Shown here in pieces: positions 1 through 64,000 of a DNA stretch of 64,000 bases. This DNA comes from Rhizobacter sp. Root1221. GTDB lineage: Bacteria; Pseudomonadota; Gammaproteobacteria; Burkholderiales; Burkholderiaceae_C. The stretch lies in contig NZ_LMDI01000002.1 in NCBI RefSeq assembly GCF_001425785.1, positions 124,001-188,000 on the forward strand. Reading direction: 5' to 3'. The translations under genes were made by a program, and so were the position numbers. Positions within the stretch are counted from its first letter, which is position 1. Every line of letters begins with the position of its first letter. The notes under the pieces were generated by a model. The model was not told where the DNA came from. It saw nothing but the letters and a program-made list of their open reading frames with translations, and did not search any database.

Positions 1-358
1 GCTTGACGGTGGTGTAGTACACGCCTTCCGGCGTGTGCTTGACGAGTTCGTTCAGCACGTGCACCGGGATGTTGCGGTCGGTCTGCAGATCCTCGACGGC
101 CTTTTGACGGGCCTTGAGGCGGTCGATCTCGGCACGCAGCGTGGCGACGTCCTTGATCTGCAACTCGAGCTTCTGGATCTCGGCGATCAGGAACTGGTTG
201 CGCTCCTGCTGGTTCGACGTCATCTGCTGCAGCACGAGGTACCACATGGCGGCGACCGCGACCCCCACGGCAGCCGCCAGGCCCAGGCCCAGGAAAAAGG
301 CCGCCTTGCGCCGCTTGCGCTTTTCCTCCCGATGCGGGAGCAGGTTGATCAGGATCAC
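1..358 (-). CDS. pilN: Type IV pilus assembly protein PilN (partial, C-terminus off the window)
   Basis: PilN is the single-pass inner-membrane protein that links cytoplasmic PilM to PilO in the type IV pilus alignment complex. The 119 visible residues begin with ILINLLPHR, the INLLP segment that PilN uses to bind PilM. A very basic stretch (REEKRKRRK) and one membrane helix (about residues 18-42) follow, then a helix-forming region rich in Glu, Gln and Lys. The start is a GTG at 356-358 that overlaps the pilM stop by four bases (GTGA), so translation is coupled. The periplasmic ferredoxin-like domain is missing only because the window ends. Confidence 0.9.
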   Translation of the reverse strand, partial: MILINLLPHREEKRKRRKAAFFLGLGLAAAVGVAVAAMWYLVLQQMTSNQQERNQFLIAEIQKLELQIKDVATLRAEIDRLKARQKAVEDLQTDRNIPVHVLNELVKHTPEGVYYTTVK

Positions 359-1434
359 TGCAGGAACCTCCGCATCGCCAAGCCACACGCAGTCAGGTAG
401 GAAGGCGCCTCTCGGCGCAGCTTGCTTTCACGCACGGCGGACCCGAGCTTCATGCTTTCGAACGGATTGACCACCATCGACGCGAAGCCGGTCAGTTCGG
501 TGACGCGGTCCTTGAGGCCCGGCAGCGTGGCCGTGCCACCCGCGAGCATCACGTAGTGGACCTTGTGGTGCGGCGTGCTGGTGAAGAAGTACTGCAACGC
601 CCGGCCGATTTCCTGCGACAGGCTGTCGACGAACGGCGCCAGAATGGACGATTCGTAGTCTTCCGGAAGCTCGGCGGACAGCTTCTTCTGCTCCGCTTCC
701 TCGAACGAGAAGCCGTACTGGCGGGAGATCAGCTGCGTCAGCTGGGCGCCGCCAAAGGCCTGGTCCCGGTCGTACAGCATCTCGTCGTCGCGAAGGACCT
801 TGAGGCTGGTGGTGTCTGCGCCAATCTCGAACAGCGCAACCAGTGCGTCCTTGCCTTCGTTGGGCAGGGCCTCGATGAGCCGGCCCATCGCCAGGCGCGA
901 CGCGTGCGATTCGATGTCAAGCACCACCGGCTTCAGGCCGGCGGCTTCGGCGAGACCTTGGCGGTCCTGCACACGATCCTTGCGGGACGCGGCGATGAGC
1001 ACCTCGACGTCACCAACGGACGTGGGGCTGGGGCCGATCACGGAAAAGTCGAGACTGACCTCATCCAGCGAAAACGGAATGTACTGGTTCGCTTCGGACT
1101 CGACCTGGAGCTCGAGTTCCTCTTCGCGCAGGCCGGCGGGCAGCATGATCTTTTTGGTGATCACGGCTGACTGCGGCATGGCCAGCACGACCTGCTTCGC
1201 CTTGGTGCCACTCTTGATCACCACGCGGCGAACCGCTTCGGCGACTTCGTCGAATTTTTCGATCTGGCCGTCGGTGATCCAGCCTTTTTCAAAGCTTTCG
1301 GCGGCAAAACGTTCAAGCACATAGTCGCCGGATGCGGTCTGGCCGAGCTCGACCAGCTTGACGCTGGAAGAGCTGATGTCCAGCCCGATCATGGCCGGGT
1401 GCTTGCGGCCTAACAACATGTCTAGGAAGCTCAC
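355..1434 (-). CDS. pilM: Type IV pilus assembly protein PilM
   Basis: PilM is the actin-like cytoplasmic protein that binds the N-terminus of PilN and connects the pilus motor to the alignment complex. The 359-residue length is normal for the family. The N-terminal GLDISSSSVKLVEL (about residues 17-30) is the phosphate-binding loop of the actin fold, and LAGGTATLPGL near residue 297 is the second nucleotide loop. The start is GTG with a GGGAG Shine-Dalgarno sequence about ten bases upstream. It is the first gene of a pilMN... operon leaving the window to the left and is divergent from mrcA, an arrangement common in beta- and gammaproteobacteria. Confidence 0.93.
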   Translation of the reverse strand: MSFLDMLLGRKHPAMIGLDISSSSVKLVELGQTASGDYVLERFAAESFEKGWITDGQIEKFDEVAEAVRRVVIKSGTKAKQVVLAMPQSAVITKKIMLPAGLREEELELQVESEANQYIPFSLDEVSLDFSVIGPSPTSVGDVEVLIAASRKDRVQDRQGLAEAAGLKPVVLDIESHASRLAMGRLIEALPNEGKDALVALFEIGADTTSLKVLRDDEMLYDRDQAFGGAQLTQLISRQYGFSFEEAEQKKLSAELPEDYESSILAPFVDSLSQEIGRALQYFFTSTPHHKVHYVMLAGGTATLPGLKDRVTELTGFASMVVNPFESMKLGSAVRESKLRREAPSYLTACGLAMRRFLQ

Positions 1435-1670
1435 GAGGCCATCTCCCAGGGCGCAAAAAACAGCGCTGGATTGTTAAGAAGTTACTTCAATGCTAGCAGT
1501 AAACCCTTTGTGCAACAAAGAAATTTCCTTTTCTTGCATCTCGCGGCCGTTGCAAATCTCAGACGAAATAACCGGTCAAAAAATGTCACATCGGGGTCCT
1601 GCGCGAAGCGGGTTGGGGTTGTCCCGGACGGCCTGCGGTCACAGCCTGTTAAGCAGTTCACACTCTGCGC

Positions 1671-1698
1671 CTGCCGCCCCTGACGCCGTTCTTATAAT
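1671..1698 (+). promoter_or_regulatory. Putative sigma-70 promoter of mrcA
   Basis: A perfect TATAAT lies at 1693-1698, 25 bases before the mrcA ATG. At the right distance (1671-1676) the -35 is weak (CTGCCG). Transcription would start near 1705 and leave a very short leader carrying the GGAG ribosome site at about 1715. The rest of the 288-base divergent region (1435-1722) is relatively AT-rich around 1470-1520 and presumably holds the pilM promoter, which I could not place. Confidence 0.5.
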
Positions 1699-1722
1699 CA
1701 CGCCGACTTTCGTTGGAGCTTC

Positions 1723-4101
1723 ATGAGCGATTCCACCCGCGCGACCGAGAACAAAGCAACGTCTTCCCCCCGCCCCGCCCATTCTCGGGCGCCCCACTGG
1801 CTCCGTTGGGTCGGAAAAGCTGCCCTTTGGTGCGCTACTTCGGTGGCGGCCATGGTGTTTGCCGTGCTGCTGCTGGGCGGGGTGGCGCTGGCCGTCGCGT
1901 ACCCCCACCTCCCGCAGATCAGCGGGTTGCTGGACTATCGCCCCAAGCTGCCCATGCGCATTTACTCGGCCGATGGCGTGCTGCTGAGCGAGTTCGGCGA
2001 GGAGCGCCGCAACTTCACGCCCATCGGCCAGGTGCCGAAGGTGATGAAGGATGCCGTGCTGGCGATCGAGGACGCCCGCTTCTATGAACACAGCGGCGTG
2101 GACTACAAGGGCGTGCTGCGTGCCGGCCTGGCGCACTTGAGCGACGCCCGCAGCCAGGGCGCGTCAACCATCACGATGCAGGTGGCCCGCAACTTCTACC
2201 TGTCGACCGAGAAGACCTTCACCCGGAAGATCTACGAGGTGCTGCTGGCCCTCAAGATCGAGACCCAGTTGACCAAGGACCAGATCCTCGAGGTCTACAT
2301 GAACCAGATCTTCCTGGGCCAGCGGGCCTACGGGTTCGCGGCCGCCAGCGAGATCTACTTCGGCAAGCCCCTGCAGTCGATCACCGTGGCCGAGGCCGCG
2401 ATGCTCGCCGGCCTGCCCAAGGCGCCGTCGAACTACAACCCGGTCAACAATCCCCGGCGCGCCACGATCCGGCAGCTGTACATCATCGACCGGATGCTCG
2501 AGAACGGATTCATCACCCGGGAAGAGCATGACGCAGCTCGCAACCAGCCCATGCGCTACCGCCCGCCCACCGAGGTGCCGGTGCACGCCGAGTTCGTCGC
2601 CGAAGCAGCGCGGCAGATGCTCTACACGCAATACGGCGACGACGCGTACAGCCGGGGCCTGAATGTCTACCTGACGATCCAGTCCGGCGAACAAGGCGTG
2701 GCCTACCGCGCGCTTCGCAAGGGCGTGCTCGACTACGAACGCCGGCAGGTGTACCGTGGCCCGGAGGCCTACATCGACCTGCCTTCCAACTCGAAGGAGA
2801 TCGACGCACGCGTGGCCGAGGCGCTGGTGGACCACCCGGACAACGACGAACTCCGCGCGGGGGTGGCCCTCGAGGTGAGCCCGCGCAAGGTGATCGCCAT
2901 GCTGCAGAACGGCGAATCGGTGACCGTGACCGGTGAAGGCCTCAAGCCGGCCACGTCAGGCCTGTCGGACAAGGCCAGCCCAAAGACCCGCATCCGCGTC
3001 GGCGCCGTGATCCGGCTCGTGAAAAACGCCAAAGGCGACTGGTCCATCACGCAGCTGCCGGAAGTCGAAGGTGCCTTTGTGGCACTCGACCCCCGCAACG
3101 GTGCCATCCGGGCCATGGTGGGCGGGTTCGACTACGCCAAGAACAAGTTCAACCACGTCACGCAGGCGTGGCGCCAACCGGGCTCGAGTTTCAAGCCTTT
3201 CATCTACTCGGCCTCGCTCGAAAAGGGCTTCACCCCCGCCACCGTGATCAACGACGCGCCGTTGTTCTTCAATGCGGGCACCACCGGCAGCCAGCCGTGG
3301 GAACCCAAGAACTACGACGGCACGTTCGACGGCCCCATGTCGATGCGGCGTGGGCTGGCCAAATCGAAGAACATGATCTCGATCCGGATCCTTCAGTCCA
3401 TCCAGCCCGCCTACGCACAGGAATGGATCACCCGGTTCGGATTCGAGGCCGACAAGCACCCCGCGTACCTGACGATGGCACTCGGGGCCGGTTCGGTCAC
3501 GCCGCTGCAGATGGCCTCGGCGTATGGGGTGTTCGCCAACGGCGGGTACCGCCTGAACCCGTACCTGATCAGCAAGGTGACCGACTCCAAGGGCAAGGTG
3601 CTGACCGAGGCCCGGCCGCAGGCACTCGACGAATCGGCCCGCGCGATCGATGCACGCAACGCGTTCGTGATGACGAGCCTGCTGCAGGAGGTCACCCGCT
3701 CCGGCACCGCGGCCCGCGCCCAGGGCACGCTGAAACGCCCGGACATCTACGGGAAGACCGGCACCACCAATGATTCGCTCGACGCCTGGTTCGTCGGTTA
3801 CCAGCGCACCGTGGTGGCGGCCGTGTGGATCGGCTACGACACCCCGCGCAAGCTGGGCGCTCGCGAAACCGGCGGTGGCCTCGCCCTGCCGGTGTGGATC
3901 GACTACATGAGTTCCACGCTCAAGGGCGTGCCGGTGGAGGAGCCCTCGGCACCGTCCGGGCTGGCGAACCTCGGCGGCGAGTGGTACTACGACGAGTACA
4001 CCCACGGGGGCGGCGTCAGCAGCCTGGGTCTCGACGACAAGCTGCCCACCGCACCGAGCGAGGACGAGAAAAAGGGCATCCTCGACCTCTTCAAGAACTG
4101 A
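1723..4101 (+). CDS. mrcA: Penicillin-binding protein 1A (bifunctional transglycosylase/transpeptidase)
   Basis: This class A PBP polymerises lipid II into glycan strands and cross-links the peptides in the periplasm. The 792 residues show a short cytoplasmic tail, one membrane anchor (about 43-66) and a GT51 glycosyltransferase domain with the catalytic EDARFYEHSGVD motif (Glu116). The transpeptidase domain follows, with SSFK (nucleophile Ser488), SKN (548-550) and KTG (678-680). All catalytic motifs are intact. It is divergent from pilMN, the usual ponA/mrcA neighbourhood, and convergent with cyaY. The ATG is preceded by GGAG at a good spacing. Confidence 0.95.
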   Translation: MSDSTRATENKATSSPRPAHSRAPHWLRWVGKAALWCATSVAAMVFAVLLLGGVALAVAYPHLPQISGLLDYRPKLPMRIYSADGVLLSEFGEERRNFTPIGQVPKVMKDAVLAIEDARFYEHSGVDYKGVLRAGLAHLSDARSQGASTITMQVARNFYLSTEKTFTRKIYEVLLALKIETQLTKDQILEVYMNQIFLGQRAYGFAAASEIYFGKPLQSITVAEAAMLAGLPKAPSNYNPVNNPRRATIRQLYIIDRMLENGFITREEHDAARNQPMRYRPPTEVPVHAEFVAEAARQMLYTQYGDDAYSRGLNVYLTIQSGEQGVAYRALRKGVLDYERRQVYRGPEAYIDLPSNSKEIDARVAEALVDHPDNDELRAGVALEVSPRKVIAMLQNGESVTVTGEGLKPATSGLSDKASPKTRIRVGAVIRLVKNAKGDWSITQLPEVEGAFVALDPRNGAIRAMVGGFDYAKNKFNHVTQAWRQPGSSFKPFIYSASLEKGFTPATVINDAPLFFNAGTTGSQPWEPKNYDGTFDGPMSMRRGLAKSKNMISIRILQSIQPAYAQEWITRFGFEADKHPAYLTMALGAGSVTPLQMASAYGVFANGGYRLNPYLISKVTDSKGKVLTEARPQALDESARAIDARNAFVMTSLLQEVTRSGTAARAQGTLKRPDIYGKTGTTNDSLDAWFVGYQRTVVAAVWIGYDTPRKLGARETGGGLALPVWIDYMSSTLKGVPVEEPSAPSGLANLGGEWYYDEYTHGGGVSSLGLDDKLPTAPSEDEKKGILDLFKN

Positions 4102-4108
4102 CCGGAGT

Positions 4109-4175
4109 GGGTCGGGCGCAGCCCGACCCTGGGGGCTCTCTCAAGGAAACGCCGGGCCGCCCCAAGTTTCCTTGA
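4109..4175. terminator. Two hairpins between convergent mrcA and cyaY
   Basis: The first hairpin (4109-4129) has a perfect 9-bp stem, GGGTCGGGC/GCCCGACCC, with a three-base loop. The second (4141-4175) has a perfect 10-bp stem, TCAAGGAAAC/GTTTCCTTGA, around a GC-rich 15-base loop. Neither has a clean T-run, but both lie between the stops of two convergent genes, where bidirectional termination or RNA 3'-end protection is expected. The flanking CCCTGGGGG is itself repeated on both sides of the second hairpin, so this may be a copy of a dispersed intergenic repeat. Confidence 0.45.
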
Positions 4176-4194
4176 CCCTGGGGGGCCCAGTCCC

Positions 4195-4554
4195 TCAGCG
4201 TGGTGCTTCGAACCGGAGCGCGATGCCGGCCTGCTCGCTGGCGCAGGCCGACAGGGCCTCGAACAGCTCGCGTCCGGTGCGGTCCACCCAGCGCCCGCCC
4301 ACGTACTTGTAGTGAAAGCCGCCGGACCGGGCGGCAAGCCACAGTTCGTGCAGTGGCGGCTGCGTGTTGAGAATCAGGTGGCTGCCGTTGGGCAGCTTCA
4401 GCTCCAGCAGTCCGCCGGTGCGGTGGCTGTCGATGTCGACCACGTCGTCCTGGAGCCACTGGTCGACGGTGGTTTCGACCGACGCCAGCACGGCGCCCGC
4501 CAGCGCGTGGAATTCGGGGTCGGTGAGTGGTGTGGGAACGAGATCGACTGTCAT
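4195..4554 (-). CDS. cyaY: Iron-sulfur cluster assembly regulator CyaY (bacterial frataxin)
   Basis: CyaY binds iron and the cysteine desulfurase IscS and modulates Fe-S cluster assembly. From the ATG at 4552-4554 the protein has 119 residues, close to the family norm. It shows the frataxin pattern: an acidic N-terminal helix, DVVDIDSHRTGGLLELKLPNG, LILNTQPPLHELWLA, GGFHYKYVGGRWVDRTG and a C-terminal helix. An in-frame ATG ten codons upstream (4584) would run into the start of the divergent lptM at 4576, so the shorter form is preferred. No strong Shine-Dalgarno sequence is visible for either start. Confidence 0.88.
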   Translation of the reverse strand: MTVDLVPTPLTDPEFHALAGAVLASVETTVDQWLQDDVVDIDSHRTGGLLELKLPNGSHLILNTQPPLHELWLAARSGGFHYKYVGGRWVDRTGRELFEALSACASEQAGIALRFEAPR

Positions 4555-4575
4555 GGGGCCGGTAGAATTCGTGGC

Positions 4576-4830
4576 ATGTTGCATCAGTTTTCCAGTGTAC
4601 CGGGCCGACTCTTCGTGGCGTTTGCAGTGGGCCCTTTGCTCGCGGCAACGCTGGCCCTCACGGCCGGGTGTGGCCAGAAAGGCCCGCTGACCTTGTCAGA
4701 GGGCCAGTCGCTTCAACGGCCGCCCCCCCGCCCGGTGACGTCGCCAGCGGCGCCGCCCCAACTGTCGCCCACCGACTCCCCGGCCATCGCGCCCTCCCCT
4801 GCTCCCGCCGCGTCCGCCACGGCGCCCTGA
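4576..4830 (+). CDS. lptM: LPS translocon maturation chaperone LptM (YifL-like lipoprotein)
   Basis: LptM is a small outer-membrane lipoprotein that helps correct disulfide assembly of the LPS translocon LptD. The 84-residue protein has a hydrophobic signal ending in a lipobox with Cys32 (LTAGC), directly followed by the family signature GQKGPL. The remaining tail is a low-complexity Pro/Ala/Ser linker. The reading frame is open far upstream, but only the ATG at 4576 gives a proper signal peptide. It lies 6 bp before lysA, the usual lptM-lysA pairing of proteobacteria. Confidence 0.85.
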   Translation: MLHQFSSVPGRLFVAFAVGPLLAATLALTAGCGQKGPLTLSEGQSLQRPPPRPVTSPAAPPQLSPTDSPAIAPSPAPAASATAP

Positions 4831-4836
4831 CCTCCC

Positions 4837-6111
4837 ATGAACCTGCCCGGCTCTCCCCACGTCGCCTACCGCGGCGACGACCTGTCCCTCGAAGGCCAAT
4901 CGGTCAGCGCACTGGCCCAACGCTTCGGGACCCCGCTGTACGCCTACTCGAAGACGGCCATGCTGGACGCGGTGGCCGCCTATCAGCGCGCGCTGGTCGG
5001 CCGCGACCACCTCGTCTGCTACGCCGTCAAGGCCAACTCCAACCTGGCGGTGCTGCAGGTCTTCGCACAGGCGGGGTGCGGGTTCGACATCGTGTCGTCC
5101 GGTGAACTCCACCGGGTGATCGCCGCTGGCGGGGATCCTGCCAAGGTCGTTTTCTCCGGCATCGGCAAGACCCGCGCCGAGATGGCCCACGCGTTGCAGG
5201 TGGGCGTGATGTGTTTCAACGTCGAAAGCGAGGCCGAACTCGAACTGTTGTCCGAGGTGGCCGTGCAGGCGGGCCGCACGGCCACGGTCAGCCTGCGGGT
5301 GAATCCGGACGTGGACGCCGGCACCCACCCCTACATCTCCACCGGGCTGAAGGGCAACAAGTTCGGCATCGCACACGAGCGTGCCGTGGCCACGTACCGC
5401 CGCGCGGCCGCCTTGCCTGGCCTTGCGGTGGCCGGCATCGATTGCCACATCGGCTCGCAGATCACCGACACCACGCCCTACCTCGACGCACTCGACCGGG
5501 TGCTCGACCTGGTGGAAGCGGTGGAGGCGGCAGGCATCCCGATCCACCACCTCGACCTCGGCGGCGGGCTGGGCATCACGTACACCGACGAAGTGCCGCC
5601 GTCGGCCGAAGTGCTCGTGAAGCTGCTGCTGCAACGCATCGATGCCCGCGGGCACGGTCACCGCAAGGTGGTGTTCGAACCGGGCCGCTCGCTGGTGGGC
5701 AATGCGGGCGTGCTGGTGAGCGAGGTGCTCTACCTGAAACCGGGCGAACAGAAGAACTTCTGCATCGTCGATGCAGCCATGAACGACCTGGCACGCCCGG
5801 CGATGTACGAGGCCTGGATGGGCATCGTGGCCTGCACCCGCCGCGACGAACCGCCCACGCGGATGGACGTGGTGGGCCCAGTGTGCGAATCGGGCGACTG
5901 GCTGGGCCGCGACCGCGACCTGGCAGTGCATGCCGGCGACCACATCGCCGTGCTGTCGGCCGGCGCGTACGGCATGAGCATGGCCAGCAACTACAACACA
6001 CGCGGGCGAGCGGCCGAAGTGCTGGTGTCGGGTGACGAGGCATGGCTGGTTCGCGAACGCGAACAGCCGGCAGACCTGTTCAAGGGCGAGCGTCTGCTGC
6101 CAGCGCGCTGA
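4837..6111 (+). CDS. lysA: Diaminopimelate decarboxylase
   Basis: LysA catalyses the last step of lysine synthesis, meso-diaminopimelate to L-lysine plus CO2, with PLP. The 424 residues hold the fold-type III pattern: YAVKAN with PLP lysine Lys65, HIGSQI, the glycine-rich LGGGLGI phosphate loop, EPGRSLVG, and VCESGDWLGRDR with Cys350 supplied across the dimer interface. AYGMSMASNYN lies near the C-terminus. It is translated just after lptM and is convergent with the peptide transporter operon, with only 26 bp between the stops. Confidence 0.96.
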   Translation: MNLPGSPHVAYRGDDLSLEGQSVSALAQRFGTPLYAYSKTAMLDAVAAYQRALVGRDHLVCYAVKANSNLAVLQVFAQAGCGFDIVSSGELHRVIAAGGDPAKVVFSGIGKTRAEMAHALQVGVMCFNVESEAELELLSEVAVQAGRTATVSLRVNPDVDAGTHPYISTGLKGNKFGIAHERAVATYRRAAALPGLAVAGIDCHIGSQITDTTPYLDALDRVLDLVEAVEAAGIPIHHLDLGGGLGITYTDEVPPSAEVLVKLLLQRIDARGHGHRKVVFEPGRSLVGNAGVLVSEVLYLKPGEQKNFCIVDAAMNDLARPAMYEAWMGIVACTRRDEPPTRMDVVGPVCESGDWLGRDRDLAVHAGDHIAVLSAGAYGMSMASNYNTRGRAAEVLVSGDEAWLVREREQPADLFKGERLLPAR

Positions 6112-6137
6112 TCGAACCCTTCAGGCGGCTCAGTCTC

Positions 6138-7112
6138 TCAGCCCCGCCCCTCTTCCACCGCATGGCAGGCCACCTGCGCGCGACCGGTGTCGAACAACAC
6201 CGGCCGCTCCTGGCGGCACCGTGCGTTGGCCAGCGGACAGCGCGGATGGAAGGCACAACCCGACGGCGGATCCAATGGATCGGGTGCTTCACCCTGCACG
6301 GCGAGGTGCCGCCGGCCACGCTGGGCCGCCCCGGGGATCGCGTCGATCAACAGCTTCGTGTACGGGTGGCGCGGATGCGCGAACAGCTCGGCCTTCGACG
6401 CACGCTCGACCACCCGCCCGAAGTACATCACGCCCACGTCGTCGCTGACGTGACGCACCACCGCAAGGTTGTGCGAGATGAACAGGTAGCTCATCCCGCG
6501 GGCTTGCTGCAGGTCCTTCATGAGGTTCAGCACCTGGGCCTGCACCGACACGTCCAGCGCCGACGTGGGCTCATCGCACACGAGGAATGCTGGCGCCGTC
6601 GAGATCGCGCGCGCGATCGAGATGCGTTGGCGCTGCCCTCCAGAGAACTGATGGGGAAACTTCGTGCGGTCCGCGGGTGACAATCCCACCGACACCAGCA
6701 GCTCGGCCACACGCTCCGCGCGCGCCCCGGGCGCCGGGACGAGCCCCAGCTCCAGCAGGGGCTCCCCGACGATGTCGCCCACGGTCCAACGTGGATTCAA
6801 GCTCGCATACGGGTCCTGGAACACCATCTGGACGTGGCGGCGGTGGGCCGGCCCAAGCAGCGCCCCATCGAACCGCACCTCCCCGGCGCTGGGCGTCTGG
6901 AGGCCCACCATCATCCGGCCCACGGTCGTCTTGCCACAGCCGGATTCGCCGACGAGCCCGAGGGTGCGCCCCCGTTCGATGGACAGCGACACCCCGTCCA
7001 CGGCCTGGAGGTACCGGCGCGGGGCGAGCCCGAGCGTCCGCTGGAGCCACGACCCGGGCTGGGCAAAGCGTTTCTCGAGGCCGGACGCCACGACCAGCGG
7101 CTCGCCGCTCAT
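6138..7112 (-). CDS. dppF: Dipeptide/oligopeptide ABC transporter ATP-binding protein (DppF-type)
   Basis: This is the second ATPase of a peptide importer. The 324 residues contain Walker A GESGCGKTT, the signature FSGGQRQRISIARA, Walker B FLVCDEPTSALD, and the C-terminal oligopeptide-transporter extension (PSGCAFHPRCPLANARC) found in DppD/DppF/OppD/OppF. The frame is open further upstream, but the ATG at 7110-7112 overlaps the dppD stop as ATGA, so this start is preferred. It is the last gene of dppBCDF. The substrate (dipeptide, oligopeptide or a related solute) cannot be told from the ATPase. Confidence 0.88.
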   Translation of the reverse strand: MSGEPLVVASGLEKRFAQPGSWLQRTLGLAPRRYLQAVDGVSLSIERGRTLGLVGESGCGKTTVGRMMVGLQTPSAGEVRFDGALLGPAHRRHVQMVFQDPYASLNPRWTVGDIVGEPLLELGLVPAPGARAERVAELLVSVGLSPADRTKFPHQFSGGQRQRISIARAISTAPAFLVCDEPTSALDVSVQAQVLNLMKDLQQARGMSYLFISHNLAVVRHVSDDVGVMYFGRVVERASKAELFAHPRHPYTKLLIDAIPGAAQRGRRHLAVQGEAPDPLDPPSGCAFHPRCPLANARCRQERPVLFDTGRAQVACHAVEEGRG

Positions 7113-8083
7113 GCGCCCCCCTCGCGGTGCAACCAGCAGGCCGCCCGTGACGCGCCGGCAGGCATCAGTTCCGGGCGATCGTGTCCACACAGCGCGAACG
7201 CGCGCGGACACCGCGGGTGGAACGCGCAGCCTGGAGGGATCGCGTCCAGCCGCGGCATCGAACCGTCGATCTGCAACAGGCGTTCGCGGTCGATCGTCAT
7301 GCTCGGGATGGCGCCCATCAGTCCCGCCGTGTAGGGATGGGCCGGCGCACGTGTCACGTCGCCGACCAGACCGATCTCGGCCACGCGGCCGGCATACATG
7401 ACCGCGACGCGGTCACACACCTCTGCCACCACACCCATGTCGTGCGTGACCAGCAGGACCGACAGGCCACGGTCCCGGCTGAGGCGTTTCAGCAGATCCA
7501 TGATCTGGGCCTGGACCGACACATCGAGTGCCGTGGTGGGTTCGTCGGCAATCACCAGTTCGGGTTCGCCGGCCAGCGCCAGTGCGATGACGACCCGCTG
7601 GCGCATGCCTCCCGAAAATTGGTGCGGGTAATCGTCGAGGCGCGCGGCGGCGCCCGGGATGCCGGTCTCCGCCAACAGTTCGGCGGCTCGGCGCCTGGCC
7701 TGGGCAGTGCTCTGCGGGAAGTGGGTCTGCAAGGTTTCGACGAGTTGCCGTCCCACGGTGTACAGCGGGTTCAACGCGGTCAGCGGGTCCTGGAAGATGG
7801 TGGCGATGTGCCGCCCCCGCAAGCGCCGCATGGCATCGGGACCGAGGTTGTCGATGCGGCGGCCACCGAAGCGGATCTCGCCGGACGCGATGCGCCCCGG
7901 CGGGTCCAGCAGGCCCGCGACGGCCGCGCCGGTGAGCGACTTGCCCGCCCCCGACTCACCCACGACGCCGAGAATCTCGCCCCTCGCGATGTCGAACGAC
8001 ACGCCGTCCAGCGCCACCAGCGGGCCGGCTCGGGTGGGAAACACCACACGCAGGTCATGCACCTCCAGCAGCGGGCCCGTCAT
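7109..8083 (-). CDS. dppD: Dipeptide/oligopeptide ABC transporter ATP-binding protein (DppD-type)
   Basis: First ATPase of the importer, 324 residues. It has Walker A GESGAGKS, the signature FSGGMRQRVVIALAL, Walker B LVIADEPTTALD, and the C-terminal PPGCAFHPRCPRAFALC motif. Those cysteines match the C-terminal domain that carries an Fe-S cluster in some DppD proteins; that role is inference here. The ATG at 8081-8083 overlaps the stop of the permease gene (ATGA), and its own stop overlaps the dppF start, so the four genes are translationally coupled. Confidence 0.88.
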   Translation of the reverse strand: MTGPLLEVHDLRVVFPTRAGPLVALDGVSFDIARGEILGVVGESGAGKSLTGAAVAGLLDPPGRIASGEIRFGGRRIDNLGPDAMRRLRGRHIATIFQDPLTALNPLYTVGRQLVETLQTHFPQSTAQARRRAAELLAETGIPGAAARLDDYPHQFSGGMRQRVVIALALAGEPELVIADEPTTALDVSVQAQIMDLLKRLSRDRGLSVLLVTHDMGVVAEVCDRVAVMYAGRVAEIGLVGDVTRAPAHPYTAGLMGAIPSMTIDRERLLQIDGSMPRLDAIPPGCAFHPRCPRAFALCGHDRPELMPAGASRAACWLHREGGA

Positions 8084-8994
8084 CTGAGCCTCGGATTCAA
8101 CGCGTCGCGCAGGCCATCGCCCAGCAGGTTGATGGACACGGCCGTGAGCACGAGCACGGCCCCCGGGAACAGCGCGATCCACCAGTCACCTGACAGCATC
8201 AGCTCGTTGCCGATCCGGATCAGGGTGCCCAGCGACGGCGACGTGGCCGGCACCCCGACCCCGAGGAACGACAACGTGGCCTCGATCAGGATGGCCGTGC
8301 CGACCTGCAGCGTGGCCAGCACCATCACCGGGCCCATCACGTTGGGCAACACATGGCGGCGCATGATCCGCAGTCCGGAGACCCCGATCAATCGCGCCGA
8401 CTGGACGTAGTCCTTCTGGCGCTCGACCATCGTCGAACCGCGAACCGTGCGTGCGTACTGCACCCAGCCCGTCAACGAGATCGCGAGCACCAGCACCGCC
8501 ACGGCCAGTGTGTCGTGGCCGTCGGGAATCAGCACCCGGCCGACGCCGTCGATCAGCAGGGCCACGAGGATGGGCGGGAAGGACAGCATGACGTCGCAGA
8601 CGCGCATGATCACGGCATCGACCCAACCGCCCACGTAGCCGGCCACCAGCCCGAGCGTCACACCGATCAGCAGCGACACGGCCACGGACACCAGCCCCAC
8701 GAACAGCGAGATCCGCAGCCCGAACATCAGCGCCGACAGGACGTCGCGCCCCTGGCCGTCCGTGCCGAACCAATGTGCCCGTGAACCACCATCGAGCCAG
8801 GCCGGGGGCAACCGGGCGTCGAGCAGGTCGAGCGTGGCCAGCTCGAAGGGGTGGTAGGGCGCCAGCAGGTCGGCCGTCGACGCAGCAAGCAGCAACACCA
8901 GCAACACCAGCGCTGCCAGGACAAAGGCCGGTGATGCACGCAAGGCATGCGCAGCGTCGCTCTGCCAGGCGCTGCGCAAGGTCGCCGCCCTCAT
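8080..8994 (-). CDS. dppC: Peptide ABC transporter permease (DppC-type)
   Basis: Inner-membrane permease of 304 residues with an N-terminal helix (about 18-40), the OppC_N region ending HWFGTDGQGRDV, and five further helices. The EAA-loop signature for ATPase contact is ARLIGVSGLRIMRRHVLPNV. The chosen ATG (8992-8994) overlaps the dppB stop as ATGA. The frame is open further upstream but encodes nothing like the family there. Confidence 0.88.
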   Translation of the reverse strand: MRAATLRSAWQSDAAHALRASPAFVLAALVLLVLLLAASTADLLAPYHPFELATLDLLDARLPPAWLDGGSRAHWFGTDGQGRDVLSALMFGLRISLFVGLVSVAVSLLIGVTLGLVAGYVGGWVDAVIMRVCDVMLSFPPILVALLIDGVGRVLIPDGHDTLAVAVLVLAISLTGWVQYARTVRGSTMVERQKDYVQSARLIGVSGLRIMRRHVLPNVMGPVMVLATLQVGTAILIEATLSFLGVGVPATSPSLGTLIRIGNELMLSGDWWIALFPGAVLVLTAVSINLLGDGLRDALNPRLR

Positions 8995-9968
8995 GCCACG
9001 CCTCGCCCCGTGCGCAACCGCGGATCGATCACCACATACAGCAGGTCGACTCCCGCATTGATGAGCACGAAGACCAGGGCCATCAGGCACAGGTACGCCG
9101 CCATCACGGGGATGTCGGCAAACATCACCGCCTGGATGAAGAGTTGGCCCATGCCCGGCCACTGGAACACCGTTTCCGTGACGATCGAAAAGGCGATCAA
9201 CGACCCGAGTTGGAGGCCGACCACCGTGACCACCGGCACGAGCGTGTTGCGCAACGCGTGCCCCAGGTAGACGACGCGGTCAGGCAACCCGCGTGCGCGG
9301 GCGAAGCGAATGAAGTCGGCGCGCATGACTTCGAGCATCTCCGCACGGACCAGGCGCAGGATGAGTGCGAACTGGAACAGTGCGAGCGTCACGGCGGGCA
9401 GCAGCACATGCCGCCAACCGTCGGCCGTGAGCAACCCGGTGGTCCATCCGCCCACATCGACCACTTCCCCGCGGCCGAACGCCGGCAGCCAGGGGAGCAG
9501 CACCGAAAAGCACAGGATCAGCAGGATGCCGATCAGGAACGTGGGCAACGACACACCGAGGAGTGAAACACCCATCAGCACCTTCGCCGCCCAAGTGGTT
9601 CGGCGCAACGCCACGTAGACGCCGAGGGGTACGCCGAGCAGGACAGCCAGCACCGCGGCCACCAGCGCCAGCTCCAGAGTGGCCGGCAGGCGTTCGGCGA
9701 ACAGCGTGGCGACGGGCCGCGCCTGCCGAAGGCTGATACCGAACTCTCCGCGCAGCGCATGGCCCACGAAACGGGCGAACTGGACGGGTACCGGACGGTC
9801 CAGGCCCAGGTCAGCCCGCAACGCCTCACGTTGCGCGGGAGAGGCCTCCTGCCCAAGCATCTGCGTCACGGGGTCGCCCACGTGCTGGAAAAGAAGGAAA
9901 GCGAGGAAGGCCACCGCCAGCAGCACGACGGCACCTTGCAGCAGGCGGCGGATCAGGAAGGCCAACAT
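8991..9968 (-). CDS. dppB: Peptide ABC transporter permease (DppB-type)
   Basis: First gene of the transporter operon; 325 residues. The N-terminal MLAFLIRRLLQGAVVLL helix is typical of DppB/OppB, followed by GLDRPVPVQFARFVGHALRGEFGIS, a hallmark of this permease family. The EAA loop (RARGLPDRVVYLGHALRNTLVPV) is intact. No periplasmic binding protein gene sits beside it, so the partner must be encoded elsewhere. The gene starts just 25 bases after a terminator-like hairpin behind the porin, so its promoter must lie in or very near that hairpin. Confidence 0.88.
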   Translation of the reverse strand: MLAFLIRRLLQGAVVLLAVAFLAFLLFQHVGDPVTQMLGQEASPAQREALRADLGLDRPVPVQFARFVGHALRGEFGISLRQARPVATLFAERLPATLELALVAAVLAVLLGVPLGVYVALRRTTWAAKVLMGVSLLGVSLPTFLIGILLILCFSVLLPWLPAFGRGEVVDVGGWTTGLLTADGWRHVLLPAVTLALFQFALILRLVRAEMLEVMRADFIRFARARGLPDRVVYLGHALRNTLVPVVTVVGLQLGSLIAFSIVTETVFQWPGMGQLFIQAVMFADIPVMAAYLCLMALVFVLINAGVDLLYVVIDPRLRTGRGVA

Positions 9969-9992
9969 CGGCGCAATGATAGGGGCGCCAGC

Positions 9993-10020
9993 GCAAAGGC
10001 CGCCCGAGGGCGGCCTTTGC
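9993..10020 (-). terminator. Rho-independent-like terminator of the porin gene
   Basis: A nearly perfect inverted repeat, GCAAAGGCCGCCC/GGGCGGCCTTTGC, gives a stem of up to 12 bp with a tight four-base loop. It lies 40 bases beyond the porin stop and just before dppB. On the minus strand the stem ends in TTTGCG, which is only a short U-tract. It should separate highly expressed porin mRNA from the peptide transporter. Confidence 0.65.
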
Positions 10021-10058
10021 AGCACGGATGCCTGGCTGGCCGCGAGGCCAGCTGGGGA

Positions 10059-11066
10059 TCAGAAGTTGTGCTGGATGCCGAGGTCGTAGCCCTTCTTCTC
10101 GGTACGCAGGATGGCGGTTTGCGGAATGACGGGCAACGCGCCCGAGAAGCCCTTGCTGTCATGAGCGTAGTCCACGTACAGCTTCGTGCGCTTCGACAGG
10201 TTGTGGTGATAGCCGAGCCCGAAGCGCTTGTTGACGTCGGTCGATCCCAACTTGAGGCTTGCGTAGCCGACCTTGATGTCGCCCGTGCCCACGGCGATGT
10301 TCGCACCCACCAGGAAGGACTTGAGTTTCACGCTGGCGTTGTTCTTGCCGTTGCCCATGCCGGCCGACAAGGTGAACTGGCCGAACGTGAAACGGGCGCC
10401 CAGGTTGGCCAGCCGGTCCTCGGCACCAGCCGGGTTCTCGAATGAAGCACCGACCCAGACCGGGCCGCCGGTGTAGCTGCCCGCGACGCTGTACGGGCGA
10501 TCGGGGCTCCCGGCAGGCGTTTCGGCCACGTCCGCCGACAGGGTCACGCCGGAGAATGCCGCAGCGTACTTGACCGAATCGGCAACGCGAACCTGACCGA
10601 CACCGTTGATCGCAAAAACCGTGCTGTTGCCCATGCCGATGTCGCGCAGCGCAGCGGTGGTTTCTCCCGCGAAGACATCCACCTGGTTCTGGACGGTCAG
10701 GAAGGACGAGGTGTACTGGCGACCCAGCGACATCGCGCCAAACGGCGTGCGCAAGCCGACGAACGAAAAACCTTCCCAGAAGCGGGACGTGACGGCCGCG
10801 GTGGGCTGGACGCCCGAACCGTTCCCGCCCGTGTCGGGAAGGAACCGGTGCTCGAACGCAAAGAACGCCGCCATGCCGCTGCCCAGGTCCTCGGACCCGC
10901 GGAAAGCAATGCGGCTGCCAGCCGTGTCCCCAATCTGCTTGTCGTTGAATCCGATGCGCTTGAGGGCTGCCTGGTCAATCTTGCCAAAGATCGTCACCGA
11001 CGACTGGGCCGAAGCAGCGCCAGCGAACGCGCCGAGAATCACAAGGGCGAGAAGGGATTTTTTCAT
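10059..11066 (-). CDS. Outer-membrane trimeric porin (Burkholderiales type)
   Basis: A 16-strand general porin for passive uptake of small polar solutes. From the ATG at 11064-11066 (preceded by GGAGATAG) it has 335 residues: a signal peptide with an AAS-AQ cleavage site around residue 20, then [12 protein letters not shown] and the alternating polar/aromatic beta pattern. [21 protein letters not shown] is typical of the family and the C-terminus ends in Phe, as needed for BamA recognition. A longer in-frame start (11108) would bury the signal peptide. It is monocistronic with its own terminator. Confidence 0.9.
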
Positions 11067-11304
11067 TGCGACTATCTCCATGAGTTTTGAACAAGAGGTC
11101 CCGATCAAGCTCCGGCACGTACAAACCGATCGGGCCGAACTCCTCAGCGGAAGTTACGTTATTGCACCAGAGTGCATTAACGAATGCCAAGCCGGTGTTG
11201 CCTCGCAGCAACGAGCATTTACGCCTATTGGCGTGCTGTTTGGCCCGTTTGCGCGCAGAAAACGAGGGTTTACGCGCAATCCACTGCGGGTATCCTCGGG
11301 GGTC

Positions 11305-11961
11305 ATGAACACTTTCGAATCCAATCGCGCCCCGCTGTCCTCGCTGGATGCCTGGCTCGTGGCGGCCGACAACGCGTTGCGCACGCTCGCCGGTGCCGGT
11401 CCGGCGGCGGTGCCGTCACCCGCGGCGCCGCTGGCCATCCCCGACCTGCCGGACGCCGACCGGCGCCTGTCCGGCGCCCTGATGCGGGTGAACCACGTCG
11501 GCGAGGTGTGCGCGCAGGCGCTTTACAACGCCCAGGCCCTCACGGCGCGCGACGCGGTCGCGCGGGCCCGCTTCGAGGCCGCCGGGCGCGAAGAAACCGA
11601 CCACCTCGCCTGGACGCGCGACCGCCTGGTCCAGCTGGGAGACCGCCCGAGCCTGCTGAACCCGCTGTGGTACCTCGGTTCGTTCGGCATCGGCTGGGTG
11701 GCCGGGCGAACCAGCTCCCGGTTGAGCCTCGGGTTTGTCGTAGAGACCGAGCGGCAGGTCGAGGCCCACCTCGCAGGCCACCTCGAACGGCTGCCCGAAG
11801 GCGACCACGCGTCACGCGCCATCGTCTTGCGGATGAAGGAAGACGAGGCCCGTCACGCCGACCAGGCAGAGCAGGCCGGCGGTGTGCCGCTGCCGAAGGT
11901 GGCGCAATGGCTGATGCGTGCGGCGTCCAAGGTGATGACCACCACGGCCCACCGCATCTGA
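11305..11961 (+). CDS. coq7: Demethoxyubiquinone hydroxylase Coq7
   Basis: Coq7 is a membrane-associated di-iron monooxygenase that hydroxylates demethoxyubiquinol, the penultimate step of ubiquinone synthesis. The 218 residues from ATG 11305 carry all six iron ligands as two EExxH-type repeats: Glu67, Glu97 with His100 (EETDH), Glu149, and Glu181 with His184 (EARH). The frame is open to 10606, but that extension is antisense to the porin gene and is not part of the protein. It is convergent with the OsmC-family gene, with four bases between the stops. Confidence 0.92.
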
Positions 11962-11965
11962 GCCT

Positions 11966-12388
11966 TCAGGCCGCCACCAGGTCGAAGCTGGTGGTGATCT
12001 CGGCGGTCTTGCCAAGCATGATGCTGGCGGAGCAGTACTTCTCGTGGGACATCTGGATCGCTCGCTGCACGGCCGTTTCGGGCAGGTTCTTGCCGGTCAC
12101 CGTGAAGTGCATGTGGATCTTCGTGAAGACCTTCGGATCCACCGGCGCCCGCTCGGACGTGACCTTCACCTGGCAGCCGCTCACGTCGTGCCGCCCGCGC
12201 TTGAGGATCAACACCACGTCATAGGCGGTGCAACCGCCGGTGCCCGCCAGCACCGTTTCCATGGGGCGTGGGGCCAGGTTGCGGCCGCCGCCGTCAGGCG
12301 CGCCGTCCATCATCAGCACGTGACCGCTGCCGGTTTCGGCGACAAAGCCCATGCCGCTCGCGGCCAGCCAGTTGATGGTGCATTCCAT
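11966..12388 (-). CDS. OsmC family protein (YhfA-like)
   Basis: OsmC/Ohr-fold proteins are thiol peroxidases or related stress proteins acting in the cytoplasm. The 140 residues contain the two conserved cysteines of the superfamily, Cys53 in AGTGGCTAYD and Cys119 in SHEKYCSAS, and the ETVLAGTGGC helix. The C-terminal half SASIMLGKTAEITTSFDLV matches the YhfA branch better than classical OsmC or Ohr, so organic hydroperoxide activity is uncertain. It is divergent from ilvA and the candidate small RNA. Confidence 0.82.
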   Translation of the reverse strand: MECTINWLAASGMGFVAETGSGHVLMMDGAPDGGGRNLAPRPMETVLAGTGGCTAYDVVLILKRGRHDVSGCQVKVTSERAPVDPKVFTKIHMHFTVTGKNLPETAVQRAIQMSHEKYCSASIMLGKTAEITTSFDLVAA

Positions 12389-12528
12389 GAAATGTCCTGT
12401 CTGAAAAAATCAGTAAAAACGGAACGTGGGCAACGTGCGCGACATCAGCCGGACGTCCACGGGAAAGGCCTCGAAATACCCTCGAACGGGTTATTGCGAC
12501 GCAACATGTCAAGTATTACACTGACGAT

Positions 12529-12628
12529 CATTGGTGTTATGGCGTGTTCGCCCAACCCAACCGATTGTCTCCTCCACCTCCTCCATTGGTGGATTCAGCC
12601 CAAGGCAGCAATGCCTTGGGCTTTTTTT
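12529..12628 (+). ncRNA. Candidate double-hairpin small RNA with anti-Shine-Dalgarno loop
   Basis: This free-standing transcription unit lies between divergent osmC-like and ilvA. A fair promoter (TTGCGA at 12494-12499, 17-base spacer, TACACT at 12517-12522) would start RNA near 12529. Hairpin 1 (12560-12590) has a 6-bp stem, ACCGAT/ATTGGT, presenting a 19-base loop of CU-rich sequence with two CTCCTCC-like units complementary to Shine-Dalgarno sites. Hairpin 2 (12598-12621) is a perfect 10-bp stem with loop GCAA, followed by seven T: a textbook terminator. No plus-strand gene upstream needs this terminator. The layout resembles the double-hairpin small RNAs known from Burkholderia. An ilvA leader/attenuator is the alternative reading. 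Confidence 0.62.
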
Positions 12629-12671
12629 CGACTCACTTCATCCGGCGCATCGTTCGCCCAGGAGATCGTTC

Positions 12672-14222
12672 ATGGCCGGCACCGCCCGCCCCCGTCCCCC
12701 GAAGCCCCTCGGCCTGCCCGACTACCTGCAGAAGATCCTCAACGCGCAGGTCTACGACGTGGCCCGCGAAACCACCCTGGACCGCGCGAACAAGCTGTCG
12801 GCACGGCTCGGCAACCATGTCTGGCTCAAGCGCGAGGACACCCAGCCCGTCTTCAGCTTCAAGTTGCGCGGGGCCTACAACAAGATGCGCCAGCTCACGC
12901 CCGCGCAACTCAAGCGCGGGGTGATCTGCGCCTCCGCCGGCAACCACGCACAAGGTGTGGCCCTCGGCGCGCGCCACCTCGGCTGCACGTCCGTGATCGT
13001 GATGCCGGTCACCACGCCGCAGCTGAAGGTGGATGCCGTCAAGGCGCTCGGCGGCGAGACGGTGCTGTACGGCGAGAGCTATTCCGATGCCTACCAGCAC
13101 GCACTCGAACTCGAGCGTTCGCGCGGGCTGACGTTCGTGCACCCGTTCGACGACCCTGACGTCATCGCCGGACAGGGCACGGTCGCGGTGGAGCTGCTGC
13201 GCCAGCATCCCGGCCCCATCGATGCCGTGTTCGTCGCCATCGGCGGTGGTGGCCTGATCTCGGGCGTCGCGGCCTACATCAAGTCGATCCGTCCCGAGAC
13301 CAAGGTCATCGGTGTGCAAACCACCGATTCCGACGCGATGGCCCGTTCGGTGGCCGCAGGCAAACGCGTGCAACTGAACGACGTGGGCCTGTTCTCGGAC
13401 GGCACGGCCGTGAAGCTCGTTGGTGAGGAAACCTTCCGCCTCACCCGCATGCTCGTCGACGAGTTCGTCAAGGTCGACACCGACGCGGCCTGCGCGGCCA
13501 TCAAGGACGTGTTCGAGGACACCCGCTGCATCGTCGAGCCCGCCGGCGCGCTGGGCGTGGCTGCGATCAAGCAGTACGTGGAGCAGCACAAGCTCAAGGG
13601 CAAGACGTTCGTCGCGATCACGTGTGGCGCGAACATGAACTTCGACCGCCTTCGGTTCGTGGCAGAACGTGCCGAGGTGGGCGAGGAACGCGAAGCCCTG
13701 TTTGCCATCACGATCCCCGAGGAACGCGGCAGCTTCCGCCGCCTGTGCGAACTGATCGGCGACCGCAGCGTCACCGAATTCAACTACCGCATCTCCGACG
13801 AGCGCCAGGCCCACGTGTTCGTGGGACTGACCACCCGCAACCGCAGCGAGTCGGCCAAGCTCGCCCGCAGCTTCACGCGCCACGGTTTTGCCGCCATCGA
13901 CCTCACCGACGACGAGATGGCCCACCAGCACGTGCGGCACATGGTCGGCGGGCGCAGCGAGCTGGCGCGCGACGAACGCGTGTACCGCTTCGTGTTCCCG
14001 GAACGCCCGGGGGCGCTGATGCGGTTCCTGTCGCACATGCACCCGGACTGGAACATCAGCCTCTTCCACTACCGCAACCAGGGCGCCGACTACGGCCGCA
14101 CGCTGGTGGGCATCCAGGTGCCCCGCGGCGACAAGAAGGCGTTCACCGAGTTCCTGAAGACCCTCGCCTACCCCTGGGTCGATGAAACCGACAACCCGGC
14201 GTACCGGTTGTTTCTCAGGTAG
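12672..14222 (+). CDS. ilvA: Threonine ammonia-lyase, biosynthetic
   Basis: IlvA deaminates threonine to 2-oxobutyrate, the committed step of isoleucine synthesis. The 516 residues match the long biosynthetic form (E. coli 514): a PLP-dependent catalytic domain with FSFKLRGAYN (PLP lysine Lys64), SAGNHAQGVA and the phosphate-binding GGGGLISG. Two ACT-like regulatory domains follow from about residue 335 (FAITIPEERGSFRRLCELIG and YRFVFPERPGALMRFL), where isoleucine and valine act. ATG 12672 is preceded by AGGAGA at a good distance. A strong terminator hairpin lies 50 bases upstream. Confidence 0.95.
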   Translation: MAGTARPRPPKPLGLPDYLQKILNAQVYDVARETTLDRANKLSARLGNHVWLKREDTQPVFSFKLRGAYNKMRQLTPAQLKRGVICASAGNHAQGVALGARHLGCTSVIVMPVTTPQLKVDAVKALGGETVLYGESYSDAYQHALELERSRGLTFVHPFDDPDVIAGQGTVAVELLRQHPGPIDAVFVAIGGGGLISGVAAYIKSIRPETKVIGVQTTDSDAMARSVAAGKRVQLNDVGLFSDGTAVKLVGEETFRLTRMLVDEFVKVDTDAACAAIKDVFEDTRCIVEPAGALGVAAIKQYVEQHKLKGKTFVAITCGANMNFDRLRFVAERAEVGEEREALFAITIPEERGSFRRLCELIGDRSVTEFNYRISDERQAHVFVGLTTRNRSESAKLARSFTRHGFAAIDLTDDEMAHQHVRHMVGGRSELARDERVYRFVFPERPGALMRFLSHMHPDWNISLFHYRNQGADYGRTLVGIQVPRGDKKAFTEFLKTLAYPWVDETDNPAYRLFLR

Positions 14223-14322
14223 TGTCCGAGTCGATTGCCGCCGGTGTTCGCGTGGCCTCACAATCCACGCAGGCGGCGAGACCCTCGCGCCCCCCCGACC
14301 GTGACCTGTTGACTCGCCGCCC

Positions 14323-15402
14323 ATGTCCGCCAACCGATCGCTGATCAGCCCCACCTCCAACTCGCTGCTCGAGCAAGCGTTGCGTGACAAGCTGAAACGC
14401 CGCAGCGAAACCACGGGCAAGCTCGGGGAACTGGAGCCGCTCGCCATCCGCATCGGGCTGATCCAGAACACCCTCAAACCCCGCTTCGATGCCCCGCAAC
14501 TCGCGGTGTTCGCGTCCGACCACGGGCTCGCCGTCGACGGCGTCTGCGCCAACAGCGCCAACCAGCCGTCCACCGCGTGGCTCGTGCACAGCCTGCTGAC
14601 GTCGCAGCTGCCGTTGTCGGTGTTCGCTCGCATCCAGGGCATGGCCTTGAACGTGGTGGACTGCGGCGTGGCCGAACCAGTGGTGCCCCACCCCCGCCTC
14701 ATGGCCCGCAAGATCGCCCACGGCACGCGCAACCTCCGGGTCACCGCGGCCATGTCGCTCGACCAGGCGCACGCGGCCATCCGCGCCGGCATGGAGATCG
14801 CCGATGCCTTGCCGGGCAACGTCGTGGCCTGCGCCGGCATCGGGATCGGTTCCCACGAAAGTGCAGCGCTCGTGCTGTCGGGCCTGTCTGGCGACCCCAT
14901 CCGCGAACTCGTGGTTCCCGGCCCGCACATGCCGCCCGAAGCCGAATCGCTGCTGATGAGGGTGATGCAGACGGCGCAAGGCCGGCACGGCCAGTTGAAT
15001 GACGCCGTGGAGGTGCTGGCGGCCTGTGGCGGTTTCGAGATCGCGATGATGGTGGGGGTCATGCTCGTGGCGGCCAGCAAGCGCCACCTGATCATGATCG
15101 ACGGCATGCCGGCGTGCGCCGCGCTGATGGTGGCGTCGCGCATCGCGCCCACCGTCACCGACTACTGCGTGTTCTGCCGCAGCCACAGCCACCCGGGCCT
15201 GACCCAGGCACTGTCACTGTTCCAGGCGATGGCGCTGCTCGAATTGGGCATGGAAAGCACGGACGGCACTGGCGCCACCCTGGCCTATCCGCTGGTTCGC
15301 AGCGCCGCGGCACTGCTGACCGAGGTGGCCGAAGGGGAAGACCCGGGGCCGTCGTTGCCCGCCGAGATGACCGGCGGTGCTGCACCGAGCCGCCTGGCCT
15401 GA
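14323..15402 (+). CDS. CobT-family phosphoribosyltransferase-like protein with altered active-site motifs
   Basis: The 359 residues follow the fold of nicotinate-nucleotide:dimethylbenzimidazole phosphoribosyltransferase (CobT), which activates the lower ligand of cobalamin. Matches include LAIRIGLIQNTLKPRFDAPQ, ASDHGLAVDGV, the GGFEIAMM...VGVMLVAASK block and the C-terminal DGTGATLAYPLV. Key family motifs are changed. The N-terminal KPPGSLGRLE-type motif reads SETTGKLGELE. RSAEPGH-type residues read SHSHPGL. The catalytic Glu position of GEGTGA reads Asp314 in TDGTGA. No other cobalamin gene is near. It may be a divergent CobT or a paralogue with another substrate. Confidence 0.7.
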   Translation: MSANRSLISPTSNSLLEQALRDKLKRRSETTGKLGELEPLAIRIGLIQNTLKPRFDAPQLAVFASDHGLAVDGVCANSANQPSTAWLVHSLLTSQLPLSVFARIQGMALNVVDCGVAEPVVPHPRLMARKIAHGTRNLRVTAAMSLDQAHAAIRAGMEIADALPGNVVACAGIGIGSHESAALVLSGLSGDPIRELVVPGPHMPPEAESLLMRVMQTAQGRHGQLNDAVEVLAACGGFEIAMMVGVMLVAASKRHLIMIDGMPACAALMVASRIAPTVTDYCVFCRSHSHPGLTQALSLFQAMALLELGMESTDGTGATLAYPLVRSAAALLTEVAEGEDPGPSLPAEMTGGAAPSRLA

Positions 15403-15425
15403 AGCCCGCGAGGGGGCCAAGCCGC

Positions 15426-16115
15426 TCAGCGCTGGTTCGCGCCGCCAGGGCCGCCCGGACCGCCACGCTGGCGGAACGGGGTTTCGTTGCCGGGCGGCGG
15501 GGCGCCCATGGGGCCGCTGGGCTGGCCACCCGGCTGATTGGCATTGGGCGGTGGCGCCTGCTGCGGCACCACAGGAGCCTGCTGCACCGGCGGCGGGGCC
15601 ACGGGCGGCTGTGGGCGAGACACCTGCAACTGCGAGGGATCAACCGGGTTCAGCGTGCCTGTGGCCGGCTCGGGCATGCGTGGCACTTCCAGTGTGAATG
15701 CCACTTCCCCCTGTGCCGGGCCGAACGAGGCCGATCTCGCGCCAACCGACTGGAGGGTGAGTTGATCCTCGACGCGGGCGCCGGCGCGGTAGGGGCGCGG
15801 CGGCTTGCCGTCGACGGACACGAGGGCGACACCGGGGCCCGTGGAACCTTCGGCGTCACGTTCGGACAGCACACCCAGCAGCTTGAACCGCGTGCTCTCG
15901 GGCGGCGGCGCGGCCGCCGCGGCCACCGCCTCGGCGCCGAACAGGCGGGACAGGTCGCCGCCACTGCCGACGGACTCGACCACCGCGACGGCGTTGCCGG
16001 GCGCAGGGGTGGATGACACGAACAGCCGCAGGCCCCAGAACACGATGGCTCCGGCGACGAGCGCCCAAACTACGAAAGCTGACAGTCTTGCAAGCATGGG
16101 AGAATTATCATTCAT
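15426..16115 (-). CDS. gspC: Type II secretion system protein GspC (no PDZ domain)
   Basis: GspC is the bitopic inner-membrane protein whose periplasmic HR domain contacts the secretin GspD. The 229 residues from the ATG at 16113-16115 show one membrane helix (about residues 10-30) and an HR-like domain (FKLLGVLSE...GVALVSVDGKPPRPYRAGARVEDQLTLQSV, about 70-125). A Pro/Gln/Gly-rich tail of roughly 90 residues ends the protein where other GspC proteins carry a PDZ domain or coiled coil. It is transcribed away from the rest of the gsp operon, as in Burkholderia, with only 24 bp between its start and that of gspG. Confidence 0.82.
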   Translation of the reverse strand: MNDNSPMLARLSAFVVWALVAGAIVFWGLRLFVSSTPAPGNAVAVVESVGSGGDLSRLFGAEAVAAAAAPPPESTRFKLLGVLSERDAEGSTGPGVALVSVDGKPPRPYRAGARVEDQLTLQSVGARSASFGPAQGEVAFTLEVPRMPEPATGTLNPVDPSQLQVSRPQPPVAPPPVQQAPVVPQQAPPPNANQPGGQPSGPMGAPPPGNETPFRQRGGPGGPGGANQR

Positions 16116-16139
16116 TGCCTGAACCGGCAGCCACATTCA

Positions 16140-16595
16140 ATGACCATGAAATCCCTTTCCCTCGCTTCCAAGCGGCTTGCACGCCACAGCGCGCGTGGTT
16201 TCACGCTGATCGAACTGATGGTCGTGCTCGTGATCATCGGCGTGCTCGGCGCCCTGATCGTGCCCAACGTCCTCGACCGTGCCGCGGGTGCCCGCGTCAC
16301 CGCGGCGCGCACCGACGTCAACAACCTGATGCAGGCGCTGAAGCTCTACAAGCTCGACAACCAGCGCTACCCGTCTGGCGAACAAGGGCTCAAGGCCCTG
16401 GTGGCCAAGCCCACCGCCGGCGTGATCCCCCCGAACTGGAAACCCTACCTCGACAAGCTGCCGAATGACCCGTGGGATCACCCGTACCAGTACGCCAACC
16501 CCGGCGTGAAAGGTGAGATCGATGTCTACAGTTTCGGAGCCGATGGCCAGGTCGGCGGCGAAGGCAACGACGCCGAAGTCGGCTCCTGGCAATAA
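16140..16595 (+). CDS. gspG: Type II secretion system major pseudopilin GspG
   Basis: Major subunit of the periplasmic pseudopilus that pushes substrates through the secretin. The 151 residues have a basic leader cut at G|FTLIEL (after residue 20) with the conserved Glu at +5, the hydrophobic helix, and the GspG-specific C-terminal part: RYPSGEQGLKALV, PNDPWDHPYQYANPG and DVYSFGADGQVGGEGNDAEVGSW, which includes the calcium-binding loop. First gene of the plus-strand gsp operon. A second in-frame ATG at 16146 is equally possible. Confidence 0.95.
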   Translation: MTMKSLSLASKRLARHSARGFTLIELMVVLVIIGVLGALIVPNVLDRAAGARVTAARTDVNNLMQALKLYKLDNQRYPSGEQGLKALVAKPTAGVIPPNWKPYLDKLPNDPWDHPYQYANPGVKGEIDVYSFGADGQVGGEGNDAEVGSWQ

Positions 16596-16596
16596 A

Positions 16597-17052
16597 TTGA
16601 AACCGCGCGCACGTGCCGGCGGCTTCACGCTCATCGAGCTGCTGCTGGTCGTGGCCCTGATCGCCGTGGCGTCGGGGCTGGCCACCTTCGCCATCCGCGA
16701 CCCGTCGAGCACGCAACTCGAGAACGAAGCCGCCCGCCTCGCCTCGCTGCTCGAGGCTGCGCGCGCCCAGTCGCGCGCCACCGGCATCGCGGTGCGGTGG
16801 GAGCCTCGCCCCGTGGCCCCCAACCCCGAAGGATTCCGGTTCGTGGGCCTGACGCCGGGCAACGAACTGCCCAACCAGTGGCTCGGCCAGGGGGTCTCGG
16901 CCGAGATCGTGGGGCTGCCCGCGTTGATGCTCGGGCCCGAACCCATCATCAACCGCCAGCGTGTCGTGCTCCGCCTGAACGACCAACGCCTCACGCTCGC
17001 CACCGACGGGCTTGCCCCGTTCTCCGTGGTCGATGACGAGGCGGCACCGTGA
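16597..17052 (+). CDS. gspH: Type II secretion system minor pseudopilin GspH
   Basis: Minor pseudopilin of the pseudopilus tip region. I prefer the TTG at 16597, one base after the gspG stop, because it gives a normal short basic prepilin leader (KPRARAG) before FTLIELLLV; the product has 151 residues. Upstream in-frame ATGs at 16513-16543 would overlap gspG by up to 83 bases and give an unusually long leader of about 26-36 residues. The C-terminal half has the GspH pattern (ARAQSRATGIAVRWEP, LRLNDQRLTLATDGLAPF). Its stop overlaps the gspI start. Confidence 0.85.
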   Translation: MKPRARAGGFTLIELLLVVALIAVASGLATFAIRDPSSTQLENEAARLASLLEAARAQSRATGIAVRWEPRPVAPNPEGFRFVGLTPGNELPNQWLGQGVSAEIVGLPALMLGPEPIINRQRVVLRLNDQRLTLATDGLAPFSVVDDEAAP

Positions 17053-17417
17053 CCCCCCGCCCGCGCGGCTTCACGCTCGTCGAAGTGCTGGTGGCGCTCA
17101 GCATCGTCGCCATCGCCATCGGCGCCGGCATCAAGGCGGCCGGCTCGCTCACGCAGAACGCCCAGCGGCTGCAGGACGTGACCGCGGCGCAATGGTGCGC
17201 CGAAAACCAGCTGACCGGCTTGCGCATCACCACCCCGCCCAGCTTCCCGTCGGTCGGTGACACCGAGTTCACCTGCGAACAGTTCGGCGCCACCTACACC
17301 GGCAAGCTGGTCGTGCGCCCCACGCCGAACCCGTCCTTCCGCCGGGCCGATGCCCAGATCTTCAACGAGGCGGGGCAGCCACTGCTCACGCTGTCCACCG
17401 TGCTGGGGCGGCTGTGA
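17049..17417 (+). CDS. gspI: Type II secretion system minor pseudopilin GspI
   Basis: Minor pseudopilin, 122 residues, that forms the tip complex with GspJ and GspK. The leader is short (TPRPRG) before FTLVEVLVALSIVAIAI, with Glu at +5. The T2SSI domain features AAQWCAENQLTGLRI and ends in EAGQPLLTLSTVLGRL. It starts at GTG, overlapping the gspH stop (GTGA). Confidence 0.92.
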   Translation: MTPRPRGFTLVEVLVALSIVAIAIGAGIKAAGSLTQNAQRLQDVTAAQWCAENQLTGLRITTPPSFPSVGDTEFTCEQFGATYTGKLVVRPTPNPSFRRADAQIFNEAGQPLLTLSTVLGRL

Positions 17418-18064
17418 TGCCACACACCTTCAACCGGCCCGTCCGCGGATTCACGCTCATCGAGGTGCTGATCGCGATGTCCATCATGGCCATCGTCGCG
17501 ATCATGTCTTGGCAGGGCGTCGACGGCATCGTGCGCGCGAAGAACAGCACGCAGTCGCGCGTGGACCTGGTGCTGAGGGCCAGCACCGTGCTCGCCCAAT
17601 GGGAACAGGACCTCGACGCCGTGCAGGAAACCGGCAACGTGGTGCCAGCCCTCGAGTTCGACGGCGCACGGGTCTCGCTGACCCGCCGCACCGAAGGCGG
17701 CCTGCAGCTGGTGGTCTGGGCACGGCGCGACAACGCGTGGTTCCGCTGGGCCAGCCCGCCGGTGACCACCGTGCGTGCGCTGCAGGACGCCTGGATCGGC
17801 AGCCGGCAGTTCATCGGCAACGAAGCCGGACAATTGAAGACGCTGCCCGACCTGTCGGACTGGCAGGTGTATTTCTACCGCACGAACGCGTGGACCAACG
17901 CGCAATCGAGCGCGGGCACCGCACCGGCCGCTCCCGCCGGCAGCGGCGTGCCCCAGCAAGTGGCCGCGCCATTGCCCGAAGCCGTGCGCATCGTGCTGAC
18001 GTTCGGCGGCAACCAGGGCATGGCCGGCACCATCACCCGTGACGTCCCGATCGGACCCAAATGA
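17414..18064 (+). CDS. gspJ: Type II secretion system minor pseudopilin GspJ
   Basis: Minor pseudopilin of the tip complex, 216 residues. The prepilin leader is MMPHTFNRPVRG before FTLIEVLIAMSIMAIV. GspJ-specific sequences are SRVDLVLRASTVLAQWEQDL, ALEFDGARVSLTRRTEGGLQLVVWARRDNAWFRW and a C-terminal VRIVLTF strand. An Ala/Pro/Gly-rich insert lies at about residues 160-185. GTG at 17414 and ATG at 17417 are adjacent possible starts; either overlaps the gspI stop. Confidence 0.92.
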   Translation: MMPHTFNRPVRGFTLIEVLIAMSIMAIVAIMSWQGVDGIVRAKNSTQSRVDLVLRASTVLAQWEQDLDAVQETGNVVPALEFDGARVSLTRRTEGGLQLVVWARRDNAWFRWASPPVTTVRALQDAWIGSRQFIGNEAGQLKTLPDLSDWQVYFYRTNAWTNAQSSAGTAPAAPAGSGVPQQVAAPLPEAVRIVLTFGGNQGMAGTITRDVPIGPK

Positions 18065-19032
18065 CCCGCCACTCCCGCCCCACCCGCCGCGCGCAGCGCG
18101 GTGCCGCGCTGCTGATGGCGTTGATCATCGTCACGGTGATCTCCACGCTGGCGGTGTCGATGGTGTGGCAGCAGTGGCGCGCCGTGCAGGTGGAATCGGC
18201 GGAACGCGCCCGCCAGCAGTCAGCCTGGATCCTCACCGGCGCCCTTGCCTGGACCCGCATCATCCTGAAGGAAGACCTGCGGCCGAGCAACCCGGACAAG
18301 ACGGACAACCTGGGGGAACCCTGGGCCGTGCCGCTGTCCGAGGCACGCCTGTCCACCTTCCTGGCGGCCGACAAGGACAACACCGACGACGCGCCCGACA
18401 CGTTCCTGTCGGGCAACATCACCGACGCGCAATCGCGCTTCAACCTGTCGAACATGGTCACGGTCACCAACAACGTGCCCACAGCCGTCGTCGACGAGGT
18501 GGCCGCGTTTCAGCGCCTGTGCGGTTTCCTGAACCTCAGTGCCACCGTGGCCCAGCAGATCAGCAAGGGGTTCCTGGAGTCGACGCCGCCCCACACCGGC
18601 GTGGCCAACCCGCCGCTCCGGCCCGAACGCCTCGACCAGTTGGCCTGGTTCGGCGTGGACCTGAAGACCATCAAGCAACTGGAACCCTACGTGGTCATCC
18701 TGCCGCAGACGTCGGCCACCCAGGTGAACGTGAACACCGCGTCGCGCGAGGTCATCGCGGCCGTCGCCAAGGTGGACCTGGCCACTGCCGAGCGCATCGT
18801 GCAGATGCGCGGCCGCGAGCACTTCAAGAACATTTCGGATGCGACAACCCGGCTGGGCGGCAACATTGTGCTCAGCACCACCCAACTCAGTGTGGCGAGC
18901 AGCTTCTTCATCATCAACGGCCGCCTGCGCCTGAACAACCAGGTGCTGGAACAGCGCTCGCTCGTGGAACGACAGGGACGGGACGTGGTGCCACGCTCCC
19001 GAGAGTGGGTCAATTCGAGCGATCCCGGTTGA
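18061..19032 (+). CDS. gspK: Type II secretion system minor pseudopilin GspK
   Basis: Large minor pseudopilin (323 residues) that caps the pseudopilus. After the basic leader the helix reads GAALLMALIIVTVISTLAVSMVWQQW. It lacks the +5 glutamate, as is usual for GspK. The globular part includes SRFNLSNMV, the helix-hairpin-like segment VNVNTASREVIAAVA and ARIVQMRGREHFKN-like sequence. ATG overlaps the gspJ stop (ATGA). A 108-base gap follows, the only real gap within the plus-strand gsp genes. Confidence 0.92.
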   Translation: MTRHSRPTRRAQRGAALLMALIIVTVISTLAVSMVWQQWRAVQVESAERARQQSAWILTGALAWTRIILKEDLRPSNPDKTDNLGEPWAVPLSEARLSTFLAADKDNTDDAPDTFLSGNITDAQSRFNLSNMVTVTNNVPTAVVDEVAAFQRLCGFLNLSATVAQQISKGFLESTPPHTGVANPPLRPERLDQLAWFGVDLKTIKQLEPYVVILPQTSATQVNVNTASREVIAAVAKVDLATAERIVQMRGREHFKNISDATTRLGGNIVLSTTQLSVASSFFIINGRLRLNNQVLEQRSLVERQGRDVVPRSREWVNSSDPG

Positions 19033-19085
19033 ACACCCCTTCCATGCAACGAACACTGTAGAAATCCTTCGTAAGCCGTTGATTT

Positions 19086-19117
19086 TTGACGAATTCGCCG
19101 TGTTCGATGCCTACAAT
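19086..19117 (+). promoter_or_regulatory. Possible internal promoter before gspL
   Basis: The 108-base space between gspK and gspL, in an operon whose other genes mostly overlap or nearly abut, contains TTGACG (19086-19091) and TACAAT (19112-19117). The two boxes are individually good, but the 20-base spacer is longer than the usual 16-18, so activity is uncertain. It would let gspLMNDEF be expressed apart from the pseudopilins. Confidence 0.3.
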
Positions 19118-19140
19118 GCCGCAAATTCGACCCAGTCCTC

Positions 19141-20409
19141 ATGAGCACACTTGTCGTCCAGATACCGCCCCGGCTGCGCCTGCTAGGCCACAGCACCGGT
19201 GCGACCGACACGGAGGCCCGCAACGCCACCGAGTACAGCTATGCGCTGAGCCCTGATGGGCTGTTGCTGAGCGACCAGGGGCAATGCGCCGCCTCGCTGC
19301 TGCCCAAGGCGGCCACCGTGGTGGCCGTGCTGGCCGACGCCGACGTCAGCTGGCATCGGATCACGTTGCCGAAGGCCCCCGCCGCGCGCATGCAGATGGC
19401 GCTCGTGGGCGTGCTCGAGGAGGCCCTGCTCGAAGACCCCGATTCCGTGCACCTCGCGGTGGCCCCGATGGCCAGCGCGGGCCAGCCCACCTGGGTGGCC
19501 GCCACCGACCGCGCGTGGCTTGCAGCCGAGCTGGCGTTCCTCGAGAAGTCGCAGGTGTTCGTCGACCGCCTGGTGCCGGCCTCGTGGCCCGACGACCCGC
19601 CCACCGGCCACTTTGCCGAACCCGAGGGTGAGGCGCCGTCCGGCGACGCCGCGTCCGCCCATCGCCTCACGCTGAGCTGGGCCCACCCCGACGGGGTGGT
19701 GATCGTGAACCTGAAAGGCAGCCTCGCCCGCGCGCTGTTGCCCACGCCGCTTCCGGAAAACGCCCGCTTCAGCGCCACACCGGCCGCTGCGGCCGCTGCC
19801 GAACAGTGGGCGGGTTCGCCCGTGGTCGTGATGACGGCGGCGCAGCGGATGCTGCTGTCGGCACGGTCGTTGTGGAACCTGCGGCAATTCACGCTCGCCC
19901 GCAAGAACCGCGGGTCGCGCGCCTTGCGCGACGTCTGGCGCCAGTTCCTGCGCCCCGATTGGCGGCCGCTGCGGTACGGCCTGGTCGCGCTCGTGGTCGT
20001 GCAGGTGCTCGGCCTGAACCTGTGGGCTGCCACGCAGCGCAACACGCTCAAGCAGAAGCGCGACGCGATGGTGCAGGTGCTGCGCACGGCCCACCCGCAG
20101 GTGCAGGGGGTGCTCGATGCCCCAATGCAGATGCGCCGCGAAACCGACACGCTGCGCGCCGCCGCCGGCAAACCGGGCGAAACCGACCTCGAGCCGCTGT
20201 TGCTCGCGGCCGCGTCGGCCTGGCCGGGCGACCGCCCGCCCGTCGACAACCTCCGCTACGAGCCGGGCCGCCTCACCATCGCCGCCCCCGGCTGGAGCCC
20301 CGAGCAGATCAACCAGTTCATCGGCCAGCTGCGGCCCAGTGGCTGGCAGGTCGAATCCACCAATGGCGCGCTGACCCTGAGCCGTGCGCCTTCCGGACCC
20401 AAGCCATGA
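19141..20409 (+). CDS. gspL: Type II secretion system protein GspL
   Basis: GspL anchors the ATPase GspE to the inner membrane and binds GspM. The 422 residues comprise an actin-like cytoplasmic domain (about 1-260; YSYALSPDGLLLSDQGQ, then TLPKAPAARMQMALVGVLEEALLEDPDSVHLA), one membrane helix (about 280-298, LVALVVVQVLGLNLWA) and a periplasmic ferredoxin-like domain ending in WQVESTNGALTL. The stop overlaps the gspM start (ATGA). Confidence 0.92.
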   Translation: MSTLVVQIPPRLRLLGHSTGATDTEARNATEYSYALSPDGLLLSDQGQCAASLLPKAATVVAVLADADVSWHRITLPKAPAARMQMALVGVLEEALLEDPDSVHLAVAPMASAGQPTWVAATDRAWLAAELAFLEKSQVFVDRLVPASWPDDPPTGHFAEPEGEAPSGDAASAHRLTLSWAHPDGVVIVNLKGSLARALLPTPLPENARFSATPAAAAAAEQWAGSPVVVMTAAQRMLLSARSLWNLRQFTLARKNRGSRALRDVWRQFLRPDWRPLRYGLVALVVVQVLGLNLWAATQRNTLKQKRDAMVQVLRTAHPQVQGVLDAPMQMRRETDTLRAAAGKPGETDLEPLLLAAASAWPGDRPPVDNLRYEPGRLTIAAPGWSPEQINQFIGQLRPSGWQVESTNGALTLSRAPSGPKP

Positions 20410-20927
20410 GCGACAAACGCAGCATCCAGCTGCCCCCCGCCCTGGCGCTTGCCAGCAAACAGGCCGGCGAGCGCTGGCGCGCCCTCGGTGAACGCGAGCG
20501 CCTGGGCGCCACCATCGCGGCAGCGCTCATCGGCGTCTGGATCGTCTGGGCCGTGACGGTGCAACCGGCATGGCGCACGATCCGCGAGGCCCCCGCCCAG
20601 ATCGACGCACTGGACGCTCAATTGCAGGCCATGCAGCGCATGGCCGCGGAAACCCGTGAACTCCGCGCGGTGTCACCGGTGAGCCCGGTGCAGCAGCAAG
20701 AGGCGCTGAAGGCCGCCACCGATCGCCTCGGTGCGGAAAAGGCCCGCCTCACCGTCCAGGGCGACCGCGCCACGCTGACACTCACCGGCGTCACCGGCGA
20801 ACAGCTGCGGCGCTGGCTCGGCGAGGCCCGCAGCGGTGCCCGCGCGCGTCCGGTCGAAACCCAGCTGACCCGCGGCGCCGAGGGCTATGCCGGCACGCTC
20901 ACCCTGACCCTGGGGAGCACCAGCTGA
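20406..20927 (+). CDS. gspM: Type II secretion system protein GspM
   Basis: Bitopic inner-membrane partner of GspL and pseudopilin recruiter. The 173 residues from ATG 20406 show a short cytoplasmic part with RALGERERLGAT, one membrane helix (IAAALIGVWIVWAVTVQP, about residues 38-55), a helical linker starting AWRTIREAPAQIDALDAQLQAMQ, and a small C-terminal domain. The frame is open far upstream, but that part is a shadow of gspL. Both ends overlap neighbours by a few bases. Confidence 0.9.
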   Translation: MSDKRSIQLPPALALASKQAGERWRALGERERLGATIAAALIGVWIVWAVTVQPAWRTIREAPAQIDALDAQLQAMQRMAAETRELRAVSPVSPVQQQEALKAATDRLGAEKARLTVQGDRATLTLTGVTGEQLRRWLGEARSGARARPVETQLTRGAEGYAGTLTLTLGSTS

Positions 20928-21829
20928 TGGTCCGCAAATTCGTCGTGCGCCGCGTCCGGGGCAAACGTTTTTCCAACAGCATGGCGCCCACCGGCTGGGG
21001 CGACTCCACCTACGCCGAAACCCAGTGGGAGCGCTCGCGCAATGCCGCCACCCGCTGGTCCATCGCCGGCATGGTGCTGGGGATGCTCGTGGCACTGGTG
21101 GCTTTTGCGCCTGCCGAATGGGTGGCTCGCGCCGTGGCCTCCGGCACCGCCCAGCGCGTGCTGCTGTCGGATGCGCGCGGCACCATCTGGTCGGGCAGCG
21201 CCGTGCTCGTGCTGACCGGCGGCGCCGGCAGCCGCGATGCCAGTGCGCTGCCGGGGCGGCTCGACTGGTCGCTCGGCCTGGCCGGCACCTCGCTCGCCAT
21301 GAAGCTGCGGCATGCCTGCTGCCTGAACGACACCGTCACGCTCAAGCTCAAGCCGGGCCTCGGCCGCTTTGCTGCCACGCTCGTGCCACCGCCCGGCTGG
21401 GTGGGCCAGTGGCCAAGCGCCCTGCTCGGTGGCCTCGGCACGCCGTGGAACACGCTGCAACTCGGCGGCACCATCCGGATGTTGTCACCCGGCATGACGG
21501 TGGAATGGGTGCAAGGCCGGCTGCTGCTGGACGGCAACCTGGACATCGAGGTGGCCCAGGCGTCGTCGCGGCTGTCCACGCTGGACACGCTCGGCACCTA
21601 CCGCCTCAGCATCAACGGCAACGCCGGCCGTCCCGGCGAACCGCCCCAGGTGAACCTCGTCACGGTGGACGGCGCCCTGAAGCTTTCGGGTTCGGGCACA
21701 TGGACCCCCAACGGGTTGCGGTTCCGCGGGGAGGCCACGGCGGCCGAGGCGGAAGCCGCCGCCCTGTCCAACCTGCTCAATATCATCGGACGGCGCAACG
21801 GCGCACGGTCCGTCATTTCGATCGGATAA
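20927..21829 (+). CDS. gspN: Type II secretion system protein GspN
   Basis: GspN is an accessory protein present in some type II systems; its precise role is not settled. The 300 residues show a membrane helix at about 43-63 (WSIAGMVLGMLVALVAFAPAEWVA), then the family pattern GTIWSGSAVLVL and LDWSLGLAG, and beta-rich repeats related to AsmA-like folds. A cysteine pair (HACCLND) is visible. ATG overlaps the gspM stop (TGATG), and gspD follows after two bases. Confidence 0.88.
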   Translation: MVRKFVVRRVRGKRFSNSMAPTGWGDSTYAETQWERSRNAATRWSIAGMVLGMLVALVAFAPAEWVARAVASGTAQRVLLSDARGTIWSGSAVLVLTGGAGSRDASALPGRLDWSLGLAGTSLAMKLRHACCLNDTVTLKLKPGLGRFAATLVPPPGWVGQWPSALLGGLGTPWNTLQLGGTIRMLSPGMTVEWVQGRLLLDGNLDIEVAQASSRLSTLDTLGTYRLSINGNAGRPGEPPQVNLVTVDGALKLSGSGTWTPNGLRFRGEATAAEAEAAALSNLLNIIGRRNGARSVISIG

Positions 21830-21831
21830 GC

Positions 21832-24069
21832 ATGATGAACAAGCGCCCTCTCCTGTCCATGCCCCGGCGCCCGCTGACCACCGCGGTGGCTGTGGCCATG
21901 TTGTTCACCACGCTCGCACCGGTGCCCGCGGCCTTCGCCCAGGCACCGGCCAAACGCAGCAAGGCGGCGGAACAGCAGGTCACCCTGAACTTCGTCAACG
22001 CCGAGATCGAAGGTGTGGCACGCGCCATCGGCGCCATGCTCAAGCAGCAGTTCATCGTCGATCCCCGCGTGAAGGGGCAGATCACGCTGTACAACGAAGA
22101 ACCGCTGACCACCCGCGAGGCCTACCTGAACTTCCTCGCCGCGCTGCGCGGCCAGGGCTTCACGGTGGTGGAGGCCGGTGGCTTGTACAAGGTGGTGCCC
22201 GAGGCCGATGCCAAGCTGCAGTCGGGCACCGTGTCGGTGGGCGCGGTGTCACGCCGGGGTGACCAGATCATCACGCAGATCTTCAAGATCAACCACGAGA
22301 ACGCGAACAACCTCGTGCCGGTGCTGCGTCCGCTGATCAGCCCCAACAACACCATCAACGCGAACCCCGGCAACAACACGCTGATCATCACCGACTACGC
22401 CGACAACCTCGCGCGCATCGCGAAGATCATCTCGGCGATGGACACCGCCACCACGGGCGACGTCGAGATCATCACGCTCAAGCACGTCGTGGCGGCCGAC
22501 CTGGCCCCCACCATCCAGCGCCTGAGCGACGCAGCGGCCACCGGCCAGCCGGGCCAGCCAGCCGGCGGCGGTGCGGGGGGCAGCAGCGCCCCGGCCATCC
22601 TTGTCGATTCGCGCAGCAACTCGCTGATCGTGCGTGCCCCCAACCCGGCGCGCATGAACGCGATCCGCTCACTCGCCGAGAAACTCGACCGCCCGTCCGA
22701 CAACACGTCGCCGATGGGCAACATCTACGTCGTGTACCTCAAGAACGCCGACGCCACGCGCCTGGCCACGGTGCTGCGCGCCGCACACGGCGCCAACTCG
22801 ACCGGCAGCAGCGGTGCCGGCGGCGGCAGCAGCGGTGGCGCATCGCCGTCCGCCAGCAACGCGCCTCAGAACGCATCGGCCAATGCGGCCGGCGGGGCCA
22901 CCCAATCGACGGCGCCCGTGGCCGCCACGGCCGGCCCGTCCACCGGCGGCTTCATCCAGGCCGACCCGGCCACCAACTCGCTGATCATCACCGCACCCGA
23001 ACCGCTGTACCGCCAGCTGCGCGCCGTCATCGACCAGCTCGACTCGCGCCGTGCGCAGGTCTACATCGAGTCGATGATCGTCAAGGTCGACGCCAACAAG
23101 GTCGTCGACATCGGCGTGCAGTGGCAAGGCCCCAGCGGCAGGAACGGCGACAGCAAGATCTACGGCGCGGGAACCAATTTCGGCACCACCGGGAACATCG
23201 TCACGGCCACCGCCGCCATTGCCACCGGCGACCTTGCATCCGCCGCATCGCAGGTCGGGCAGGGCTTCAACATCGGCCTGCTGCGCAAGTTCGGCGATAT
23301 CTACACGCTCGGCGCCCTCGCCCGTTTCCTCGAAACGAACGCCGACGGCAACGTGCTGTCCACGCCTAACCTCGTGTCGCTCGACAACGAGGAAGCGAAG
23401 ATCGTGATCGGCCAGAACGTGCCGTTCATCACCGGCTCCTACTCCAACACCGGGAGTGGCGCCACCACCAGCCCGTTCCAGACCATCGAACGCAAGGACG
23501 TGGGCCTCACGCTGCGGGTCAAGCCGCAGATCGGCGAAAACGGCACGGTGCGGATGACCATCTACCAGGAGAACTCGAGCGTCGTCGCCGGTCTCACGAG
23601 CAGTGCCGGCCCCACCACCGACAAGAGCGCCATCGAAACCACGGTCGTGGTCGACGACGGCCAGATCATGGTGCTCGGCGGGCTGCTGAAGGACGAGTAC
23701 ACCGGCTCGGTGAGCAAGGTGCCGTTGCTGGGCGACATCCCTTACCTCGGGGTCCTGTTCCGCTCCGACAACCGCACCCGCATCAAGAGCAACCTGATGG
23801 TGTTCCTGCGCCCGGTGGTCATGCGCGACCAGCAGGCCGCCACCGACCTGAGCCTCGACCGCTACGACGCGATCCGTGCCATGCAGCAGCGCAGCGCCGC
23901 TCCGCTGAAGCAGGAGTCCCCCGTGCTGCCGCCGTATGTGGCGCCCACGCCTGGCCAGCCAGCACCGTCGATCCCGCCGCAGCTGTCGGAGTCGGCCCCG
24001 CAGGTGCCCCGCGACCCGTCCACGCCGCCGCGGCCTGTCGCGCCACCGGCCTCGGCCCCCACGAACTGA
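21832..24069 (+). CDS. gspD: Type II secretion system secretin GspD
   Basis: GspD forms the outer-membrane channel of the T2SS. The 745 residues have a signal peptide ending AFA-QAP (about residue 36), then N0 (VTLNFVNAEIEGVARAIGAML), N1, N2 and N3 repeats (NTLIITDYADNLARI; NSLIVRAPNPARMNAI; NSLIITAPEPLYRQLRAVI). The secretin domain carries VQWQG, VLSTPNLVSLDNEEAKIVIGQNVPF, the VGLTLRVKPQI strand and VPLLGDIPYLGVLFR. Two low-complexity parts stand out: a Gly/Ser/Ala/Asn-rich insert in N3 (about 320-368) and a Pro-rich C-terminal tail. The frame is open to 21025 only as a shadow of gspN. Confidence 0.95.
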   Translation: MMNKRPLLSMPRRPLTTAVAVAMLFTTLAPVPAAFAQAPAKRSKAAEQQVTLNFVNAEIEGVARAIGAMLKQQFIVDPRVKGQITLYNEEPLTTREAYLNFLAALRGQGFTVVEAGGLYKVVPEADAKLQSGTVSVGAVSRRGDQIITQIFKINHENANNLVPVLRPLISPNNTINANPGNNTLIITDYADNLARIAKIISAMDTATTGDVEIITLKHVVAADLAPTIQRLSDAAATGQPGQPAGGGAGGSSAPAILVDSRSNSLIVRAPNPARMNAIRSLAEKLDRPSDNTSPMGNIYVVYLKNADATRLATVLRAAHGANSTGSSGAGGGSSGGASPSASNAPQNASANAAGGATQSTAPVAATAGPSTGGFIQADPATNSLIITAPEPLYRQLRAVIDQLDSRRAQVYIESMIVKVDANKVVDIGVQWQGPSGRNGDSKIYGAGTNFGTTGNIVTATAAIATGDLASAASQVGQGFNIGLLRKFGDIYTLGALARFLETNADGNVLSTPNLVSLDNEEAKIVIGQNVPFITGSYSNTGSGATTSPFQTIERKDVGLTLRVKPQIGENGTVRMTIYQENSSVVAGLTSSAGPTTDKSAIETTVVVDDGQIMVLGGLLKDEYTGSVSKVPLLGDIPYLGVLFRSDNRTRIKSNLMVFLRPVVMRDQQAATDLSLDRYDAIRAMQQRSAAPLKQESPVLPPYVAPTPGQPAPSIPPQLSESAPQVPRDPSTPPRPVAPPASAPTN

Positions 24070-24078
24070 GGCCACACC

Positions 24079-25500
24079 ATGGGCGCCCGCCATCCCCTTC
24101 CCTACGCCTACGCGAAGGCGCACACGCTGCTGCTCGAGGACGACGGCGAGCGCCTGATGCTGTGGGCGCCGGAGAACGTGTCGCTGTCCGCACTCGGTGA
24201 GGTGCTGAGGCTGTTTTCGGTCGACACGCTCGAGCACGAGTCGGCGTCCACGCTCGCCAACCGCATCGCCGCGGCCTACGCCGGTGGCGAGTCCAGTGCG
24301 GCCACGGTGATCGGCGAGGTGGAAAGCCGCGTCGACCTGAGCCGCATGATGCAGGACCTGCCTGCGGTGGAAGATCTGCTGGAAGCCGCCAACGACGCGC
24401 CCATCATCCGCATGCTCAACGCGCTGCTGACGCAGGCCGCGAAGGACGGTGCGAGCGACATCCACATCGAACCGTACGAGCGGTCCAGCTCGGTGCGGTT
24501 CCGCGTGGACGGCACGCTGCGCGAGGTGGTGCAGCCCAACAAGGCGCTGCACGCCGCGCTGATCTCGCGGCTGAAGATCATGGCCGAACTCGACATCTCC
24601 GAGAAGCGCCTGCCGCAGGACGGCCGCATCTCGCTGCGCATCGGCGGCCGCGCGGTCGACGTGCGGGTGTCCACGCTCGCGTCGTCACACGGCGAACGCG
24701 CGGTGCTCCGCCTGCTCGACAAGGGCGAATCGAAGTTCACGCTCGAAGGCCTCGGCATGGGCGGGGCGTCGCTGTCGCGCTTCGACAAGCTGATCCAGCA
24801 GCCCCACGGCATCGTGCTGGTCACGGGCCCCACCGGTTCCGGCAAGACCACCACGCTGTACGCGTCGCTCGCCGGCGTCGACACCCAGACCACCAACGTG
24901 CTGACGGTGGAAGACCCGGTCGAGTACGAACTCGCCGGCATCGGCCAGACGCAAGTCAACTCGAAGATCGACCTGACGTTCGCGAAGGCGCTGCGCGCCA
25001 TCCTGCGGCAGGATCCGGACGTCATCATGATCGGTGAAATCCGCGACTTCGAGACGGCGCAGATCGCCGTGCAGGCCTCGCTGACAGGCCACTTGGTGCT
25101 CGCCACGCTGCACACCAACGACGCGCCCAGCGCCGTCACCCGGCTCACCGACATGGGCATCGAGCCGTTCCTGCTGAGCTCCAGCCTGCTGGGGGTGCTG
25201 GCGCAGCGCCTCGTGCGCAAGCTGTGCCCGCATTGCAAGGTGCAGGACGGCGAGGGCCGGTGGAAACCGGTGGGTTGCCCGGAATGCGGCCACAGTGGCT
25301 ACAAGGGCCGCACGGGCGTATACGAGCTGATGGTGGCCGACGACCGCGTGCGTGCGCTCATCCACAACCGCGCACCCGAATCCGAATTGATCGCCACCGC
25401 ACGACTGGGTGGCATGCGCTCGATGCGCGAAGACGGCGACCGCCTCGTGGCCGAGGGCATCACGTCCCCGGAAGAGGTCTTGCGCGTCACCCGAGAGTAA
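24079..25500 (+). CDS. gspE: Type II secretion system ATPase GspE
   Basis: Cytoplasmic hexameric ATPase that powers pseudopilus assembly. The 473 residues contain an N1E-type region, the Asp box SDIHIEPYE, Walker A GPTGSGKTTT (about 250-259), His box and Walker B DPDVIMIGEIRDFETAQIA, and ATLHTNDAPSAVTRL. The zinc-binding tetracysteine motif of GspE is present (CPHC at about 383 and CPEC at about 398). ATG follows a GAGG site and starts nine bases after gspD. Confidence 0.95.
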   Translation: MGARHPLPYAYAKAHTLLLEDDGERLMLWAPENVSLSALGEVLRLFSVDTLEHESASTLANRIAAAYAGGESSAATVIGEVESRVDLSRMMQDLPAVEDLLEAANDAPIIRMLNALLTQAAKDGASDIHIEPYERSSSVRFRVDGTLREVVQPNKALHAALISRLKIMAELDISEKRLPQDGRISLRIGGRAVDVRVSTLASSHGERAVLRLLDKGESKFTLEGLGMGGASLSRFDKLIQQPHGIVLVTGPTGSGKTTTLYASLAGVDTQTTNVLTVEDPVEYELAGIGQTQVNSKIDLTFAKALRAILRQDPDVIMIGEIRDFETAQIAVQASLTGHLVLATLHTNDAPSAVTRLTDMGIEPFLLSSSLLGVLAQRLVRKLCPHCKVQDGEGRWKPVGCPECGHSGYKGRTGVYELMVADDRVRALIHNRAPESELIATARLGGMRSMREDGDRLVAEGITSPEEVLRVTRE

Positions 25501-25512
25501 GGCCCGCCGCCG

Positions 25513-26730
25513 ATGCCCGCGTACAAGTTCGAGGCGCTCGATGGCGCCGGCAAGTCCACCACCGGCCTGCTCGAGGCCGACAACGTCAAGGCTGCACGAG
25601 CGCAACTGCGCGCGCAGTCGCTCGTGCCGCTCGACGTGCAGCAGGTGGTCACTGCCGGCACCCAGACGGCCGGCAGCCTCTCCATCAAGCGCAAGGTTTT
25701 CACGTCCACCAACCTGGCGGTGTGGACCCGCCAACTCGCGGGCCTCGTGGGCTCCGGCCTGCCGCTGGAACGTGCGCTGACCCTGCTGAGCGAAGAGGCG
25801 GAGGACCCGCGCCAGCGTGAACTCGTCGCGCACCTGCGCAGCGAGGTCAACTCCGGCTCGCCGTTCGCGCGGGCCCTGTCGAGCGCACCGCGGGAATTCG
25901 ACGACGTGTACCGCGCGGTCGTGGCGGCGGGCGAACAGAGCGGCGCGCTCGGGCGGGTGCTCGAACGCATGGCCGACGACCTCGAGGAACGCCAGGCACT
26001 ACGCGGCAAGCTGATGGGGGCCACGCTGTACCCGGCCATCGTGTCGGTCATCGCCGTCGTGATCGTGATCTTCCTCGTCACCTACGTGGTGCCGCAGGTG
26101 GCGTCCGTCTTCGTGAACTCAAAACGTGCACTGCCGTTCCTGACGTCGGCCATGCTGGGGCTCAGCGCGTTCCTGCGCAGCTACGGCTGGCTGCTCGCGC
26201 TCGCGCTGGTGGGCGCCGGCGGGTTGTTGAAACTTTCGTTGCGCAACGAGGCGTTCCGCATCCAGTTCGACGCGGGACTGCTCAACACACCGCTGTTCGG
26301 CCGCCTCGCGCGCGGCTACAACGCGGCGCGGTTCGCCGGCACGCTGGCCATGCTGGCCGGGGCCGGGGTGCCCATCCTGAAGGCCCTGCAGGCCGCGGCC
26401 GAAACCTTGTCGAACCGCGCGATGCGGGCCGATGCGCTCGACGCCCTCGTGCAGGTGCGTGAAGGGGCGCCGCTGGCGTCTGCGCTCGCCGGCAAGAAGC
26501 GTTTCCCTGGCCTCCTCGCCATGTTCGCGCGGCTGGGTGAGCAGACCGGCAAGCTGCCGGAAATGCTCGACCGCGCTGCCGGCCAGCTGGGCCAGGAAGT
26601 GCAACGGCGGTCGATGCAGATGGCCACCATCCTGGAGCCGCTGCTGATGGTGGTGATGGGCGGGGTCGTGATGGTGATCGTGCTGGCGGTGCTCTTGCCC
26701 ATCATCCAGCTCAACACCTGGGTGAAATAG
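25513..26730 (+). CDS. gspF: Type II secretion system inner-membrane protein GspF
   Basis: Polytopic platform protein, 405 residues. It begins with the typical MPAYKFEALDGAGKSTTGLLEADN and has two repeated cytoplasmic domains (FTRQLAGLVGSGLPLERAL-like and FAGTLAMLAGAGVPILKAL). Membrane helices lie near 180-200, 220-240 and at the C-terminus (PLLMVVMGGVVMVIVLAVLLPIIQLNTWVK). The last gene of the gsp operon, it is followed by a strong bidirectional terminator. Confidence 0.95.
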   Translation: MPAYKFEALDGAGKSTTGLLEADNVKAARAQLRAQSLVPLDVQQVVTAGTQTAGSLSIKRKVFTSTNLAVWTRQLAGLVGSGLPLERALTLLSEEAEDPRQRELVAHLRSEVNSGSPFARALSSAPREFDDVYRAVVAAGEQSGALGRVLERMADDLEERQALRGKLMGATLYPAIVSVIAVVIVIFLVTYVVPQVASVFVNSKRALPFLTSAMLGLSAFLRSYGWLLALALVGAGGLLKLSLRNEAFRIQFDAGLLNTPLFGRLARGYNAARFAGTLAMLAGAGVPILKALQAAAETLSNRAMRADALDALVQVREGAPLASALAGKKRFPGLLAMFARLGEQTGKLPEMLDRAAGQLGQEVQRRSMQMATILEPLLMVVMGGVVMVIVLAVLLPIIQLNTWVK

Positions 26731-26833
26731 GGCCCCCCAGTCGCTTCGCTCCTGCCCCCGAGGGGCGCCCGCGGTCGCCCGGGGGACCCGGGCTCGGCGG
26801 TAGCTTGATCTGGCGCGTCGCTGCGCTTGCTCT
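26731..26833. repeat. GC-rich intergenic element downstream of gspF
   Basis: The sequence after the gspF stop (CCCCCCAGTCGCTTCGCTCC, then GAGGGGCGCC..., GGCGGTAGCTT) contains opposing runs such as CCCCCGAGGGG and GGGGGACCCGG that can pair. It resembles short dispersed intergenic elements seen in Burkholderiales genomes. A similar ending (CCCTGGGGGGCCCAGTCCCT) lies near 4180-4195. The copy number in the genome cannot be seen here. Confidence 0.35.
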
Positions 26834-26870
26834 ACGACAGAAGGCCCGGATTGACCGGGCCTTCTGTCGT
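26834..26870. terminator. Bidirectional terminator between gspF and the metQ-like gene
   Basis: A perfect 16-bp inverted repeat, ACGACAGAAGGCCCGG/CCGGGCCTTCTGTCGT, with a five-base loop (ATTGA), lies between the convergent gspF operon and the minus-strand metQ-like gene. It has no T-run on either side, but the stem is very stable. Confidence 0.7.
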
Positions 26871-26923
26871 GGGGCGAGCGAGCGAAGCGATGCCATGCCC
26901 CGAAACGCGGTGACTCGTCTCCC

Positions 26924-27723
26924 TCAGAACGCGGGAACCAATGAGCCGCTGAAGTTGCTTTCCACGAGCTTCTTCACCTCGGGGCTCTGGAAGGCCTTCA
27001 CGAGTTTGGCGACCACGGCTTGTCCTTGTCGGCAGTGCGCACGGCCAGGAGGTTGGCGTAGGGGCTCTTGGCATCTTCGATGGCGATGGCGTCGCGGGTG
27101 GGCACCAGCTGGGCCTGGACGGCGTAGTTGGTGTTGATGGCGGCGGCGTCGAGGTCGTCGAGCGACCTCGGCAATTGGGCGGCCTCGACCTGCACGATCT
27201 GCAAGCCCTTGGGGTTCTCGATGACGTCGGCGACGGTGGCAGAGATGCCGGCGGTGGGCTTGAGCTTGATGGCTCCGTACTTCTGCAGCAGCGCCAGCGC
27301 GCGGCCACTGTTGCTGGGGTCGTTCTGGATGCCCACCTTCGCGCCCCGCGGCAGGTCGGCCAGCGACTTCACTTTCTTCGAATAGAAACCCATCGGGAAC
27401 GTCACGGTGTAACCAACCGGGCTGATCTGGTAGCCGCGGGCCTGGATCTGGCTCTGCAGGAACGGCAGGTGCTGGTAGCTGTTGGCCTGTACGTCGCCCG
27501 CATCGAGCGCGGCGTTCGGCTGGACGTAGTCCTGGAACTCCACGATCTGCAGCTTCAGGCCGTCGCGTTCGGCCACTTTCTTCGCCACCTCGGCGATCTG
27601 CGCGTGCGGGCCCGCGGTGACGGCGATGCGCACGGTGTCCTGTGCCCAGGCACCCAACGTGGTGGCACCGAGGAACAGGGCAGTCAGTGCGATCAACGCA
27701 CGGCGATGGATCAGGAGGGTCAT
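26924..27723 (-). pseudogene. MetQ/NlpA-type substrate-binding protein, frameshifted near the C-terminus
   Basis: Periplasmic binding protein for a methionine-like or organosulfur solute. From ATG 27721-27723 it has a signal peptide ending GAWA-QDTV without a lipobox cysteine, then VRIAVTAGPHAQIAEVAKKVAERDGLKLQIVEFQDYVQPN and the usual NlpA blocks up to RTADKDKPW. There the frame breaks and the protein ends after SPNS (stop at 26998). Adding one G at about 27012-27014 (GACCACGG on the plus strand where GACCCACGG is expected) restores VAKLVKAFQSPEV and a normal C-terminus ending at 26924. So one base is missing: either a recent inactivating mutation or a sequence error. Last gene of the organosulfur operon. 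Confidence 0.8.
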
Positions 27724-27745
27724 GAAAGAAGGTTCCGTGGAAGGG

Positions 27746-29107
27746 TCAGATGCGGACCTGCGTGGCCGCGTGGGTGGGCCCCAGGCGGGGCCCGCGTTCG
27801 AACAGTTTGTCGCGCAGCGTGCCGGCCGCATACGACGTGGGGTAGCACCCGCGCCGCTGGAGCTCGGGCACCACGAGGTCCACCACGTCGCGCATCGTGT
27901 CGGGTGCCAGTGCGTAGGCGAGGTTGAAGCCGTCGATGCCCGTGTCCGCCACCCAGCGTTCGAGTTCGTCGGCCACCTGCGTGGGGGACCCGACGATCAC
28001 CGGGCCACGCCCGCCAAGCCCGATGAAGCGCGCCGCCTCGCCCACCGTCCAGCGGCGCGACGGATCGGCTCGCGTGAACGAAGCGAGGGCCGTTCGGCCA
28101 GCCTCGGTGTCGACGTGCTCGATAGGTGCATCGTGCGCGTACCGGCTGAAGTCCACGCCGGTCCAGCCGGACAGCAGCACCAGCGAGGCCTCGACGTCGA
28201 TGTGGCCCAGCAGCTCCTCGTGTTTCGCCCGAGCCTCCTGTTCGGTCGCTGCGACCACCACGAGGGCCTGGGCGTAGATCAGCGTGCCGTGGGCCGGGCG
28301 GCCGGCCTCGACGAGCGAAGTGCGCACCGCGTCCACGTACCGGCGCAACACCGTCTCGGTGGGCCCGCTGATGAACACACACTCGGCATGGCGCGCCGCG
28401 AATGCGGTGCCACGCTTCGAGGTACCGGCCTGGTACAGCACCGGCGTGCGCTGCGGGGACGGCTCACACAGGTGGATGCCGGGTACGTCGTAGTGGGTGC
28501 CGTGGTGGGCGATGGGATGAACCTTGGCGGGGTCGGCGAACGTGCCGGAGGCCTTGTCGCGCACCACGGCGTCGTCGGCCCAGCTCTTTTCCCAGAGCTT
28601 GTAGACGACCTCCATGTACTCGTCGGCGAGGTCGTAGCGTTCGTCATGGCCCAGCTGTTTCGCCAGGCCCATGTTGCGTGCCGCGCTGTCCAGGTAGCCG
28701 GTGACGATGTTCCAGCCCACGCGGCCGCGTGTGAGGTGATCGAGCGTCGAGAGGCGCCGAGCGAACGGGTACGGGTGCTCGCAGGTCAGCGCACAGGTCA
28801 CGCCGAAGCCGAGGTGTTCCGTGGCCTGGGCCATCAGCGGCACAAGCGCGAGCGGGTCGTTCACGGGCACCTGCACGCCGTGGCGCACCGCGGCATCGTG
28901 GTTGCCGGCGAACACGTCGTACACCCCCAGCACGTCGGCAAGGAACACCCCGTCGAAGATCCCCCGCTCCAGCAGCTTTGCCAGCCCGATCCAGTGGTCG
29001 GGGTCGGTGTAGCGCTGCGCCTCGTCGCGCGGGTGCGTCCAGAGGCCCGGCGACTGGTGCGAGGCCGCGTTCATCTGGAACGCGTTGAAGCGGATGCGGC
29101 GCGCCAT
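27746..29107 (-). CDS. LLM-class flavin-dependent monooxygenase (NtaA/SnaA/SoxA/DszA family)
   Basis: A 453-residue FMNH2-dependent monooxygenase of the bacterial-luciferase fold, in the branch that oxidises sulfur compounds, EDTA/NTA or related substrates with FMNH2 from a separate reductase. Visible family blocks are FNAFQMNAASHQSPGLW, FDGVFLADVLGVYD, THLGFGVTCALT-like, STLDHLTRGRVGWNIVTGYLDSAARN, and PVLYQAGTSKRGTAFAARHAECVF. ATG 29105-29107 overlaps the stop of the upstream metQ2 (TGATG). Its neighbours (MetNIQ-like importer, SfnB-like flavoprotein, TauD) suggest use of an organic sulfur source. The substrate is unknown, and no flavin reductase gene lies in the cluster. Confidence 0.85.
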   Translation of the reverse strand: MARRIRFNAFQMNAASHQSPGLWTHPRDEAQRYTDPDHWIGLAKLLERGIFDGVFLADVLGVYDVFAGNHDAAVRHGVQVPVNDPLALVPLMAQATEHLGFGVTCALTCEHPYPFARRLSTLDHLTRGRVGWNIVTGYLDSAARNMGLAKQLGHDERYDLADEYMEVVYKLWEKSWADDAVVRDKASGTFADPAKVHPIAHHGTHYDVPGIHLCEPSPQRTPVLYQAGTSKRGTAFAARHAECVFISGPTETVLRRYVDAVRTSLVEAGRPAHGTLIYAQALVVVAATEQEARAKHEELLGHIDVEASLVLLSGWTGVDFSRYAHDAPIEHVDTEAGRTALASFTRADPSRRWTVGEAARFIGLGGRGPVIVGSPTQVADELERWVADTGIDGFNLAYALAPDTMRDVVDLVVPELQRRGCYPTSYAAGTLRDKLFERGPRLGPTHAATQVRI

Positions 29108-29922
29108 CAGCGCCCCTGCTGGTAGTCGGTCTTCACGAAGCCGGCGAAGTTCTTCTCGGTGACGGCCAGGAACTCGCGCGAGCGGTAGGCATCGGCGATG
29201 TCCTTGACCCACGGCTTGTCCTTGTCGGCCGTGCGCACGGCCACGAGGTTCTGGTACGTGGGGCTCGTCTTCTCGAGCGCGAGCGCCTCGGTGAGCTTCA
29301 GGCCGGAGGCCAGCGCGAAGTTGCCGTTGACGAACGAGAAGTCCACGTCGTCGAGCGAACGCGGCAGCTGCGCCGCCTCGAGCGGCACGAGCTTGAGTTT
29401 CCTCGGGTTCTGCGCCACGTCCTTCTCGGACGCACGGATCGGGTCGTACCCCTCGCGCAGCGTCAGCCAGCCGATCTGCTCCAGCACGACCAGCGCGCGG
29501 GCCGCGTTGGTGGGATCGTTCGGCAACGCCACGGTGGCGCCGTCCTTCACCTCGTCCAGGCGCTTGTGCTTGCGGCTGTAGATGGCGATGGGGGCGGTGG
29601 GCACCTTCAGCAGCTCGCTGAGTTCGAGCTTGTTTTCACTGGCGAACTTCGTCAGGTAGACGATGTGCTGGAACGCGTTGGCATCCAGCGCGCCCTGCGC
29701 GAGCGCATGGTTCGGCTGGATGTAGTCGTTGAACTCGACCACCTTCACGCGGTAGCCCTTTTTCTCGAGCAGCGGCTTGATGCCGATCTTGATCTGGTCG
29801 GCATACGGGCCGGCGGTGGCGCCGAACACGAGCTCCTTCTTTTCCTGCGAGAACGACGGGGTGGTGAAGACGGCGCCCAGGGCGAGCAGCGTGGCGAGGG
29901 TGGTGCGGCGGGTGAAGGTCAT
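29107..29922 (-). CDS. MetQ/NlpA-type ABC transporter substrate-binding protein
   Basis: Intact binding protein of the MetNI-type importer; 271 residues from ATG 29920-29922. The signal peptide ends near PSFS-QEKK and, like its frameshifted paralogue downstream, lacks a lipobox cysteine. NlpA family blocks include LVFGATAGPYADQIK, YRVKVVEFNDYIQPNHALAQGALDANAFQH, VALPNDPTNAARAL, AAQLPRSLDDVDF and AVRTADKDKPWVKDI. The last of these shows the frame that the paralogue has lost. Open reading frame upstream of 29922 is a shadow of the permease. Confidence 0.9.
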   Translation of the reverse strand: MTFTRRTTLATLLALGAVFTTPSFSQEKKELVFGATAGPYADQIKIGIKPLLEKKGYRVKVVEFNDYIQPNHALAQGALDANAFQHIVYLTKFASENKLELSELLKVPTAPIAIYSRKHKRLDEVKDGATVALPNDPTNAARALVVLEQIGWLTLREGYDPIRASEKDVAQNPRKLKLVPLEAAQLPRSLDDVDFSFVNGNFALASGLKLTEALALEKTSPTYQNLVAVRTADKDKPWVKDIADAYRSREFLAVTEKNFAGFVKTDYQQGR

Positions 29923-29945
29923 GAGCGGTCCTGGAAGAAGCGGGA

Positions 29946-30617
29946 TCAGCGTTTGTCGAGCCGGCGGGCGATGGCGTTGCCGCCGAACTGGATGATCTGG
30001 ACGAGCACCACGAGGATGGCCACGGTCAGCACCATCACGTCGGTCTGGAATCGGTAGTAGCCGTAGCGGATGGCGAGGTCGCCAATGCCGCCGCCGCCCA
30101 CCACCCCGGCCGCGGCCGAGTACGACAGGAAGCTGATGGCGAGCACGGTGAGCGCCAGCACCAGGCCCGAGCGGGCCTCGACCACCAGCACCCGCCACAC
30201 GATCTGCAACTCGGACGCGCCCATCGCATGGGCGGCCTCGATGGTGCCGCGGGGCACGTCGCGCAGGCACTGCTCGACCAGGCGCGCGAAGTACGGGATG
30301 GCCGCGAAGCTCAGCGGCACGGCCGCCGCCACCGGCCCGATGGACGTGCCGGCCACCACGCGGGTCACCGGCACCAGCGCCACGAGGAGGATGATGAACG
30401 GGAAGGACCGCACGGTATTGACGAACCAGTTCAGCACGCGGAACGTGTGCCGCTGGTCGAGCGACTGGCCGGGGCTCAGCAGGAACAGCAGCACGCCGAG
30501 CGGGCCGCCGATCAGCACGGCGGCAGACAGGCCGATGCCGAGCATCGTGAGGGTCTGGCCGAAGGCGGTGCCGAGTTCGGGCAGCACGGCCTGGATGTTG
30601 TCGGAGAGGAAGGTCAT
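29946..30617 (-). CDS. MetI-type ABC transporter permease
   Basis: Inner-membrane permease of the methionine uptake family; 223 residues and five predicted helices. The typical sequence LGIGLSAAVLIGGPLGVLLFL is followed by FVNTVRSFPFIILLVALVPVTRVVAGTSIGP. The EAA loop is AHAMGASELQIVWRVLVVEA. ATG 30615-30617 overlaps the stop of the ATPase gene (ATGA). Confidence 0.9.
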   Translation of the reverse strand: MTFLSDNIQAVLPELGTAFGQTLTMLGIGLSAAVLIGGPLGVLLFLLSPGQSLDQRHTFRVLNWFVNTVRSFPFIILLVALVPVTRVVAGTSIGPVAAAVPLSFAAIPYFARLVEQCLRDVPRGTIEAAHAMGASELQIVWRVLVVEARSGLVLALTVLAISFLSYSAAAGVVGGGGIGDLAIRYGYYRFQTDVMVLTVAILVVLVQIIQFGGNAIARRLDKR

Positions 30618-31447
30618 GCGACGGCGGCCTCGAGTTGGTCGAGCACGTGGGCCTCTTCGGGCGAGGCGGCCAGGCGCGCGAGTTCGCGGCCCAGCACGGT
30701 CTGGCGCAACACGCCGGTCTCGGCCACGCCGAACTGCTCGGCGATCCCACCCTGTTCGATCACGGCCACGTGGCGGCACAGCCGGCGCACCACCGACAGC
30801 TCGTGGGTGACGATCACGATGGTCACGCCCAGGGTGGTGTTGATCTCGCGCAGCGTGTCGAGCACGCTGCGGGTGGTTTCGGCATCGAGCGCCGACGTGG
30901 GTTCGTCGCACAGCAGCACCGCGGGTTTCGGGGCCAGCGCGCGGGCGATGGCCACGCGTTGCTTCTGGCCACCGGACAGCTGCGCCGGGTGGCTGTCCAC
31001 CTTGTCGGTCAGGCCCACCACCTCCAGGCACTCGTGCACGCGCGCAGCGATGGCGCGCGGGTCGCGGGTGCCGTGCAGCCTCAGCGGGAAGGCCACGTTG
31101 TCGAACACGGTGGCGTTCTGCAGCAGGTTGAACTGCTGGAAGATCATGCCGATGTTCTGGCGGGCTTCGCGCAGCGCGCGCTTGTCGAGGGTGGTCAGTT
31201 CCTTGCCGGCCACCGTGACGGTGCCGCTGTCGGGCCGCTCCAGCAGGTTGATCGTGCGCAGCAGCGTGGACTTGCCAGCGCCGCTTTTGCCCACGAGGCC
31301 CATGATGTCGCCCTCGCGCACTTGCAACGACACGTCGCGCACGGCGTGGAAGGACGAACCGTCCGGGAGCCGGAACGTCTTGTGGAGGTGTTCGAGCCGC
31401 AGCAGCGGCGGCGCGAGGCCGGGGTCGAACGTCTGGACATGTCCCAT
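30614..31447 (-). CDS. MetN-type ABC transporter ATP-binding protein (shortened C-terminus)
   Basis: ATPase of the importer, 277 residues. Walker A GKSGAGKST (53-61), the Q-loop MIFQQFNLL, signature LSGGQKQRVAIARAL and Walker B AVLLCDEPTSALD are all present. Canonical MetN has an extra C-terminal ACT-like domain of roughly 100 residues that lets methionine inhibit transport. This protein ends about 30 residues after the nucleotide-binding domain, so that feedback domain is missing. This fits an importer for another sulfur compound or one not subject to methionine inhibition. Confidence 0.88.
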   Translation of the reverse strand: MGHVQTFDPGLAPPLLRLEHLHKTFRLPDGSSFHAVRDVSLQVREGDIMGLVGKSGAGKSTLLRTINLLERPDSGTVTVAGKELTTLDKRALREARQNIGMIFQQFNLLQNATVFDNVAFPLRLHGTRDPRAIAARVHECLEVVGLTDKVDSHPAQLSGGQKQRVAIARALAPKPAVLLCDEPTSALDAETTRSVLDTLREINTTLGVTIVIVTHELSVVRRLCRHVAVIEQGGIAEQFGVAETGVLRQTVLGRELARLAASPEEAHVLDQLEAAVA

Positions 31448-31454
31448 GGTGGCC

Positions 31455-32633
31455 TCAGGAGTACGGGGTGGGGTCGGGGAAGCGGCCGTCGAGCGCGTGG
31501 CGCCCGAGGTCGCGCAGCTTGTGGTCCACCGGGTCGTGCAGCGTGTGCACGCGCACGTTGCGCCAGAACCGGTCGAGGCCCAGGCGCTCCGAGGTGGAAC
31601 GGGCACCGGTCAGCTCGAACAGCTGGGAGCTGATCTCGAGGCCGGCCCGGTGCGCGAGCACCTTGGCCTCGGCACCGGCCACGGCCACCTCGCCGCGTTC
31701 GCCGGCAGTGAGCGCCGCGCCGCGTGCCACGGCCCGGTCGAGCAGCGCCGCGGCCTGGTCGGCCAGCACCGCGGCTGGCCGCAGGTGCAGCCACAGGCCG
31801 CCGTAGCGGTGTTGCACCAGCGGGTCGTCGGCCGCACGGGCCACGCCTGACGCGAACCAGGGCCGCGTCGAGTCGACCGTGTACCGCCGCGCCGCATCGA
31901 ACGCGCCGGTGGCGATGCCGAGGTACAGGTTCGTCAGGATCAGCTGGGCCACCTGCGCCCGCAGCGTGGCCCGCGGCGTGGGCACGGTGCCGGGGGCCTG
32001 CAGCAGGTCCTCGGGGTCGATGCGCACGCGGTCGAACGTCACGGTGCCGCTGTCGGTCTGGCGCTGGCCGAACGCGTCCCAGTCGGGCACCACGGCGACC
32101 CCGCGGCGTGTGGTGGGCACGGCGGCGATCAGCGCGGTCTGCGTGGCCTCGTGCCACGCGGAGAGGGTGAGGCGGTCGGACCCGACGGACCCGGAGCAGA
32201 AGCTCTTGACCCCCTCGACGACCAGGCCGCCGTCTCCATCGTCGACGGCGATCGCGCGTTTGTCGAGCGGGTTCAGCGCGTTGCCCCAGAACCAGCGTTC
32301 GGTGACGGTGCCACCCAGCAGCCGAGCCTGCTGCCCGGCACTGCCATACAGCAGCACGCCGGCCACCTGCAGGTGGTGAAAGCCGAAGAGGTGGGCCAGT
32401 GCGCTGTCGGCCTGTGCCAGGCGGCGCACGACGGCCAGCATCGTGGCCCAGCCGTGGCCGAGGCCGCCGAATTCGGTGGGCACGGTCAGCGCGAGCAGGC
32501 CGCTCTCGCGGAGCAGCTCGCGTTCGGCCGCGGCGTGGCCGCCCGCACGGTCGCGTTCCACCGCGGTGGCGGCGAGCGCTTCGGCGAGGGCATCGGCGCG
32601 AGCGGCGATGTCAGGAGGAACCAGGGAAGTCAT
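31455..32633 (-). CDS. Acyl-CoA-dehydrogenase-fold flavoprotein (SfnB/DszC-like)
   Basis: A 392-residue protein of the acyl-CoA dehydrogenase fold. Sulfur-scavenging members (SfnB, DszC) act as flavin-dependent oxygenases or oxidoreductases on organosulfur compounds. Visible blocks are LLRESGLLALTVPTEFGGLGHGW, LAHLFGFHHLQV, EGVKSFCSGSVGSDRLTLSA, DWDAFGQRQTDSGTVTFDRV and SQLFELTGARSTSERLGLDRFWRNVRVHTLHDPVDHK. The last block is typical of this branch. First gene of the minus-strand operon, divergent from the tauD-like gene. No clear Shine-Dalgarno sequence precedes its ATG, which is preceded by CCTCCTCACCC. Confidence 0.82.
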   Translation of the reverse strand: MTSLVPPDIAARADALAEALAATAVERDRAGGHAAAERELLRESGLLALTVPTEFGGLGHGWATMLAVVRRLAQADSALAHLFGFHHLQVAGVLLYGSAGQQARLLGGTVTERWFWGNALNPLDKRAIAVDDGDGGLVVEGVKSFCSGSVGSDRLTLSAWHEATQTALIAAVPTTRRGVAVVPDWDAFGQRQTDSGTVTFDRVRIDPEDLLQAPGTVPTPRATLRAQVAQLILTNLYLGIATGAFDAARRYTVDSTRPWFASGVARAADDPLVQHRYGGLWLHLRPAAVLADQAAALLDRAVARGAALTAGERGEVAVAGAEAKVLAHRAGLEISSQLFELTGARSTSERLGLDRFWRNVRVHTLHDPVDHKLRDLGRHALDGRFPDPTPYS

Positions 32634-32829
32634 GGGTGAGGAGGCAATGCGGGAACGTGAACGCAGTGTTTTGCTTTTGGCGGCCGCGAACAACGAAGAA
32701 ATCCGGCTGTCGATCTGCGGTTCGGCCTTTATGCATTCCCCGGTGATGGACACACGCAATCCGTCGTTGCCCCGGCGTTCAGACGGGCGTACGGTCAGGC
32801 ACATGCCGTTGTTTCACGAAGGATCCCGC

Positions 32830-33702
32830 ATGCCTGCAGCCGCCACCGCCGAACGCCTGTCGATCACCCGTTTCGACGGCCCGCTCGGCGCCGAGGTCAC
32901 CGGCCTCGACCTGAACGTGCCGCTCGACGACACAGGTTTTCGCGCCATCCACCGCGCGCACCTGCACCACCACGTGCTGGTCTTCCGCGACCAGCGCATC
33001 ACGCCGCAGCAGCAGGTCGACTTCAGCCGCCGCTTCGGGCCGCTCGAGATCCACGTGCTGCACCAGTTCCTGCTGCCGCAGCACCCCGAAGTGCTGATCG
33101 TCTCGAACATCACCGAGAACGGCCTGCCCGTGGGGCTCGGCGACGCGGGCCACTACTGGCACTCGGACCTGTCGTACAAGGCCAGGCCCAGCCTCGGATC
33201 GATGCTGCATGCGCAGGAGTTGCCCAGCGAAGGCGGTGACACGCTGTTCGCGAACATGCACCTCGCGTGGGACACGCTGCCGGCCGAACTGAAGCAGCGG
33301 GCCGACGGCCTCCAGGCCGAACACAGCTACCTCGCGAAGTACACCGAGCTGCAGCAGCGCAGCCCGTGGCGCCCGAACCTGAGCGACGAACAGAAGGCCA
33401 AGGTGCAGCCCGCGATCCAGCCGGTGGTGCGCACGCACCCGGAGACCGGCCGCAAGGCGCTGTTCGTCAGCGAACACTTCACCACGCGCATCCTGGGTGT
33501 CAGCGAAACCGACAGCCGCGAGCTGCTCGACCGGCTGTTCGCGCACAGCGTGTTGCCGGCCCACGTGTACCGCCACCGCTGGCAGCCGCACGACATGGTG
33601 TTCTGGGACAACCGATCGGTGATGCACCTGGCGGCGGGCACCCCCGACCACCTGCGCCGCAGGCTCTACCGCACGACGATCGAGGGCGACGCGCCGTTCT
33701 GA
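32830..33702 (+). CDS. TauD/TfdA-family Fe(II)/2-oxoglutarate dioxygenase
   Basis: TauD-type enzymes hydroxylate alkylsulfonates (taurine) or related compounds, releasing sulfite. The 290 residues contain the iron facial triad His111-x-Asp113 (WHSD) and His266 (VMHLA), plus the 2-oxoglutarate-binding arginine region near 277 (RRRLYRTT). ATG 32830 has AAGGAT six bases upstream and gives a normal family length. Another in-frame ATG at 32647 stands right behind a perfect AGGAGG and would add 61 residues without family similarity; I keep the shorter start. Beside a tauABC remnant it is probably the surviving tauD of that locus. Confidence 0.85.
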   Translation: MPAAATAERLSITRFDGPLGAEVTGLDLNVPLDDTGFRAIHRAHLHHHVLVFRDQRITPQQQVDFSRRFGPLEIHVLHQFLLPQHPEVLIVSNITENGLPVGLGDAGHYWHSDLSYKARPSLGSMLHAQELPSEGGDTLFANMHLAWDTLPAELKQRADGLQAEHSYLAKYTELQQRSPWRPNLSDEQKAKVQPAIQPVVRTHPETGRKALFVSEHFTTRILGVSETDSRELLDRLFAHSVLPAHVYRHRWQPHDMVFWDNRSVMHLAAGTPDHLRRRLYRTTIEGDAPF

Positions 33703-33716
33703 CCCCACCCATGACC

Positions 33717-33979
33717 TCACGCCTTGCCTACCCACGGGACGAGGCGGCGCTGCAGGGCCCGCAGCCCCAGTTCCAGCGCAAAGGCCACGGCCGCGATCAC
33801 GCAGATCCTGCGGCCGGTGGCCTTCTCGTAGGCGCCGTCGGCCTGCGCCACCTTGGCGGGTTCGACGACGGTCTGGTACGCCACGCGCACCGGTTCGGCG
33901 GCGAGCGCCCGCGGGGCGGCGGACACCGCGGTGAGGCCGGCGGCCACGACGGCGAACGACCGATTTCAGATGAACTCAT
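33717..33979 (-). pseudogene. Deletion scar: tauA 5' end fused to tauC 3' end
   Basis: The minus-strand frame from about 33950 to 33717 reads as a signal-peptide remnant (FAVVAAGLTAVSAAPRALAA). The mature start of a taurine-binding protein TauA follows (EPVRVAYQTVVEPAKVAQADGAYEKATG), then without a break the last 28 or so residues of a TauC-like permease (VIAAVAFALELGLRALQRRLVPW). The original start is also lost: the ATG at 33979 (MSSSEIGRS) is one frame away. So everything from early tauA through tauB to late tauC has been deleted, leaving 263 bp. It is convergent with the intact tauD-like gene. Confidence 0.75.
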
Positions 33980-34105
33980 GCGGCCCTAACCCGATCCGGG
34001 CACGGTCCATGCTCTGCAACTGGCAGGTTTTGGGCGGGTTATTCACCAAGGCGCTGGGCGCCGGCCGTGGTTGAATGGACTCATTGGTTGGTTCAGGAGG
34101 TCAGC

Positions 34106-35104
34106 ATGAGCACATCCAACGATCTGGTTCCCGTGTCGTCCCGTGGCAGCATCCCCATCGCGCGCATGCGCAGCGTCTACCGCGTCGACGACGTCGGCCG
34201 CAAGCTCGATCGCCTCCCCGACAAGGAGCACGAGAGCCTGCGCTCCACCTACGAGCGCATGATCGAAAAGGGCCCCGACCGCTTCCAGGTCAAGCCCGCC
34301 GGTCTGCCCGCCATGGACCACCTGTACGACGACCTGCCCAACTTCGCCGACGTCCTCGACGACGTGAAGCGCCAGCTGGCCCTCTGCGAAGACAGCCGCG
34401 ACGCCCTCGAGATCACCCCGCTGCTCCTGCTCGGTGCGCCGGGCATCGGCAAGACCCATTTCGCCCGTGCACTGTCGCAGCTGCTGGGCACCGGCATGGG
34501 GTTCATCTCCATGAGTTCCATGACCGCCGGCTGGGTGCTCTCCGGTGCGTCCAGCCAATGGAAAGGCGCCCGCGCCGGCAAGGTGTTCGAAACGCTCGTC
34601 GAAGGCCAGTACGCCAACCCGGTGATGGTGGTCGACGAAATCGACAAGGCCGGCGGTGAACACGCCTACGACCCGCTCGGGGCGCTGTACAGCCTGCTCG
34701 AACACGACACGGCCGGCAGCTTCATCGACGAATTCGCCGAGGTGCCCATCGACGCCAGCCAGGTCATCTGGGTAGCCACCGCCAACGATGCCCGGGCCAT
34801 CCCGGAACCCATCCTGAACCGCATGAACGTCTACGACGTGCTTGCACCCGACCGCGACCAGGCGCGCCACATCGCCGCGAAGCTCTACCGCAGCATCCGC
34901 GCCGACCACGGCTGGGGCAGCCGCTTCGAAGCGGAACCCGGCACCGACGTGCTCGACCGCATGAGCGAGATGGCCCCGCGCGACATGCGCCGCGCGTGGA
35001 TGACCGCCTTCGGCAACGCGAAGCTCGCCGGCCGCGACCACGTGCAGCCGCGCGACCTGCCCGACGGCAACACCAAGCGGTCGCCCATCGGGTTCATGCA
35101 GTAG
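34106..35104 (+). CDS. AAA family ATPase (stand-alone, Lon-ATPase-like)
   Basis: A 332-residue cytoplasmic AAA ATPase with Walker A GAPGIGKT (110-117), Walker B VMVVDEIDKAGG (about 173-184), sensor 1 VATANDARAIPEPILNRM and a C-terminal lid domain with the sensor-2-like MAPRDMRRAW. An N-terminal helical region of about 75 residues precedes the domain; no protease or other effector domain is present. The ATG follows a perfect AGGAGG (34095-34100). The nearby genes give no clue to function; the ATPase core resembles that of Lon. Role unknown. Confidence 0.82.
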   Translation: MSTSNDLVPVSSRGSIPIARMRSVYRVDDVGRKLDRLPDKEHESLRSTYERMIEKGPDRFQVKPAGLPAMDHLYDDLPNFADVLDDVKRQLALCEDSRDALEITPLLLLGAPGIGKTHFARALSQLLGTGMGFISMSSMTAGWVLSGASSQWKGARAGKVFETLVEGQYANPVMVVDEIDKAGGEHAYDPLGALYSLLEHDTAGSFIDEFAEVPIDASQVIWVATANDARAIPEPILNRMNVYDVLAPDRDQARHIAAKLYRSIRADHGWGSRFEAEPGTDVLDRMSEMAPRDMRRAWMTAFGNAKLAGRDHVQPRDLPDGNTKRSPIGFMQ

Positions 35105-35114
35105 CCTGCAGCGG

Positions 35115-35978
35115 TCAGCGCGAGGCCGCCACGTCGTCGTGGTCGGTGGACGCCGCCACCGCGTTCCACTTCGCGAACTCCGCCTCCACGAACGCGTTTT
35201 TTGCGCGCACGTATTGCACCGTGTCGCTTCCGAGCGGCAGGCGCAACGGCGGTGCCGGCAAATCGGCCAACGCCAGCACCTGCGTGGCCAGCTTGACCGG
35301 GTCACCCGCCTGGCGGTGGTTCACACCCGCCGCCAGCTCGCGGCTAGCCCCCACCGTGGCCGCATAGGCGCCGATGCGGCTCGCCGTGTTTGCCAACGAC
35401 CGGTCGTCCAGGAAATCGGTGCGGAAGAAGCCCGGCTCCACCACGGTGGCGAACACACCCAGCGGTGCCAACTCGGCCGCCAACGCTTCCGTCAGCCCTT
35501 CCACCGCGAACTTGGTGGCGCTGTACACGCCGAACCCGGGGAACGATTGGTAGCCGGCCACGGACGACAGGTTCACCACGTGGCCGCTGCCCTGTTCGCG
35601 CAGGAACGGCAGCGCGGCCCGCGTCACGTGCAGCAGGCCGAACACGTTGGTGTCGAATTGGGCGCGCACGTCGGCCGCGCTCGATTCCTCGATGGCCCCC
35701 AGCAGGCCGAAGCCCGCGTTGTTGACCAGCACGTCGATGCGGCCGAAACGGGCGATGGCAGCCTGCACGGCCTCGGTGGCCTGGGCCTCGTTCGTCACGT
35801 CGAGCGGCACCACCAGCAGGTTCGGGTGGGCGCCGAGGGCCGCGGTCACGTCGGCGGGCCGGCGTGCGGTGGCGGCCACGGTGTCGCCGCGGGCCAGCGC
35901 CTGGCGGGCGATCTCGAGGCCGAAGCCGCGCGAGGCGCCGGTGATGAACCAGGTCTTGGGGAGGGCAGTGGGGGTCAT
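35115..35978 (-). CDS. SDR family oxidoreductase
   Basis: Classical short-chain dehydrogenase/reductase, 287 residues, with the nucleotide motif TGASRGFG (about 13-20), DVTNEAQA, NNAGFG, catalytic Ser in NLSSVAGYQS, and YSATK. PGFFRTDF follows the active site. Substrate unknown. It is divergent from a LysR-type regulator (105 bp between starts), which probably controls it. Convergent with the AAA ATPase gene. Confidence 0.88.
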   Translation of the reverse strand: MTPTALPKTWFITGASRGFGLEIARQALARGDTVAATARRPADVTAALGAHPNLLVVPLDVTNEAQATEAVQAAIARFGRIDVLVNNAGFGLLGAIEESSAADVRAQFDTNVFGLLHVTRAALPFLREQGSGHVVNLSSVAGYQSFPGFGVYSATKFAVEGLTEALAAELAPLGVFATVVEPGFFRTDFLDDRSLANTASRIGAYAATVGASRELAAGVNHRQAGDPVKLATQVLALADLPAPPLRLPLGSDTVQYVRAKNAFVEAEFAKWNAVAASTDHDDVAASR

Positions 35979-36084
35979 TGTGTCGTGCTCCGACAGGTTG
36001 CGATGGGCGCCAATTTAGGCGTTGATGGCGTGACGCACTAGACGCACAATCGCCGTTTGATCAGCAACTTCGAGTTGTCAATCC

Positions 36085-36972
36085 ATGGACGAAATGAAGG
36101 CCCTGTCGACGTTCGTTCGGGTGGTGGAGGCCGGCAGCTTCCGGCGCGCCGCCATCGAACAGGGCGTGACCCCACAGGCCGCAAGCAAGCTGGTCAAGCA
36201 GCTGGAGGTGTCGCTCGGGGTGCGGCTGCTGCACCGCACCACCCGCCAGCTGAGCCTCACCGACGAAGGCCAGCAACTGCTGCAACAGGCCCGCACGGGC
36301 CTCGACACGCTCCGCACCGCGATCGACGGCGTGAAGGCAAGCCGCGCGGACAAGGGTGGCACCGTGCGCGTGACGGCGCCCCGGTCCACAAGGGCCACGC
36401 TCGTGCTGCCGCTGGTGGCCGCCTTCCTGGCTGAACACCCGGACACGCGCGTGGACCTCACGCTCGACGACCAGTTCACCGACCTCGTGGCCGGCAAGAT
36501 CGACGTAGGCTTTCGCAGCGGCGCCACCCTCGACCGCAACCTGGTCGCCCGCCGCCTGATGGACATCCAGCTGCTCGTGTGTGCATCACCCGCCTACCTC
36601 GCGCGCCACGGCCACCCCCGCACCTGGGACGACCTGGCGCGCCACACCTGCACCGGCTTTCGCCATGCGCAGACCGGCAAGCAGATGCCATGGGAATACC
36701 TCGACGGCGACGCCACCGCCTACCGCGACGTGCCGGCCGCGTTCGTGACGAACGACGTCGACGCCGAGGTGCAGGCGGTGCTGTCGGGCATCGGCATCGG
36801 CCAGTTGCCCAGCTACCTGGCGCAGCCGCTGATCCGCGAGGGCCAGCTCGTGCACCTGCTCACGCGGCACACGAGCGCACGCGTGGGGCTGTTCCTGTAC
36901 TACCCACAACGAAGCCACCAGCCGGCACGCGTGCGCGCATTCATCGACTTCGCGGCCGCGCGGCTGCGCTGA
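36085..36972 (+). CDS. LysR-type transcriptional regulator
   Basis: A 295-residue LysR regulator with an N-terminal winged helix (MKALSTFVRVVEAGSFRRAAIEQGVTPQAASKLVKQLE, then LLHRTTRQLSLTDEG) and a PBP-like effector domain from about residue 90. The effector domain starts GTVRVTAPRSTRATLVLPLVAAFLAEHPDTRVDLTLDDQ, typical of the CrgA/DsdC-like branch in Burkholderiales. It is divergent from the SDR gene, the usual layout for a LysR regulator and its target. Confidence 0.9.
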   Translation: MDEMKALSTFVRVVEAGSFRRAAIEQGVTPQAASKLVKQLEVSLGVRLLHRTTRQLSLTDEGQQLLQQARTGLDTLRTAIDGVKASRADKGGTVRVTAPRSTRATLVLPLVAAFLAEHPDTRVDLTLDDQFTDLVAGKIDVGFRSGATLDRNLVARRLMDIQLLVCASPAYLARHGHPRTWDDLARHTCTGFRHAQTGKQMPWEYLDGDATAYRDVPAAFVTNDVDAEVQAVLSGIGIGQLPSYLAQPLIREGQLVHLLTRHTSARVGLFLYYPQRSHQPARVRAFIDFAAARLR

Positions 36973-36977
36973 AACCT

Positions 36978-38978
36978 TCATTCGGCCAGCAGTGCCTTCA
37001 CGCCGGCCAGCAGGCCGGCCTTCGAAAACGGCTTGTCGAGTGCGCCGCAGCGTGCGGTGCGCAGGAAGTCGCGGGCATCGGGTGACAGCGTGTCGCCGGT
37101 GACGAACAGCATGCGTTGGGCCAGCAGCGGGTGGCGGTCCAGCACCTCACGCCACAGGCCCGCACCGTCCATGTCGGGCATGCGCAGGTCGGACACGATG
37201 GCGTCGAACCGGGCCTCGTCGAGCAGCGCCAGCGCCAGGGCGCCGGATTCGGCCGTGGCCACCTCGTAGCCGGCCTGCTCCAGCAGGTCGCGCATCAGGC
37301 TCGCGAGTTCAGGCTCGTCGTCCACCACCAGCACCCGCGACAGCATGGGCGCATCCGGGGCATCGAGTGGCACGGGACCCGTCTCGTCGATGGCCATGCC
37401 ACTGATGGGCAGGCTCATCCGGAAGCTCGCACCGCCATCGGGCGGGGCCGGGTGCTCCAGGTTCAGGTCGCCGCCGTGTTCCAGCACCACGGCGCGTGAA
37501 ACCGCCAGGCCGAGCCCGGTGCCCATGCCCTCGCCCTTGGTGGTGAAAAACGGTTCGAAGATGCGCGAGCGCAACTCGGCCGGCACGCCGGTGCCGGTAT
37601 CGGCCACCCGCAGCCACACCCGCGGTTCACGTCCCTGCCGGCGGTGTTCGACCCCGGTGGCCACGCGGATGGCATGCGGCCCCGCCGTGCCCGACATCGC
37701 CTGCTGCGCGTTCACCAGCAAGTTCAGCACCACCTGGCCCACCTGGTCACCATCGGCGTTGATGGACGGCAGCGACGGCGCGAGCGACAGGTCGAGCTCG
37801 ATGCCGTGGGTGCGGAAGCTGTAGAGCAGCATGTCGGCTGCGGCCCGCACCAGTTCGTTCATGTCGACCGCCACACGCAGGGCCGGCCGGTTGCGGGCCA
37901 TGTTCAGGAAAGTGCGCACGATGCGGCCGCAGCGTTCCGCGGCCTCTCGGATGCGCAACACGTCGGCACGCAGGTCGGCGTCCTCGCACTTTTCCTCGAG
38001 CAGGCTCGCGCGCCCCATCACGATGGCAAGCGGGTTGTTCAACTCGTGCGCCACGCCAGCCAGCAAGCTGCCCATGGCCGACAGCTTCTCGCTCTGGCGC
38101 AACGCCTCGCGCTGGCGGCCCACCTGCTGCGCGGTGTGGTGGCGCTCGGTGGTGTCCACCATCGATGCGGTGTAGAACACCCCGCCACCGGCATCGGTGC
38201 GCCACAGCACCATCTCGATCGGGAACTCGGTACCGTCCGACCGCAGCGCGTGCAACTCCATCCGGTTGCCCAGCGCCCGCGGTGCCGCGCCGGCCGCCAG
38301 GCGGATCATCCCCTCCTGATGGGCGGCCCGGAACCGTTCGGGGATCAGCACCTGGCTCACCGGCTGGCCGATCACGTCCGCTCGCCGGCGAACGAACATG
38401 GCTTCGGCCGACGGGTTGAATTCCACGATGTTGCCTTCGGCATCGGTGGACACCAGCGCGGCGAGGGCGTAGTCCACGATGGCCGACTTCAGCGCCTCGC
38501 TCGCGTGGAGCCGCTGCAATTGCACCGCCAGTTCGTCCTCGCGCAGCTTCAGCGCGGTGTGGTCGCGCCCGTACACCACGACGGCCTCGACAGCCCCGCC
38601 GTCGGGAGCAAACGGCACCATCGTCTCGTGCAGGTACACCCGGCCGTGGTTCGGGTAGTCGACCCAGCCGCGCCAGCGCAAGGTCTCACCGCCGAAGAGG
38701 CGTTCCGCAAAGGGCAGGTAACCCGCATGGACCGCGGGGCCCACCACCTCGGCCAGGTGCCGGCCGATCACCTGCTCGGGTGGCCGCCCGTAGAAGGCCA
38801 GCGCCTCGTGGTTCGCGTAGACGAAGCGGTGCTCGCGGTCGATCACCGCCACCCGCGCCGTGATGTGCTCCAGCAAGGTCTGCATCAGCGCAGGATCGAG
38901 CGACGGCAACGACGGGGCGTGGTGAGGCCCGGAGGGCACCGGGCCGCTCCAGCGGTACTCGCGGCCCGGGTCGTTCAC
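36978..38978 (-). CDS. Hybrid sensor histidine kinase (PAS-PAS-HisKA-HATPase-REC)
   Basis: A 666-residue cytoplasmic hybrid kinase without membrane helices. Two PAS domains (about 30-145 and 165-280) precede the HisKA domain with phospho-acceptor His311 (AHELNNP) and the HATPase domain with the N box NLLVNAQQAM (about 419-428), VADTGTGVP and FTTKGEGMGTGLGL. A C-terminal receiver domain has Asp597 (VSDLRMPDMDG). It is cotranscribed with the upstream response regulator (ATGA overlap). The signal is not evident; soluble PAS domains suggest an internal redox, gas or small-ligand cue. Confidence 0.9.
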   Translation of the reverse strand: MNDPGREYRWSGPVPSGPHHAPSLPSLDPALMQTLLEHITARVAVIDREHRFVYANHEALAFYGRPPEQVIGRHLAEVVGPAVHAGYLPFAERLFGGETLRWRGWVDYPNHGRVYLHETMVPFAPDGGAVEAVVVYGRDHTALKLREDELAVQLQRLHASEALKSAIVDYALAALVSTDAEGNIVEFNPSAEAMFVRRRADVIGQPVSQVLIPERFRAAHQEGMIRLAAGAAPRALGNRMELHALRSDGTEFPIEMVLWRTDAGGGVFYTASMVDTTERHHTAQQVGRQREALRQSEKLSAMGSLLAGVAHELNNPLAIVMGRASLLEEKCEDADLRADVLRIREAAERCGRIVRTFLNMARNRPALRVAVDMNELVRAAADMLLYSFRTHGIELDLSLAPSLPSINADGDQVGQVVLNLLVNAQQAMSGTAGPHAIRVATGVEHRRQGREPRVWLRVADTGTGVPAELRSRIFEPFFTTKGEGMGTGLGLAVSRAVVLEHGGDLNLEHPAPPDGGASFRMSLPISGMAIDETGPVPLDAPDAPMLSRVLVVDDEPELASLMRDLLEQAGYEVATAESGALALALLDEARFDAIVSDLRMPDMDGAGLWREVLDRHPLLAQRMLFVTGDTLSPDARDFLRTARCGALDKPFSKAGLLAGVKALLAE

Positions 38979-39727
38979 GGCGAGGCCGGAGGCACGTAGA
39001 CGTAGCCGACGTTGCGCACGGTCTTCAGCACTTCAGGCTTGTCGGGGTTGGTTTCGATCTTGCGGCGCAGCCGCATGATGCGCAGGTCGATGGACCGGTC
39101 GAACACGTCCCAGCCGCGGTTGTGCGCCTGCTCCATGATCTGGTCGCGGTTCAGCGGGCGGTTCGGGTGGCGGGCGAACAGCGCCAGCAGGTCGAACTCG
39201 GCCGCGCTGATCTCCACCTCGGTGCCATCGGCCGCGGTGAGGCGGCGTTGTTCGAGGTCGAGTGCACACCGCCCGAACGCCACCCGGTGAGCCGCGGCCG
39301 GCATGGGCGCGGCGGGCGCAGGCGCCGGGGCGGCCACATGATCCAGGCGCCGCAGCACGGCGCGCGTGCGGGCCAGCAGTTCTCGCATCTCGAAGGGTTT
39401 GGGCAGGTAGTCGTCGGCGCCCAGCTCGAGGCCCACGATGCGGTCGACGGATTCACCGGCCGTGGTGAGCATCAGCAGGCCCACGCGGGGATGGGCCTCG
39501 CGCAGCCAGCGGGCCAGCGACAGGCCGTTTTCGCCCGGCATGTTGATGTCGAGCAACACGGCCTGTGGCACCGTGGTGGCGAGAATCGCACGCGCGCGGG
39601 CGGCGTCTTCGGCCATCTGCACGTCAAAGCCGTGCCGGCCGAAATATTCGCCGAGCAACGCCCGGAGTTCGGGCTCGTCATCCACCACCAGCAGCACGGG
39701 CTTTGCCGCACCCTCAACCTGCCCCAT
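38975..39727 (-). CDS. OmpR-family response regulator
   Basis: A 250-residue DNA-binding response regulator: receiver domain with acidic pair VVDDEPE, phospho-acceptor Asp60 (LLDINMPGENG) and Lys in DDYLPKPFEMREL. A Pro/Ala linker (about 130-145) and an OmpR/PhoB winged helix (about 150-248; RPLNRDQIMEQAHNRGWDVFDRSIDLRIMRLRRKIE) follow. The frame is open upstream to 39841, but ATG 39725-39727 gives the normal domain start. It is the first gene of the two-gene operon with the hybrid kinase, whose start overlaps its stop. Confidence 0.9.
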   Translation of the reverse strand: MGQVEGAAKPVLLVVDDEPELRALLGEYFGRHGFDVQMAEDAARARAILATTVPQAVLLDINMPGENGLSLARWLREAHPRVGLLMLTTAGESVDRIVGLELGADDYLPKPFEMRELLARTRAVLRRLDHVAAPAPAPAAPMPAAAHRVAFGRCALDLEQRRLTAADGTEVEISAAEFDLLALFARHPNRPLNRDQIMEQAHNRGWDVFDRSIDLRIMRLRRKIETNPDKPEVLKTVRNVGYVYVPPASP

Positions 39728-39889
39728 GACCGGCTCTCCCTGAGGGACTGTCCTGTGGGCCGAATCATATCGGGACGCGCCGGCTTTCCGCGCCCTTTCG
39801 AGCGCGTCCGCCAGCCATTCGCGGGGGGACCGGTCAACCATGGCGCCGCCCGTGCCGCCACCCCCGGGTGCCGCACAGCCACCCCGCCG

Positions 39890-40102
39890 TCATGCGCGGC
39901 CGCGGGTGGGCAACAGCTCTTCGTCGAATCCCTCGCTGCGAAAGATCACGGGACGGGTGTCCATGAAATCCGCAGGGGGCAGGTCGGTTTCGCTCGGCTC
40001 CGGTGCATCCGGGTAGCCGGACGGGCGGAACAGCAAGGACAGGTTCGGCGGGCGTGAAAACAGGCGTTGTAGCGTGGTGGTGACGCTGACGGGGGTGTGC
40101 AT
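39890..40102 (-). CDS. Small hypothetical protein
   Basis: I do not recognise this 70-residue product. It starts MHTPVSVTTTLQRLF and has a proline-rich middle (PSGYPDAPEPSETDLPPADF) and an acidic/basic end (RSEGFDEELLPTRGRA). There is no signal peptide or membrane helix. A weak CGGAG lies upstream of the ATG at 40100-40102. The frame is open to 40264, but the extension overlaps the start of the divergent 5'-nucleotidase gene. It could be a genuine small protein or chance coding. Confidence 0.4.
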   Translation of the reverse strand: MHTPVSVTTTLQRLFSRPPNLSLLFRPSGYPDAPEPSETDLPPADFMDTRPVIFRSEGFDEELLPTRGRA

Positions 40103-40217
40103 TTCTGGCTCCGGGCGGTAGCGCTGGGTCTGAGGGGCAGTGTCGGCATAGCCGGTATCAGCAAGGTTTCCGGGCAAACACGTGTGTGTTTCGTTTGTTT
40201 CAGGCCACCGCGCTACG

Positions 40218-41144
40218 ATGTCGGCCATGCCCGTTTCCCTCGACAACCAGCTCGTCGTCGCCATCTCGTCGCGCGCCCTCTTCGACTTCGAGGAGGAAAA
40301 CCAGCTCTTCGAGGCCCGGGACGACCGCGCCTACATGCAGCTGCAGCTCGAGCGGGTGGACCAGCCCGCCAAACCCGGCGTGGCGTTTTCGCTCGTGAAC
40401 AAGTTGCTGACGTTCAACACGATGCCCCCGGCCGCGTCTGTCGAGGTGGTCATCCTGTCGCGCAACGATCCGGTCTCCGGCATGCGGGTGTTCCGGTCCG
40501 CCAAACATTACGGCATGCCCATCCAGCGCGGCGTGTTCACGCGGGGCGAATCGCCGTGGCGCTACCTGCGCCCGCTCAACGCCCACCTGTTTCTGTCCAC
40601 GAACGAGGCCGACGTGCGGTCTGCCCTCGGCGCTGGCGTGCCGGCCGCGCGGGTGTTCCCACATTCCGCCCGGGCGTCCAGCGCCCACCCGAACGAGGTG
40701 CGCATCGCGTTCGACGGCGACGCGGTGCTGTTCTCCGACGAGGCCGAGCAGGTGTTCCAGCGCGCCGGGCTCGACGCCTTCCAGGCCCACGAACTCGACC
40801 GTGCCGGCGTGCCGCTGGCCGCCGGGCCGTTCAAGCCGCTGCTCGATGCGCTGAAGCTGCTGCAGCAGAAGGCTTCACCGGCCATGCGCATCCGCACGGC
40901 CCTGGTCACCGCGCGCAGCGCCCCGGCCCACGAACGCGCCATCCGCACGCTGATGGAGTGGGACATCGAGATCGACGAGGCCATGTTCCTCGGCGGCCTG
41001 CCGAAGGGCGCCTTCCTGCGTGAGTTCGAACCCGACTTCTTCTTCGACGACCAGAGCGGCCACATCGAAAACGCGTCCCCGCATGTGCCCTCGGGGCACG
41101 TGGCCGCGGGCATCACGAACCTGCGTCTGCCCGGTACCGTCTGA
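40218..41144 (+). CDS. 5'-nucleotidase (cytosolic 5'-nucleotidase I-like)
   Basis: A 308-residue cytosolic protein matching the bacterial group related to eukaryotic cN-I, which dephosphorylates nucleoside monophosphates. Characteristic blocks are [111 protein letters not shown] (HAD DxD motif) and [13 protein letters not shown]. Starts at 40218 (MSAMPVSLD) and 40227 (MPVSLD) are both possible. Monocistronic. Confidence 0.85.
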
Positions 41145-41904
41145 GCCACGCCAGCCCGGCCGAGGTGTCGCCACGCGGGCGGTACTCGCAGCCGACATGG
41201 CCGGCAAAACCACTGGCCTCGATCTCGGCGAGCAGGTGAACGAGGTTCAGTTCACCCTCGTCGGGTTCCTGCCGCGACGGCACGCCGGCGATCTGCACGT
41301 GTGCCACACGCCCGCCCGGCAGGTGCTCGCGCAGGCGCATCGTGAGATCGCCTTCCACGACCTGGCAGTGGTACAGGTCCATCTGCACCTTGACGTTGGG
41401 CGCGCCCACGGCCGTCGCCGCATCGTGCGCGTCCTGCTGGCGGCTCAGCAGGTAACCCGGCATGTCGCGCGGGTTGATGGCCTCGAGCAGCAGGTCGATG
41501 CCCAGCGGGGCCGCCAACGCCGCGGCCCAGGCAAGGTTCTCGGTATAGGTGGCGTGCTGGCGCGCCGGGTCGCCCTCGCGCAGGCCGGCCATCACATGCA
41601 GCTGCCGGCAGCCGAGCACGTCCGCGTAGGCGAGCGCCTGGTGCACCGCGTCACGGAACCGGGCCTCGTGCCCGGGGCGCGCGGCGAGGCCACGTTCACC
41701 TGCGTCCCAGTCGCCGGGGGACACGTTGAACAACACCTGGCGGAGGCCGTGGTCGCGCAGGCGGGCCGCCAGCTCATGCGCCCCGAAGGCGTAGGGGAAC
41801 AGGAACTCGACGGCATCGAACCCGTCGGCCGCCGCGGCGGCAAAACGGTCGAGGAACGGGCGGTCGGGGTACAGGAAGCTCAGGTTGGCGGCGAATCGGA
41901 TCAT
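41113..41904 (-). CDS. Hydroxypyruvate isomerase family protein (Hyi/OtnI-like)
   Basis: A 263-residue TIM-barrel sugar isomerase of the hydroxypyruvate/2-oxo-tetronate isomerase group. Visible motifs are [47 protein letters not shown] (metal-binding Glu), [17 protein letters not shown], and [20 protein letters not shown] with the second catalytic Glu. From the ATG at 41902-41904 the length is normal. No glyoxylate carboligase or tartronate semialdehyde reductase lies beside it, so the pathway is open. Its 3' end overlaps the 3' end of the convergent 5'-nucleotidase gene by 32 bp. Confidence 0.82.
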
Positions 41905-41915
41905 CGGCGGGCGCG

Positions 41916-42260
41916 TCACTTCGGCCGGCCGTCGTAGTGGATGGTGTAGACAACCCCCCGCTGGAACCTCACGGTGGCGAAGAGGCTGCCCTGGCCACGG
42001 TCGTAGAGCCATTCGTCGATCACTTCGCACGGCAGCACGTGCGGCGGGGCCATGATCGGGTACGGCGACCAGGGCGTGATCACCTCGACCGGCTTGCAGT
42101 AGCTGTCGCGCAACGCCGGTTCACCGCACTTCTGCAGCACGGAGATTCGCGAGTCGCCGACGCTGGCGATCTGCCCGTTGCAACGCAGTGATTCACCGCG
42201 CGCGGTGGCAGAGAGCAGCACCAGTGCGGTGCCCACGACAATTCGGGTCCAGGGGATCAT
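41916..42260 (-). CDS. DUF2845 domain periplasmic protein
   Basis: A 114-residue secreted protein. The signal peptide ends TARG-ESLRC. The rest carries the DUF2845 pattern [25 protein letters not shown] followed by [35 protein letters not shown]. Four cysteines suggest disulfides. Function of the family is unknown. It lies 11 bp upstream of the hydroxypyruvate-isomerase-like gene on the same strand. Confidence 0.8.
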
Positions 42261-42339
42261 GGCGTCAGTGTGCCGCTGCCGCCGGACCGGTGCAAGAAGC
42301 CCATCCCAAGGGCCCTTGCGGGCCGAGGCATTCGGCGGG

Positions 42340-43008
42340 TCAGCGCGAGGTGAGCGCGCCGGCCTGGTAGGCGTTCAGCATGGCCATCGCAGGCTGCGAT
42401 TCGGGCAACACGTAGACCACACCGCGGCTTCGGCCCAGCACCGGGCTCACGACCTGCTCGTAGAACGCCACAGGCACCACGACGCAGCCGAGCGACACGC
42501 GGTTGTCGTCCGCGCTGGCCGACGCGAGGCGTTGTTCGCGCTGCTCGCGGGCGGGGCCCGGCCGCACGCGGTGGATCGCAATGGCGGCGTCGTAGTCCAC
42601 CCACACGATGGCTTCGCCATTCAGGTTGTGGCCGGGTTCGGAAAGGAAGCGCCCCGCCGGCGTGGTGCGTTCGGACGGCAGCAGGTTCGCCACCCGCTGG
42701 CCCGCACCCGGCACGGCATGGTCGCCCGGTGCAAGGCCCAGCAAGGCGGCAGAGTCGCCGGCCAGTCGGCCGTCGCCATGGAAAACGAACAGGCGGGCGT
42801 TTTTCTTGTCGACGATGGCAAATGGCAGGTTGCCGTGGTCACCGGCACCCAGCGCCCAGTCGCGCGTGTCGCGGGCCTCGGCGGTGAGGCGGGGGGTGTC
42901 GATGTGGAGCGGGGCGAGGGGGTCGGATTCGGCCGCCCTGGCCGTTGCCAGCGCCACGCAGCAGCCCAGTGCCACCAGCCAACGTGTTCCCGCCACCCCA
43001 ACCCGCAT
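42340..43008 (-). CDS. L,D-transpeptidase-like periplasmic protein
   Basis: The 222-residue secreted protein has a signal peptide (GTRWLVALGCCVALATARA-AES) and resembles YkuD-type L,D-transpeptidases. Features are FAIVDKKNARLFVFHGDGRL, TPAGRF, a catalytic-domain His in AIHRV and the Cys motif NRVSLGCVVVPVAFYE, where classical enzymes have SHGCIRM. A GAGGGGG site supports ATG 43006-43008. It is one of two paralogues in tandem and is separated from the other by a terminator. Activity is uncertain because the His-Gly part of the motif is replaced. Confidence 0.7.
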   Translation of the reverse strand: MRVGVAGTRWLVALGCCVALATARAAESDPLAPLHIDTPRLTAEARDTRDWALGAGDHGNLPFAIVDKKNARLFVFHGDGRLAGDSAALLGLAPGDHAVPGAGQRVANLLPSERTTPAGRFLSEPGHNLNGEAIVWVDYDAAIAIHRVRPGPAREQREQRLASASADDNRVSLGCVVVPVAFYEQVVSPVLGRSRGVVYVLPESQPAMAMLNAYQAGALTSR

Positions 43009-43044
43009 ACCGCCCCCTCGTACCACCGGTCACCCGGACACGAA

Positions 43045-43068
43045 AGAACCGGGCACAGGCCCGGTTCT
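43045..43068 (-). terminator. Terminator between the two L,D-transpeptidase-like genes
   Basis: A perfect 10-bp stem, AGAACCGGGC/GCCCGGTTCT, with a four-base loop, followed on the minus strand by TTTCG. It sits 76 bases beyond the stop of the gene at 43144-43884 and before the next minus-strand gene. Confidence 0.7.
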
Positions 43069-43143
43069 CGATGGCGGATCGTAGCAAGGTTGTCGCTGAT
43101 CAGCGACAGAAGTTGAGTGGGAAAGTTGGCGCTTTTCCGGAGA

Positions 43144-43884
43144 TCAGAAGGTGGCAGGCCGGTGTTTTTTCGCCACGTCATACGAGGCGAACACGTCGGC
43201 CAGCGCCTTGGTTTCGGGCAGCACGTAGACCACCCCGCGGCGCTTGTCGAATGCGGGCTTCAGCACCGCGTCGAAAAACGCGGGCGGCACGTTGATGCAG
43301 CCGTAGGAGATGCGGTTGTCCTCGGGCGTGGGGGACGCCAGGCGTTCGTGCCGGCGCTCCTTCGGCTCGATGGCACGCAGGCGGTGCATGGACACGGCCG
43401 CGCCGTAGTCCACCCAGACCACGTCCTCGCCCTGGGCGTTGCGGCCGGGTTCGGCCACGAAACGGCCCGCCGGCGTGGTGCGTTCCTCGGGGCGCACCTC
43501 GGCGATGGGGCGCTGGCCAATGCCTGCGACCGAATCGTCGCCGGTGGCCGCGCCCAGCAGCACGGGGGTGGCCGCCTGCAGGCGGCCATCGGGGGCGAAC
43601 ACCCAGATGCGGGCGTCCTGCTTGTCGATGATCACGTAGCCCATGCCGCGGTTGTCACGCGAATCGGTGACCCAGTCCGCGATGTGGCGCACGGCGTCCG
43701 AGGGTGATTCAGCCTGGAAGTCCGCGAAACGTGGCGGGGCAGGCGGGGCGGCCAGGGCAGCCGCAGGAACTGCGGCCACCGGCGACGGCGCGGTGCGGAC
43801 GCCGCTCATCGGCGGCAGCATCACCGAGACCACCGCGGCGCCGAGCACGATGCCCTGTTTGAGGCCGTCGAGGATGGGATGCAT
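43144..43884 (-). CDS. L,D-transpeptidase-like periplasmic protein (paralogue)
   Basis: A 246-residue protein with an N-terminal hydrophobic segment (GIVLGAAVVSVMLPPM) acting as signal or anchor, then an Ala/Pro linker and a YkuD-like domain: YVIIDKQDARIWVFAPDGRL, ERTTPAGRF, SMHRL and NRISYGCINVPPAFFDAV. The YGCINVP motif is closer to the canonical catalytic Cys motif than that of its downstream paralogue. The pair share the same block order and plainly arose by duplication. The frame is open to 43923; ATG 43882-43884 is chosen because the hydrophobic segment then starts near residue 10. Confidence 0.72.
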   Translation of the reverse strand: MHPILDGLKQGIVLGAAVVSVMLPPMSGVRTAPSPVAAVPAAALAAPPAPPRFADFQAESPSDAVRHIADWVTDSRDNRGMGYVIIDKQDARIWVFAPDGRLQAATPVLLGAATGDDSVAGIGQRPIAEVRPEERTTPAGRFVAEPGRNAQGEDVVWVDYGAAVSMHRLRAIEPKERRHERLASPTPEDNRISYGCINVPPAFFDAVLKPAFDKRRGVVYVLPETKALADVFASYDVAKKHRPATF

Positions 43885-43964
43885 GGTCAGGTTCCCGAAC
43901 GAGCCCGGCCCGGACCGCCGCACTGGGGCGGCCCGGGACGCGGGAAGTCACGGCACGAGCGCGA

Positions 43965-44210
43965 TCAGTTGCGGTCGGCTTGCGGGGAGCGTTCGCTGTC
44001 CACCGTGGCCGCGGGTGCGGTGTCGGCTGGCATCGTGGACGTGGTGCTGTCCACCGGTTGAGCCGGCGTGGTGGTGGTGGTGTCGGCCGGGGTCACGGCC
44101 GGGCTTTGCGACATGCCGTCGTTGGTGGTGCTCTGGGCAGTGGCGTACCCGATGGTGCCGATGAGGGCGGCGGCAGCGGCAATGGCGGTCAAGGTCTTGG
44201 ATGCAGTCAT
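43965..44210 (-). CDS. Small secreted Thr/Pro/Ser-rich protein
   Basis: An 81-residue hypothetical protein. After a clear signal peptide (TASKTLTAIAAAAALIGTIGYATA-QST) the mature part is low complexity, rich in Thr, Pro, Asp and Ser (PADTTTTTPAQPVDSTTSTMPADTAP). A good CAGGAGA site precedes ATG 44208-44210. I recognise no family; similar short periplasmic proteins are common in Burkholderiales. The 196 bases upstream (to the lysE-like gene) hold only a small CCGTCGG/CCGACGG hairpin at 44314-44330. Confidence 0.6.
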   Translation of the reverse strand: MTASKTLTAIAAAAALIGTIGYATAQSTTNDGMSQSPAVTPADTTTTTPAQPVDSTTSTMPADTAPAATVDSERSPQADRN

Positions 44211-44406
44211 GTCGTATCTCCTGGTTCGGTGCCCGATGGCACGAAGGGTGGGACGAAGTCGACCGGCCATGAGGACCGGCTGCATTCACTTTAGGAGGCG
44301 TGCCGGGGTACGTCCGTCGGCCTCCGACGGCCTGTCACGTAGGACAAACCGACCCCTGCGGCGGGGGGATTCGGCCCCACATCGAGGGCGGTTTTGGCCT
44401 GGCGCG

Positions 44407-45069
44407 TCAGGGCGCGCCGTGGATCCCGGGGGGCACCGCGTCCACCGGCTTGCGCCACTCGAGCACCAGCTCGCGCACCGACCCGAGGGCCAGTGCGAGA
44501 AACGCCACCGCGCAGAGGCGGTACGTCAGGCGGGCCCACTGGTGGCCGAGGCGTTGGAACAGCGCGCCCACCGCCCAGGCGCAGAAGAAGGCCCAGACGA
44601 CGGAGGCCACCATGAAACCGGCGAAGAACGTGGTGTAGTCAGCCGGGGTGGGGTCGCTGACACCCACCGCCCCCATCGCACTGCCCACGGCGGCCCAGTA
44701 CGCGAGGTTCTGCGGGTTGGTGACCGACAGCATGACGCCGGCCCGCAGCGCGCGGGGCGAACCCGCGCTGCCATCGAGCGAAAACTCGCGGCTCGCCTGG
44801 CGCCAGGAATCGGCCGCGAGCCACACGAGGTACACGGCCCCGGCCACGCCGATGGGCCAGTGCAACCAGCGCAGCTTGAGCACGAGGCCCACGCCCAGCA
44901 GGCCCAGGATGGCCCACAGCGCGTCGCCGGTGAGGGACCCGATCTGCACGGCGAGTGCCGGGCGGAACCCGCCACGTGCGCCTTGGCGCACTGTCTCGGC
45001 GAAGACGGCGCCCGGTGCCGCATTGAACACGAGGCCGAGCAGGAAGGCGGAAGTGAACAGGGTCAACAT
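44407..45069 (-). CDS. LysE family translocator
   Basis: Inner-membrane exporter of the LysE/RhtB type, 220 residues with about six helices. Family features are FLLGLVFNAAPGAVFAETVRQGARGGFRPALAVQIGSLTGDALWAILGLLGVG, then VYLVWLAADSWR and VTNPQNLAYWAAVG. It follows pcaJ after 17 bases on the same strand, so it may be cotranscribed with the pca genes. A role in exporting amino acids or an aromatic intermediate is only a guess. Confidence 0.85.
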   Translation of the reverse strand: MLTLFTSAFLLGLVFNAAPGAVFAETVRQGARGGFRPALAVQIGSLTGDALWAILGLLGVGLVLKLRWLHWPIGVAGAVYLVWLAADSWRQASREFSLDGSAGSPRALRAGVMLSVTNPQNLAYWAAVGSAMGAVGVSDPTPADYTTFFAGFMVASVVWAFFCAWAVGALFQRLGHQWARLTYRLCAVAFLALALGSVRELVLEWRKPVDAVPPGIHGAP

Positions 45070-45086
45070 GCCGCCAGCCTACACGA

Positions 45087-45725
45087 TCAGCGCTGCAGCG
45101 GAACGCCGGTGCGGGCCTGCAGTTCGTCGAACGTCAGGCCTTCCACCATCTCGACGACCTTGGCCACCCCACCGGCCAGGTCGATCACGGCCAGGTCGGT
45201 GATCACGCGGCTCACGCAGGCGAGGCCGGTGACCGGGTAGGTGAGCGCCGGCACGAGCTTGCTGTCGCCACCCTTGGTCACGTGTTCCATCATCACCCAG
45301 GTGTTCTTGGCGCCGATGGCGAGGTCCATCGCCCCACCCACCGCAGGGATCGCGTCGGGGGCGCCGGTGTGCCAATTGGCGAGGTCGCCGTTGGCCGCCA
45401 CCTGGAACGCCCCGAGCACGCACAGGTCGAGGTGGCCGCCGCGCATCATCGCGAAGCTGTCCGCGTGGTGGAAGAAGCAGCCACCGGGTTTGAGCGTGAC
45501 GGGCTGCTTGCCGGCGTTGATGAGGTCGTAGTCCTCCTCGCCGGCGGCGGGTGCCGGGCCCATGCCCAGCACGCCGTTTTCGCTGTGCAGCAGCACTTCA
45601 CGGTCGGCCGGCAGGTGGTTGGCCACGAGCGTGGGCAGGCCGATGCCGAGGTTCACGACCATGCCGTCGGCGATCTCGCGGGCGACACGTGCGGCCATCT
45701 GGTCGCGGGTCCATTTTGCAGTCAT
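45087..45725 (-). CDS. pcaJ: 3-oxoadipate CoA-transferase subunit B
   Basis: With PcaI it transfers CoA from succinyl-CoA to 3-oxoadipate. The 212 residues contain the family signature with the catalytic glutamate, HSENGVLGMGP, and GMVVNLGIGLPTLVANHLP near the start. GGHLDLCVLGAFQV, GAMDLAIGAKNTWVMMEHVTKGG and PLTG-type CVSRVITDLAVID follow. It lies 13 bp after pcaI. The thiolase PcaF needed for the last step is not in the window. Confidence 0.93.
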   Translation of the reverse strand: MTAKWTRDQMAARVAREIADGMVVNLGIGLPTLVANHLPADREVLLHSENGVLGMGPAPAAGEEDYDLINAGKQPVTLKPGGCFFHHADSFAMMRGGHLDLCVLGAFQVAANGDLANWHTGAPDAIPAVGGAMDLAIGAKNTWVMMEHVTKGGDSKLVPALTYPVTGLACVSRVITDLAVIDLAGGVAKVVEMVEGLTFDELQARTGVPLQR

Positions 45726-45738
45726 CGTGAGCTCCTGG

Positions 45739-46434
45739 TCAGGATTTGAACCCGCCGGCGGTTGTCACCGCGCGGTCGATCAGCACCACGCGCTTCACGT
45801 AGAGGCCGGGGGTGACGACGGTTTCGGGGTCGATCTCGCCGGGCTCCACCACCTTGTGCACCGTGGCGATGGTCAGCTTCGCGGCCGCGGCCATGATGGG
45901 GCCGAAGTTGCGGGCGGTCATGCGGTAGGTCAGGTTGCCGAGGCGGTCACCCACCTCGGCCTTGATCAGGGCCACGTCGGCGTGGATGGGGTACTCGAGC
46001 ACGTAGTCGCGGCCGTCGATGGTGCGCGTTTCCTTGCCCTTGGCGAGGTCGGTGCCGTAGCCGGTGGGCGTGAAAAACGCCCCGATGCCGGCGCCGGCCG
46101 CGCGGATGCGTTCGGCGAGGTTGCCCTGGGGCACCAGTTCGAGTTCGAGCTGTCCGGCCCGGTACAGGCGGTCGAAGTGGTGCGAGTCGGCCTGCCGCGG
46201 GAAGCTGCAGATGATCTTGCGCACGCGGCCCGCCGCGAGCAGCGCGGCGAGGCCCGTGTCGCCGTTGCCGGCGTTGTTGTTGACGATCGTCAGGTCGCGT
46301 GCGCCCTGGGCGATCAGCGCGTCGGTCAGTTCGTTCGGCAGGCCGGCGGTGCCGAAGCCCCCCACCATCACGGTCGAACCGTCCTTGACGTCGGCCACCG
46401 CGGCAGCCAGCGAATCCATCAGCTTGTTGATCAT
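45739..46434 (-). CDS. pcaI: 3-oxoadipate CoA-transferase subunit A
   Basis: Alpha subunit of the CoA-transferase; 231 residues. It begins MINKLMDSLAAAVADVKDGSTVMVGGFGTAGLPNELTDAL, has the coenzyme A-binding GGFGTAGLP signature, and continues with LTIVNNNAGNGDTGLAALL, FFTPTGYGT and YPIHADVALIKAEVGDRLGNLTYR. ATG 46432-46434 overlaps the stop of the pcaCD fusion gene (ATGA). Confidence 0.93.
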   Translation of the reverse strand: MINKLMDSLAAAVADVKDGSTVMVGGFGTAGLPNELTDALIAQGARDLTIVNNNAGNGDTGLAALLAAGRVRKIICSFPRQADSHHFDRLYRAGQLELELVPQGNLAERIRAAGAGIGAFFTPTGYGTDLAKGKETRTIDGRDYVLEYPIHADVALIKAEVGDRLGNLTYRMTARNFGPIMAAAAKLTIATVHKVVEPGEIDPETVVTPGLYVKRVVLIDRAVTTAGGFKS

Positions 46435-47681
46435 GTCGGGACCTTCTCCAGGAAATCGAGCACCCGTGCGGCAAAGGCCGCAGGACGCTCCAGCACGCTC
46501 AGGTGCGATGCGCCGGCGAGCACCGCCAGCCCGGCGCCGGGAATGCCGCGCACGAGCGTTTCGCTCATCGCGACCGGCGTGCCCGGATCGATCTCGCCCG
46601 CGATGACGAGCGTGGGCACGGCGATGTTCGGCAAACGGGCCAGCGTGTCCAGCTGCTCGAGTGCCTGGCACGTGCCGATGTACCCGCCGGGATGGCACGA
46701 CGCGACGCGGCGGCGCCAGCGGTCCACGGTGGCGGTGTTCGACAGCCGGAAGTCCTCGCCGAACCAGCGGGGCATGGCCATCTCGGCCACGGCCCCCATG
46801 CCCTTGGACCGCACCAGCTCGACACGCGCGACCCACGCGGCGCGGCCCGCCTCGTCGTACCCGGCGCAGCTGTTGGCGATCACGAGGGCCTTGACGAGCG
46901 TGGGGTGGCGCAACGCCAGTTCCTGGGCCACCATGCCGCCCATCGACAGGCCGACGAACACGACCGGCCCCGTGCCCAGTTCGGAGATCAACGCCGCGGC
47001 GTCATCGGCCAGGCCCGCCACCGTGTACGGGCCTTCGGGGCAATCGGACCGGCCGTGGCCACGGTGGTCGTACACGATCACGCGGCAGTCTTCGGCGAGG
47101 GTGTTGGCGAGCGTGTCCCACATCGACTGGTCGCAGCCGAGCGCATGGCTCAGCACGACGGTGTGGCGCGGCGCCCCCCCGTGGCGGGGCTCGCGCACGC
47201 TGTAGGCGATGGACGGCGACGCGGCGGTGCGCCCGGCCTTCCCGGCCCCAGGGTGCGACACCTCGGCCGCATCGGCTGCCGGCATCGCCACACCGGCCTC
47301 GCGCAGCACCTTCGCCGCATGCTGCAGCGCGGTGTTGGCGGCCGGCACGCCGGCGTACACCGCCGACTGCAGCAGCACTTCCTTCAGGTCGTCGGGCGAA
47401 AGCCGGCCCGGCACCCCTTCGGCGATGGCCGCGCGCACGTGCAACTCGAACTCCTCCCAGCGGCCCATCGCGCAGGTGATGGCCAGCACGATGATGCGGC
47501 GCGTGCGTTCGTCGAGACCCGGGCGGCCCCAGATGCCGTGCCACGCGTAGCGGGTGATGAAGTCCTGGAAGTCGGCCGTGAACGCGTTGGCGTTGGCCAG
47601 CGAGCGGTCCACCCAGGCGTCGCCGAGGATGGCGCGGCGGTTGCGCGTGCCGCGTTCGCGGTCGGGGTCGATGGTGTCCAT
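46431..47681 (-). CDS. PcaC-PcaD fusion: 4-carboxymuconolactone decarboxylase / 3-oxoadipate enol-lactonase
   Basis: One 416-residue protein for two consecutive steps. The N-terminal ~130 residues are a carboxymuconolactone decarboxylase (GDAWVDRSLANANAFTADFQDFITRYAWHGIWGRPGLDERTRR, ELHVRAAIAEGVP, LKEVLLQSAVYAGVPAAN). After a short Ala-rich linker, an alpha/beta-hydrolase enol-lactonase follows: HALGCDQSMWD, YDHRGHGRS, nucleophile elbow GLSMGGMVAQE, AGEIDPGTP and the catalytic His in GASHLSVLE. The order (decarboxylase first) is the reverse of PcaL of actinobacteria, where the lactonase comes first. ATG 47679-47681; it starts 17 bases after the pcaB stop. Confidence 0.9.
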   Translation of the reverse strand: MDTIDPDRERGTRNRRAILGDAWVDRSLANANAFTADFQDFITRYAWHGIWGRPGLDERTRRIIVLAITCAMGRWEEFELHVRAAIAEGVPGRLSPDDLKEVLLQSAVYAGVPAANTALQHAAKVLREAGVAMPAADAAEVSHPGAGKAGRTAASPSIAYSVREPRHGGAPRHTVVLSHALGCDQSMWDTLANTLAEDCRVIVYDHRGHGRSDCPEGPYTVAGLADDAAALISELGTGPVVFVGLSMGGMVAQELALRHPTLVKALVIANSCAGYDEAGRAAWVARVELVRSKGMGAVAEMAMPRWFGEDFRLSNTATVDRWRRRVASCHPGGYIGTCQALEQLDTLARLPNIAVPTLVIAGEIDPGTPVAMSETLVRGIPGAGLAVLAGASHLSVLERPAAFAARVLDFLEKVPT

Positions 47682-47698
47682 GGGCGAGGGTTCCCTTC

Positions 47699-49057
47699 TC
47701 AGGCCGCGCGCAGCGCAGGCAGGCGTTCGTCGAACTGGCGGCGCGCGGCGGCCAGCGCCACCTGCGGGTCGAAGACACGTTTCACGGCGGCGGCGTCCAC
47801 CGCCTTGCGCAAGGCGGGGTCGGCCTGCACGGCCGCCAGCATCAGGCCTTCCAGCGGGTGGCCGTCGCGGGCGGCGTCGCCGCTCAGTTGCTCCAGCAGC
47901 GTGTGGGCACCAGCCTTGCCCAGCGCCGGAGCCAGGAGCGCCGCGGCGGGTTCGGCGAACACGAGGCCGTGCAACGCGTCGATGTTGCGGCGCATGCGGT
48001 CGGGACGCACGTCGGGCGCCGCGAACACGTCGGCCAGCGCCAGCGCGGACGCATGCACACCGATGAACAGCCCCGGCCATTCGGCCAGTTCAGCCTGCCA
48101 GGTGCCCAGGCCGCGCTCGTGCTGCTGCCCCATCGCGCCCAGCAGGGCCGCGACACGGTGCGGAGTGCGCTGCGCGACCGCCAGGGCCACGAGGGCGCCC
48201 ACCGGGTTGCGCTTGTGCGGCATGGCCGACGAACCGCCCCGCCCCGGCGCGGCGGGTTCGGACAGTTCGCCCACCTCCACCTGGGCCATCAGCGCGAGGT
48301 CGGTGCCGATCTTGCCGAGGCAGCCGGCCAGCACGCCGGCTTCCATGGCCACCCGCAGCCATTCATCGCGCTGGGTGTGCCAGGGCGACGCAGGCAGCGC
48401 GAGGCCCAACGCGTCGGCCATGTGGCGCGACACGGCCCCGGCGTGCAGGCCGAGCCCCGCCTGCGTGCCGATGGCCCCGCCAAGCTGCAACGCCAGGCCG
48501 CGCGACGCCGCGTCACGCAGGCGGGTGCGGCAGCGCACGAGGGGCGCGGTCCAGTTCAGCACCTTCAGGCCGAACGACGTGACCTGGGCCGGTTGCATCA
48601 GCGTGCGGGCGAGCATCGGGGTGTCGGCGTGCTGCTCAGCCAGGTCCAGCAGCGAGGCGATGAGGCGGGCCAGCACCGCATCGAGGGCATCGAGCGAACG
48701 GCGCGTGCACAGCGCCATCGCGGTGTCCTGCACGTCCTGGCTGGTGCTGCCCTTGTGCACCACCGCCGATGCCTCGGCGCTGTACAGCGACACCGTGTGG
48801 GTCAGTTCCTTCACGAGCGGAATGGCCAGGCTGCCGGCCCGGGTGCTGGCTGCGGCCAGCGCGTCGAGGTCGTACAGCTCGGCCTTGCACACGCTCGCGA
48901 TGGCGCCCGCCGAGACCGCCGGGATCATGCCCGCCGCGGCCTGCGCGCGGGCCAGCGCCGCCTCGAAATCGAACATCGCCTGGATCAGTGCGATGTCGTC
49001 GAACGGGGCCGCGGCGTCCACCGGGGCCAGGAAGCGGTCGAAGAGCGGCAGGCTCAT
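47699..49057 (-). CDS. pcaB: 3-carboxy-cis,cis-muconate cycloisomerase
   Basis: PcaB lactonises 3-carboxymuconate to 4-carboxymuconolactone; it belongs to the fumarase/aspartase superfamily. The 452 residues show MFDFEAALARAQAAAGMIP, STSQDVQDTAMAL, LARTLMQPAQVTSFGLKVLNW, LGGAIGTQAGLG and the superfamily signature GGSSAMPHKRNPVGAL with the conserved flexible Ser loop. It is encoded between pcaG and the pcaCD fusion; its start overlaps the pcaG stop. Confidence 0.93.
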   Translation of the reverse strand: MSLPLFDRFLAPVDAAAPFDDIALIQAMFDFEAALARAQAAAGMIPAVSAGAIASVCKAELYDLDALAAASTRAGSLAIPLVKELTHTVSLYSAEASAVVHKGSTSQDVQDTAMALCTRRSLDALDAVLARLIASLLDLAEQHADTPMLARTLMQPAQVTSFGLKVLNWTAPLVRCRTRLRDAASRGLALQLGGAIGTQAGLGLHAGAVSRHMADALGLALPASPWHTQRDEWLRVAMEAGVLAGCLGKIGTDLALMAQVEVGELSEPAAPGRGGSSAMPHKRNPVGALVALAVAQRTPHRVAALLGAMGQQHERGLGTWQAELAEWPGLFIGVHASALALADVFAAPDVRPDRMRRNIDALHGLVFAEPAAALLAPALGKAGAHTLLEQLSGDAARDGHPLEGLMLAAVQADPALRKAVDAAAVKRVFDPQVALAAARRQFDERLPALRAA

Positions 49058-49563
49058 CAGCTGAAGTCGAAGAAGACGGTTTCAGCGGGGCCTTGCAGGT
49101 GCAGGTCCCACGTGTGTCCACCGCCGGCCGCGGGTTGCGCCAGCAGCGTGGCGCGGCGTTCTGCCGGCACCTGCTTCAAGAGCGGTGCGCTGGGGTCGTC
49201 GGCCAGGTACACGGCCGTGAACTGGTGTTTCAGCAGGCCGCGGGCAAACACCACCACGTAGCAGGCCGGCTCGTTGGCGATGCCGTGGTGTGGCAGCGCG
49301 AAGCCGAACGTGCCGTCGTCGGCCGTGTGCGTGCGGTACAGGCCCGGCAGGCCCGGCACGGCAGCGCCGGCTTCGGCACCGGGCACCCAGGCCTCGAGCA
49401 CCGCGTCGCTGACGGGCACGCCGTCGCCGTCGAACACGCGGCCGGTGATCTGCACCGGGCGGGCGGCGTTGCCGGCGTCGAACGCCCAGCGCCAGCCTTC
49501 ATGGGGAAACGGGCCGATGGTCTGGGACGACGTGATCGGCAGCGCGGGAGTGGGTTGGCTCAT
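49057..49563 (-). CDS. pcaG: Protocatechuate 3,4-dioxygenase alpha subunit
   Basis: Alpha subunit of the ring-cleaving dioxygenase; it structures the active site but carries no iron. The 168 residues from ATG 49561-49563 read PITSSQTIGPFPHEGWRW (typical alpha start), QITGRVFDGDGVPVSDAVLEAW, GTFGFALPHHGIANEPACYVVVFARGLLKHQFTAVYL and end TVFFDFS. The frame is open 13 codons upstream, but ATG 49563 gives the family start. It lies 16 bp after pcaH. Confidence 0.93.
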   Translation of the reverse strand: MSQPTPALPITSSQTIGPFPHEGWRWAFDAGNAARPVQITGRVFDGDGVPVSDAVLEAWVPGAEAGAAVPGLPGLYRTHTADDGTFGFALPHHGIANEPACYVVVFARGLLKHQFTAVYLADDPSAPLLKQVPAERRATLLAQPAAGGGHTWDLHLQGPAETVFFDFS

Positions 49564-49579
49564 GGTCGGGCTCCTCGGG

Positions 49580-50272
49580 TCACAGGCCGAACGGCGTGGC
49601 ATCGCGGCCGCGCAACACGATGTCGAAGACGAAACCGAGCATCTCGTCGCTCACCGTCTCGTCCATGCTGAACCGCGACACGAGCCGCTGGCGGGCCGCC
49701 GCGTCGGGCACGCTCTGGAAGATGGGGTCGAAGTCGAACAACGGGTCGTCCGGGAAGTACATCTGCGTGACCAGACGCTGCGCGAGCACGTTGCCGAACA
49801 TCGAGAAGTGAATGTGCGCCGGGCGCCACGCCTTGCTGTGGTTGCCCCAAGGGTACGCCCCGGGCTTGATGGTGACAAACCGGTAGCGGCCTTCGCTGTC
49901 CGTCAGGAACTTGCCGAAGCCGAAGAAGTTGGGGTCGAGCGGCGCGTTGTGCTGGTCCTTCTTGTGCCAGTAGCGGCCGGCGGCATTGCACTGCCACACC
50001 TCGACCACCGAATCGCGCACCGGGCGGCCGTCTTCGTCGGTCACCCGGCCGGTGACCACGATCTTCTGGCCAAGCGGCGCGGCTTGGCCGCGGGTGGTCA
50101 GGTCGGCATCAGCGGGGGAAACCAGCGACGGCAGGAACCCGAGCGGCTGGGTGGTGGCCACCGGAGACGCCACACGCAGCGGGGCCAGGCGCGGGCCGCG
50201 TTTGGCGGTGGATTTGTACGGGGCGTGGAGCAGGTCGGGCCAGGTGCCCTCCGCGACGGGATCGAACTTCAT
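49580..50272 (-). CDS. pcaH: Protocatechuate 3,4-dioxygenase beta subunit
   Basis: Iron-bearing subunit that opens protocatechuate to 3-carboxy-cis,cis-muconate. The 230 residues contain all four iron ligands in intradiol-dioxygenase context: Tyr in NAAGRYWHK, Tyr in KPGAYPWGN, and the two His of RPAHIHFS. I choose ATG 50270-50272 (MKFDPVAEG) because the CGGAG site directly abuts the other ATG at 50278 and is six bases from this one. First gene of the minus-strand pca operon, reading away from the PcaR-like boxes. Confidence 0.94.
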   Translation of the reverse strand: MKFDPVAEGTWPDLLHAPYKSTAKRGPRLAPLRVASPVATTQPLGFLPSLVSPADADLTTRGQAAPLGQKIVVTGRVTDEDGRPVRDSVVEVWQCNAAGRYWHKKDQHNAPLDPNFFGFGKFLTDSEGRYRFVTIKPGAYPWGNHSKAWRPAHIHFSMFGNVLAQRLVTQMYFPDDPLFDFDPIFQSVPDAAARQRLVSRFSMDETVSDEMLGFVFDIVLRGRDATPFGL

Positions 50273-50299
50273 CGGCATCTCCGAAAAAATGAGCCAGAT

Positions 50300-50314
50300 G
50301 TGCGATTAACGAAC
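50300..50314 (-). promoter_or_regulatory. PcaR-like operator 1 (pcaH side)
   Basis: GTGCGATTAACGAAC on the plus strand, i.e. GTTCGTTAATCGCAC on the minus strand. This differs by one base from the Pseudomonas putida PcaR box GTTCGATAATCGCAC as I remember it. It lies 28 bases upstream of the pcaH start, so it may overlap or follow the pcaH promoter start region. Confidence 0.65.
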
Positions 50315-50413
50315 AAAACAGCAAATCAGGCGCTTGAAGGGACCTAGCTTATCGACAACCATTGGGATTCAGCAAGCGACAAACCGCTGCTTGAAACGCA
50401 GATCGCCCACGTT

Positions 50414-50428
50414 GTGCGATTAGCGAAC
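50414..50428 (+). promoter_or_regulatory. PcaR-like operator 2 (regulator side)
   Basis: GTGCGATTAGCGAAC, identical to operator 1 except at one base and in the same orientation, 114 bases away. It ends 12 bases before the ATG of the IclR-type regulator and therefore fits autoregulation. A GTG inside the box could start the same frame, but ATG 50441 is the better start. Confidence 0.65.
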
Positions 50429-50440
50429 AAAGAGATCAAC

Positions 50441-51247
50441 ATGGCCGTGAACGACACCGAACCTGATTCGCCAGAAGGCGAGGCGCCCGACGCCCCGCTG
50501 AAGCGCGACCTGATCGCCGGCCTGGAAAAGGGCCTCGCGGTAATCGAGGCCTTCGACCAGGAGCGCCCGCGCCTGTCCATCACCGAGGTGGCCCAGCGCA
50601 CCGGGCTCACCCGCGCGGCCGCCCGCCGCTACCTGCTGACGCTGAGCCACCTGGGTTACGTGGCGCAGGACCGCAAGCTCTTCGGCCTCACGCCGAAGGT
50701 GCTGCGCCTGGGGCAGAGCTACATGCACTCGGCCCGCCTGCCCCGGGTGATCCAGCCGCAGCTGCAGAAACTCGCCTACGCGCTGCAGGAGGCCAGCTCG
50801 GCCGGCGTGCTCGAACACGACGACGTGATCTCGGTGGCCGCGGCCAGCGCGGGGCGGGCCGTGTCCGCCACGCTGCAGCCCGGCACGCGGGTGCCCGCGC
50901 ACTGCACCAGCAATGGCCGGGTGCTGGTGGCCGCGATGCCCGACGCCGAGATGGACGCGTGGCTGCAGCGCCAGCGCCTCGAAGCGCTCACACCCCACAC
51001 CGTGATCCACCCCGAGCGGCTGCGCCTGGAGATGCTCCGCACGCGCGCCAACGGCTACGCCGCGGTGGACCAGGAGCTCGAGCTCGGCCTGCGCACGATC
51101 GCCGTGCCGCTGCGCAACTTCCGTGGCGAAACCGTCGCGGCCATGAACATCAGCGTGCACGCGAGCCGCATGCGGATGGACCAGCTCGTGGACCAGTGCC
51201 TGCCGGCGCTGCTGCACGCCCAGGAACAACTCCGAACCCTGATCTGA
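50441..51247 (+). CDS. pcaR: IclR-family transcriptional regulator of the pca/pob pathway (PcaR/PcaU/PobR-like)
   Basis: A 268-residue IclR-type regulator: winged helix at about 20-90 (GLEKGLAVIEAFDQERPRLSITEVAQRTGLTRAAARRYLLTLSHLGYV) and effector domain from about 95 (SAGVLEHDDVISVAAAS, GTRVPAHCTSNGRVLVA, GYAAVDQELELGLRTIAVPLRN, AAMNISVHASRM). In this subfamily (PcaR, PcaU, PobR) the ligand is 3-oxoadipate, protocatechuate or 4-hydroxybenzoate, and the protein activates catabolic genes. Its position between pcaH (divergent) and pobA (10 bases downstream) indicates control of both. Which ligand it senses cannot be told from sequence. Confidence 0.88.
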   Translation: MAVNDTEPDSPEGEAPDAPLKRDLIAGLEKGLAVIEAFDQERPRLSITEVAQRTGLTRAAARRYLLTLSHLGYVAQDRKLFGLTPKVLRLGQSYMHSARLPRVIQPQLQKLAYALQEASSAGVLEHDDVISVAAASAGRAVSATLQPGTRVPAHCTSNGRVLVAAMPDAEMDAWLQRQRLEALTPHTVIHPERLRLEMLRTRANGYAAVDQELELGLRTIAVPLRNFRGETVAAMNISVHASRMRMDQLVDQCLPALLHAQEQLRTLI

Positions 51248-52453
<1,206 letters not shown>

Positions 52454-52460
52454 AGCGCCC

Positions 52461-52490
52461 CTTGAAACGCATGCGCGCCGCCTCCAATAT
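52461..52490 (+). promoter_or_regulatory. Sigma-32 (heat-shock) type promoter of the hsp20 pair
   Basis: CTTGAAA at 52461-52467 is a perfect sigma-32 -35 box. After 14 bases comes CTCCAATAT (52482-52490), close to the CCCCATNT -10 box. Transcription would begin near 52498 and leave a leader of about 55 bases. In that leader the CTCCT-like segment GTCCT (52526-52530) can pair with the Shine-Dalgarno AAGGAGG, a possible temperature-sensitive hairpin. Confidence 0.7.
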
Positions 52491-52552
52491 CAAGACATGA
52501 CGGGCCGCGGCATCCCGCCGCGGGCGTCCTGATCCGCGAAAGGAGGATGTTC

Positions 52553-53002
52553 ATGTACGACTCTCTGTTTGATTTCCCAGGCACGTTGTTCGGCGAACTC
52601 GAACGCCTTCAACGCCTCTTCGACGACCCGACCGGCTCCGGCCGCGCCGCCAGCATCCGCTCGGTGGCACCCGGCGCCTTCCCGGCGGTGAACGTGGGCA
52701 ACACACCCACGAGCGTCGAGGTCTATGCCTTCGCCCCGGGCATCGACCCGGCCAAGCTCAACCTCACGCTGGACCGCGGCGTGCTCACGCTGGCCGGTGA
52801 ACGCGACGTGGCCGCACCCGACCGCAGCGGCAACGGGTACGCGTACTCACGCGAGCGCCCCACGGGCCGCTTCCGCCGGACCGTCAGCCTGCCCGACGAC
52901 ATCGACCCGTCGCGTGTCGATGCGCACTACCAGGACGGCGTGCTTCGCGTGAGCATTTCCCGCCGCGCCGAGGCCCAGCCCCAGCGCATCGCGATCCAGT
53001 GA
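52553..53002 (+). CDS. Small heat-shock protein Hsp20
   Basis: ATP-independent holdase chaperone. The 149 residues contain an alpha-crystallin domain (about 45-145): FPAVNVGNTPTSVEVYAFAPGIDPAKLNLTLDRGVLTLAGER, and DGVLRVSISRR at the end. The AAAGGAGG site (52539-52546) directly touches an ATG at 52547, so the ATG at 52553 with six-base spacing is the more plausible start. First of two tandem hsp20 genes (28 bp apart) behind a heat-shock promoter. Confidence 0.88.
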   Translation: MYDSLFDFPGTLFGELERLQRLFDDPTGSGRAASIRSVAPGAFPAVNVGNTPTSVEVYAFAPGIDPAKLNLTLDRGVLTLAGERDVAAPDRSGNGYAYSRERPTGRFRRTVSLPDDIDPSRVDAHYQDGVLRVSISRRAEAQPQRIAIQ

Positions 53003-53030
53003 CCGGACACCCAGGAAAGGAGCACACACC

Positions 53031-53429
53031 ATGAGCAACACCGAAGTGCGAACCCGCGACACGAAGACCCCGGCGACGACCCAGGCCACGCCCGACACGC
53101 GCGTGCTGGTGCCCCGTGTCGACGTGATCGAGGACGATGCGGGCATCACGCTGCTCGCCGACGTGCCGGGTGTCCCGAAGGACCAGCTGGAACTGCGGGT
53201 CGAAGGCGACACCCTGACCTTCGAAGGCACCATCACCCCGCTGACGCCTGGCCAGCTCGAACCGGTCTACGCCGAGGTGCGCGTGCCGAGGTACCGCCGT
53301 GCGTTCACGCTGAGCCGGGAACTCGACGCGAGCCAGATCACCGCCAACCTGAAGGACGGCGTGCTGAACCTGCGCATTCCGAAACAGCCCCACGCCCAAC
53401 CGCGGCGCATCGAGATCCGCGCGAGCTGA
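53031..53429 (+). CDS. Small heat-shock protein Hsp20 (second copy)
   Basis: A 132-residue alpha-crystallin protein: VLVPRVDVIEDDAGITLLADVPGVPKDQLELRVEGDTLTFEG, then EVRVPRYRRAFTLSRELDASQITANLKDGVLNLRIPKQPHAQPRRIEI. The N-terminal arm is short and Thr-rich. AAGGAG precedes the ATG. Its sequence is clearly different from the first copy, so the two probably co-assemble as unlike subunits, as known for IbpA/IbpB-type pairs. Confidence 0.9.
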   Translation: MSNTEVRTRDTKTPATTQATPDTRVLVPRVDVIEDDAGITLLADVPGVPKDQLELRVEGDTLTFEGTITPLTPGQLEPVYAEVRVPRYRRAFTLSRELDASQITANLKDGVLNLRIPKQPHAQPRRIEIRAS

Positions 53430-53436
53430 AGGACCC

Positions 53437-53468
53437 GCTGCCGCCGGACCGCACAGCCCGGCGGCAGC
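53437..53468 (+). terminator. Hairpin after the hsp20 pair
   Basis: A perfect 11-bp stem, GCTGCCGCCGG/CCGGCGGCAGC, with a 10-base loop starts seven bases after the second hsp20 stop. No U-tract follows, so termination efficiency is uncertain. It separates the heat-shock operon from the HisRS gene. Confidence 0.5.
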
Positions 53469-53524
53469 GGAGGCGTCGTTGTCTGCTGATAACATCCCAC
53501 GCCTTCCCGCCAGACCCGCGCCCC

Positions 53525-54847
53525 ATGTCCAAGCCGACCTCCCCCGCCCCGTACAAGCCCGAGCCCATCACCGGCTACACCGAATGGCTGCCGGAGGCTC
53601 GCCTCGTCGAACAGCAGTGGATGGACCACATCCGCAAGGTGTTCGAAAGCTACGGCTTCTGCAACATCGAGACGCCGGCGGTGGAGGAAATCGAGGTGCT
53701 GTCGGCCAAGGGCGGTGACACCGAGAAGGAAATCTACGCACTGCGCCGCCTGTACGACTCGCCGCAGGACGCCGAACCGCGTGTGGCGCTGCACTACGAC
53801 CTGACCGTGCCCATGGCCCGCTACGTGGCCCAGCACTACAACGACCTCGTGTTCCCGTTCAAGCGCTACCAGATGCAGAAGGTGTGGCGCGGCGAGCGCC
53901 CGCAGGAAGGCCGCTTCCGCGAATTCCTGCAGTGCGACATCGACGTGATCGACAACGAGGACGTGTCGAAGAGCTTCGACGCCGAGCTGCCCATCATCGT
54001 CTACGAGGTGCTGCAGGGCCTCGGCGTGGGCCCGTTCTCGATCAACGTCAACAACCGCAAGATCCTGCAGGGCTTCTACCAGGGCCTCGGCATCGAGAAG
54101 ATCACCGAGGCCATCCGCATCGCCGACAAATTCGACAAGATCGGCGCCGACGGCGTGCGCAAGTCGCTCGTCGACCAGCTGCAGCTGCCCGAGGACGTGG
54201 CGGCCAAGTGCGTGGCCCTCGCGCAGATCCGCACCAGCGACCTGGGCTTCGTGGAACAGGTGCGTGCGCTCGGCGTGCAGTCCGAATTGCTCGACGAGGG
54301 CATCGAGGAACTGCGCTTCGTGATCGACCACATGAAGGACATCCCGGCCGGCCGCATCTGGGCCGACCTGTCCATTGCCCGCGGCCTCGACTACTACACG
54401 GGCACCGTGTACGAAGGCAAGCTGCTCGACTACCCCGGCTACCCGAGCGTGTGTTCCGGCGGCCGCTACGAGAACCTCGTGGGCTCGTACCTGCGCAAGA
54501 AGCTGCCGGGCGTGGGCATGTCCATCGGCCTCACCCGCATCTTTGCCAAGCTGCTGAAGGACGGCAAGCTGCCCGTGGGCCCGAAGTCCACCACGCAGCT
54601 GCTGGTGGCCTTCCCGCAGGGCGCCAACCGCGACGACGTGCGCCGCGTGGCCGCCCACTTCCGCAGCCGCGGCGTGCGCGTCGAGGCGTACCACGAGGAC
54701 AAGAAGACGCCGAAACAGCTGCAGTACGCGTCCCGCAAGGGCATCCCGTACGTGCTGTTCCCCGGCGCGGACGGTGCGCCGCACCAAGTCAAGACGATGG
54801 CCACGGGCGAGCAGGCCGAGGTGCCGGCCGACTGGCTGCCGGGCTGA
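53525..54847 (+). CDS. hisS: Histidyl-tRNA synthetase of the atypical (actinobacterial-like) type
   Basis: Class II synthetase that charges tRNA-His. The 440 residues keep the catalytic landmarks: VALHYDLTVPMARYVA, VWRGERPQEGRFREFLQCDIDVI (motif 2), ARGLDYYTGTVYEG (HisA motif) and SVCSGGRYENLVG with GVGMSIGLTRIF (HisB/motif 3). A C-terminal anticodon-binding domain from about 355 has LLVAFPQGANRDDVRRVAAHFRSRGVRVEAYHEDKK. The N-terminus (ITGYTEWLPEARLVEQQWMDHIRKVFESYGFCNIETPAVEEIEVLSAKGGDTEKEIYALRRL) differs from the usual RGMNDILP type of betaproteobacteria and looks like the form in actinobacteria. It is also not beside der/bamB. It may be a second, acquired copy. Confidence 0.85.
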   Translation: MSKPTSPAPYKPEPITGYTEWLPEARLVEQQWMDHIRKVFESYGFCNIETPAVEEIEVLSAKGGDTEKEIYALRRLYDSPQDAEPRVALHYDLTVPMARYVAQHYNDLVFPFKRYQMQKVWRGERPQEGRFREFLQCDIDVIDNEDVSKSFDAELPIIVYEVLQGLGVGPFSINVNNRKILQGFYQGLGIEKITEAIRIADKFDKIGADGVRKSLVDQLQLPEDVAAKCVALAQIRTSDLGFVEQVRALGVQSELLDEGIEELRFVIDHMKDIPAGRIWADLSIARGLDYYTGTVYEGKLLDYPGYPSVCSGGRYENLVGSYLRKKLPGVGMSIGLTRIFAKLLKDGKLPVGPKSTTQLLVAFPQGANRDDVRRVAAHFRSRGVRVEAYHEDKKTPKQLQYASRKGIPYVLFPGADGAPHQVKTMATGEQAEVPADWLPG

Positions 54848-54932
54848 CCGCCGCTCGCAAGCCGGCCTGGCGCCGGCCTCGAATCTACCTCCGTTCACTA
54901 CAATCTCTCCCATAACGACTGGGGAGAGAGTC

Positions 54933-56372
54933 TTGGTTTCGAAGAAGAGTGCCGCGGCGCTGCGCGCCGGGGTGCGCGCGGGTGCGTTCGCGTTGCTGGC
55001 GGTCGCCGCTGGTTGTGGCGGTGGTGGTGGATCCGAGGCCGACACCGCCTCCCCACAGACCATCGAGAATGCGGACTACTACCCGCTGCAGGTGGGTGAC
55101 CGAAGGTCCTACCGGACAAGCTACGCGGGAGGAGACTTCGGCGACTCCACCGTCTACTTCGCCGAAATCGTGACGGGCACGCGCGATGTCGATGGCGCTA
55201 CGCATTTCGTGGTGCACACGGAGGACTTCTTTCCGCGCAACGCCTTGATGACCGCCGGCGCAACCTTGGTGCAGGTGCGCAGTTCGACCAACCCGACCGC
55301 GTGGCACAGGGACCTGCTGCGATTCCCTGCCACGCTGGGTGTACCCTTCATCCAGGAGGAAGAGCCCTATTCCGTGCTCGATCGGGACGGTGATGGCACC
55401 TATGACACGAGCATCACGCGGTACGTGACCACCCCCATCGACCTGTCGACGTTGCAGACGCCGGCCGGTCGCTTCGAACGCACCTTGCACGTGCGTACGG
55501 ACACCATCATGACCATCCTCCGGTCTTCTGATGGTGCAACGCAGACGGAGGCCACGTGGTCTGTCGACCACTGGTACGCGCCTGGCGTGGGTGTGGTGCG
55601 GACCCTTCGGACCTCGGACGACGGCCAGACGACGACCGAACTGTTGACCTCGCAGCCGGCGGCTCAACCGCGTCGAGATGCGGCGGCGCCCACACTGCTG
55701 GCCATCACGCCAGCCGCTGGCACCACCACGCACCGCGGCACCTCGCTGCAGCTGACGTTCGACGAACCCGTCTCGGCGTACAGCGTCCGCGGTGCCGTGA
55801 CCGTCACGGACAGCCGGGGCGAGCGCAACGACCTCTTCGGAGTTTCCTCCGACAAGACGGGCCGCCGGGTGGTGCTCTACCCGATGGCTTGGCCGGGCGG
55901 CACGTACACCGTCCACATCGCACCTGGAATCACCGATCTGACCGGCAACACCATGGGTGCACACCCGGACCATACCTTCGTGGTGGATGACACCGTGCCG
56001 GCGGCGATCCACGCGATGCCGCCCCCGCAAGCCGAGAACGTGACCCAGTACAACGGCGTGCTGACAACCGAATTCAGCCTCAGGATGGACCCGGCCACGT
56101 TCAACGCCATCACCCTACGCGAAGGCAGCGTGGCGACGCCCGCCACTGTCAAACTGGAGTACGGCAAGCTGACGGTCACGCCGGCCACGCCGCTGAAACC
56201 GCGTACCCGCTACACCGTGGACCTCACCGGCCTCAAAGGCGAGGACGGCGTGCCATTGGCCAACCCGGTGGACTGGACATTCGTGACCGGCACCACCGTC
56301 ATCGTCAAACCGCCGGGGGGCACGTCGCCCGAGCCATTGGCGAATTCCGACCCTGGAATCCGCCCCAAATAA
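54933..56372 (+). CDS. Lipoprotein with Ig-like (Big_5/SbsA-type) C-terminal domains
   Basis: Unrecognised secreted lipoprotein of 479 residues. From TTG 54933 (preceded by GGGGAGAG) it has a signal with lipobox VAAGC and a Gly-rich spacer, then an N-terminal domain starting DYYPLQVGDRRSY and containing TPAGRFERTLHVRT and WYAPGVGVVRTL. Two bacterial Ig-like domains follow (from about residue 250 and 350: ITPAAGTTTHRGTSLQLTFDEPV; LKPRTRYTVDLTGLKGEDGVPL). Its stop overlaps an ATG of a paralogue. A 7-bp inverted repeat CTCTCCC/GGGAGAG at 54905-54928 covers the Shine-Dalgarno region and could regulate translation if transcribed. Confidence 0.7.
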   Translation: MVSKKSAAALRAGVRAGAFALLAVAAGCGGGGGSEADTASPQTIENADYYPLQVGDRRSYRTSYAGGDFGDSTVYFAEIVTGTRDVDGATHFVVHTEDFFPRNALMTAGATLVQVRSSTNPTAWHRDLLRFPATLGVPFIQEEEPYSVLDRDGDGTYDTSITRYVTTPIDLSTLQTPAGRFERTLHVRTDTIMTILRSSDGATQTEATWSVDHWYAPGVGVVRTLRTSDDGQTTTELLTSQPAAQPRRDAAAPTLLAITPAAGTTTHRGTSLQLTFDEPVSAYSVRGAVTVTDSRGERNDLFGVSSDKTGRRVVLYPMAWPGGTYTVHIAPGITDLTGNTMGAHPDHTFVVDDTVPAAIHAMPPPQAENVTQYNGVLTTEFSLRMDPATFNAITLREGSVATPATVKLEYGKLTVTPATPLKPRTRYTVDLTGLKGEDGVPLANPVDWTFVTGTTVIVKPPGGTSPEPLANSDPGIRPK

Positions 56373-56383
56373 TGGGGAGCTAC

Positions 56384-57778
56384 ATGATGATTCAGTTCGT
56401 CGAGGGGCGCCTGTGCGCCGCGTTCTTGCTGGTGGCGCTCGTGGCCGGCTGTGGCGGTGGGGGAGGCGGCGGCGGCGACACGGCGCCCGAGGCCGTGCCG
56501 GCGGCCGACTACTACCCGTTGCACACGGGTGACCGCCGGGCGTACGAGTCCGCCTACTCGGACGGCACCAAGTTCCGGTACGCGATCGCCGTGGGTGCCG
56601 CCACCACGGTCAACGGGCAGACTGGGTTTCCAGAGCAACTCCAGGCGCCCAATGCCGTCCAATCTGACTCGCAAGTCTTGGTGAAGACGGAGAGCGGTGT
56701 CCGCTTGATCGTGCCCGGCGCCGATGGCACGTTCGAGATGATCCGGCTACCGGCGTCCGTGGGCATGGCGTACGCGCAGCACTTCTCCGCATCAGGCGAG
56801 GACATCGACCAGGACCAAGTCGCCGACGTCGAGACCTACGACATCGCCAGCACCGTGGCGGGCCTGGAAACCGTGGAAACCCCGGCCGGCCGCTTCGAGC
56901 GTGCACTGCACATGCGCCACCAGATCACCGTCAACACCCGCCGGTCGACCGACGGGGTTGTGGTCACCGGTGTCTTCACGAACGACTACTGGTTCGCACC
57001 GGGCGTGGGCATGGTTCGCCAGGGGGGGCTGTCATCCGACGGTGAAGGTGGCGACATCGTGCTGCTCGCCCACAAGATCGACGGCCGGTCCACCGACACC
57101 ACCGCTCCCCGGCTGACGAACGTGTCACCGGGCGCGGGCCAAGTCGCCCCGGACGGCACGCGCATCCGCCTGCAGTTCGACGAGCCCCTGATGGAGGCCG
57201 ATGTGGCGGTCAGTGCCGTCACCGTCCGGGACAGCACCGGCATCGCGGTGCCTCTGTCAAGCTATTCGCCGTTGGCGAACGAAATCGCCCTGACGAACCT
57301 CGACCGCTGGCAAAGTGGCACCTATACCGTGGAGGTTGGGACGGGGCTCACCGACCTGATGGGCAACCCGGTGGCACCGTTCACCCACACGGTCACGATC
57401 GACGCCTCCCGTACCGGGGTGTCGTGGACCACCCCGCTCGACGGCGATCCCGCCGCCACGCTCAAGAGCGGATTCCGCGCGGGTTTCTCGACGTTGCTCG
57501 ACAGCGCGTCCGTACCCGGCAGCGTGGTGCTGCGCGAGGGCAACACGGTGGTGGCCACCACCGTCACGCACCCGGGCGGCAGCAGCAACTACCTGGAGAT
57601 CGCACCGGCCACTGCGCTGAAACCGCTCACCACCTACACCGTCACGTTCCCCACGTTGAAGGACAGCGCCGGCAACCCGGTTGTCCAGCTGGCCCCGTGG
57701 ACGTTCACGACGGCGGCCACGGTGACGGCCAGCGCAAAGGTCACCGCGGCAGTGCGCCGGCCGCTCGCCATGCGCTGA
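56384..57778 (+). CDS. Lipoprotein with Ig-like (Big_5/SbsA-type) domains, paralogue
   Basis: A 464-residue lipoprotein with the same architecture as the gene before it: lipobox ALVAGC with a run of Gly, domain DYYPLHTGDRRAYESAY, TPAGRFERALHMRH, WFAPGVGMVRQG, then Ig-like repeats (VSPGAGQVAPDGTRIRLQFDEPL; ALKPLTTYTVTFPTLKDSAGNPVVQLAPWTF). GGGGAG at 56374-56379 favours ATG 56384 (or 56387) over the ATG at 56372 that overlaps the previous stop. The two genes form one transcription unit and are an obvious tandem duplication. Confidence 0.7.
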   Translation: MMIQFVEGRLCAAFLLVALVAGCGGGGGGGGDTAPEAVPAADYYPLHTGDRRAYESAYSDGTKFRYAIAVGAATTVNGQTGFPEQLQAPNAVQSDSQVLVKTESGVRLIVPGADGTFEMIRLPASVGMAYAQHFSASGEDIDQDQVADVETYDIASTVAGLETVETPAGRFERALHMRHQITVNTRRSTDGVVVTGVFTNDYWFAPGVGMVRQGGLSSDGEGGDIVLLAHKIDGRSTDTTAPRLTNVSPGAGQVAPDGTRIRLQFDEPLMEADVAVSAVTVRDSTGIAVPLSSYSPLANEIALTNLDRWQSGTYTVEVGTGLTDLMGNPVAPFTHTVTIDASRTGVSWTTPLDGDPAATLKSGFRAGFSTLLDSASVPGSVVLREGNTVVATTVTHPGGSSNYLEIAPATALKPLTTYTVTFPTLKDSAGNPVVQLAPWTFTTAATVTASAKVTAAVRRPLAMR

Positions 57779-57784
57779 CGCGCC

Positions 57785-59602
57785 TCAGGCCGCCAGCGGC
57801 GTGGTCGGCTCCGGCCGATCCCCCGCGGCGGCACCGGCCAGCATCGCCGCGAACATCGGCTGGCGTGCCGCCACCTCGTCGGCGGTGCCGATGTCGGCGA
57901 TGGCACCGTCCACCATGAACACCACGCGGTCGAAGTGGGGCAGCAGGCCCATGCGGTGCACGGCCGACACGATGCAGGCATCGGGGCACGCGGCATCGAG
58001 CCGTTCGTGCACGGTGCGTTCGGTCAACGCATCGAGCGCGCTGGTGGGTTCGTCGAGCAGCAGCAGCGAGCTGCCTTCGGCCGCGAGCACACCGCGGGCG
58101 AGCGCGAGGCGCTGGCGCTGGCCGCCGGACAGGTTGAAGCCGCGTTCGGACATCGGGGTGTCGAGCCCGCGTGGCAGGTCCACCAGCACCGCGTCGAGCG
58201 CGCTCACGTGCACGGCCCGCGCCAGCGCGTCGGCCGGCACGTCCTGGTCGAGCGTGAGGTTCTCGCGCATGCTGGCCTCGAACACCTCGGCCTCCTGCGG
58301 GATCAGCGTGGACACGTCGGCCAGGTGGCGGCGGCCCAGCTGGGCCACGCCGTCCACGGCGATGTGGCCGCGGTCGGCGTCGTACAGGCCGGCCAGCACG
58401 CGCAGCAGCGTGCTCTTGCCCGAACCGCTCGGGCCCACGAGGGCGATGCGTTCACCGCGGTTCAGCGCCAGGTGGACGCCACGCACGCCACCCCGCTCCG
58501 ACTTGGCGTGGGTGAAGCCCAGGCCTTGCAGCTCGATGCGCTGCCACGCCGGGTCCATCGCCGGGCCGCGTTCGATCGGGGCCGGAGCCTGGCGGATCAC
58601 GTCGCCGCTCGCGAAGTCGGTCTGGGTGCGCGCGAGGCCCTGGTAGTTCGATGCCATCGACCCGAGCACCCCCGCGGCCTGCTGCGCGTACTGGTAGATC
58701 ATGAAGAGGCTGCCGATCAGCACGGTGCCGCCGGTGGCGACCGACGGGGTGGTGCTGACCGCGTAGACGACCACGAGGCTCCACGTGAGCAGCAGCGTCA
58801 GCAGGTCCACCGAGCACCACTTCCACTCGTTCAGCACGATGGTGCGGCGCAGCGGCTCGAACACCGCGAGCAGACGGGCGTCGAGCAGGCGCCGGGTGGC
58901 GGCCTGCAGGCGCAGGCTCGCCACGGCCGAGATGTTGCCGACGAAGTCGAGCAGGCGCGCGGCATAACGCCGGTCGGCCTGGTTCTCGCGCGCGGCCAGC
59001 ACCATCAGCGCACGGTCGAACCGCACGATCACCACGGCCGTGACGATGAACCCCACGATGGCCATCAGGCCGGTGAGCTGCGACAGCAGCATCAGCGCCG
59101 TCAGCGGCCCGGCGATGTTGATGAAGTTCTGCAGGTAGATGAACTGGCTCTGCGCGAACGTGCCGAGCGCGGTGCTCGCCTGGTGCACGCGGTGCTGCAG
59201 GTCGCCCGAGTGGTGGGCCTCGTGCCAGGTGAGCGGCGCATTCGCGAGCTGCACGTACAACCCGTCTGCCACGTTGCGGCGCACCCGCAGCGCCACGGCC
59301 CGCTCCATCACGCGGGCCGGGCCGTGCAGCACCCACGTCACCACCTGCAGGGCCACGATGGCGGCGATCCACAGCCCCGCGGCGGGCAAGGCGGCGCGGC
59401 CGCCGGTCTGGATGCTGTTGATGGCCTGGGCAGCCAGCCACGGGGTGGCGAGCTTCAGCAGCTGCGAGCCTCCGAGCATGGACAGCGCCACGCCGAACTG
59501 CAGGCGAGCACCGCGAGCGTGCATCCACACGTGGCGGTACAGGCCGGACAACGAGGTGGGCTCGGCGGAACGGGGAACGTCGGTCATCGGGTCGATCCGC
59601 AT
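57785..59602 (-). CDS. ABC exporter, fused membrane and ATPase domains
   Basis: A 605-residue half-size ABC exporter. The N-terminal membrane domain has six helices (LLKLATPWLAAQAINSI; LWIAAIVALQVVTWVL; AGPLTALMLLSQLTGLMAIVGFIVTAVVIV; VDLLTLLLTWSLVVVYAV). The ATPase domain has Walker A GPSGSGKST, Q-loop LIPQEAEVF, signature NLSGGQRQRLALARG, Walker B LLLLDEPTSALD and H-loop AVHRM. All nucleotide motifs are intact. The frame is open upstream to 61666, but only as a shadow of plus-strand genes. ATGs at 59602 and 59587 are both possible. Substrate unknown. Confidence 0.85.
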   Translation of the reverse strand: MRIDPMTDVPRSAEPTSLSGLYRHVWMHARGARLQFGVALSMLGGSQLLKLATPWLAAQAINSIQTGGRAALPAAGLWIAAIVALQVVTWVLHGPARVMERAVALRVRRNVADGLYVQLANAPLTWHEAHHSGDLQHRVHQASTALGTFAQSQFIYLQNFINIAGPLTALMLLSQLTGLMAIVGFIVTAVVIVRFDRALMVLAARENQADRRYAARLLDFVGNISAVASLRLQAATRRLLDARLLAVFEPLRRTIVLNEWKWCSVDLLTLLLTWSLVVVYAVSTTPSVATGGTVLIGSLFMIYQYAQQAAGVLGSMASNYQGLARTQTDFASGDVIRQAPAPIERGPAMDPAWQRIELQGLGFTHAKSERGGVRGVHLALNRGERIALVGPSGSGKSTLLRVLAGLYDADRGHIAVDGVAQLGRRHLADVSTLIPQEAEVFEASMRENLTLDQDVPADALARAVHVSALDAVLVDLPRGLDTPMSERGFNLSGGQRQRLALARGVLAAEGSSLLLLDEPTSALDALTERTVHERLDAACPDACIVSAVHRMGLLPHFDRVVFMVDGAIADIGTADEVAARQPMFAAMLAGAAAGDRPEPTTPLAA

Positions 59603-59674
59603 GGCGTTGTAAAACTCGCCAGCGCGGGCACTATACGGGATTACCCGAAATCCCGTCGCAACCGCGCGGGTACG

Positions 59675-59896
59675 ATGCCGGCCGTGACCGAACCCCTGCT
59701 CGCCGACCTCCCCGCCGCCCGCGCCACCTTCGACGCGCTGCAGCGGCGCGCGCGCGATGCGGGGGTGGTGCTGCGGGCCCCGCCCCCCGAGCCCGTGGGC
59801 TGCTGCGGCCGCGGTTGCAACGGCTGCGTGTGGGAAGGGTTCTACGCGGCGGCCACCTGGTGGCGCGACGACGCACTGCAGCAACTGGACGGCTGA
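59675..59896 (+). CDS. Oxidoreductase-like-domain small protein
   Basis: A 73-residue protein whose C-terminal half carries PPPEPVGCCGRGCNGCVWEGFY, the CCGxGCxxCVW signature of the short oxidoreductase-like domain also found at the start of some larger redox proteins and in mitochondria-related proteins. Four cysteines could bind a metal or form disulfides. It starts at ATG 59675, 72 bases from the divergent exporter gene; the much longer open frame to the left is a shadow. Confidence 0.7.
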   Translation: MPAVTEPLLADLPAARATFDALQRRARDAGVVLRAPPPEPVGCCGRGCNGCVWEGFYAAATWWRDDALQQLDG

Positions 59897-59977
59897 CCCC
59901 CATCCCTCTTCAGTGGGCCCCGGCACCGGCAGCTGGCGGGTTAGATTCTGCGCACCTTCACTGCCGCCCCCCCGCGC

Positions 59978-61297
59978 ATGCCCACCGTTCCTGGCAAACC
60001 GACCAAGCCGCTCAAAGCCAAGCTCACCGCGCTGAACGACAAGCTGCGCCGCACCGGCAGCACCCTGAAGAAGCTCAAGCCCACGATCGAGAGTGTCGAC
60101 ACGATCAAGCAGCGCCGCGTGGCAAGACGCCAGGCGTCCGGCCTTCACTTCGCGCTCGCCGACCGCATCGACTTCCTGAACGCCGAACACTGGGACCGGC
60201 TCGCCGCCGCCAGCGTGTTCCTGTCCCGCGACTACCTGCGCGTGCTCGAGGTCCACGGCCCCGACAACGTGCAACCGCGCTACGCAATGGCGTACTCGAC
60301 CGGCGGCCAACCGGTGGCCATCATGCTGTTCCAGCGGGTGCGCATCACCGGCGACCGCCTGCGCAAGCCGGGTCCGCGCAAGCTGATCGACAAGCCCCTC
60401 GCCCGCATCGACGAGCACCTGCTCGTGTGCGGCAACCTGCTCGTGTGGGGCGCGCGGGCCTACGCATTCGCGCCCGATGCCGACCCGCAGCTGCTGTGGC
60501 ACGGCGTGGGCGAGGCGATGTACCGGCTGCGCCGGGCCGACAAGCTGCTGGGCGAGTCGGACCTGGCCATGGTCAAGGACTTCGCGGGCGGCGACCACGT
60601 CGCCAAGGATGCCCTGCGCCTGCTGGGCTACCGCCACGTCGACACCGACCCCGACATGGTGCTGACGCTGAAACCCGCGTGGAAGACCTGGGACGACTAC
60701 CTCGCAAGCCTCACCTCGAGCTACCGCAGCGCCGCCAAGCGCCTCGAGAAGGACTGCACCGCCGCCGGCATCGTGTTGCGCGTGGCCACCGCCGCCGAGA
60801 TGCACGAGCGTCACGCCGAGATCCAGGACCTCTACTACCAGGTGCACCACGCCCAGGGCCTGCGGCTGGCGTCGCTCGCACCGCGCTACCTCGCGAGCAT
60901 GGCCGACGCCCTCGGGCCCGAGCGGTTCGTGTGCCGCGTGGCCGAACGTGACGGCCGCCTGCTCGGCTTCGTCACCACCGTGCGCGACGGTGACACCGCG
61001 GTGGGCTACTACGTCGGCTACGACCGTGAAGCCAATGCCGGCGCCCCCATCTACCTGGCATTGCTGCAGTCCACCATCACCGACGCCATCGGTTTCGGCG
61101 TGCGCCGTCTCTCGCTCGGCCGCACCGCGCTCGAACCGAAGGCCAAGATGGGCTGCAAGCCCGAGCCCATGGCCTGCGCGGTGCGCCATCGCGTGTCGGC
61201 GTTCAACTGGATCACCACCGCGCTCACCCGCACCGCGTCGCACGACGAGCCGCCGGAACGCAGCCCGTTCAAGGCAGCGGCCGACGCACCGGCCTGA
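59978..61297 (+). CDS. FemAB/GNAT-like acyltransferase-fold protein
   Basis: A 439-residue cytoplasmic protein without signal or membrane segments. The C-terminal half resembles the FemAB-related GNAT domain (BioF2-like): YLASLTSSYRSAAKRLEKDCTAAGI, LGFVTTVRDGDTAVGYYVGYDREANAGAPIYLALLQSTITDAIGFGVRRLSLGRTALEPKAKMGCKPEPM. The last block is the typical end of such proteins. The N-terminus is a basic helix (AKLTALNDKLRRTGSTLKKLKPTIESV). It probably transfers an acyl or aminoacyl group, but acceptor and donor are unknown. Confidence 0.72.
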   Translation: MPTVPGKPTKPLKAKLTALNDKLRRTGSTLKKLKPTIESVDTIKQRRVARRQASGLHFALADRIDFLNAEHWDRLAAASVFLSRDYLRVLEVHGPDNVQPRYAMAYSTGGQPVAIMLFQRVRITGDRLRKPGPRKLIDKPLARIDEHLLVCGNLLVWGARAYAFAPDADPQLLWHGVGEAMYRLRRADKLLGESDLAMVKDFAGGDHVAKDALRLLGYRHVDTDPDMVLTLKPAWKTWDDYLASLTSSYRSAAKRLEKDCTAAGIVLRVATAAEMHERHAEIQDLYYQVHHAQGLRLASLAPRYLASMADALGPERFVCRVAERDGRLLGFVTTVRDGDTAVGYYVGYDREANAGAPIYLALLQSTITDAIGFGVRRLSLGRTALEPKAKMGCKPEPMACAVRHRVSAFNWITTALTRTASHDEPPERSPFKAAADAPA

Positions 61298-61301
61298 GCC
61301 T

Positions 61302-64000
61302 TCAACGCACGCTGAGGCGGGTGACCGCGGTACGGCGTGTGTCGAGCGTCCACAGCCGGCCGGCATCGTCGAACACCAGCAGGTGACCGCCCGCGACCCG
61401 GGCGCGCGAAGCACCGGAGCCCGGCCACGACAGCACGCCGCGGCGCAACCCCGTGGCGGCGGACAGCACGTGCCAGGCCTCGCCTGGCGGCGCCGCCCGG
61501 GCCACCAGCAGCCAGCGGTCACCCATGGCCCAGGTGCGCGCCTGGCGGGGATCCGGTGGCGCGGCGTCCGGGCAACGCCACTCTCGCGCCTGTCGGAGGT
61601 CCGGCGGCACGGCGTCCGAGCAACGCCACACATCGGTGGTGTGGTGGCACACCAGGGTGTCGCCATCGGCCGCCATCCGCAGCCAGCCGCCCGTCGGATG
61701 CAACAGCCCGGCCCCGGCCCCCTCCGGCACCGTGTCGCGGCTCATCAGGCGGCGCTGGGGCAACTGGTACTGCCACAGCGCCAGGCCGTTCGGCCCCTTC
61801 ACCAGCGCCTGCTCGAGCGCGGCGGTTGCGGTGAGTGCCACCACGTCGCCCCCCAGGTCGCCCACTTGCCACAGCGCCTCGTTCAGCCCCACGCGGGTGT
61901 CAAGCACGCGGATGCTGCGGCCATCGGACACCGTCCAGGCCACCCCGTCGAATGTGTCGGCGAAACACGCCAGTTGCACCACCCCCAGGTCCGTGACGGT
62001 GCGGCGCACGAGGTCGAGGCGGCTAACCCGCCACACGCCGGCACGCGGTGCGAGCACCAGCGCGACGGTGCCGCTGGGTGCATGCACGATGCGATGGGCG
62101 GGCACTGCGAACCGCGCGACGATGCGGCCCGTGCGGTCGACCAGCGCCGCCCCGGCTTCGCCCAGCGCCACGAGACAACGCCCGCCGTCCGACGGCACGG
62201 CATCGGCGATGGCGTGCGCCCCGGGTTCCGGGGCACTCCACGTGTGGATGGCCCGCGGGCCATCCAGCGGCTGGTCGACACTCTCGGGCAACGGCTGGCC
62301 GGCCGGCAGGTCGGCGTCCAGCCAGGGGTCGGCGGCCAGGCGCAACAAGTCACGCAACGCGGCCTGCTTGAATCGGCCTTCGCCGCCGGCGTGGTCGGCC
62401 AGCACGGCCGGGACGACGGCCCGCGCCAGGTCGCGCAACGCGGGTGAGCGGGCCTGGGTGGCCAGCAGGGCCTCCACGACGGCCACACGCTCCGCCCCCT
62501 GGTCCGGGTCGTCGGCCAGCATGCGGATCCGCGATACCTCCCGCGCCAGGGTGTCCGGCAACAACGCCGCCCGGGTCACCAGCGCCTTCGCGCCCAGGTG
62601 GCTGCCCTCGGCCTCGGCCCGCAGCAGCCAGCCCGCCGCGAGTTCGCGATGGGCAGGCAGCGGCCACAACACCTCGATGGCCTCGAGCCAGCGCCCCTGG
62701 GCCGCCAGGTGATGCGCCCAATCCTCGCGCAGCCGCGCGGCCGCGTCGGGCCACTTGGGCGCCAACTGCAGCACGGCTTCAGAAAACGCCTGGTCACGGC
62801 GTGCCACGGCCACCGCGCGGCGCCAGTCGCCGGCCAGGCACAGCAGCCGGACGATCGTGCCGGGTAGGCTGTCCCAGGTGAGCGCCAGCCGCGCCGCCTG
62901 TTCGAAGCGGGCGTGTCGTTCGAGGTAGTCGAGCGCCTCCTGGCGCGCCTTCAGCAACTCGGCCAGCACGAACACGGCCTCGTCGACGCGGCCCTCGCGG
63001 TCCAGACGCTCGAACGTGCGCCGATACAGCTGGCGCAGATGGTCCTGCAGGCCCGGGTCGAAACTCATGCTGGCCGCCGCGGGCGATCCATCGGTGAGCG
63101 ACAGGTCGTTGCGCCGGCCCGGCGTGCCGAAGGCCTGCCCGCCGGACGAGTCGTTGTCGTCCAACGGGATCGCATGGCGCAGCGCCTCGTCGAGTCGACC
63201 CGAGTCGAACATCTCCAGCATCCGGCGCATGTAGGCCGCCTGCCGGCGGCCCAGCACCTGGGCCAGTTGCGACGTCACCGCGAGGCGGGCCAGCCACTGC
63301 CGCCAGGCCTGCGGCCCCAGCCGGCCGAGGCGCCGTGCCGCGACCGCGGGTGCTGCGGCGGGCCGCGGCACGGGCTGCGATGCGCGCTGTGCAGACGGGG
63401 AGGACGACCACGTCGATGCCGCCCCCCGCGATCGCGCCAGGAACCAGATCACCCCGGCGGCAATGGCCAACGCCGGCCACCCCGGCAGCGACGGGAGGCC
63501 CTCCGAACGGATCAGCATCCCGACCACTGCCAGCGCCAACACGACCAGCCCCACCCACCGCCAACCGGACCCGGCCAAACGTGGGCCACCGCCCGGCGCC
63601 GACGGCGGCACGTGCGCATTAGCCTGGCGACGCGCCGACGCCGCCTTCAGGAAGGCGCGCTGGGCCTCGCTGGTCGGCGGCACACCTGCGCCGAGGGCAT
63701 CGCGCACATCGGCCACGTCGTCCGGCGCCAGCAACACCGGCACGGCAGGCGGCAGGCGGCGGTCCAGCGTGTCGTGCAGCGCGTACGCCCCCACGTCGAG
63801 CCATTGGGCGGGGTCGAGCGGCACCGCGTGGGCGAATGCCAGCGGCGCGGCATCGCCGCCCAGCACCAGCACCACATCGGCCGCGGGCAACGCGGCACAC
63901 TCGGCCGCGGTCAGTGGCGCAGAACTCCACACCGCCCCCTGGCGGCACAGCGGCCATGCGTCAAGGCCGCCGGCGGCCATCTCCACCGGTGCCGCGAACC
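61302..64000 (-). CDS. bpX6-like protein of a MoxR-vWA-beta-propeller ternary system (partial, N-terminus off the window)
   Basis: A large protein, open to the right edge (at least 899 residues). Its N-terminal part (FAAPVEMAAGGLDAWPLCRQGAVWSSAPL, ADVVLVLGGDAAPLAFAHAVPLDPAQWLDVGAYALHD) matches my recollection of bpX6, a component of MoxR AAA-ATPase/vWA/beta-propeller ternary systems. Two membrane helices (about residues 150-190 of the visible part) follow, then a helical repeat region. The C-terminal third, from about residue 590, is a beta-propeller (GRIVARFAVPAHRIVHAPSGTVALVLAPRAGVWRVSRLDL and similar blades). A 16-residue tandem duplication (WRCSDAVPPDLRQARE / WRCPDAAPPDPRQART) lies at about 61537-61632. 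It is convergent with the FemAB-like gene. Confidence 0.6.
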   Translation of the reverse strand, partial: FAAPVEMAAGGLDAWPLCRQGAVWSSAPLTAAECAALPAADVVLVLGGDAAPLAFAHAVPLDPAQWLDVGAYALHDTLDRRLPPAVPVLLAPDDVADVRDALGAGVPPTSEAQRAFLKAASARRQANAHVPPSAPGGGPRLAGSGWRWVGLVVLALAVVGMLIRSEGLPSLPGWPALAIAAGVIWFLARSRGAASTWSSSPSAQRASQPVPRPAAAPAVAARRLGRLGPQAWRQWLARLAVTSQLAQVLGRRQAAYMRRMLEMFDSGRLDEALRHAIPLDDNDSSGGQAFGTPGRRNDLSLTDGSPAAASMSFDPGLQDHLRQLYRRTFERLDREGRVDEAVFVLAELLKARQEALDYLERHARFEQAARLALTWDSLPGTIVRLLCLAGDWRRAVAVARRDQAFSEAVLQLAPKWPDAAARLREDWAHHLAAQGRWLEAIEVLWPLPAHRELAAGWLLRAEAEGSHLGAKALVTRAALLPDTLAREVSRIRMLADDPDQGAERVAVVEALLATQARSPALRDLARAVVPAVLADHAGGEGRFKQAALRDLLRLAADPWLDADLPAGQPLPESVDQPLDGPRAIHTWSAPEPGAHAIADAVPSDGGRCLVALGEAGAALVDRTGRIVARFAVPAHRIVHAPSGTVALVLAPRAGVWRVSRLDLVRRTVTDLGVVQLACFADTFDGVAWTVSDGRSIRVLDTRVGLNEALWQVGDLGGDVVALTATAALEQALVKGPNGLALWQYQLPQRRLMSRDTVPEGAGAGLLHPTGGWLRMAADGDTLVCHHTTDVWRCSDAVPPDLRQAREWRCPDAAPPDPRQARTWAMGDRWLLVARAAPPGEAWHVLSAATGLRRGVLSWPGSGASRARVAGGHLLVFDDAGRLWTLDTRRTAVTRLSVR

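Follow-up and report, generated by a model that had tools for sequence, protein, structure and literature searches.

Here we present a small RNA (sRNA) unit on the plus strand of the window (the whole 64-kb stretch of DNA that was analysed), which we read as an RF02278 sRNA, a counterpart of S17/CT_433 of Bordetella and a putative anti-Shine-Dalgarno regulator, transcribed from a promoter with a predicted PhaR operator that would be relieved by PHB. We put the probability of this reading at about 0.8. Its basis in this analysis is the sequence, the predicted structure, the family, the gene neighbourhood, the operator match and the co-occurrence with PhaR. Transcription, RNase E processing, the involvement of Hfq, target repression and the titration of PhaR by PHB are carried over from papers on relatives and would apply here by analogy. 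We infer that all of this holds in the present organism, that PhaR binds 12491-12507 and that its effect there is repression and not activation. The RNA itself is of a known kind, and what is new is the PhaR-type operator on its promoter.

The mature-type sRNA (12566-12629, plus strand) matches the Rfam model RF02278, 'Betaproteobacteria toxic small RNA', over its full length (model positions 1-64 of 64), scoring 67.2 bits where the gathering score is 50. Judged by its letters, it is an RF02278 sRNA, that is, a known kind of presumptive ribosome-site-blocking RNA, and the match bears out the initial annotation, in which a double-hairpin anti-Shine-Dalgarno sRNA of the Burkholderia kind had been proposed. 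The NmsR model, RF02877, gives the RNA a weak match of 36 bits, below its gathering score of 52. RF02278 is present as a single copy in the window's genome. A covariance search of the Burkholderiales, a check that the initial annotation had named, placed the RNA over the cut-off in 11 of 11 genomes of the genus, its own included (in two of them a second, weak match stays under the cut-off), and in 116 of 300 genomes of the order; at E <= 0.001 the order count was 192 of 300, and none of the 14 control genomes had a match. Scanned with cmscan, 14 of 18 stretches from named genomes contained RF02278; these 18 were chosen by name among at least 115 matching stretches, many of which come from organisms outside the order and are therefore probably chance matches.

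Several arrangements of the family in other genomes were also seen. Members of family f7 (G016, G065 and G174) hold 8-9 RF02278 matches per genome, and some of these copies form close pairs about 200-400 bp apart; close pairs also occur in G204, G232 and G309 (L321-L326, L337, L338). In Paraburkholderia rhizosphaerae and in a Polynucleobacter, RF02278 has an RNase P RNA no more than about 1 kb away (L213, 2444-3803; L203, 2943-3923). The L014 copy, together with its flank, is matched over 30-63% by 27 plasmid-collection records (H1-H27) from Caballeronia, Paraburkholderia and Burkholderia.

The 100-nt RNA folds with a z-score of -5.25, which was equalled by none of 200 shuffles. The 63-nt short form reaches -31.0 kcal/mol (z -5.8) and consists of a tail, UGUCUCC, a 6-bp stem with the loop UCCUCCAUU, and the terminator. 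Upstream of it, the 5' part of the inferred precursor (12529-12565) is poorly conserved in the alignment. The tail (12566-12572) is single-stranded in the fold and is where the predicted pairing site 1 begins; GTCTCCTC, in the 5' tail region, is invariant across 37 aligned sequences. Hairpin 1 (12573-12593) pairs 12573-12578 with 12588-12593 and exposes the predicted pairing site 2 in its 9-nt loop (12579-12587). Five of the six pairs of this stem were examined in 36 distinct sequences, and all 168 cells were paired; both-side changes occur at two of the five pairs (12 cells), and the other three never vary. With relatedness uncontrolled, none of 500 shuffles reached the covariation score, and 158 of the 500 had as many both-side pairs. 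Compared with many other family members, the core in the window lacks one C, and its loop bases differ from those of several. A hairpin with a 19-nt loop at 12560-12590, as initially drawn, was rejected in favour of this stem, since it folds with -2.3 kcal/mol (z +0.15), no better than shuffles.

Hairpin 2 and its T run (12597-12628, plus strand) form an intrinsic terminator by terminator scan and fold (-21.2 kcal/mol, z -4.8). Its perfect stem and seven T had been described correctly; the stem is of 11 bp rather than 10 bp, spans 12597-12622 with a 4-nt loop and includes the first of the seven T. The terminator scan returned one site where shuffles are expected to give 0.7, close to their mean, and the generic promoter scan found none at TTGCGA/TACACT, which falls below its threshold, so that the case for the unit rests on conservation.

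The unit lies, as had been noted, between divergent neighbours: osmC, for an OsmC-like protein (11966-12388, minus strand; PF02566), and ilvA, for threonine dehydratase (12672-14222, plus strand; PF00291 and PF00585). Beyond osmC is coq7 (11305-11961, plus strand; PF03232), which is also a neighbour of Bordetella S17 (PMC11722255); it ends at 11961, and there is indeed no plus-strand gene just upstream that would need the terminator. In each of the 11 genus loci the RNA is flanked by all three genes. Among 30 loci of other genera, coq7 and/or osmC lies within 1.5 kb of the RNA in 22, osmC adjoins it in 20, and ilvA lies within 1.5 kb in one (L040, of the same family as the window), with contig ends possibly hiding some neighbours. 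On this difference ilvA appears to be a late, incidental neighbour, and the sRNA unit appears to travel with coq7/osmC; the placement "upstream of ilvA" in the initial annotation is accurate for the genus and fails for 29 of the 30 loci outside it. In the genus alignment a TATNATCCGGCGCC-like block between 12629 and 12672 is kept in most members, the window copy being degenerate, and this block is possibly the ilvA promoter.

The promoter proposed initially is present in its letters, with a -35 hexamer TTGCGA (12494-12499) and a -10 hexamer TACACT (12517-12522) on the plus strand, 17 nt apart; TATTGCRRCGCA, with the TTGC of the -35, and TACACT are kept in the 11 aligned genus loci. Overlapping the -35, and absent from the initial annotation, is the predicted PhaR operator TTATTGCGACGCAACAT (12491-12507, plus strand), a palindrome whose core is that of YTKNTGCRNYGCANMAR, the form in which R. 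eutropha PhaR sites have been summarised (PMC12849132). With a 17-bp matrix built from 57 sites at phasin promoters in 29 other genomes, 12491-12507 is the top 17-mer of the 64-kb window at 19.1 bits. The runner-up, at 61061 with 17.8 bits, falls within a long open reading frame and was for that reason discarded as a chance operator. As a positive control, the 250 bp upstream of 31 phasin loci of the window's family (30 other genomes and its own; L190, L160-L189) contain the core in 30 cases and contain it twice in 29, own phasin included; random stretches have it in 4.0 cases on average and in 10 at most. At 29 of the 31 loci the two palindromes are spaced by 57-60 bp; the sRNA promoter has one strict site where the phasin promoters have two. 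PhaR is encoded in 209 of the same 300 order genomes, among them the window's own (G000; PF07879, E 9.3e-28).

Genome-wide, TTGCRNYGCAACA was not enriched (6 matches, against 10 in the reversed control), so the case for PhaR rests on position and comparison. Of 40 loci, 33 have the palindrome half-set TTGC-R-N-Y-G-Y-A within the 180 bp that precede the RNA, mostly at the expected -35 position; random stretches of the same loci gave it in 0.45 of 40 on average and in 3 at most. L012, L013 and L030 of the 43 loci lack the anchor string and were left out. In f7 paralogues such as L322, L323 and L325, a palindrome that resembles the operator and nearly matches its core lies across the -10 instead of the -35.

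Across genomes, the operator and PhaR occur together. With one sRNA locus per genome, 61 of 80 PhaR-positive and 0 of 27 PhaR-negative genomes have the strict core TGCRNYGCA in the 200 bp upstream of the RNA; for 150 bp the counts are 60 and 0, respectively. These 107 genomes are drawn from the 116 over the cut-off; 8 were absent from the matches listed, and one of the 108 listed (G089, L129) had no orientation. Dinucleotide shuffles expect the core in 3.1 of the 80 and 0.45 of the 27, and the downstream control has it in 9 of 106. All 15 PhaR-positive loci with an upstream GC content at or below the PhaR-negative median contain the core, and the median matrix scores are 10.8 for PhaR-positive and -10.3 for PhaR-negative loci. 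Because the genomes are related, an uncorrected p overstates the co-occurrence. By unmixed families, the core is found at least once in 13 of 14 that have only PhaR-positive genomes and in 0 of 6 without PhaR (p 1.8e-4). The mixed families give 9/9 against 0/1 (f4), 6/7 against 0/1 (f9, where one of the six matches, L152, is far upstream) and 1/3 against 0/5 (f43), with p about 0.01. In one same-genus pair, G172 has both PhaR and the operator (L036) and G283 has neither (L022).

The core also often stands where a -35 element would. TTGC followed by TANNNT at 16-18 nt was found in 39 of the 61 core loci (32 of them at 17 nt), with 3.2 expected, and this geometry is absent in the other 22. The strict core is absent in 19 of the 80 PhaR-positive loci, among them 1 of 10 in the window's family (L040), 2 of 2 in f48 and 4 of 5 in f21. 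RF02278 paralogues have it in 17 of 34 cases in PhaR-positive and 0 of 6 in PhaR-negative genomes (L340 and L346 of the 42 were left out); at least 2 of the 17 matches lie far upstream. Some strict matches far upstream and without promoter geometry may be due to chance: L152 at 191, L339 at 177 and L341 at 197.

The palindrome might nevertheless be read by another regulator, or be a mere conserved form of the promoter of an RF02278 sRNA, with PhaR uninvolved. We judge this unlikely, since the same core is paired at 29 of 31 phasin promoters and is absent upstream of the RNA in all 27 PhaR-less genomes examined, also within the three mixed families; a form kept for the promoter alone should have survived the lack of PhaR. 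In favour of this reading are the Bvg dependence of S17 described for Bordetella (PMC11722255), the 19 of 80 PhaR-positive loci that lack the strict core and the lack of genome-wide enrichment of the generic pattern.

Two further readings were considered. In one, the terminator and the CU-rich loop would be a cis-acting leader or attenuator that controls read-through into ilvA or the ilvA ribosome-binding site. The distance from the end of the terminator to the ilvA start is indeed 43 nt, they adjoin each other in all 11 genus loci and in L040, and the ilvA frame stays open across the region; the reading was nonetheless rejected on synteny as highly improbable, since 29 of the 30 loci from other genera have no ilvA within 1.5 kb. 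Published relatives, moreover, act in trans, and most genus members have a distinct TATNAT block after the terminator and before ilvA. A chance hairpin and terminator without function is the least probable of all: the RF02278 score, the order-wide conservation and the fold z-scores below -5 oppose it, and the points in its favour are the empty generic promoter scan and the single terminator-like site close to the shuffle mean of 0.7.

For the PhaR-controlled sRNA, we propose that an RNA of about 100 nt would start near 12529 (an inferred start), end at the terminator at 12628 and probably be trimmed to a double-hairpin form of about 63 nt. Its free 5' tail and loop, with their CUCCUCC units, would base-pair with many mRNAs at ribosome-binding sites of the GGAGG type, and this pairing, aided by Hfq, would lower the translation of the target mRNAs. 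In the absence of PHB, PhaR would occupy the -35 operator and the sRNA would be low; as PHB granules form, PhaR would be titrated onto them, the sRNA and phasin would rise together, and the raised sRNA would turn down uptake and catabolism. PhaR is described as repressing phaP1 without PHB and as being sequestered on granules during PHB synthesis (PMC12849132, PMC11332829), yet as an activator of phaP3 in R. eutropha (PMC12849132), and the sign of its action at the sRNA promoter is therefore not certain.

The down-regulation through Shine-Dalgarno sites foreseen in the initial annotation is consistent, by analogy, with published relatives, which are described as pairing with ribosome-binding sites (PMC12235514, PMC11722255); the anti-Shine-Dalgarno interpretation is in this sense supported, and the earlier observation as a whole is partly borne out. 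Target prediction, also suggested there, was run with one pattern in the own genome and gave 4 perfect site-1 matches before an ATG against 0 in the control, thin support from this genome. The products of two of the four are PhaR itself (L307) and a solute-binding protein (L308). A feedback through the site-1 complement inside phaR was considered and rejected: the complement is kept in 0 of 20 other phaR loci (those among the 30 tried in which the peptide was found) and is thus a codon-level coincidence.

Beyond this locus, it is likely that the RF02278/S17 family belongs to the PhaR regulon throughout the order, so that PHB storage would drive a global anti-Shine-Dalgarno sRNA that damps uptake and catabolic genes. 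If so, PhaR would be a candidate for the repressor postulated at the S17 promoter, the operator would supply an input signal, PHB storage, for S17/CT_433-type RNAs, a major RIL-seq hub, and betaproteobacterial PHB producers would gain a riboregulatory arm. A paper reportedly titled NcS27 co-regulates carbon source utilisation, and cited in the S17 study, has a title that fits the PHB idea. We found no link between PhaR and an RF02278 RNA in the open-licence papers searched. PhaR does not occur in the available main texts of PMC5688073, PMC11722255, PMC5760752 and PMC12235514, nor PHB in that of PMC5688073, and a 2021 review called riboregulation in the PHB process of Cupriavidus necator undeciphered (PMC8401924). 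The phasin-like gene BCAL2206 is listed as lowered in a B. cenocepacia deletion of ncS35 (PMC5760752), which has no Rfam hit and is therefore another sRNA than RF02278.

By its core and coq7 neighbourhood, a characterised relative of the window RNA is S17/CT_433. In the available text of the S17 study (PMC11722255), S17 of B. pertussis lies between BP3151 and coq7, has a sigmaA promoter (-35 TTGCAT, -10 TACTAT, 17-bp spacer) at which a repressor is merely postulated, responds to Bvg mode, is cut by RNase E to a 67-nt product and is enhanced by Hfq, its level falling in an hfq deletion. The same study reports direct repression of BP2158 via complementary bases and sites near the ribosome-binding site in 70 of 91 up-regulated genes (92 in the abstract); S17S had hardly any toxicity in E. 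coli BL21 and none in exponential growth. CT_433 is the same RNA, for which RIL-seq gave 36 S-chimeric partners and a common target motif resembling the Shine-Dalgarno sequence (PMC12235514). The window RNA shares with S17/CT_433 the CU-rich core, the coq7 neighbourhood and a TTGC-type -35 with a 17-nt spacer; unlike S17, its inferred precursor is shorter (about 100 against 190 nt).

Four double-hairpin RNAs, ncS03, ncS05, ncS27 and ncS62, are described in B. cenocepacia, with a common upstream motif noted for three of the four (Fig. S3) (PMC5688073), and RF02278 RNAs of this species are reported as toxic or growth-inhibiting when introduced into E. coli (PMC4603805). The window RNA resembles this set in sequence, in its two hairpins and in unpaired CU-rich segments complementary to ribosome-binding sites, and differs from it in being a single copy by coq7/osmC/ilvA. 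Four RF02278 RNAs are among the sRNAs detected in Herbaspirillum seropedicae SmR1 (PMC7011215). The NmsR/RcoF RNAs of Neisseria (RF02877) have a similar CU-rich design and, unlike the window RNA, form a tandem pair; the likeness of double-hairpin RNAs to the NmsRs had already been noted (PMC5688073). For the predicted wiring from PhaR to an sRNA, the parallel is MmgR of Sinorhizobium meliloti. This sRNA depends on Hfq, and PhaR (AniA) binds and represses its promoter (PMC12542648, PMC8401924); its description sets it apart as a member of the alphaproteobacterial family alpha-r8 that acts on phasin levels.
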